Source: a virus | Direction: 5' to 3' (one strand) | DNA length: 27,638 nucleotides | Virus record (IMG/VR): IMGVR_UViG_3300030328_001637 | Location: 1 to 27,638 of that record | In this document: positions 1 through 27,638 of the stretch, in pieces | Layout of the letters: the number at the start of each line of letters is the position of its first letter | Numbering within the stretch: the stretch's first letter is position 1 | Made by a program: the position numbers and the translations under genes | Notes under the pieces: generated by a model | What the model was told of the DNA's origin: nothing | The model's input: only the letters and a program-made list of their open reading frames with translations | The model's database searches: none

Positions 1-1
1 C

Positions 2-79
2 ACTATGGTTCACTATGCACTCATAAGCCCAGCAGTAGCTAGCGCCCTGATGGATGAGCTTAGGATGTGTGATAGTTAA
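2..79 (+). CDS. possible C-terminal end of a gene entering from upstream
   Basis: One frame is open from the window edge to a TAA at 77-79, giving 25 residues that end in MDELRMCDS. The other two forward frames stop within the first 42 bases. The stretch could be the tail of a gene that begins before the window, or a tiny ORF from the ATG at 5. It is too short to recognise and no function is proposed. The base composition is less AT-rich than the following spacer, which mildly favours coding. Confidence 0.25.
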   Translation, partial: TMVHYALISPAVASALMDELRMCDS

Positions 80-104
80 CTATATGTGTTAAGTTTCAAC
101 CTAA

Positions 105-141
105 GTGTACCCCCCACCAAGGTAAAATTGGACGGGTACAC
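105..141. other. inverted repeat / hairpin in the leader region
   Basis: GTGTACCC at 105-112 is the exact reverse complement of GGGTACAC at 134-141. An inner CCAA (117-120) and TTGG (128-131) can pair as well, giving a two-step stem with a GGTAAAA loop. A T-rich stretch follows only about 30 bases later (173-182), so it is not a classic intrinsic terminator. It could end transcription of the preceding gene, or be a protein-binding site or a structured RNA. The rest of 80-246 shows nothing else except a repeated GTTTCAAC at 93-100 and 196-203. Confidence 0.4.
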
Positions 142-246
142 GGTTCAGTATATCACCAACTCCCATTCTAGTTTTATTTTTTAGAACTGAATTAGGTTTC
201 AACAACTTTGTGCTTTATTCTAGGAAAAGTCTTTGTAATTTCTGGC

Positions 247-447
247 ATGGAAATAGTAAAATTTTTGGTAATTTTTTGCACAATTGGATTAGGAACTATC
301 CTTGATGACAGCGTAGAGGAAGGTGAAGTAGTAGCATTTGAAGAAGTAGTCGCTACTGACTCTACTATGCATTGGTATACTCAGTTAGAAGAGGGTAGGA
401 TATACTGTTGGAAGCATCTTGTTTATGAAAACCTAGAAATAAGGTAA
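247..447 (+). CDS. small hypothetical protein with N-terminal hydrophobic segment
   Basis: The reading frame encodes 66 residues from the ATG at 247; a TTG at 208 would add 13 more. Residues 3-19 (IVKFLVIFCTIGLGTIL) are hydrophobic and could be a signal peptide or a single membrane segment. An acidic stretch (DDSVEEGEVVAFEE) and a Trp/Tyr-containing C-terminal half follow. There is no convincing Shine-Dalgarno directly before the ATG; the nearest purine run (AGGAAAAG) is about 20 bases upstream, nearer the alternative start. It lies upstream of the predicted promoter at 456-484, so it would belong to another transcript. I do not recognise the family. Confidence 0.45.
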   Translation: MEIVKFLVIFCTIGLGTILDDSVEEGEVVAFEEVVATDSTMHWYTQLEEGRIYCWKHLVYENLEIR

Positions 448-455
448 AATAGTAC

Positions 456-484
456 TTGACAAGCTTTTATTGACCCCTTAAATT
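456..484 (+). promoter_or_regulatory. sigma70-type promoter candidate for the late operon
   Basis: A perfect -35 box TTGACA (456-461) is followed after 17 bases by TAAATT (479-484), which matches four of six positions of the -10 consensus. Transcription would begin near 490, about 95 bases ahead of the first tightly packed gene at 586. It is the best promoter-like match I found in the window and sits exactly where the continuous run of + strand genes begins. The motif and spacing are seen; promoter activity is inferred. Confidence 0.55.
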
Positions 485-486
485 CG

Positions 487-563
487 TACTATCTAGTTAG
501 CTAAGATATAAACTTTTCTTTATCAAGACAAGTCTTTAGATTTCTTAGGTACCTTAGATAGTA
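487..563 (+). promoter_or_regulatory. structured 5' leader: nested inverted repeats
   Basis: TACTATCTA at 487-495 is the exact reverse complement of TAGATAGTA at 555-563. Inside it, CTAAGA (501-506) pairs with TCTTAG (543-548), and the 8-base palindrome AGGTACCT lies at 547-554. The outer arm begins at the expected transcription start of the 456-484 promoter and the distal arm ends about ten bases before the AAGGAGG ribosome site. It could be an RNA leader fold controlling stability or translation, or a DNA operator overlapping the start site. Confidence 0.35.
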
Positions 564-585
564 GAACGAGACATAAGGAGGTTGT

Positions 586-915
586 ATGACCAAATCCAAG
601 GGCAAAAAACCCACAAACAAAGACAGAGACAAAACTTTAGTGGCTCACGAGAGTGCACTCAGGCAACTTATACCCCAATTCAATCAATTATATGGACAAG
701 TACAGGATTTTTTCGCTATATTCTCCATGTTTGTAGAGCATCTTGGTAAAGATGACTCTTTTGGTGAATTTGTAAAAGCCAAGATGGAAGAGGCTAAGAA
801 ACAGGAAGAGGAGAATAAGAATGCAAAGAGTAAAATCGTTGATTCAAAAGGTGACCCAGTCGAAAGTAGTACAACTACTGAATTTGACGCTGGAATTACT
901 GTGGAAAATAGCTAG
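586..915 (+). CDS. hypothetical charged helical protein, first gene of the operon
   Basis: The gene encodes 109 residues and has a near-ideal ribosome site (AAGGAGG, 7 bases before ATG), which fixes the start. The N-terminus is Lys-rich (KSKGKKPTNKDRDK). Residues about 20-60 look helical with a hydrophobic patch (FFAIFSMFVEHL). Residues about 65-85 form a highly charged Glu/Lys helix and the tail is Ser/Thr-rich. No catalytic motif or membrane span is clear. It is the first gene after the promoter and leader and lies just ahead of the endolysin. Family not recognised. Confidence 0.82.
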   Translation: MTKSKGKKPTNKDRDKTLVAHESALRQLIPQFNQLYGQVQDFFAIFSMFVEHLGKDDSFGEFVKAKMEEAKKQEEENKNAKSKIVDSKGDPVESSTTTEFDAGITVENS

Positions 916-1009
916 ACTTGCCTATTACTACACTAAATTACAATTGTATAAGCTATCAAATGCTATAGAAAGGGAGATGTTATGTATTCTGAGAACTTTG
1001 AAACTATAA
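821..1009 (+). CDS. possible overlapping small gene, hydrophobic/basic helix
   Basis: A 62-codon frame starts inside the 3' end of the preceding gene and crosses the otherwise empty 916-981 gap into the start of the endolysin gene. A GAGGAG site at 808-813 is 7 bases before the ATG at 821, good spacing, although it also falls in Glu codons of the host gene. The product would be Leu- and Tyr-rich with basic residues (LLWKIARLAYYYTKLQLYKL), like an amphipathic helix. It may be real, or a chance frame between two real genes; the overlaps of 95 and 28 bases are larger than elsewhere in this window. No function is proposed. Confidence 0.33.
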   Translation: MQRVKSLIQKVTQSKVVQLLNLTLELLWKIARLAYYYTKLQLYKLSNAIEREMLCILRTLKL

Positions 1010-1464
1010 TACAAGCAGTATTAGAACATGAAGGTGGTTATGTAAACGACCCTAATGATAAAGGTGGTGAAACTAACTTTGGTATTAGTAAAAGAGCCTT
1101 TCCTGAAGAAGATATAAAGAATCTTACTGAAGAAAGAGCAATATACATATACCATGAGAAGTACTGGAGACCTAGTAAAACATATCTATTGCCAGCAGAT
1201 TTGCAAGAGATATACTTTGACATGGTTGTTAACTTTGGCCCCAGAGGAGCTGGAAGAGTACTTCAACATGCTATTAATGGTAAGTACAAAGGTGCTGTAG
1301 TAGTAGATGGTAGAGTAGGCCCCAAGACAATAAAAGCTATAAAAAAGCTTGAAGCAGATAGGTTGAGAGCATATAGAGTTCTTAAGTTTGCTGAGATAGT
1401 ATGTAAAGACCCAAGTCAAGAGAAGTTTTGGTTTGGATGGTTTAGAAGAGCCTTGCATGTTTAA
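982..1464 (+). CDS. endolysin, GH108-type N-acetylmuramidase
   Basis: This 160-residue protein is a soluble peptidoglycan hydrolase of glycoside hydrolase family 108 type, predicted to cleave the glycan backbone at lysis. The family signature EGGY is at residues 17-20 (Glu17 is the expected catalytic acid), followed by VNDPNDKGGETNFGIS, the typical loop. The second half (about 70-160) contains the usual C-terminal wall-binding region with FDMVVNFGP and VDGRVGPKT. Length is normal for the family and there is no signal peptide or membrane anchor, so export would need a holin. AGGGAG, 5 bases upstream, supports the ATG at 982. Unusually, it lies just before the terminase genes and about 19 kb from the small membrane proteins at 20556-21454. 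Confidence 0.93.
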   Translation: MYSENFETIIQAVLEHEGGYVNDPNDKGGETNFGISKRAFPEEDIKNLTEERAIYIYHEKYWRPSKTYLLPADLQEIYFDMVVNFGPRGAGRVLQHAINGKYKGAVVVDGRVGPKTIKAIKKLEADRLRAYRVLKFAEIVCKDPSQEKFWFGWFRRALHV

Positions 1465-1681
1465 TGTTAATAAAGAGGTAGTAGACCTAGTTAAAAATAG
1501 AGTAGAACTGGGTCAGAAGAGATATGGTGGTAATATACCATTAAATGATGGTAGAGACATGATAAAGGAATCACTAGAGGAGATATTGGATTCTTGTGTA
1601 TATATAGCAACAGAGTTAATTAAGTTGCGTGAAAGAGTAGACCGGTATGAATCTAGCAATTTAATAGGAAAGGATTACTAA
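1457..1681 (+). CDS. small helical protein, possibly related to MazG-like/NTP-pyrophosphohydrolase folds
   Basis: The preferred start is the ATG at 1457 (MFNVNKEVVDL, 74 residues), preceded by GAAGAG at 6 bases; an ATG at 1433 would add eight residues encoded inside the endolysin gene. The core has RYGGN, LNDGRDMIKESLEEILD and CVYIATELIKLRERV. Phage proteins with the pattern RYG...NGRD...EEALD...YL are common next to structural genes. The acidic EEILD helix recalls all-alpha NTP pyrophosphohydrolases, but the full metal-binding motif set is not evident, so no activity is claimed. Its stop overlaps the next start as TAATG. Confidence 0.78.
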   Translation: MFNVNKEVVDLVKNRVELGQKRYGGNIPLNDGRDMIKESLEEILDSCVYIATELIKLRERVDRYESSNLIGKDY

Positions 1682-1794
1682 TGATAGAAATATTTTTAAT
1701 GTTCGTATTAGCCCTAGTTGTTTACAATAGCCGTACTTGGCAAGAAGGCAAATGGGAAAACAAAGGTTATGGCATTTGGTTCAAACAGAAGTAG
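1681..1794 (+). CDS. 37-residue single-span membrane mini-protein
   Basis: The ATG overlaps the preceding TAA (TAATG) and has an AGGAAAGGA ribosome site. Residues 2-15 (IEIFLMFVLALVVY) form one hydrophobic segment, followed by a short polar tail rich in Trp and Lys (WQEGKWENKGYGIWFKQK). It sits two genes after the endolysin, so a role in lysis or membrane association is conceivable, but a single-span 37-mer gives no specific function. Gap-free packing on both sides supports that it is real. Confidence 0.68.
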   Translation: MIEIFLMFVLALVVYNSRTWQEGKWENKGYGIWFKQK

Positions 1795-1797
1795 TGC

Positions 1798-2589
1798 GTG
1801 TACGAGATAAGCATAAATCACAAAAAGGGTCGAAAGTCGTATCCCGTATATACCCTAGAAGAAGCAAAAGAAGAAGGCATAGACGCTAAACATTGGAAGG
1901 AAGCAGAGGAAGGTACTTATTGTATATCAGATGATGGATATGTTTCCATGGTCTTAAAAAAGAAGAATTATGAATCAGATAGAAAACAACCGACTTTGTA
2001 TATCAGAACTGCATATGGGTATATTATGCATAATCCCAAATACACTACACAGAAATTTTATGCTGAGGGCAGGTCAACCCCTTGGACTCTATCTGGGAAA
2101 CCAGCCCTTGAAGTTCAGTCTCGTTCCGAAAGGTGGAAAAATCTTGCCCTCGCATATGTATCTACAAACTTTGATGCAGACCTTGCTATTGATATGGTCA
2201 TGGGTCAAACAACTCCCCAGCAAAGAAGACGCTGGAAAAGAAACATTAGAACAGAGGAGTTTAAAAAAGTGGTAAGAGAAGAATTAGATGTATTATTAAA
2301 AGATTCTGGTAAGGACAAAGAATTTGTTATGGAATTGCTAGAAGAAACGATACAAATGGCACGAGACAAAAAGGATGTAAGTAATATGATGAGAGTGACT
2401 GAAAAGCTTATGTCATTACATGGAATGGATGATAAAGACACTATCAAGACTACAAGACAGATAGAAGGCGTATCAACTAAAAAACTAATAGCCGATGTTC
2501 TGGAGGAGGAACAAAAGTTAAAACTAACAGAAACAACGGAAGCAAATGGAGAATTACGAGGAGAAGTATCAGAAACTTCAAGTTCTTAA
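1798..2589 (+). CDS. probable terminase small subunit
   Basis: This 263-residue protein begins at a GTG only 3 bases after the previous stop; no earlier in-frame start exists without overlapping that gene. It ends inside the large terminase gene (44-base overlap), the usual place for a small terminase, which recognises viral DNA and recruits the large subunit. Residues about 110-165 (WKNLALAYVSTNF, DLAIDMVMG, QQRRRWKRN) look like a helix-turn-helix-type DNA-binding region. Residues 165-225 are helical and charged, as expected for an oligomerisation region. The tail is Glu/Thr/Ser-rich. The N-terminal about 100 residues are unusual for the family. Assignment rests mainly on position and helix pattern. 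Confidence 0.62.
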   Translation: MYEISINHKKGRKSYPVYTLEEAKEEGIDAKHWKEAEEGTYCISDDGYVSMVLKKKNYESDRKQPTLYIRTAYGYIMHNPKYTTQKFYAEGRSTPWTLSGKPALEVQSRSERWKNLALAYVSTNFDADLAIDMVMGQTTPQQRRRWKRNIRTEEFKKVVREELDVLLKDSGKDKEFVMELLEETIQMARDKKDVSNMMRVTEKLMSLHGMDDKDTIKTTRQIEGVSTKKLIADVLEEEQKLKLTETTEANGELRGEVSETSSS

Positions 2590-4045
2590 GAAGTTTAGGG
2601 AAAGCATTGGTTTATTTGGGAAGGTGTGTTTCCCTACTGCTCTTAATAGGGATATCCCTCCTTTTCACACTGAACTATATTCCCATCTTCGCAATGAGGC
2701 TAAAAGGAGGCTTCTTATTGCGGCTCCCCGTGGGACTGCTAAGTCTACTACTGTTTCTCTCATTTACCCCCTTTGGAAAGTTGCATTTAAACCCGAAACT
2801 GAAGACTTATTCATTGTTATTATATCAGAAAGCCAAAGCCAATCTGTCAACTTTCTATCTAGGATAAAATATCATCTTATTCATTCTAAAACATTTACAG
2901 AGAATTTTGGAGACATGGGGCCCAATACTGCTAAGCGCTGGACTAATAATGATATTATTCTTGCAAATGGTGCTCGTATTATTGCTGTCGGCACAGGTCA
3001 AAGAGTTAGGGGTTTTATTGAAGGCGACACAAGACCTAACCTTATTATTATTGACGACTTTGAGTCAGAATTAAATGCTTTTACTCCCGAGGCTAGGGCT
3101 AAAAATAGAAAATGGATAACAGAAGCTGTTATACCATCATTATCAGATGATGGTAGAATAGCGATGATTGGCACAGTTATATCAGAGGATTGCTTTTTAT
3201 GTTGGGCTAAAGAGTCACCAGCATGGGATGTTCTTTGGTATAGTATATGGGACGATGATGAAAAAAGTTTATGGGAGGCAAGATTCCCTAGAGAAAGAAT
3301 ATTGCAAATAAAGGATGAGTTTTCTAGTGTAGGTAATCTAAATGGATTTTACCAAGAGTATATGAATATAGCACAATCTCCTGAAGATGCTCCATTTAAA
3401 CCTGAATATATACAGATGCATCATTATGACTACGAGATACGGGATGGACAAGCACTTCTTGTTAAAAAATTGCCCGATGATGAAGAAGAATTAAAACCTG
3501 TTGCAGTTTATTCAGGAGTTGACCCAGCATCTAGCTTAAGTCTAAAAGCTGACTATTTTGTTATAGCTACTGTTGGAATAGACAATGAAGGTAAGATTTA
3601 TATTATAAACATAGTAAGAACTAAGTTAGACCCTGCTGAACAGCCAGATACTATTATAAAGCAGTATAAAAAATACAAACCTAAGAGAATGAAAATAGAA
3701 ACGGTGGCATATCAAGAAGCTTTGCGTAGTGGGGTGAGAAAACAGATGACTCAAGAAGGATTATATATACCGGGACTAGAGAAAGGCGTTAAACCCAGAA
3801 ATAGAAAATCAGAGCGATTACTTTCACTTGTCCCGATATTTGCTAAAAAAGAATTTTATTTTAGACCACAGGATATAGAAGCTCAATCTGAGTTCTTATC
3901 ATATCCTAGAGGTAAACATGATGATGTTATGGATGCAGTATGGACTGCTCTTGATGGGTCAAGACCTAGTAGAAGAAAAGATTTTGTTGCAGTAGATAAA
4001 GAAAAAGGTTTAGGAAAAAAAGTACTTGACTGGATGACTATGTAA
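2546..4045 (+). CDS. terL: terminase large subunit (ATPase and nuclease)
   Basis: This 499-residue motor protein drives ATP-dependent packaging of DNA into the prohead and cuts the concatemer. The Walker A variant APRGTAKST is at residues 60-68 and Walker B LIIIDDFE at 166-173. The C-terminal RNase H-like nuclease carries Asp326 (SGVDPAS), Glu385 (KIETVAY) and the acidic group KHDDVMDA (Asp459/460/463). Domain order and length are normal. It overlaps the upstream gene by 44 bases. Oddity: isoleucine codons switch abruptly at about nt 3110, from ATT in the ATPase half to ATA in the remainder (see findings), which suggests a mosaic history. Confidence 0.97.
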   Translation: MENYEEKYQKLQVLKKFRESIGLFGKVCFPTALNRDIPPFHTELYSHLRNEAKRRLLIAAPRGTAKSTTVSLIYPLWKVAFKPETEDLFIVIISESQSQSVNFLSRIKYHLIHSKTFTENFGDMGPNTAKRWTNNDIILANGARIIAVGTGQRVRGFIEGDTRPNLIIIDDFESELNAFTPEARAKNRKWITEAVIPSLSDDGRIAMIGTVISEDCFLCWAKESPAWDVLWYSIWDDDEKSLWEARFPRERILQIKDEFSSVGNLNGFYQEYMNIAQSPEDAPFKPEYIQMHHYDYEIRDGQALLVKKLPDDEEELKPVAVYSGVDPASSLSLKADYFVIATVGIDNEGKIYIINIVRTKLDPAEQPDTIIKQYKKYKPKRMKIETVAYQEALRSGVRKQMTQEGLYIPGLEKGVKPRNRKSERLLSLVPIFAKKEFYFRPQDIEAQSEFLSYPRGKHDDVMDAVWTALDGSRPSRRKDFVAVDKEKGLGKKVLDWMTM

Positions 4046-4069
4046 TAATAAATTATAGATAGGATAACT

Positions 4070-6220
4070 ATGGCTGAGAATAATAAATCCAAAGAAAACT
4101 TGGTGGAAAGCACCCAAAAACTGTTTACAGACTATTCTAACAATAGGGAAAAGTGGGCTATACAGGCACAAGAAGATAGAGAGTTTAGATTAGGACAACA
4201 ATGGACAAAAGAACAAGCTCGTGTTTTAAAAGAGCGTGGACAAGCTCCAATTGTAGTAAATAGATTACATCCTGCAGTAGAAATGGCAAAAGCTATGTTA
4301 ACTGCAAATAGACCTCAATTTAGAGTATCACCCAGAGAAGATAGCGATAATCAAGTAGCTCAATTAATTAATGGCTTACTTGCTTATATATGGGATATAT
4401 CAGATGGTGTATCCGTACTTCGTAATGTAGTAGATGATTACTATGTTAGTGGGATGGGAGTTATGATGGCATATCAAGACCCCATGAAAGATAATGGTAA
4501 GGGGGAAGTTTGTCTTAAAGACATAGACCCATTAGATGTATATATAGACCCAAATTCTAGAGATAGATTTTGTGATGATGCGGAAAATATTATTATATCT
4601 AGAATGTTCACAAAAGAACAAGCTAAAAAAATGTACCCTCTTTATGAAAGTAAAATAAAGAACGCTAATAGCGATAGAGCTAGTGATAGACCAGATACTG
4701 GTAGAGAGAAAGACGGAAAAGCGATATTCCCAGAAGATACAGAAACAATGACAGATAGCGCATTGGGTAACTCATCAGAGTATGTAAGAGGGTACGAAAG
4801 ATATTACAAAATGATGGTCAGTAGATTTCGTATACATGAATCATTTACTGGCAGAGAAGCTGTAATGGAAGATGAAGAATATAAAGATTATCTTGCTAAA
4901 CCAGCGTTTATTATAGAAGGAAGACCTTTTGTAAGACAAGATGTTGCTCAACAAACTATGCAACAACTACTTCAAGCTCATGCAGAAATGTTAGCTCAGG
5001 CTCAACAACAAGGAGTCGCTCAAGAAGATTTGCCACCTGAGCCAAAATTAGAAATAGTTACAATAGGTCAGTTTGTAGAAGAAGGTTTAATTAAAGTAGT
5101 AGAAATACAAGTTTGTAGAGTATGTCAAATAGTAGTAGTAGGAGACCAATTATTATATAAGAGAATATTACCTGTAGAACATTATCCTATAGTGCCTTTT
5201 ATGAATATACATACTAGAACTCCTTATCCTATGTCAGATGTAAGAATGTGTAAAGATATGCAAGAGTATATAAATAAAACTCGTTCTTTGATAATTGCAC
5301 ATGCTACTACAAGTACAAATGTAAAAATTTTAGTCCCAGCAGGTTCTGTTGATATGAGAGAGTTTGAATCAAAATGGTCACAACCGGGTGTTGCTATTGA
5401 AGTAGACTTTGACCAAGGTGCTCCTCAACCAGTACAACCGTTACCATTGCCAAATGAGTTATATCAGAATGAACAGACTGCTAAATCAGATATTGACCAT
5501 CAGCTAGGTCTTTATGAGTTAATGATGGGTAATTCTCAAGCCGCCCCTCAAACTTATAAAGCAACTGTATCTATTGATGACTTCGGTCAAAGAAAGATAA
5601 AGTCTAAATTAGCTGATATTGAAGCTGGTCTGAGTCGGGTATGTGCAGTTGCAATCCCACTTATGCAACAATTGTACCAAGAAGAAAAAGTTATCCGTCT
5701 GGTGCAACCTAACAATACGACCAGCGAATATTTAATTAATAAGAATTATTATGATGATTTCACTGATTCAGTACAAAAGTGGAATGATATAGGTATTGGA
5801 AGGTATGATGCTGTAATAGTTACAGGTAGTACCTTACCTACAAATAGATTTGCTCAACTAGAAATGTACATGGATGCATATAAAAATGGTATCATAGATA
5901 AAGAAGAAGTCTTAAAGAAGACAGAAATCTTTGATGTAGAAGGAGTTCTACAAAGAACAGATACTGTTGAACAATTGCAAGGTGCATTACAACAAGCTGA
6001 AGAAACAATAAAGAAACTAGAAGGCGATATGCAGTCTAGAGATAGAGAAAATGTTAATCTTAAGCAAAGAGTTGAGGTTGAAAAATTCAAGTCAGGTCTC
6101 GATAAAGTATCAAATAGGGCACAAGCCGCTGGTACTCTATATGAGAAAAGACTGGATGACGCTACTAGTGAAATAGCATCTGAGATAAAAAGAAGTAAAT
6201 CAGATGCTGGCAAAAAATAA
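4070..6220 (+). CDS. portal protein, P22-like
   Basis: This is the 716-residue portal subunit expected to form the dodecameric ring through which DNA enters and leaves. Its length is close to P22 gp1. Typical features are an early DREFRLGQQW segment, QAPIVVNRLHPAVEMAKAM, NRPQFRVSPRE (residues about 60-95) and the DPLDVYIDPNSRD wing region near residue 150-165. Residues about 300-330 are Gln/Ala-rich and helical. The C-terminal about 90 residues form a strong coiled coil (EETIKKLEGDMQSRDREN), comparable in position to the barrel helix of P22-type portals. It sits between terminase and scaffold, as expected. ATAGGATAA lies just upstream of the ATG. Confidence 0.94.
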   Translation: MAENNKSKENLVESTQKLFTDYSNNREKWAIQAQEDREFRLGQQWTKEQARVLKERGQAPIVVNRLHPAVEMAKAMLTANRPQFRVSPREDSDNQVAQLINGLLAYIWDISDGVSVLRNVVDDYYVSGMGVMMAYQDPMKDNGKGEVCLKDIDPLDVYIDPNSRDRFCDDAENIIISRMFTKEQAKKMYPLYESKIKNANSDRASDRPDTGREKDGKAIFPEDTETMTDSALGNSSEYVRGYERYYKMMVSRFRIHESFTGREAVMEDEEYKDYLAKPAFIIEGRPFVRQDVAQQTMQQLLQAHAEMLAQAQQQGVAQEDLPPEPKLEIVTIGQFVEEGLIKVVEIQVCRVCQIVVVGDQLLYKRILPVEHYPIVPFMNIHTRTPYPMSDVRMCKDMQEYINKTRSLIIAHATTSTNVKILVPAGSVDMREFESKWSQPGVAIEVDFDQGAPQPVQPLPLPNELYQNEQTAKSDIDHQLGLYELMMGNSQAAPQTYKATVSIDDFGQRKIKSKLADIEAGLSRVCAVAIPLMQQLYQEEKVIRLVQPNNTTSEYLINKNYYDDFTDSVQKWNDIGIGRYDAVIVTGSTLPTNRFAQLEMYMDAYKNGIIDKEEVLKKTEIFDVEGVLQRTDTVEQLQGALQQAEETIKKLEGDMQSRDRENVNLKQRVEVEKFKSGLDKVSNRAQAAGTLYEKRLDDATSEIASEIKRSKSDAGKK

Positions 6221-6264
6221 GACACCCCAGAACTAGATGGGCTCTTTATTGAGGAAAGTTTGAT

Positions 6265-7200
6265 ATGTCTCAAGAAAATCAACAAGGTCAAGTAACAGAC
6301 TTGGAGGATTCTCTGTTTTCAGAGGGAAGTGTTATAGATGAAGTATTTAATCCTGTTTCTGTTTCTGACGAAACTAGCGTACCTGAATCTCCTGCTCCAG
6401 TAGCAGAAGGCTCAGCCGTTACAGATGAACAGGTACAATATGCACCTGAAGCACAAAGCAACGAAGAAGTTCGTTATCAGTATTGGCAGTCTGAAGCAGA
6501 TAAAGCCAAAAATGAGAATGCTAGATTAAAGCAGACTGTAGAAATTCTACAGGATACTATTAAATCACCTAGTAATGCTCAAGCTGAAGTTCAAACTGAG
6601 GAATCAGCACCTGAACCCGAGCCTTTTCGTGACTCACCAGAGAAACCACAACGACCAGCAGGTTTTAACAGAGCTGAAGCTATAGACGACCCTAATAGTG
6701 CATCAGCACAATATCTTGATTCAATAGATAGATATCGTGATGAAATGGACTCATGGAATCGTGACAGAGTGGAACACGAAGCTGATTTGTTAAGGCAGGA
6801 GCGTGAAACGCTTCAAGCTGAACAAGCAAGACAGCAAGAAGCGTATGAAGCTGAGCAAAGAAATCAGGAGCAAATGAATAGTATTGCTCAACAAATAAAG
6901 CAACAATATGGTGCTAATGACCAAGAAATTGCAGAGTTTGTTGAAACAATGAGTTCACCTGAATCTCTCTCTATAGAAAACCTTTGGAAGTTGCACAACA
7001 TGAATAAAGGACAAGTACCTGCGCAACCAGTTGCACAGCCTTCTTCTCAGTTCAACCAAGTTCAGAGAGCACAGTCAGTACCTCAGCCAATGGGAGTGCA
7101 AACAGGTGCTAACATGGCACAGCAGACTAAAAGTGCTGAGGATATAATCATGGACGATTTAATATCTGACTATAAAAGTAAAAATCCTTGGGGAACCTAG
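6265..7200 (+). CDS. probable scaffolding protein
   Basis: The gene encodes a 311-residue, acidic, low-complexity protein between portal and major capsid genes, the standard site for a scaffold that templates capsid assembly and is then lost. The N-terminal 75 residues are Glu/Ser/Pro-rich. Residues about 78-102 and 150-215 are strongly coiled-coil (EHEADLLRQERETLQAEQ). A Gln-rich linker (QPVAQPSSQFNQVQRAQ) precedes a short C-terminal segment ending DLISDYKSKNPWGT, where scaffolds often contact the capsid. There is no catalytic motif, so a protease role is unlikely. GAGGAAAG upstream supports the ATG at 6265. Function is inferred from position and composition. Confidence 0.76.
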   Translation: MSQENQQGQVTDLEDSLFSEGSVIDEVFNPVSVSDETSVPESPAPVAEGSAVTDEQVQYAPEAQSNEEVRYQYWQSEADKAKNENARLKQTVEILQDTIKSPSNAQAEVQTEESAPEPEPFRDSPEKPQRPAGFNRAEAIDDPNSASAQYLDSIDRYRDEMDSWNRDRVEHEADLLRQERETLQAEQARQQEAYEAEQRNQEQMNSIAQQIKQQYGANDQEIAEFVETMSSPESLSIENLWKLHNMNKGQVPAQPVAQPSSQFNQVQRAQSVPQPMGVQTGANMAQQTKSAEDIIMDDLISDYKSKNPWGT

Positions 7201-7234
7201 GGTAACTAAAAACGATTAGACACGGAGTATAATC

Positions 7235-8659
7235 ATGGCTGATAAATACAGCATAAGTACCGGAAACGCAATGCAGTCTTCTTCTATCAATGATAGCAGG
7301 CGGATGTATAATTTCGGTGAAAGAGTAGCTGAACTGGCTCCTCAACAGTCTCCATTTTTTGTCTATCTCTCAAAAGTTGCTAAGAAATCCACGGATGACC
7401 CTGTATTCAAATTTTTGGAACAGCGTCATCAGTGGCAACGCCGCAATTTTGAGGTAAAAACAGAAAACGAAGTAGCCGCCGCTTATGGTGGTTCTGGAGG
7501 TGGAGGCTTTGCCTACGGCTCTGGTGATAAGGTTCTCGTTGACTGTTTGTACGACAAATATGGTAGAGTTGTTACAACAGCAGTTCAACCCGGTTTTTTA
7601 TTAAAAGACCAACTAGTACAAATAGAGTGTAAGTATGCTTCTAATGGAAGTTCTTACGCTAGTGCAGTTCATTTAGCTACTTTTAAAGTAGCCGCAGTCC
7701 CAGACATTACAAGTAATGCTGATTCTGCTGGATTACAGTTAACTTTCGTAGGACTTTCTTTACCGGGCACAGGAGCAGTAACACCTGCTGATGCATCTAA
7801 GATTAAAGTCGAAGCTGATGCAAAAGGTCAAGTAATTGGCTCAGCATTTGCTGAAGGTGGAACTGACCCAGAGGGCTGGAAAGATGAGCTATATGACAGA
7901 GAAGGTTATGTGCAGATTTTTAAAACTGCTATACCAATGTTCTCAGGTACTGCAATGGCTACACGCTATCGTGGTAAGGCTGATGAATACAAAAGAGTTT
8001 GGCAAGAAAAGCTAATGGAACATAAGATGGATATCGAGCATGCAATGCTTTTTGGTATCGGTTCTGATGATTCATCTGCTACTGGCCCAGTTAGACGCTC
8101 TTGGGGTATTCTACCTTATACTGAGAGGTATGGAAAGATAAAATCTTTCACATATGCTAGCTCTGGTTATGACGATTTCTTAACTGCAATGGAAGATATT
8201 TTCGCACCGGAATCCGGTAATAGTGGAAATAAGCTTGTACTTGCTTCTAGGAAAGTAATTACTTGGTTGAATAAACTAGGTTCTGACTCATTCTTGGGTA
8301 ACACAGTAGCACTAGGTCATACAGCAACCTCCTCTGGTGGTTCTAATGCCTATGCACTTGATATTCAGAATATTAAGGGTCAGTTTGGTCATAATGTATC
8401 TACAGTTAACACTATATATGGTAACCTTCATTTTGTTGCAGAGCCTCTATTTAGAGGAATGTACGAAGATTACGCTGTAATGATTGACATGAAAAATGTT
8501 GCTTACAGACCACTTGCTGGTAATGGTGTAAATCGTGATACTCATATTATAACTAATGTTCAAAATAACAATGTTGACGGAAGAAAAGATATCGTCATGA
8601 CCGAAGCTGGTCTTGAGATTCAACTTCCTGAAACTCATGCTATTTTGAAGTGGTCATAA
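7235..8659 (+). CDS. major capsid protein, SU10-like HK97 fold
   Basis: This 474-residue shell subunit resembles the SU10 major capsid family. The N-terminus (RRMYNFGERVAELAPQQSPFF) and the segment PVFKFLEQRHQWQRRNFEV are typical, as is the later block with YRGKADEYKRVWQEKLMEHKMDIEHAMLFG (split here by positions about 245-275). Residues about 105-205 are beta-rich and Gly/Ala/Ser-rich and probably form an inserted domain on the outside of the shell. The C-terminus (VMTEAGLEIQLPETHAILKWS) is also family-like. GGAG lies 7 bases before the ATG. The gene follows the scaffold and is followed by a hairpin, consistent with separately tuned, high expression. Confidence 0.92.
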   Translation: MADKYSISTGNAMQSSSINDSRRMYNFGERVAELAPQQSPFFVYLSKVAKKSTDDPVFKFLEQRHQWQRRNFEVKTENEVAAAYGGSGGGGFAYGSGDKVLVDCLYDKYGRVVTTAVQPGFLLKDQLVQIECKYASNGSSYASAVHLATFKVAAVPDITSNADSAGLQLTFVGLSLPGTGAVTPADASKIKVEADAKGQVIGSAFAEGGTDPEGWKDELYDREGYVQIFKTAIPMFSGTAMATRYRGKADEYKRVWQEKLMEHKMDIEHAMLFGIGSDDSSATGPVRRSWGILPYTERYGKIKSFTYASSGYDDFLTAMEDIFAPESGNSGNKLVLASRKVITWLNKLGSDSFLGNTVALGHTATSSGGSNAYALDIQNIKGQFGHNVSTVNTIYGNLHFVAEPLFRGMYEDYAVMIDMKNVAYRPLAGNGVNRDTHIITNVQNNNVDGRKDIVMTEAGLEIQLPETHAILKWS

Positions 8660-8678
8660 TATAGGGCTTAACTTGTTT

Positions 8679-8702
8679 GAGGGGTGGTTAATTCTGCCCC
8701 TC
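8679..8702 (+). terminator. hairpin after the major capsid gene, possible weak terminator
   Basis: GAGGGGT (8679-8685) can pair with GCCCCTC (8696-8702), six Watson-Crick pairs plus one G-T, around a 10-base loop. There is no clear T-tract after it (ATTCTAAATG follows), so it is at best a leaky terminator or an RNA-stabilising 3' hairpin behind the highly expressed capsid gene. Confidence 0.42.
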
Positions 8703-8722
8703 ATTCTAAATGAAAGATAATT

Positions 8723-8830
8723 ATGAAAGATAAAAAAGAAAAATCAGTCTCTAAGAAGGAAGTTGCTAAGAAGGTTAAAAAAGAATCTCCAAAGACAACT
8801 AGAGGTGTTTACACAAAACGAGGCAGATAA
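8723..8830 (+). CDS. 35-residue highly basic mini-protein
   Basis: The product has 12 Lys and 3 Arg among 35 residues, arranged as KKEVAKKVKKESPKTTRG and ending YTKRGR, so it is strongly positive and probably disordered or nucleic-acid-binding. Its TAA overlaps the next ATG (TAATG). The upstream AAAGATAA is only a weak ribosome site. The position behind the major capsid gene suggests a small head-associated or DNA-associated protein, but that is speculation. Confidence 0.58.
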   Translation: MKDKKEKSVSKKEVAKKVKKESPKTTRGVYTKRGR

Positions 8831-8952
8831 TGGGAATGGTTACATCTAATACTGTTGGTGGTGAGTTTCAATCTGGAAAAGAAGAAACAAACAATAATAG
8901 TAGAAGAACTGTAGTTAAGCCTAAGCCTAAAATTAAACGGAGTAAAAAGTGA
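8830..8952 (+). CDS. 40-residue small protein with basic C-terminal tail
   Basis: The ATG overlaps the preceding stop; a second in-frame ATG lies two codons on. The first half is Gly/Ser/Asn/Thr-rich, and the last 12 residues are almost all Lys, Arg and Pro (KPKPKIKRSKK). CGAGG upstream is a plausible ribosome site. Its TGA overlaps the GTG start of the next gene as GTGA. It resembles the previous mini-protein in having a basic end. No family recognised. Confidence 0.55.
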   Translation: MGMVTSNTVGGEFQSGKEETNNNSRRTVVKPKPKIKRSKK

Positions 8953-9716
8953 GTAGAATACTACAATACCTAAATCCATTTGATGAAGAGTCAAGAGCTA
9001 GAAGAGCCGATAGAAAAGGTAGAGCTGAATCATTTGGAAGTCAGTTTGCAAAAACACCTGCTGAGCAGTTAGAACTAGCTAGACAAAGTGGTGGAGATGT
9101 TGCTACATCAGCCGCTGAAGGCTTCTTAAGAGAAGGTTCACAAGGAGGTCAAATGGACTTAGGTTCAATGATGGAAGGATTTGACCCTCAAAATGCAGAA
9201 AGCGTTAGGCAGATGCAAAGAGCTTTAAATCAAGCTGGATTTACAGATGAAGAAGGTAACCCTTTATCAGAAGATGGCAAGTTAGGAGCTAAAACAACTG
9301 GTGCTTTACGAAGAATGCAAGGTGGACATAGAAGTGACAATGCTAATATGAATGAGCTAAAAGGCGGTCAAGGCAGTTTTATGGACAACTTTACTAATGT
9401 TAATGACAGCGGTAAAGATTTGCTGTATAGTCGTGATGGTCGTGGTTCTAGAACAGCAATGACAGGTGGTCAAAAAGTTGCAAGCAATATTCCAATGCTT
9501 GGTGGAATGGCATCAGATGCTATTGCTCCTGAAAACTATGTTGATTTAAACACTAAGGTACGCCAAAATACAGTTGGTGATATAAGAAGTGGTGCTAAAT
9601 CAATAGATGACGCAATAGAATCTGCCGCACCTTGGTTGGGTAATTCAAGTCTATATAGAGGCGCTAAATCAGGAATTAAAAGATTCTTTGATAGAGCCGG
9701 GGACGCAGAATATTAA
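8949..9716 (+). CDS. virion-type protein with peptidoglycan-binding-like repeat
   Basis: The gene starts at GTG (GTGA overlap with the previous stop; CGGAG upstream) and encodes 255 residues. Residues about 84-125 (SVRQMQRALNQAGFTD, then SEDGKLGAKTTGALRRMQ) match the helical peptidoglycan_binding_1 pattern, including the DGxxGxxT turn. The N-terminus is basic and helical (ESRARRADRKGRAESFG). The rest is Gly/Ser/Asn-rich, as in flexible structural proteins. It lies in the head-tail joining region, directly before a second gene with the same motif. A role in wall contact during DNA entry is possible, but such modules can also serve purely structural purposes. Confidence 0.82.
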   Translation: MSRILQYLNPFDEESRARRADRKGRAESFGSQFAKTPAEQLELARQSGGDVATSAAEGFLREGSQGGQMDLGSMMEGFDPQNAESVRQMQRALNQAGFTDEEGNPLSEDGKLGAKTTGALRRMQGGHRSDNANMNELKGGQGSFMDNFTNVNDSGKDLLYSRDGRGSRTAMTGGQKVASNIPMLGGMASDAIAPENYVDLNTKVRQNTVGDIRSGAKSIDDAIESAAPWLGNSSLYRGAKSGIKRFFDRAGDAEY

Positions 9717-10354
9717 TGGCAGTCTATGGTGGACAAAGAGGTGGCCTTGCTTCTCGTATGGGAACATACGATAGTGAGGCTGGTTCTTCTAATAATATGT
9801 TTGGTTTAAATGAACAAGGCAAAGAAAATGTAGCTAATTTTACTGGTAACATAAAAGATAAAATAAAAGGCGCATTAACTAAAGCAAGTGATGCTTATGG
9901 GGATGCTAAAAGCCAAGGTTATATAGGTAAGCACAAAGGTATTGACTTTCTTCATGGAGCACCTACTATGAAAGATGTAGGGCAAGGAATAGGAACAGCT
10001 TATGGTAATGTTAGAAAGTTTTTTGGAGATAGATTGAATGCTATGAAGCAACAACCTCAAGAAGCTTCAGTTCCTCCAACAGTTTCATCTAGTTTTACTG
10101 GACAAGGTCAAGGAACTCATGACACTACAGTTCAAGGTCAGAATAAAGTATTTGGAAAAGATACAGTATCTTATGACCCTCAAATGTTTTACTCTATGAA
10201 AAATCCAAATACAACAATGGAAAATTTTACAAAAGAGCAAGTTCCGGGTTTGCAACAATTTTTAAAAAGCGAAAACCTTTATGAAGGTGAGGTAGATGGA
10301 ATAGCTGGGCCTCAAACTATAAGTGCTTGGAATAAATTTACAGGAGCAAGTTAA
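9716..10354 (+). CDS. virion-type protein with C-terminal peptidoglycan-binding-like repeat
   Basis: This 212-residue protein is joined to the previous gene by TAATG. The N-terminal two thirds are Gly/Lys/Gln-rich with helical pieces (VANFTGNIKDKIKGAL). Residues about 175-210 (VPGLQQFLKSENLYEGEV, DGIAGPQTISAWNKF) form a peptidoglycan_binding_1-like unit with the DGIAGPQT turn, close in style to DGRVGPKT of the endolysin. Some Gly/Ser/Gln linkers resemble those in the preceding protein, so the pair may have arisen from a shared module. No catalytic domain is seen. Probably a minor virion component. Confidence 0.82.
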   Translation: MAVYGGQRGGLASRMGTYDSEAGSSNNMFGLNEQGKENVANFTGNIKDKIKGALTKASDAYGDAKSQGYIGKHKGIDFLHGAPTMKDVGQGIGTAYGNVRKFFGDRLNAMKQQPQEASVPPTVSSSFTGQGQGTHDTTVQGQNKVFGKDTVSYDPQMFYSMKNPNTTMENFTKEQVPGLQQFLKSENLYEGEVDGIAGPQTISAWNKFTGAS

Positions 10355-11451
10355 TGAGTTTTACAGCAAAAATTGGACAAATAACTGGGGGTGCATCAAA
10401 TAATGATTCTGCCACTGTATCAACGGCTTTGGTAAATGCACAACATGAGATAATAGCTAAGATATCTCAATTTAATCCTGATATGTTACATAGCATGTCT
10501 ACTGAGGAAACACAGACTAACAATAGTAGTGACTTGGAACCGTTGGACATAAACACTGTAGTGCTTAATGTAACAAGACTGGATTCTACAAATAGCATAA
10601 CAAGAAATTGCACCCCCATAGATAGAAAATTTGTAGAAAAAGCTACAGATGCAGATAGTATATACTATGCTCCTAAGACATCTCCTGTGTATACGCTTGA
10701 TAAAGGAAAAGTTTATGTTTATCCTGCGCCTACAGGTTCAGAAAATGCTACAATTACAAAAGTAGAACCCGGAGCAATAAATGATAACGCAGAAACAGTT
10801 GCTAATATGCCTACAAGCTTAAAACCTTTATTGATTAATATTGCATCTAAAGAAGTTATAATACAAAGATTAGGTGAGTTTACTGCAAAATTACCATCAG
10901 ATTTAAATGATACTACTGCATTTGACACTATATCAGATTTTGATGATAGCTTAGGAATAACTACTGCTTTACCTAGTATACATGCTGATTATCAAGATGC
11001 TGTAGATAAAGCACAGAATTTAATAGACGATGTAAGTCAAATAGGTGGAGATGTTAATGTAGATGGCAGTGGAACTGATATTTATTCTGCTCAAAAATGG
11101 TTAGTGGACGAAGACCCTGAGATGTTACAGGGAACATTATCTACTGCTAGTCAAGAACTGCAAAGAGCTCAAGCTGTACTTGCAGGCTATAGTCAAGAAT
11201 TAAATAAATACCAAGCAGAAGTATCAAAAGAAAGTGCTGAAGCAGGTCAAGCATTGCAAGAATATCAAGCAAATTTAAATAAAAAGATTACATCTTTTAC
11301 CACATTAATTGGTAAATTAACTACCGATTATCAATGGTTAACACAGCAGTTGCAAATAATAACAAGTAATATTGCAGAAGGATATGCTTTAATAGGTATA
11401 AAAGCATTAGACTCTCAATCTAAAGCACTAGGTGGAGGTATAGCTAGATGA
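10354..11451 (+). CDS. probable head-tail connector-region structural protein with long coiled coil
   Basis: The gene encodes 365 residues, starting in a TAATG junction with GGAGC just upstream. Residues 1-190 look globular: a helical start (ALVNAQHEIIAKISQF), then a beta-rich part (SPVYTLDKGKVYVYPAPTG). Residues about 205-345 are predominantly helical with a long Gln/Ala/Glu coiled coil (ELQRAQAVLAGYSQELNK, EYQANLNKKI). Position immediately before the adaptor genes indicates a connector or neck-region virion component. I recognise the general type from environmental phages but cannot give a named homologue. Its TGA overlaps the next ATG. Confidence 0.8.
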   Translation: MSFTAKIGQITGGASNNDSATVSTALVNAQHEIIAKISQFNPDMLHSMSTEETQTNNSSDLEPLDINTVVLNVTRLDSTNSITRNCTPIDRKFVEKATDADSIYYAPKTSPVYTLDKGKVYVYPAPTGSENATITKVEPGAINDNAETVANMPTSLKPLLINIASKEVIIQRLGEFTAKLPSDLNDTTAFDTISDFDDSLGITTALPSIHADYQDAVDKAQNLIDDVSQIGGDVNVDGSGTDIYSAQKWLVDEDPEMLQGTLSTASQELQRAQAVLAGYSQELNKYQAEVSKESAEAGQALQEYQANLNKKITSFTTLIGKLTTDYQWLTQQLQIITSNIAEGYALIGIKALDSQSKALGGGIAR

Positions 11452-11726
11452 AACTAAAAGAAATAGTAGAATTAGTACAACAACATCATCCTAATCTTGG
11501 TGCTCAAGAAATAGTAAAAATGGTTAATAGAGCACAAGATGAATATTGCTCTAGGACAAGATTGTTAGAAGATGCTGTAAAGTTTACATTAGTAAAAGAC
11601 CAAAGAGGTTATAGTCTAAGTGTATCAGGTAATGATGACCAAATTATGGAAATAAAGAATGTAGACTTAGATGGTAAAAGTATAAAAAGATTTTTAGGTA
11701 GACCATATAAAAGGGACTTAACATGA
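11448..11726 (+). CDS. head-tail adaptor, N-terminal half (split gene)
   Basis: This 92-residue protein starts in an ATGA overlap. It has an N-terminal helical pair (LKEIVELVQQHHPNLGAQ; IVKMVNRAQDEYCSRTRLLE) followed by a beta strand pattern (DQRGYSLSVSG; DQIMEIKNVDLDGKSIKRF). This matches the first half of gp4-like head-tail adaptors, where a VNRAQ..(F/Y)...T.LL helix is followed by ...Y.L......I..V..DG. It stops after GRPYKRDLT, where the usual single-chain protein would continue. The next gene supplies the missing part, with a 4-base overlap. Adaptors of this type attach below the portal and hold DNA in the head. Confidence 0.78.
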   Translation: MKLKEIVELVQQHHPNLGAQEIVKMVNRAQDEYCSRTRLLEDAVKFTLVKDQRGYSLSVSGNDDQIMEIKNVDLDGKSIKRFLGRPYKRDLT

Positions 11727-12118
11727 GTAGTATAAGACAATGGGTTTGGTGGACAGAAAGAGGAGCTATATGGATTGGTTATTATGATGAAAATAAAACA
11801 GAAGAAGAACAATTTATAAGCCCTGATGATACTGTAGCAGGAAAAGATATAACTGTTTTTTATTACAAAAAATCAGACCACTTTACTTTACCTAGCGCAA
11901 GTGATGCTTGGGAAGCTCAAATACCAGAAATACCTGAGCAATTTCATGATGCTTTAGTAAATAAGGCTATAGCTATAGGATATGAAAAAAGTCCTGAAGG
12001 AATACCTATGGCGCAATATTTTAATGGCAAATTTGAAGACGATGTAAAGAACGGAAGAAAATATGCTTACAGAGGAAGAACTGGAACATTTAAAGAAATT
12101 GGAGGAACTGATTTTTAA
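11723..12118 (+). CDS. head-tail adaptor, C-terminal half (split gene)
   Basis: This 131-residue protein overlaps the previous gene as ATGA, in the -1 frame relative to it. It begins with WVWWTERGAIWIGYYDE, then PDDTVAGKDITVFYYKKSD and PEIPEQFHDALVNKAIAIGY, the pattern expected in the second half of gp4-like adaptors (strand block followed by the EIPE..HDAL helix). It lacks the N-terminal helices, which lie in the upstream 92-residue protein. The two are most simply read as one adaptor made as two chains. Upstream of its ATG the frame is closed by a TAA at about 11708, so any indel explaining the split would have to lie within roughly 15 bases. Confidence 0.78.
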   Translation: MSSIRQWVWWTERGAIWIGYYDENKTEEEQFISPDDTVAGKDITVFYYKKSDHFTLPSASDAWEAQIPEIPEQFHDALVNKAIAIGYEKSPEGIPMAQYFNGKFEDDVKNGRKYAYRGRTGTFKEIGGTDF

Positions 12119-12372
12119 TGTGGGATGTTAATAGTAGTTTTAACTTGATAAATCTCGCTTTTAATAAATTAGATGAATCTTCTTTTTTTGACAGGAATTT
12201 GTTTCAAACAATTGCTGGAATAGCATCTACTTCTTTTACTAGTGTAGGTACTCCAACAACAACATATTCTGGAGTAAGTAATCAATCTGGAGTATGGAGT
12301 CAGCAAACTGTTCCTAATACTCCATCGTTTTCTAATGTAGCTAATGCAACAACAACAACATGGAGTGAATAA
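12118..12372 (+). CDS. small Ser/Thr-rich structural protein
   Basis: An 84-residue protein in a TAATG junction (GGAGG lies upstream at slightly long spacing). The N-terminus (WDVNSSFNLINLAFNKLDE) is helical with aromatics. The C-terminal half is Ser/Thr/Val-rich with repeating YSGVSNQSGVW and FSNVANATTTTW pieces. It carries no enzyme motif. The location between adaptor and fibre genes suggests a small tail or fibre-attachment component. Family not recognised. Confidence 0.75.
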   Translation: MWDVNSSFNLINLAFNKLDESSFFDRNLFQTIAGIASTSFTSVGTPTTTYSGVSNQSGVWSQQTVPNTPSFSNVANATTTTWSE

Positions 12373-12716
12373 TGGCAGGTAGTTTAAGTCATCCTAATAA
12401 AATTAAAGATGTGTACAAAAATTTAGTTTTTTATAAAGATTCTGATTCTAAGTTTTATAGAGACAATGGAACTGCTGATGTTGAATTAAATTTAGGAGGT
12501 GGGCATACAGGTATTAATAATAGCCTAGCTTGGTTAAACTTTACTACAACAAGTGTAGTTAGTAGTGGTAGTTTATTTGAAATAAATAACAATAGTTCTA
12601 ATGTATTTAAAATAGATACAAATGGAACTTTAACTTTAAAAAACCAAACAGGTAATCCTACTGCTGTTGAAGGTGGGATTTACTTTAAAAATGGTAACTT
12701 ATATCTAGGAATATAA
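12372..12716 (+). CDS. short fibre-like beta protein
   Basis: This 114-residue protein has a fibre-like composition (Asn, Ser, Thr, Gly). The segment FEINNNSSNVFKIDTNGTLTL resembles one repeat of beta-rich phage fibres, and its end, GGIYFKNGNLYLGI, is like the C-terminus of the 415-residue fibre (TLFSDTSNNNAYIYI). It could be a short tip or a single-repeat relative of the fibres that follow. GGAG is present upstream and both ends overlap neighbours as TAATG. Confidence 0.75.
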   Translation: MAGSLSHPNKIKDVYKNLVFYKDSDSKFYRDNGTADVELNLGGGHTGINNSLAWLNFTTTSVVSSGSLFEINNNSSNVFKIDTNGTLTLKNQTGNPTAVEGGIYFKNGNLYLGI

Positions 12717-12913
12717 TGTCTAAATTAGTAAATTTAAGTGAAGGAAGTAAAGAGGCGAAAAAGTCTGATACTAAATTCACTGTTAAGGAGGTTGGGTATC
12801 TTTTACAGTTAGTAGAAAATACAAAACATAATGGTCAAGCTTTGGAATTAGCTTTAATTTGTAAAATAAAACTTCAAAGCAAACTAGAAAACTTAACAAA
12901 ATATAAGGATTAA
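12716..12913 (+). CDS. small helical protein preceding fibre 1 (possible fibre chaperone or linker)
   Basis: A 65-residue protein: a polar Lys/Ser-rich start, then FTVKEVGYLLQLVEN and LALICKIKLQSKLENL helices. It ends 2 bases before the first MASWK fibre. The 52-residue protein at 14187-14345 has the same shape and the same position before the second MASWK fibre. Similar short 'F-x-x-x-EL-x-x-LLx' helical proteins occur among fibre genes of environmental phages (recall, not a search). An assembly-factor or adaptor role is inferred from position only. Confidence 0.72.
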   Translation: MSKLVNLSEGSKEAKKSDTKFTVKEVGYLLQLVENTKHNGQALELALICKIKLQSKLENLTKYKD

Positions 12914-12915
12914 AA

Positions 12916-14163
12916 ATGGCAAGTTGGAAACGAATAATCACTACCAGTGATGATAGTGCTTATAAAAATAGTAATTTAGTATCTTCTGATATACCAGCTG
13001 ATGCAGTAACTCAAGCTAAAATTGCAGATGATGCGGTTGGTGGTGACCAATTAGCCAGTGGCGCAATAAATCATCCTAGTAAATTTGATGCTGATGTAGT
13101 TACTGCCAATGCAATTGGAGCTAATGAAGTTGGTTCTTCTGAGATTGCGGCTAATGCAGTAGGTGCTAGTGAGTTAAATGTATCTGGAAATGGAACTAGT
13201 GGTTATCTATTATCATCAGATGCTGATGGAACATTTAGTTGGGTTGCTCCTAATACAGGAGACATTACTGGAGTAACTGCTGGAACTGGCTTAAGTGGCG
13301 GTGGTGATACAGGTGCTTTAACATTAAACATTGGTACTAGTCAATCTAGTATAACAGAAATTATAAATTCAGCTTTAATTCTAGGAGCTGGTACTAATAA
13401 ACCTAGAATTAAATTTGATTTTGATGGTACGCCAACAGAAGGAAGAATATTGTTTGCTGTTGATTCTGATACAGACACTTTGGAGCTTGTAAATTGTGGT
13501 ACTGCTTCTTCAAACCAAGACATATTAAGACCAACTGCAAATAGAAGTGTTGGATTAGGTGACGCTAATCACTTATGGGACACTATTCACTCTAGGGAAG
13601 TTGTAGTTCCTGCTGGTGGATTAGTATTTGGTACTACAACTATTACAGCAAATGCGGGTGAATTAAACCTACTTGACGGGGTAACTGCAACAACTGCAGA
13701 GCTTAACTATACTGATGGTGTAACATCTAATATTCAGACTCAATTAGATGCAAAAGCGGCATCTGCTGGTAGTTCAAGTCAAAATTTTGCAACAGCTAAT
13801 TTAGTTGTAGGAGGTAATTTAACAGTTAGTGGTACTACAACAACTATTAATACTGCAACACTTACTGTTGAAGATAAATTAATTAAACTTGGTGATGTAA
13901 CAACTCCTACTACTACAACTGGACACCTAGCTGGTATTCAAGTAGAAACAAGTGCTACAGAAGCTGAGTGGCCAGAATTAAAATGGGCTAATGATGGTAA
14001 CCTTACTGGTTGGAGTTTATCTGACCATAAAGGAACATCAAATGAAGACTTCCCCGTATCAGTTATGAAATTTGGAACAAGTGCCCCTAGTGGTGCACCA
14101 GATTCAGGAGCAGGAACGCTGTTTTCTGATACATCAAATAACAACGCTTATATCTACATATAA
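12916..14163 (+). CDS. tail fibre protein 1
   Basis: This 415-residue fibre begins MASWKRIITTSDDSAY. Residues about 25-95 contain irregular Ala-rich repeats (ADAVTQAKIADDAVGG, ASGAIN, ANAIGANEVGSSEIAANAVGASELN). They are followed by TGVTAGTGLSGGG and then the fibre motif ANAGELNLLDGVTATTAELN (near residues 240-265), common in tail fibres of environmental phages. It ends in a Gly/Ser/Asn tip, GAGTLFSDTSNNNAYIYI. No enzymatic or self-cleaving chaperone domain is visible. AAGGA upstream fits the ATG. Expected role: trimeric shaft or host-contact fibre. Confidence 0.86.
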   Translation: MASWKRIITTSDDSAYKNSNLVSSDIPADAVTQAKIADDAVGGDQLASGAINHPSKFDADVVTANAIGANEVGSSEIAANAVGASELNVSGNGTSGYLLSSDADGTFSWVAPNTGDITGVTAGTGLSGGGDTGALTLNIGTSQSSITEIINSALILGAGTNKPRIKFDFDGTPTEGRILFAVDSDTDTLELVNCGTASSNQDILRPTANRSVGLGDANHLWDTIHSREVVVPAGGLVFGTTTITANAGELNLLDGVTATTAELNYTDGVTSNIQTQLDAKAASAGSSSQNFATANLVVGGNLTVSGTTTTINTATLTVEDKLIKLGDVTTPTTTTGHLAGIQVETSATEAEWPELKWANDGNLTGWSLSDHKGTSNEDFPVSVMKFGTSAPSGAPDSGAGTLFSDTSNNNAYIYI

Positions 14164-14186
14164 GCATAACTTAAAAGGAGAGAGAT

Positions 14187-14345
14187 ATGAACTTTAAACT
14201 ATCTAGTGATGAGTTAGTAGTCCTTCTACAATGCATGCAATCTGCTCAAATAACTGGCAAAGATGCCATTCCATTTGGGGTTTTGCTTGAAAAAGTAGGG
14301 GCTCATTATGAAAAAGTAGTTGCTTCAGAGAAAAAGGAAAAGTAA
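14187..14345 (+). CDS. 52-residue helical protein preceding fibre 2
   Basis: The start is set by a strong AAAAGGAGA site. The sequence begins MNFKLSSDELVVLLQCMQ and continues with PFGVLLEKVGAHYEKV and a Lys/Glu tail. In size, helix pattern and position it mirrors the 65-residue protein at 12716-12913, and it ends 3 bases before the second MASWK fibre. The two probably share an origin or job, perhaps in fibre folding or attachment (inference). Confidence 0.74.
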   Translation: MNFKLSSDELVVLLQCMQSAQITGKDAIPFGVLLEKVGAHYEKVVASEKKEK

Positions 14346-14348
14346 TAG

Positions 14349-17300
14349 ATGGCTTCTTGGAAGAAACTATTAGCTGAAAACTCTAGTGGTGTTGCCAGCG
14401 TCAGCAGTAAGCTTGGCGTTGGCACATCTTCACCTACTGCAAGACTTGAAGTAGTTCCAGCCTCTACAAGCCTTACTGATAATTCTGCTTTAGGATTATA
14501 TATAAAGGGGCAAAATGGTGGTATAAAAATAGGAAGACATAGCGACAATAATCATGGAGCTTATACCCACATATATACAGATGTTGCTAGTACAGATTTT
14601 TGCTATATTAGAAATAATGGTGGTGATACTGGTGGTGTTGCTACTGATAAAATAGCTGGAGCAGACCAAAATCCAGTAAACAACTATATTCAATTTTCTG
14701 GTTACAATAAGATATTTAGTCGAATGGGCACTACTCAGTTGACAATGGGCAGTGGTAAAGTTTATTATGAAAATGTTAATGTTGGAATAGGCACAACTTC
14801 ACCAAGTAAGTTACTTCATCTTGAATCAGCAGATAATGATATTCTGCAAATTGAAAATAGTCAAACAGACTATAGTTCTGCAAGACAAGCAAATATAAAA
14901 TTTGTAACTAACTCTACTATTTCTAATCTTAACATAGGAAACATTGGTTATCAGTCTACTGATAATACTTGGGATGGTGTAAAGTTTATTCAACAGATAA
15001 ACAATGGAAATTCTGTTCAAACTATAGCTGAAAATATTCGTGGTAATGAATGGAAATGGTATACTGGTGGAACTGTTAGGATGACTTTAAGTTCTAATGG
15101 CCCAAGCGTTTCTAATATTTATACACCATCTATAGTCGCCGCTGGTGGCAGTAGTTTAAATATGATAGCTAGTGGTACATCTGTAAGTATAGGCGCTGAT
15201 TACGATAGTACTTATGGTAATGTTGATATATATCCAACTGGTAAAAATATTGGTACTGCAAAAACAGTTCGATTTAATCCTGATAAATCATATTTTTATA
15301 AACCTATATATGTCTCAAGTGGAAATATAAATGTTGATGGCGGTGGTATTGGTATAAATATTACAGGAGCTCCAGATAATCCTTTACACATAGAAAATGG
15401 CAGTAATGGAATGGCCTCTATAAGACTTGAAGATGCTAGAACTGGCGATACTTCTATTTCTGCTGGTGGATACTTAGCTTTTTATGCAAATCATCATACC
15501 ACAAATAAGCATTTAGGTAATATTTCATATTCACAAACAGGCACTCATCATAACGCTGTTAAATTTCAAATTGCAGGTACACTTGCTGGTGTTGGTGGTA
15601 AAAAATTAATTACCAATGATGACAATGGAGTATGGAAGTTTTATAACAACTATACTGAAGATGAAGCAATGATTATTAAAAATAGTCAAGTAGGTATAAA
15701 TACATTTACTCCTGAAAGACTGTTACATTTAAAACAAGGAGCAGACGATAATGGTATAAGATTATCAGGCCATGATGACATGGCTAATCGTGATGCTGAT
15801 ATTCACTTAGACTCGTATGGTCAATTAAATATAAGAAACAATGTTCAGAGTGATGGTTTAGCTAATGCTCATATAAATTTTGCAACAAATCAAGGTGGTG
15901 CTGTTTATATGTACCCACAATTAAGAGTTGGTAACGATGGTATATCGACTCAAGGTGCAGTTGATTTAAAAATTGGTGGTAATTATGACTCTGATATAAA
16001 ACTACTTAATGCTAGTGGAAATCCGGTTTTAACAGTAGATGCTGGTACTTCAAAAGTTGGCATTGGTACAACCTCTCCTACTGAAGCTCTTCATGTAGAA
16101 GGTAAAGCTTATATAAGAAGAACTGGAAGTGCTACTGCTCATGCCGATACAGACTTGTTTGTAGCAGACTCTACTGCAGATTCTTCAACCGCTCAAATGC
16201 AAATATTAGGTGGCGCTGAAGGTTCAAGTAATCTTTATTTTTCAGATACAGCTTCTTATTCAGTTGGTGGTTTAAAGTATATTCATAGTTCTAATCATAT
16301 GCATTTTAGGTTAAATGATGCCGATAAAATGACCTTAAATAATAATGGTCTTGGTATTGGTATGAACTCGCCAACGCAAAAATTAGTTGTTTATGGTTCA
16401 ATAATGCTTGACAGTTGGATTCGAGGTTATGAAAATGCCACTGCACATACTTATGAACGAAACTGGCTGAGTTTTGATAGTGGTAGTCCAATATATAGAA
16501 CTGGTTCAGATGACAAATATCATAGGATTCAAAATTATAGCGGTACAAATATTATGTCTATTGGTGGCGCTAATAATAGGGTTGGCATAGGTACAGATAC
16601 ACCTCTTGCTAATTTACATATTTATAAGAATACTACTACAAATAACGATAAGTTATTTAGAGTATATAATGGTAGTGGATTGCAGTGGGAAATACAAGGC
16701 GATGGTAGCATGAGTGGCTATCTTGGTAATTCTATAAGTTCTGTTACAGAGCTTAAAGGTGCTTGGATGACTGATTTAAAAGTATCAGGTGGTGATGCTA
16801 GTAGTGAAGCTGAAGCTGGTGATGTAATATTTAAAACAAACAATGTTGAAAAAGCAAGGCTTACTAATACTGGACGACTTGGTATTGGAACAACCTCGCC
16901 CAGTGCACCTCTTCATGTTGTTGGTGGTATACGAACACAAAGTGCTAATAATAATATAAGTTTTTATTTAGCTAATAATAGTACTCGTCTCATGGAATTT
17001 AAGAACATGGGTGATAACAGCACCATTTTAAAAACATCAGGTGCTTACAACCTAAGATTTGGTACGAATGATGCTGATAGGTTGATGATACAACAAGGAA
17101 CAGGAAATGTCGGTATCGGCACAACTTCGCCTAGTCATAGATTGCATGTAAAAGGTTCAGGTAATACCAATCAAAGTCTTTTTCTCATTACAGATAGTGA
17201 TGATAATAGTCAATTTAGAATAGATACTTCATCTGCCGATGGTTCTCCTAATATGAGATTGTACGATACAAGTGGCTCTTCAAAAGTGGTATTTAACAGT

Positions 17301-20216
17301 AATGGCAGTTCTAAAATTATGGGTGGAAATGTTGGTATTGGTACTGACTCGCCTAGTAGAAAACTTCACATTGCTGGAAGTGGAACTGAAGTTTATGGTA
17401 GAATATCAAATAGTGGAGCAAATAGTTATGCTGGTTTAGAATTTCTAAATGATGTTGGTAGTTATACTGTTGGTATTAGAAATGATGATAAATTTGCAAT
17501 AGCTAATAATCATTCTTTTGGTGGTGGATATTCTCTTGTTCTTGATAGTAGTACTCGTATAAGCACTAGTACTAATGACCTTGGTACGCAAAACACTATA
17601 TTTGGCTATACTGCTGGAAATGCTATAGCATCTGGTGCTCAGGGCAATTCAGCTTTTGGGCATGAGGCTATGATAACTACCACAACAGGAGATAGAAATA
17701 CTGCAATAGGCTATCAATCTCTTAGACATAATGCTACTGGAGGTGAAAATACTGCAATAGGTTATGAGGCATTAAGAGCATCTAGTGGAAATTCAACTCA
17801 TAATAATACATCAATTGGTGCTTATACAATGTACAGTCTATCTACTGGTAATGAAAACATTGCTGTAGGTAATCAAGCTTTATATTATAATGCTACTGGT
17901 ACAAAAAATACTGCTATTGGTAGAAACTCAATGTTTGGTGCAAGTGCTCAATCTCATACTGGAAATACTGGATTAGGCTATAAAACTTTAGAAGCAATTA
18001 CTACAGGTAATTACAATGTTGGTATAGGGATGGATGCTTTAAAATCAATCACTACTGGCGGTAATAATATAGCTATTGGTTATGGAGCATTAGATGCTTT
18101 AACAACTACAAATAATATGGTTGCGATTGGTTATAATGCTGGTACAACAGTCGCACATTCTCAAGCAGAAGGTGGAACTTATGTAGGTTATAAAGCTGGA
18201 GAAGCAAATTATAGTGCTGGACACACTACTGCTATTGGATATGAAGCCTTAATGACCGTAACTGCAAATGGTTATAATACAGCAGTAGGGTCTCAAGCAT
18301 TAAAACTTGCAACTGGAGTAAATAATACTGCTGTTGGTGCTAGTGCTTTAATGAGTGTTACGACTGGCCACTCAAATACTGCAATGGGAAGACAAGCTGG
18401 AGATGCAATAGTAAGCGGAGAACAAAATAGTCTTTTTGGATACCAAGCAGGTACCTCGTTACAACTCGGAAGATATAATAGTGCATTTGGTTATCAATCT
18501 TTAAATAGTGACCAGCATGGAAGTTATTCAACTGCGATTGGTTACAAAGCATTATATGCTCAACTCCATGGTACAGTAAATGGAGACACTGGAAATACAG
18601 GTGTAGGTATAGGTGCTGGTTATCATAATGTAACTGGAACTAATAATACTTATATAGGCTCACAAAGTGGTCAAGGAGCCAGTGGTAATTCAAATTCAAG
18701 CAATACTGGAGTTGGTAGTAATACTTTAACTAATGTTACGACTGGATATTCTAATGTTACAATGGGCTATGAAGCTGGTAATTATATTACTAGTGGACAT
18801 GAAAATACTTTTATAGGTACAGGAGCAGGTCGTAGAATACAAACTGGAGATGAGAATGTTGGTATTGGGCATTATGCATTATCAGATGCAGTAACAGGAG
18901 ATGCTAATGTTGGAGTAGGTTATAAAGCTTTAGGTTTACTTACTTCTGGAGTAGATAATGTTGCAGTTGGAAATGAAGCAGGAGGGGCTGTAACTACTGG
19001 GTCTTATAATATTTTTATGGGCGACCACAATATAGGCAGTAGTGGTATGAATAATCATACAATACTTGGTGTCCCTGATACAGATAGAACTACAATACTT
19101 GGTAGAACAGCTCTACATAGTACATCATCTGATTACGCTACAATTAGTCACTACGAATATAGATATAGCGGAGTTAGTTATGGATTTAGACAAGCCGCTG
19201 ATGGTTCAACTAATATTAATTCTAAAGATAATACACAAATATATTTTAGTGTAAATAACGCAAGTAAGGCTACGATTAAAGGGAATTATCTTGGAGTAGG
19301 AACTACTAACCCTTCTCAAAAATTAGATGTTGTTAGTGGGACTATTAAAGCAGATGCTATAATGTATCATGGTGCTTTAAATGTAACTGCATCAAGACTA
19401 TATGGAAATGGTGCCAATACTTATTTTGATAGTGCTTATCAAATAAATTTTAGAAGTGGTTCTACTCCGGCTCAAGCTATGATTATTAAAACTGATGGGA
19501 AGGTTGGTATAGGAACTACAACTCCGGGTACTTTATTACAAGTAGGTGGAGCGGCTACATTTGACGGAGCAACTACGATTGGGAATAGCTTAGATGTACA
19601 AGGAGATTGTACTTTTGATAGTGGCTTAGAAGTTGGTGGACAAACAAATTTTCAAGATTCAGTTGATTTTGGTCAGCAAGATGTAGCTTTTACAAATTCT
19701 ACTGTTACAGGTTTAAATGTAAGCGTAGTTCCTTCTGCTTTAAGAGTAATAGAATCATCTGCTTGTAATGTAAATCAAAATGTAAATGATGCAACTGAAA
19801 ATATATATTGGAAAACAATGTCTACACATAATACTAGTCATATTACTTGGGCTGATGGTCAAGGTGGATATTATTTTGAATTTGACACTGCTGGTGAGTA
19901 CATGGTTTATTGCACATTAGTAGTAACAGATTCTGCTTCAAATGATAGATTAAATTGGGTTACTTATGTAACGCATATGAATAGTAGTAATACAGAAATA
20001 TATTCTTATGGTATTGGCGGTGGATACATTAGAGATGACCATTCACCTTATGATAGTGCTGGTCATGGTGGCGGTGTAAGATTAATTGTTAATGCTAATG
20101 ATAGGGTAAAGATAAATACAAAAAGACTTGATACAGAGACTACTAGTGGTAATGCATATTTAAACACTACAGAATCAAAAATAAAAATTGACAAAATAAC
20201 ATATAGTACAACATAG
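14349..20216 (+). CDS. giant modular tail fibre, C1q-like tip
   Basis: This 1955-residue protein is by far the longest here. It starts MASWKKLLAENSSG, like fibre 1. Residues about 23-1010, and again about 1640-1735, carry repeated G(I/V)GTTSPxxxLHV turns, about 12 in all (for example residues 146, 571, 845, 922, 996 and 1720). Residues about 1082-1562 are some 28 tandem units of about 17 residues (consensus NTAIGYxALxxxTTGxx) like the beta-roll repeats of adhesin heads. Residues about 1790-1955 end as a compact beta domain (GGYYFEFDTAGEYMVYCTLVV) resembling a C1q/TNF jelly roll, probably the receptor-binding tip. No S74-type self-cleaving chaperone is visible. AAGGA precedes the ATG. Confidence 0.9.
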   Translation: MASWKKLLAENSSGVASVSSKLGVGTSSPTARLEVVPASTSLTDNSALGLYIKGQNGGIKIGRHSDNNHGAYTHIYTDVASTDFCYIRNNGGDTGGVATDKIAGADQNPVNNYIQFSGYNKIFSRMGTTQLTMGSGKVYYENVNVGIGTTSPSKLLHLESADNDILQIENSQTDYSSARQANIKFVTNSTISNLNIGNIGYQSTDNTWDGVKFIQQINNGNSVQTIAENIRGNEWKWYTGGTVRMTLSSNGPSVSNIYTPSIVAAGGSSLNMIASGTSVSIGADYDSTYGNVDIYPTGKNIGTAKTVRFNPDKSYFYKPIYVSSGNINVDGGGIGINITGAPDNPLHIENGSNGMASIRLEDARTGDTSISAGGYLAFYANHHTTNKHLGNISYSQTGTHHNAVKFQIAGTLAGVGGKKLITNDDNGVWKFYNNYTEDEAMIIKNSQVGINTFTPERLLHLKQGADDNGIRLSGHDDMANRDADIHLDSYGQLNIRNNVQSDGLANAHINFATNQGGAVYMYPQLRVGNDGISTQGAVDLKIGGNYDSDIKLLNASGNPVLTVDAGTSKVGIGTTSPTEALHVEGKAYIRRTGSATAHADTDLFVADSTADSSTAQMQILGGAEGSSNLYFSDTASYSVGGLKYIHSSNHMHFRLNDADKMTLNNNGLGIGMNSPTQKLVVYGSIMLDSWIRGYENATAHTYERNWLSFDSGSPIYRTGSDDKYHRIQNYSGTNIMSIGGANNRVGIGTDTPLANLHIYKNTTTNNDKLFRVYNGSGLQWEIQGDGSMSGYLGNSISSVTELKGAWMTDLKVSGGDASSEAEAGDVIFKTNNVEKARLTNTGRLGIGTTSPSAPLHVVGGIRTQSANNNISFYLANNSTRLMEFKNMGDNSTILKTSGAYNLRFGTNDADRLMIQQGTGNVGIGTTSPSHRLHVKGSGNTNQSLFLITDSDDNSQFRIDTSSADGSPNMRLYDTSGSSKVVFNSNGSSKIMGGNVGIGTDSPSRKLHIAGSGTEVYGRISNSGANSYAGLEFLNDVGSYTVGIRNDDKFAIANNHSFGGGYSLVLDSSTRISTSTNDLGTQNTIFGYTAGNAIASGAQGNSAFGHEAMITTTTGDRNTAIGYQSLRHNATGGENTAIGYEALRASSGNSTHNNTSIGAYTMYSLSTGNENIAVGNQALYYNATGTKNTAIGRNSMFGASAQSHTGNTGLGYKTLEAITTGNYNVGIGMDALKSITTGGNNIAIGYGALDALTTTNNMVAIGYNAGTTVAHSQAEGGTYVGYKAGEANYSAGHTTAIGYEALMTVTANGYNTAVGSQALKLATGVNNTAVGASALMSVTTGHSNTAMGRQAGDAIVSGEQNSLFGYQAGTSLQLGRYNSAFGYQSLNSDQHGSYSTAIGYKALYAQLHGTVNGDTGNTGVGIGAGYHNVTGTNNTYIGSQSGQGASGNSNSSNTGVGSNTLTNVTTGYSNVTMGYEAGNYITSGHENTFIGTGAGRRIQTGDENVGIGHYALSDAVTGDANVGVGYKALGLLTSGVDNVAVGNEAGGAVTTGSYNIFMGDHNIGSSGMNNHTILGVPDTDRTTILGRTALHSTSSDYATISHYEYRYSGVSYGFRQAADGSTNINSKDNTQIYFSVNNASKATIKGNYLGVGTTNPSQKLDVVSGTIKADAIMYHGALNVTASRLYGNGANTYFDSAYQINFRSGSTPAQAMIIKTDGKVGIGTTTPGTLLQVGGAATFDGATTIGNSLDVQGDCTFDSGLEVGGQTNFQDSVDFGQQDVAFTNSTVTGLNVSVVPSALRVIESSACNVNQNVNDATENIYWKTMSTHNTSHITWADGQGGYYFEFDTAGEYMVYCTLVVTDSASNDRLNWVTYVTHMNSSNTEIYSYGIGGGYIRDDHSPYDSAGHGGGVRLIVNANDRVKINTKRLDTETTSGNAYLNTTESKIKIDKITYSTT
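14415..19544 (+). repeat. dispersed GIGTTSP fibre repeats in coding sequence
   Basis: About a dozen degenerate copies of a unit centred on G(I/V)GTTSPxxxLHV, each preceded by a beta stretch. Clear copies start near 14415, 14784, 16059, 16881, 17112, 17334 and 19506. Near-identical DNA (for example GTTGGTATTGGTAC variants) recurs at these sites, which gives short direct repeats within the gene that could promote recombination. Confidence 0.85.
17592..19035 (+). repeat. tandem 17-residue (about 51-bp) adhesin-head-like repeat array
   Basis: I count about 28 units, each usually starting N(T/V)(A/G)(I/V)G and ending TTG or TSG. Examples are NTAIGYQSLRHNATGGE, NTAVGASALMSVTTGHS and NVGVGYKALGLLTSGVD. 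The DNA copies are diverged, so the array is old or under diversifying change rather than freshly expanded. Three or four units are longer (for example around 18580). Confidence 0.85.
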
Positions 20217-20225
20217 GAGAATATT

Positions 20226-20552
20226 ATGATAAACTATAAAGAATCTAAGAAAGCAAAGAATAGCGTTCTTAGTAAATCAAAAGTGGTAACTATCCCTGCT
20301 GTTGAAGAAGTAAAAGACAGTAAAGGTAAAGTTGTTCAAGAAAAAGTAAATGAGTCTAGTTATGATATAATTAAGATTACTACTAAATCTTATAGTCCAG
20401 AAACTGGAAAAGCTGTAGCTGACATAGTTGTGGAATATCCATTAAATGAAGTTGAGAGAATGATTGAAAACGCTACTGATAGGATTGCTGAAGTTACTGC
20501 AGAAAAAGAGGCTTGGGAAGCTATTAAAGCAGACTTCGAGGCTTTAAAGTAA
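20226..20552 (+). CDS. small protein with C-terminal coiled coil, after the giant fibre
   Basis: A 108-residue protein with AGGAGA shortly before its ATG. The first half is Lys/Ser/Val-rich with strand-like stretches (SKVVTIPAVEEVKDSKGK; YDIIKITTKSYS). Residues about 75-105 are a charged helix (VERMIENATDRIAEVTAEKE). It follows the fibre gene by 9 bases, a common spot for fibre assembly helpers, but no known tail-fibre-assembly motif is visible. Function unassigned. Confidence 0.76.
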   Translation: MINYKESKKAKNSVLSKSKVVTIPAVEEVKDSKGKVVQEKVNESSYDIIKITTKSYSPETGKAVADIVVEYPLNEVERMIENATDRIAEVTAEKEAWEAIKADFEALK

Positions 20553-20555
20553 TAA

Positions 20556-20636
20556 ATGGAAGATTGGAAAGATTACATCTCAATAATCTTATTTTTATTT
20601 ATAGTGCTTGGTGGGTTGGTATTACTTGGTACATGA
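20556..20636 (+). CDS. 26-residue single-span membrane peptide
   Basis: The short ORF MEDWKDYISIILFLFIVLGG continues with LVLLGT and then stops. Residues 8-25 are almost entirely hydrophobic, so it is nearly all membrane span, with charges only at the N-terminus. It starts 3 bases after the previous stop; the ribosome site is weak. It opens a run of small membrane proteins and fills an otherwise unexplained 87-base gap. It could be a holin-type or regulatory peptide. Confidence 0.52.
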   Translation: MEDWKDYISIILFLFIVLGGLVLLGT

Positions 20637-20639
20637 GGT

Positions 20640-20960
20640 ATGAGTAATGCCAAACCTAAAACGGCAAGGAGCTATCGTGGAACTGTGGTCGATGACAACG
20701 CTGTTATATCTATTAATATTAAGTGGCTTGGTCAGATGCTTTTACTTGTCGCTGGACTTGTTTATTCGTACTATCAAGTTATCAGCAGAATTGACAATCT
20801 TGAGCGAAGAGTTGACAACGCTGACACTTCCATTACGGAACTTGTAGAAAAGCATATTGAAGAAGAAAAAAGATTAAAATTAGATATGGAAGAGAGAATA
20901 AGTTTCTTTGAAAAAGAGTTGAATCTAAATCCTTTTAGTTGGAAAAGAAAGAAAAAATAG
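20640..20960 (+). CDS. membrane protein with coiled coil, holin-like candidate
   Basis: A 106-residue protein with GAGGT immediately upstream. After a polar, basic N-terminus, residues about 29-48 (WLGQMLLLVAGLVYSYYQVI) form one membrane span. Residues about 50-92 are a coiled coil (RIDNLERRVDNADTSITELV), and the tail is strongly basic (FSWKRKKK). One span plus a coiled coil and a positive tail is seen in several phage holin-associated or virion membrane proteins. This is the best holin candidate with its neighbour at 20991, but neither is proven. Confidence 0.72.
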   Translation: MSNAKPKTARSYRGTVVDDNAVISINIKWLGQMLLLVAGLVYSYYQVISRIDNLERRVDNADTSITELVEKHIEEEKRLKLDMEERISFFEKELNLNPFSWKRKKK

Positions 20961-20990
20961 CTTAAATTGAATAAAGTATGAGAGGTATAA

Positions 20991-21308
20991 ATGGACTTTT
21001 TAGCAGTGTATTCAGAGGCAGGAATGATAGGTGTAGTCGGAGCTATGTTTGTCTATATGGTGTACTCAATGAACAAGAGAGCATCAGAGCAAGCTACTAC
21101 ACTTGAAAAGTTAAAAGTAGAAAACAGAGGTCAAAGTGAAACACTTGAAAACATGGAGGGTATGGTTATTAAGCTTATTAACCGCTGGAATCAGAGTGAC
21201 GATAAGTTGGACAGGAAGTTTGATGCAATTACGAAGGAAATTAATGACCTTGATAATCAAGTATCGGAAATAAAAGGCTCTTTAAGTAGAGTAAATGGGA
21301 AACATTAA
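20991..21308 (+). CDS. membrane protein with coiled coil, second holin-like candidate
   Basis: A 105-residue protein (GAGG upstream of ATG). Residues about 7-27 (YSEAGMIGVVGAMFVYMVYS) form an N-terminal membrane span with short exposed start. Residues about 35-100 form a long charged coiled coil (DKLDRKFDAITKEINDLDNQ). It has the same one-span-plus-coil plan as the previous gene, but with the span at the very N-terminus. Ends in a TAATG junction. Lysis, superinfection or virion membrane roles are all possible. Confidence 0.72.
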   Translation: MDFLAVYSEAGMIGVVGAMFVYMVYSMNKRASEQATTLEKLKVENRGQSETLENMEGMVIKLINRWNQSDDKLDRKFDAITKEINDLDNQVSEIKGSLSRVNGKH

Positions 21309-21454
21309 TGGATAGTGTTAAAGTTAGTAGTATTAGTACCAGTTTAGGGTTAGTATATTGGACAGATTTATTATCAGGATTGCTTATGTGTGCAATGTTT
21401 GCAATCAATATTTATTACTTATGGTTAAAGACAAAAAAGATAAAGGAGTCTTAA
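21308..21454 (+). CDS. 48-residue single-span membrane protein
   Basis: The ATG overlaps the preceding TAA. Residues about 20-40 (DLLSGLLMCAMFAINIYYLW) are the membrane span, followed by a short basic tail (LKTKKIKES). No lipobox pattern precedes the Cys, so it does not look like a spanin lipoprotein. Its tail codons carry AAGGAGT, the ribosome site for the next gene, which supports tight co-translation. Confidence 0.66.
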   Translation: MDSVKVSSISTSLGLVYWTDLLSGLLMCAMFAINIYYLWLKTKKIKES

Positions 21455-21679
21455 ATGAACATGAAGTCAATACTCATAAAACTTGCTGAAGAGCAAGCTG
21501 AGAAAATGCAAGAAGAGGCTGTAAAGCATCTTGGTTCAGACGAAATGTCTGATAAAATTGCATCTGCAATAAACAAAAGAATTGATATCCCTTTTGTATC
21601 TGAAGAAAAAGAACAAATTTTCTTTGAGAAATGTGTAGATGTAATTACAGATATTATTGAAGGTCTGTTTAAGAAGTAA
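21455..21679 (+). CDS. small helical soluble protein closing the membrane-protein cassette
   Basis: A 74-residue protein directly adjoining the previous stop, with AGGAG upstream. It is helical and acidic at first (LAEEQAEKMQEEAVKHLG), then has KRIDIPFVSEEKEQIFFEKC and a C-terminal amphipathic helix (VDVITDIIEGLFKK). No membrane segment is obvious. Family not recognised. A large hairpin follows it. Confidence 0.74.
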   Translation: MNMKSILIKLAEEQAEKMQEEAVKHLGSDEMSDKIASAINKRIDIPFVSEEKEQIFFEKCVDVITDIIEGLFKK

Positions 21680-21683
21680 ATTT

Positions 21684-21742
21684 TAGTGAGGCTGGCATTA
21701 ATTGGCTTTCTCCTCCTTGGCTTATTGGAGCAAGCCTCACTA
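21684..21742 (+). other. long hairpin between operon segments
   Basis: TAGTGAGGCT (21684-21693) and AGCCTCACTA (21733-21742) are perfect 10-base inverted arms around a 39-base loop that itself contains CTCC (21710-21713) and GGAG (21727-21730). No T-tract follows, so it is not a standard terminator. The 3' arm ends 8 bases before the ATG at 21750, which has no Shine-Dalgarno of its own in the usual place; GGAG at 21727 could be brought near by folding. Possibly a translation or RNA-processing element. Confidence 0.5.
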
Positions 21743-21749
21743 GATTAAA

Positions 21750-22022
21750 ATGGCAGATAAAAGAATAGACGGATTTAATATCCAAGGAACAAAAATTAGT
21801 AGGGAATGTCCTGAAGAATGTTACTACTGTGGCTCTGATGATATCATTGGAGTAGAGGTTATAGGAGCTCTTGATGGCCCTATAATATGGGAATGTCAGC
21901 ATTGTAAAGAACATATGTTGAAATTCACTAGGAGTAAAACAGAGAGACTTCTTCAGCAGGCACCTGAAATAGAAATATCAGAAAAAGATTGGGAGGAAGC
22001 ATGGGCAAATGGGCCAAATTAA
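21750..22022 (+). CDS. small zinc-ribbon protein
   Basis: A 90-residue protein with Cys24-x2-Cys27 (ECYYCGSDD) and Cys49-x2-Cys52 (WECQHCKEH), a zinc-ribbon-type pair, plus extra Cys20 and His55. The C-terminal 30 residues are acidic. Zinc ribbons bind nucleic acid or protein partners; which applies here is unknown. It overlaps the metallophosphoesterase gene by 22 bases, suggesting coordinated synthesis. The start follows the 21684-21742 hairpin. Confidence 0.78.
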   Translation: MADKRIDGFNIQGTKISRECPEECYYCGSDDIIGVEVIGALDGPIIWECQHCKEHMLKFTRSKTERLLQQAPEIEISEKDWEEAWANGPN

Positions 22023-22774
22023 AGCGTGCAATAGTCACGCCTGATAAACACTTTCCTTTGCATGATGAGAAAGCTATTAGCGTTCTCTGTAAAGCAATAG
22101 AGCAAGTAAAACCAGACATCTACATAGATTTAGGAGATGTTGGGGAATGGGAATCAGTTAGTCATTGGCAATGGCGTAAAAAGAAAAGACCGCCATTAGA
22201 GTATCAATTGCCTTTTGTTGTAAAAGAAATTGAAGAAGTAAATAAAGGAATGGATATAATAGATGCTTCGCTTGATAAAGCAAAGTGCAAAGAACGACAC
22301 TTTACTGAAGGCAATCATGATGATTGGCTCAATAGATTTGTTGAAGAGAATCCATACCTTAAAGGTTATAAGTTTAAGGATGCTGTTAAGCTTAAAGAGC
22401 GTGGTTATAAATACCACCCTATTGGAAAGCCACTTAAGATTGGTAATTTGTATTTCTACCATGGACACCATTACGCTGGTGTCAATCATACTAGAAATCA
22501 TTTACTTAGGATGGGTGGTAATGTTATGTATGGTCATCATCACGATATGCAACAATCGTCTGTAACGCATATGGATGGGCCTAAATCAGCTTGGTCTATA
22601 GGTTGTTTAAAAGACATGACTGCAGAGGCTAATACTTGGTTAGGTAATAGACAGCACAATTGGCAATTAGGATTTGCTATAGTAAACTTTTATAGAGGAG
22701 GTAACTTTAATGTTGAACTATGTACTATTATCAATGGTAAGACAGTAGTAGATGGAAAACTAATAGAGGGATAA
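22001..22774 (+). CDS. calcineurin-like metallophosphoesterase
   Basis: The preferred ATG at 22001 has GGGAGGAAGC before it; a TTG at 21989 would add four residues only. The 257-residue product has all the metallophosphoesterase metal-binding motifs: DKH (Asp15, His17), LGDVGE (Asp46), GNHD (Asn105, His106), HGHH (His154 to 157) and GHHH (178-181). It should hydrolyse phosphoesters, perhaps nucleotides or nucleic acid, but the substrate is not readable. A free-standing enzyme between membrane and tail genes is unusual. Length is normal for single-domain members. Confidence 0.9.
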   Translation: MGKWAKLKRAIVTPDKHFPLHDEKAISVLCKAIEQVKPDIYIDLGDVGEWESVSHWQWRKKKRPPLEYQLPFVVKEIEEVNKGMDIIDASLDKAKCKERHFTEGNHDDWLNRFVEENPYLKGYKFKDAVKLKERGYKYHPIGKPLKIGNLYFYHGHHYAGVNHTRNHLLRMGGNVMYGHHHDMQQSSVTHMDGPKSAWSIGCLKDMTAEANTWLGNRQHNWQLGFAIVNFYRGGNFNVELCTIINGKTVVDGKLIEG

Positions 22775-23035
22775 ATGCCAAAATCAGTAGCAGAAATAAA
22801 GTTATTTAACGCAGGAATAGTATCAACTCCAGATTCTAAAGACATTCCAACTGACGCATCAGACTATTCTTTAAATGTAGAGCCTTTAACAAGTGATGGT
22901 AAAGTTAAGGGTAGAAAAACCGAAGTATATGCTACATCATTAGGTGGTTTTTCATCACAAAGTATATCAGGAGTTAGTACGGTAACTGTTGGTTTTTATG
23001 CCGCTTCTAGTGGTGGTGGTGGAGGAGGTGGCTAA
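22775..23035 (+). CDS. N-terminal-like piece of the tail nozzle protein (split gene), poly-Gly end
   Basis: An 86-residue protein (GAGGG upstream). The segment IKLFNAGIVSTPDSKDIP, then SDYSLNVEPLTSDGKVKGR, reads like the opening of podovirus nozzle/stabilisation proteins, where 'FxxGxxTxxDPxDxP...A...xNVxxxxDGxL' introduces a beta-propeller. Here it ends after 86 residues in seven glycines. The Gly codons include AGGAGG at 23023-23028, the ribosome site of the next gene, and the two genes overlap as TAATG. The piece may be a separate subunit, or the first part of the next protein split from it. Confidence 0.68.
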   Translation: MPKSVAEIKLFNAGIVSTPDSKDIPTDASDYSLNVEPLTSDGKVKGRKTEVYATSLGGFSSQSISGVSTVTVGFYAASSGGGGGGG

Positions 23036-23037
23036 TG
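23023..23037 (+). promoter_or_regulatory. coding-embedded Shine-Dalgarno (AGGAGG) for the large nozzle-like gene
   Basis: AGGAGG (23023-23028) is six bases before the ATG at 23035 and lies within Gly codons of the upstream gene, which stops at 23033-23035. The strong site plus TAATG overlap implies efficient re-initiation or coupled translation of the two products. Confidence 0.7.
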
Positions 23038-26000
23038 GCTACATACTCAAGTAGTAAATTAAAGATTAGCGGTACTTTTAATAACACAGTTAAGGTTGAT
23101 TATGAAGTAAGAGTGACTCCTAGTGGGACATCTACATTTGGCGTAAAAATAACAAATCATGACAGAGATGAGTTTTTAAAATTTACACATGGTTCTGCAA
23201 CAGTAGAAGTTAGGCAACCTGTAGGGGATGGAACATTTGAAGCTCATACATTTGGAGTTCCGATATGGGTTGGTGATTTTTTGTATGAAAATACAGGTGG
23301 TGTAAATGTTACATCAAATAGTAATAAGTTTATAGGTAGAGTAACTGCTATAACTACTGGAACAGAAGGTCAATCAGTAAAATCATTTACAATAGACAAT
23401 GGAGGTGGCACAGCAGGTATAAGTAATAGTGTATCTTGGTCTGGTGATACAGAAGGTAGTGTTTCTTATGTAACTCAAATTAAAGATTCTGGAACTAGTT
23501 GCACAAGTCATGATGCTGATAATGAAAAATTTGGTTCAGGTAAAGCATATATGCATGGCATAGAATTTAGATTTAACGGAAGTATGAACGCCGCTCCTCC
23601 TACTTCTGGAAGTTATCATTACTTTGCTTTTTCAGGATACCCTACAAAAGATTTTAAAGCAGATAGTATAATTAAAGTGCAAAAAGGTGATAAGCATCAT
23701 ATAATAGGATGGTTAGAACGAGATGAAGCTTTTACAAAAATAGAAGATATATATACTGAAGCTAATAATGTGAATCAACCTTCAGAACAAGAATTTCTTC
23801 AGTATGGTATCCCTATATTAAAAAAACCTGTATTTAATCCTAGGGGAGATGATATTTTTGTTGGTGTAGGGCCCAATGAAGATAATGTGTATATGGGTTA
23901 TCCAAATATTAAACAATTTGGGCAAGATGTAGGGCAAGAATTTATAGTAGAGAATGGAATATTGAATGTAGATATGACTGTATTACCATCAATGGAAGAA
24001 TTTGTATTGCCCAATAATAGCAATACTGGAGCTGACGCTGATGGTTTAGATGTAAACATTCTTCATTCTAACCAGCTTATAGTTGGGTATGTTAAAGGTA
24101 GTAATTTCTTGATAAAGGCAACTAGAACTACAGGGGTTATAGAAACCATTAATATGGATGGTACTATAAAAGGCTTGTATTTAAATCATGAGACATCAAA
24201 TCAAGTATGGGTCTTATTAGATAGCGTTGATGCTTATAGAGTTGCATTAGTCAGTATTGGAGATAATACTACTGCTATGGCTATATCTGAAAATAGAGTT
24301 TATAGATTACAAGGAACTTCTTCTAATGATAAAATGATAACACCTTTTGATAAAGAAGATGTAGTTATGACAGATTTAATAGTTAATGATAATTACATAT
24401 ATGTATTAGCTTCTGCTCCTAATTATTACGATAGTGAATCAACTGTAAAAGATAAGTGTTTTGGTTCATTAGCTTCTAGAGAAGCTTATATATGGAGAAG
24501 TGATAGTATAGCATCTGCTCCGGGTAGCTATGTAAATAGTCAAGCTTATCATAATTTAAATTGTGTTGACATAACTCCAGCTTTTTCAAGTGATGAAGAT
24601 GCTTCTAATTCTCAAAGAGATGCATATTTTATACACTTTACTCATATAGATTGGGAATCGTGGACAGAAGACCAAGGAAGCGGTGGCGGTAGATATGTTG
24701 AGAATGCATCTTATACAGGAGGGGGAACAGAGCAATATAAATTTTTAAGGTCTCCTGTACCAAAAGGATTATCCTTATATAGCAACGAAGCAAATAAAGA
24801 AAGTATATGTGTAGCTATAGGTTATACAAATAACAGTTTTCTTGAAGGAAGTGATGGATTTTATACAGTTTATGATACTCATACAGAACAAGATGAATCA
24901 GGTGGAGATGGAGAAAAAATAACAACAGAAAAATGCATTATAGGCCCTTTAATTAAACAAGATAGTGGAGATGTAATAGTTGGTTCACATTTAGAAATAT
25001 TTTATGATTCAGAATCATCTGTAAAAAGTTCAAATAGTTCATATGCTGGTGTAAAAAGAATTATGCTAGATAATTCTGATGCTAATAATGCTACACCTAC
25101 TAAATATACACTTGGTGATGCTCAAAATTTAACAGAATGGAATATATATGGCTCTGGTGAAAACATAGGGACAGCTATAAATTCTATTTCTACTTTTATA
25201 TCAGATACTAGTAGAGAGTTTCCAAGAGCTTTAATATACTCTACAGATTTAAATGTAGTTTTCCTTGATATGGTAAACGATATTACTGATGTAAAATTAA
25301 AAGCAAGTGAAAAATCTAAAAGATGTTTTTTAAACAATGCTTTAGCTGATAGGGAATTATTTGAGCCATCTCAAGATACTGGATGGAAATTAGCTTCTCA
25401 GCAATTTAATTATATATCATCACAATCAAATAACGAGTTTGATTGGCTTGCTTGTTCTCCTAGTACTAACTTTACAATATATAATTTAGTTTCTCCTAGA
25501 GTAGCAGATGGAGATACTGCTTGGGCTAAAATGGATATTAAATCTGCTATTGATGTAGAAGTAACTCACTTAAGCTCTGGAGAAGAAGATTTTAATAACT
25601 TATTGCCAGATTCATCTGATGGAGATACTGATGCTAAGTATTATAAAAATTTTTACAGAGTTTCTTTAATGTATGATGGATATCAAGAAAGCGTTCTTGC
25701 TTATAGTTTATATTCCAGTTCTACAAATCCTTCTAGATATGGTCATCAAATAAAAATTACAGCTAATCCTAGTTCTTTATCTAAAAGATTGTCTCATATA
25801 AATATATATAGAGGTAAAGCATATAATGCTAATGCAGTAGATAGTGATTTTAATTACAATTTAGTAGAATCTGTAGCATTTCAAAGCGTTGGTTGGAAAA
25901 GTAGCAGTACTGCAGGGATGCTAGAATACATCGTAAAAGACCATAAAGGCACCAATTTCGGAGGTTATGAATCTTTAACAGGTATAAGTCCAGAAATGGC

Positions 26001-26952
26001 AATTAATCATTTAAATTATGGATTATCAGAACAATGTGCTGGTTACTTGTTTGTAGCAGACGCAAATAATTCTGAAATTAATAATGTATCTAATTATATA
26101 TTTAGAAGTAAACCCGGTAAATATAGTATTTTTAATTGGGCTACTGAATATATAGTATTACAAGATAAACCAAAAGCTTTAAAATCTTATAATAATTTGC
26201 TATATGCATTTAGTCCTAGTACAATATATACAATAAATCCAGATAACTTATCTGTTATAGATAAAATGGAAGGTATGGGTTGTTTAGATAAAGATAGTAT
26301 TATAGCAACTGATTTTGGTATGTTTTTTGCAGATAAATATGGAGTGTATATACACAATGGAAGAAAAGCTGAGGTTATATCACACGCAATACATACATCA
26401 GACCATACAGATATGGCAAATTTTACTTGGGATAGTATAAGCGCATCCTTAGAAACAAATCCACCAAAATTAGCATTTGATGGAGAACGAAAAGCATTAT
26501 TAATTATTTTTAAAGTTAGTAATGTTAGTTATGCTTGGGTATATAGTGTACTCTCTAAAAGGTGGGACTTTTGGAGTTTTACAAACCCTATAACAGCAGT
26601 AACACAAGGTAAATATGGTGAGGTAATAGCATCAGACGGAAAATTATTACAAATAGCAACAGGAACATCAAGGAAGCCGTGGGAGTTTCATACAAAGAAG
26701 ATTACTGCAGGTTTTGATACCTACGATAAATCTTTTACGGAAGTTCATGTTGAGGGAAATAGTGGCTTAGAAACTAAATATAAAACATCTGGCGTTTCTT
26801 CTCTACAATCGTTAAGTTCTAATAGAGTTAATTCTTCTCATAGGAAAGCTAAATGGTTGCAATTAAAAATTTCAGATAGTAATGGAACTAGAAGCTTAGA
26901 TTCATTAGGAATCCATTTAAGACCTATTAAAGCAAGGAGTACTAAAGTATGA
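23035..26952 (+). CDS. large nozzle-like tail protein (beta-propeller type)
   Basis: This 1305-residue protein is the main candidate for the tail nozzle/stabilisation protein that plugs the head and forms the short tube. Residues 1 to about 208 are beta-rich and look like an extra domain. After about residue 209 (IIKVQKGDKHHIIGWL) a long propeller-like series follows. The C-terminal quarter has ALKSYNNLLYAFSPSTIYTI, GMFFADKYGVYIHNGRKAEVI and YAWVYSVLSKRWDFWSF, the blade-type 'GVY...NG...' and 'W.V....' motifs of nozzle proteins. The last 100 residues are Ser-rich beta. It is roughly twice the size I would expect for a nozzle, so it may carry inserted domains. Confidence 0.82.
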   Translation: MATYSSSKLKISGTFNNTVKVDYEVRVTPSGTSTFGVKITNHDRDEFLKFTHGSATVEVRQPVGDGTFEAHTFGVPIWVGDFLYENTGGVNVTSNSNKFIGRVTAITTGTEGQSVKSFTIDNGGGTAGISNSVSWSGDTEGSVSYVTQIKDSGTSCTSHDADNEKFGSGKAYMHGIEFRFNGSMNAAPPTSGSYHYFAFSGYPTKDFKADSIIKVQKGDKHHIIGWLERDEAFTKIEDIYTEANNVNQPSEQEFLQYGIPILKKPVFNPRGDDIFVGVGPNEDNVYMGYPNIKQFGQDVGQEFIVENGILNVDMTVLPSMEEFVLPNNSNTGADADGLDVNILHSNQLIVGYVKGSNFLIKATRTTGVIETINMDGTIKGLYLNHETSNQVWVLLDSVDAYRVALVSIGDNTTAMAISENRVYRLQGTSSNDKMITPFDKEDVVMTDLIVNDNYIYVLASAPNYYDSESTVKDKCFGSLASREAYIWRSDSIASAPGSYVNSQAYHNLNCVDITPAFSSDEDASNSQRDAYFIHFTHIDWESWTEDQGSGGGRYVENASYTGGGTEQYKFLRSPVPKGLSLYSNEANKESICVAIGYTNNSFLEGSDGFYTVYDTHTEQDESGGDGEKITTEKCIIGPLIKQDSGDVIVGSHLEIFYDSESSVKSSNSSYAGVKRIMLDNSDANNATPTKYTLGDAQNLTEWNIYGSGENIGTAINSISTFISDTSREFPRALIYSTDLNVVFLDMVNDITDVKLKASEKSKRCFLNNALADRELFEPSQDTGWKLASQQFNYISSQSNNEFDWLACSPSTNFTIYNLVSPRVADGDTAWAKMDIKSAIDVEVTHLSSGEEDFNNLLPDSSDGDTDAKYYKNFYRVSLMYDGYQESVLAYSLYSSSTNPSRYGHQIKITANPSSLSKRLSHINIYRGKAYNANAVDSDFNYNLVESVAFQSVGWKSSSTAGMLEYIVKDHKGTNFGGYESLTGISPEMAINHLNYGLSEQCAGYLFVADANNSEINNVSNYIFRSKPGKYSIFNWATEYIVLQDKPKALKSYNNLLYAFSPSTIYTINPDNLSVIDKMEGMGCLDKDSIIATDFGMFFADKYGVYIHNGRKAEVISHAIHTSDHTDMANFTWDSISASLETNPPKLAFDGERKALLIIFKVSNVSYAWVYSVLSKRWDFWSFTNPITAVTQGKYGEVIASDGKLLQIATGTSRKPWEFHTKKITAGFDTYDKSFTEVHVEGNSGLETKYKTSGVSSLQSLSSNRVNSSHRKAKWLQLKISDSNGTRSLDSLGIHLRPIKARSTKV

Positions 26953-27176
26953 GTAGAGTATCTGATACTACTGTAAAAATGGAATTAGAAGCAATAGTCA
27001 ATAGATTAGAAAGACTAGAACAATCTTTATCTGGAAGTAGGGAAAGTTCTTCTAAAAATAATGAAAGACAACTTAATACTTATAAGTTAATAAAAGAGGA
27101 TGGTAAGTATTATGTAGAGTTTAAACACAAAGATGGATGGGTCAGGTCAGATTCGTCATCATTTAATTTGAGGTAA
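26949..27176 (+). CDS. small coiled-coil protein with beta C-terminus
   Basis: A 75-residue protein overlapping the previous gene as ATGA. Residues about 9-32 are a coiled coil (MELEAIVNRLERLEQSL). A Ser/Asn linker follows, then a beta-hairpin-like end (KEDGKYYVEFKHKDGW). Position between the nozzle-like protein and a probable internal virion protein suggests a minor tail component. Family not recognised. Confidence 0.75.
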   Translation: MSRVSDTTVKMELEAIVNRLERLEQSLSGSRESSSKNNERQLNTYKLIKEDGKYYVEFKHKDGWVRSDSSSFNLR

Positions 27177-27178
27177 AT

Positions 27179-27638
27179 ATGTTAGGACAAGTATGGGATT
27201 TTTTTGCAGGCAATCCTAATCAAGGCAAAATGAATAGAACATTAAGTCAGGGGTTGGACAAGCAAATAGGGGGATTAACTGACTTAAGTAGTCAAATGCA
27301 ACAATTAGGTACAGACTCAATTGATTTTAATAGTGGTATTAATGTTAATCAAAGAAATATGTTTAATACCGCCGCTCAAGATGCAACAGCAACAGGTGCT
27401 TTACAAGGTCAAAGATTAGCGGCGATGCAAGGCTTTGGTGGTTCTGGATTACTAGGTCAAGCAACACAAAATCAAGCTTATCAGAATATGATGGGGGCAG
27501 GAATGAAAGGTTTACAAAGTTATATGAATCAACAAAAACTTGGACAAGGTTATTTACAAAATGCAGGGAATTTGCTAGGTAATGCTGGAACATTACAAAG
27601 TGATTTAAATGTTTCAAAGGCAAATAGTATGTCTACTA
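27179..27638 (+). CDS. probable internal/ejection virion protein, truncated by window end
   Basis: The frame stays open from the ATG at 27179 to the end of the window (153 codons) and continues outside it. The start MLGQVWDFFAGNPNQ is followed by Gln/Gly/Ala/Asn-rich helical sequence without charge clusters (AAMQGFGGSGLLGQATQNQA; GYLQNAGNLLGNAGTLQ). This composition and its position after tail genes are typical of phage DNA-ejection or internal virion proteins. The GAGGTAA stretch upstream is a fair ribosome site. The assignment is tentative because most of the protein is missing. Confidence 0.7.
   Translation, partial: MLGQVWDFFAGNPNQGKMNRTLSQGLDKQIGGLTDLSSQMQQLGTDSIDFNSGINVNQRNMFNTAAQDATATGALQGQRLAAMQGFGGSGLLGQATQNQAYQNMMGAGMKGLQSYMNQQKLGQGYLQNAGNLLGNAGTLQSDLNVSKANSMST

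Follow-up and report, generated by a model that had tools for sequence, protein, structure and literature searches.

A probable phage tail nozzle protein made as two chains from overlapping genes

Do two overlapping phage genes encode separate tail proteins, or one nozzle protein in two pieces? The question is raised by IMG/VR virus record IMGVR_UViG_3300030328_001637, a stretch of 27,638 bases (G+C 35%) from an uncultivated marine-type phage that was analysed over its whole length and is called the window here. We conclude, with a probability of roughly 80%, that the two genes specify a single phage tail nozzle protein made as two chains, which would be translationally coupled and associated in trans. 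To our knowledge, the solved nozzle proteins are all single chains.

The two genes and their junction

The original prediction, made from the window alone, described an 86-aa ORF ending in seven glycines, an AGGAGG among the glycine codons six bases before the ATG of a 1305-aa ORF, and a TAATG in which stop and start overlap; each of these is present as described (Table 1), the smaller ORF having the C-terminus ...GFYAASSGGGGGGG before its stop codon. The overlap alone is ordinary in this genome, since further TAATG overlaps lie at 9716, 10354, 12118, 12372 and 12716. Terminase, portal and major head proteins are identifiable in the window through PHROGs. Directly upstream of the 86-aa ORF is a metallophosphoesterase-like gene (PHROG 221, 21989-22774), a homologue of which occupies the same position in the relatives with upstream ORFs listed (L002, L018, L021-L031), and 14349-20216 encodes a 1955-aa protein with matches to tail spike and virion structural PHROGs 4636, 6002 and 23837.

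Table 1. Features of the two-gene locus in the window.
Feature	Position	Strand	Remarks
Small chain, 86 aa	22775..23035	+	Residues 1-47 conserved; 48-86 variable low-complexity tail
Seven Gly codons (GGT GGT GGT GGA GGA GGT GGC), small-chain C-terminal tail	23012..23032	+	
AGGAGG Shine-Dalgarno site within Gly codons	23023..23028	+	ATG six bases downstream
TAATG stop-start overlap, 1 nt	23033..23037	+	TAA 23033-23035, ATG 23035-23037
Large chain of the putative split nozzle protein, 1305 aa	23035..26952	+	
N-terminal beta-rich domain of large chain, residues 1 to ~201	23035..23637	+	
Predicted propeller-type nozzle body, large-chain residues ~202-1305	23638..26952	+	Most conserved from ~residue 866

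Direct searches of PHROGs, Pfam and PDB sequences returned nothing useful for either chain, the 86-mer included, and matched neither chain to a nozzle; anything near E 0.01-1 we took for a chance match. This is likewise the case for the SU10 and T7 nozzles, which have no detectable sequence similarity to known nozzles (PMC9509320). Relatives of either chain were absent from bacterial and archaeal genomes, and INPHARED phage records yielded none beyond one chance-level match.

Single-gene relatives and the nozzle fold

Relatives of both chains were gathered by single-sequence and profile scans of IMG/VR, and every locus holding the conserved C-terminal region was classified, with redundant contigs counted. 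The outcome is 61 split loci (32 distinct junctions) versus 48 fused loci, the remainder being cut by contig ends; the outgroup L033 was scored as fused on a weak 15-bit match to the segment corresponding to the small chain, which we call the strap. The split relatives of the 86-mer are separate genes, mostly of 77-101 aa, and the large chain of the split loci has no match to the strap. Two first genes, those of L089 (383 aa) and L104 (382 aa), have ~300 extra residues between strap and break. In the near relatives (L002-L009, L018, L039) a gene of 80-86 aa is always retained with TAATG behind it, and the large homologous gene comes next wherever the contig continues; their contigs carry different metagenome identifiers, so a local error does not account for the split.

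The original prediction had proposed looking for fused relatives, and the 48 loci supply them: single-gene proteins, mostly ~1000-3570 aa, with the strap at the N-terminus and the same propeller C-terminus, each carrying the conserved C-terminal region. With the strap profile, single ORFs 2649-3570 aa long are hit at their N-terminal end at E 6e-16 to 6e-19, and fused forms free of giant inserts include L041 (1054 aa), L058 (1265 aa) and L097 (1024 aa). Both chains are thus shown to be homologous to parts of single-gene proteins, and the split to be conserved and linked to a beta domain described below. It is through these fused relatives, and not through direct database matches, that the proposed likeness of the 86-mer to nozzle N-termini is confirmed. 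Several fused ORFs (L076, L081, L086, L088, L096, L110 and others) reach ~2,400-3,570 residues, with differing sequence inserted after the common strap, and are very large for nozzle-type genes.

Residues 1-47 of the small chain are under purifying selection, with pN of 0.14-0.19 and pS of 0.56-0.81 between the window and five relatives. The residues G, P, Q, N, S, T, D and E make up 72% of the last 20 positions of the small proteins versus 58% at positions -65 to -45, and the variable Gly/Gln/Pro-rich tail looks like a remnant of an interdomain linker.

Modelling shows a nozzle-like predicted fold in a fused relative. In Foldseek, the AlphaFold2 model of L041 (pTM 0.48, with pLDDT under 50 in the strap) matches the SU10 nozzle and the tail protein of Pa223 best, with cyanophage A4, GP4 and P22 lower down. 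By VIA-align it matches Pa223 (9nwi) at Z 17.0 over 369 aligned residues at 4.6 A, the crAss001 muzzle (7qok) at Z 16.7 over 469 residues at 6.6 A, and the nozzles of GP4 (8jov), SU10 and P22 (gp10) at Z 15.7, 15.6 and 14.8. Generic propellers reach nearly equal Z; what points to a nozzle is the longer coverage, along with how many solved nozzles stand in the top rows. The alignments start at ~residue 62 of L041 versus residue 53-69 of the solved nozzle chains, which suggests that the small chain corresponds to the stretch preceding blade 1. In SU10 an N-terminal platform segment leads into propeller blade 1 (PMC9509320), and by position in the models the small chain would be such a platform or ring-joining segment ahead of the propeller. 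Together with the single-ORF relatives, the fold of L041 thus supports the split protein that had been proposed for this locus.

The large chain of the window was modelled over residues 1-1200 (pTM 0.49), and both this model and that of L041 match beta-propellers at Z 14-18. The top Foldseek matches of the window model are large eukaryotic propeller proteins (DDB1) and generic propellers rather than nozzles, and we read the DDB1-type matches as reflecting the shared propeller fold only. Since most rows place the start of the propeller match at residue 201-209, residues 1-200 appear to be an addition, and the extra beta-rich stretch of about 208 residues that had been described ahead of the propeller is borne out.

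Among known systems, SU10 gp17 (7z47/7z4f/7z4b) likewise has a platform segment, then a propeller core, and extra domains in the propeller region; it differs in being one chain with Ig-like domains inserted between blades 2 and 3 (PMC9509320), whereas the extra domain of the window stands at the gene junction, ahead of the propeller. The phiCrAss001 muzzle gp44 (7qok/7qol) is similarly a large nozzle-type protein, with a ring-joining domain and a seven-bladed propeller bearing big insertions (PMC10172136), but is a single chain of ~1360 residues to which we detected no sequence similarity. The nozzle-stabilisation proteins of P22 (gp10)/Sf6, GP4 and Pa223 have a propeller from residue ~54-60, equivalent to its position after the strap in L041, and are, unlike the proteins here, compact (470-520 residues) and encoded by a single gene. 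Solved nozzles are one polypeptide; here 61 loci, the window among them, have two genes, and the 48 fused loci have one.

The added beta domain and the history of the split

A related beta-strand motif, roughly [LI]xGT[YF]xGT...YxV, opens the large chain in 61 of 61 split loci, a count made with a profile partly trained on those same sequences. No fused protein among the 48 has the motif at a credible E-value, the best match (E 0.41) being in the wrong place. When training was restricted to the distant L021 group, the resulting profile still picked out the window (E 0.006) and its sister L039 (E 0.004) from 6,523 ORFs. A profile-profile comparison between the window group and the L021 group yielded E 4e-7 across 40 columns; L066 matches weakly. 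Beyond the motif, the added region varies by group, from ~100 residues in the L021 group to 200 in the window group. Because the motif occurs in all split and no fused forms, the break goes with the added domain. It is further tied to the domain by L089 and L104, in which the break is still near the beta motif and not directly after the strap. The split thus comes with a beta domain at the beginning of the second gene, a link that the original prediction had not drawn.

A tree of the C-terminal region (83 rows) has split forms in four places, with the window beside L039, L009, L007 and L002. A single split clade is mildly rejected by the AU test (p 0.025), a result made unsure by long branches and by the choice of the group after the tree was seen; a single origin of the split is accordingly disfavoured by tree and test, unsurely. 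As the solved nozzles and the outgroup are single-chain, the fused form is likely ancestral, and we infer that the direction was likely from fused to split. The tree fits several separate breaks as well as it fits the transfer of a single split module. Judged on the sequences compared, the split is real, old and recurring, and always lies beside the same kind of extra domain.

Translation across the junction and alternative readings

The anti-Shine-Dalgarno duplex energy at the large-chain start, -16.6 kcal/mol, is the strongest of the 26 window gene starts scored (the next is -13.1), a value reached by ~0.03% of random 17-mers from the window. The small-chain tail of sister L039 has eight glycines, and those of other relatives are rich in Q/P/N/S or short. 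Over 30 junctions the Gly count of the tail correlates with duplex energy (Spearman -0.74), strong sites occurring mainly with Gly-rich ends; the correlation is partly expected, because GGA-GGN codons make a Shine-Dalgarno sequence. At the junctions of many other relatives the site is weak or absent. The poly-Gly tail and the strong ribosome site are not conserved, and the tight overlap is kept by most relatives. We rejected poly-Gly as a conserved functional motif, Gly-rich ends being found only in the close group and a few others. The doubling of glycine codons as a ribosome-binding site, which the original prediction had pointed out, is therefore genuine in this phage but secondary, being confined to few lineages and not tied to the split as such.

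At all 32 distinct junctions the two genes are spaced by -4 to +3 nt, and at 22 of them by -1 nt, so that stop and start overlap or lie within a few nucleotides throughout, as in termination-reinitiation. Overlaps of -1 or -4 nt are well placed for termination-reinitiation and are over-represented where genes encode the subunits of heteromeric complexes (PMC10666635). The present genes resemble such pairs in their overlap and in probably encoding parts of one complex, and differ in that some relatives are spaced at 0 to +3 nt; by analogy, we infer that translation of the two chains is coupled. Termination-reinitiation at TAATG would make both chains in step, reinforced in this phage by the Shine-Dalgarno site within the glycine codons, and relatives with little or no such site would depend on the stop-start overlap alone. 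The 86-aa chain would be the N-terminal strap of the nozzle platform, the part seated on the adaptor ring, and the 1305-aa chain would comprise the added beta domain, then the propeller and the remainder. At the 5' edge of the added domain, the break would fall where a single-chain nozzle goes over from its platform segment to propeller blade 1, with the two chains probably associating in trans.

GGT repeats are a plausible indel site, and a sequencing or assembly error there might have broken one gene. We give this almost no credence, since the split recurs at 32 distinct junctions on contigs of many metagenomes, most of them without a Gly repeat; sister L039 has one Gly codon more and the same TAATG; and the second chain opens with a motif that fused forms lack. 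Programmed -1 frameshifting or stop readthrough, which would join the ORFs into a fused product, fares slightly better, though it is still very unlikely. Frameshifting is known to be stimulated by strong SD-like sites within genes; the large ORF is moreover in the -1 frame at 27 of 32 distinct junctions, a frame that the 1-nt stop-start overlap gives automatically. The relative frame is nevertheless 0 in L104, L108, L112 and L127 and +1 in L057, and this variation among -1, 0 and +1 argues against conserved programmed frameshifting, as do the lack of the Gly/SD motif at the junctions of most relatives and the start codon present at every junction. A programmed frameshift gene, which would be expected to keep its relative frame and a slippery site, was rejected, as the junctions share neither one frame nor a sequence.

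The small protein could also be an independent tail or assembly protein (e.g. an assembly factor) that has a common origin with the nozzle N-terminus and works apart from the nozzle. Its separate gene and variable C-terminus would fit, but 48 fused loci have this very segment covalently joined as the N-terminus of the same propeller protein, and, with no strap match in the large chain of split loci, the nozzle would otherwise lack this segment. We regard this reading as unlikely, if somewhat less so than frameshifting, and return to a nozzle of two associated chains.

How such a nozzle arose can be suggested only tentatively, at rather less than even odds: insertion of a beta domain (for example, a dock for a fibre or needle) into the platform-propeller loop may repeatedly have led to an obligate two-chain nozzle, in which a separate strap would clamp each subunit on the adaptor and translational coupling would provide the stoichiometry. 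Present on dozens of phage contigs, mostly of marine type, and bound up with one domain, the stable split at the probable platform-propeller hinge would offer a natural experiment on how the machinery of phage tails copes with gene fission and turns it to use, and profiles are now available to find nozzle genes in a group that has gone without annotation for want of a PHROG or Pfam match.
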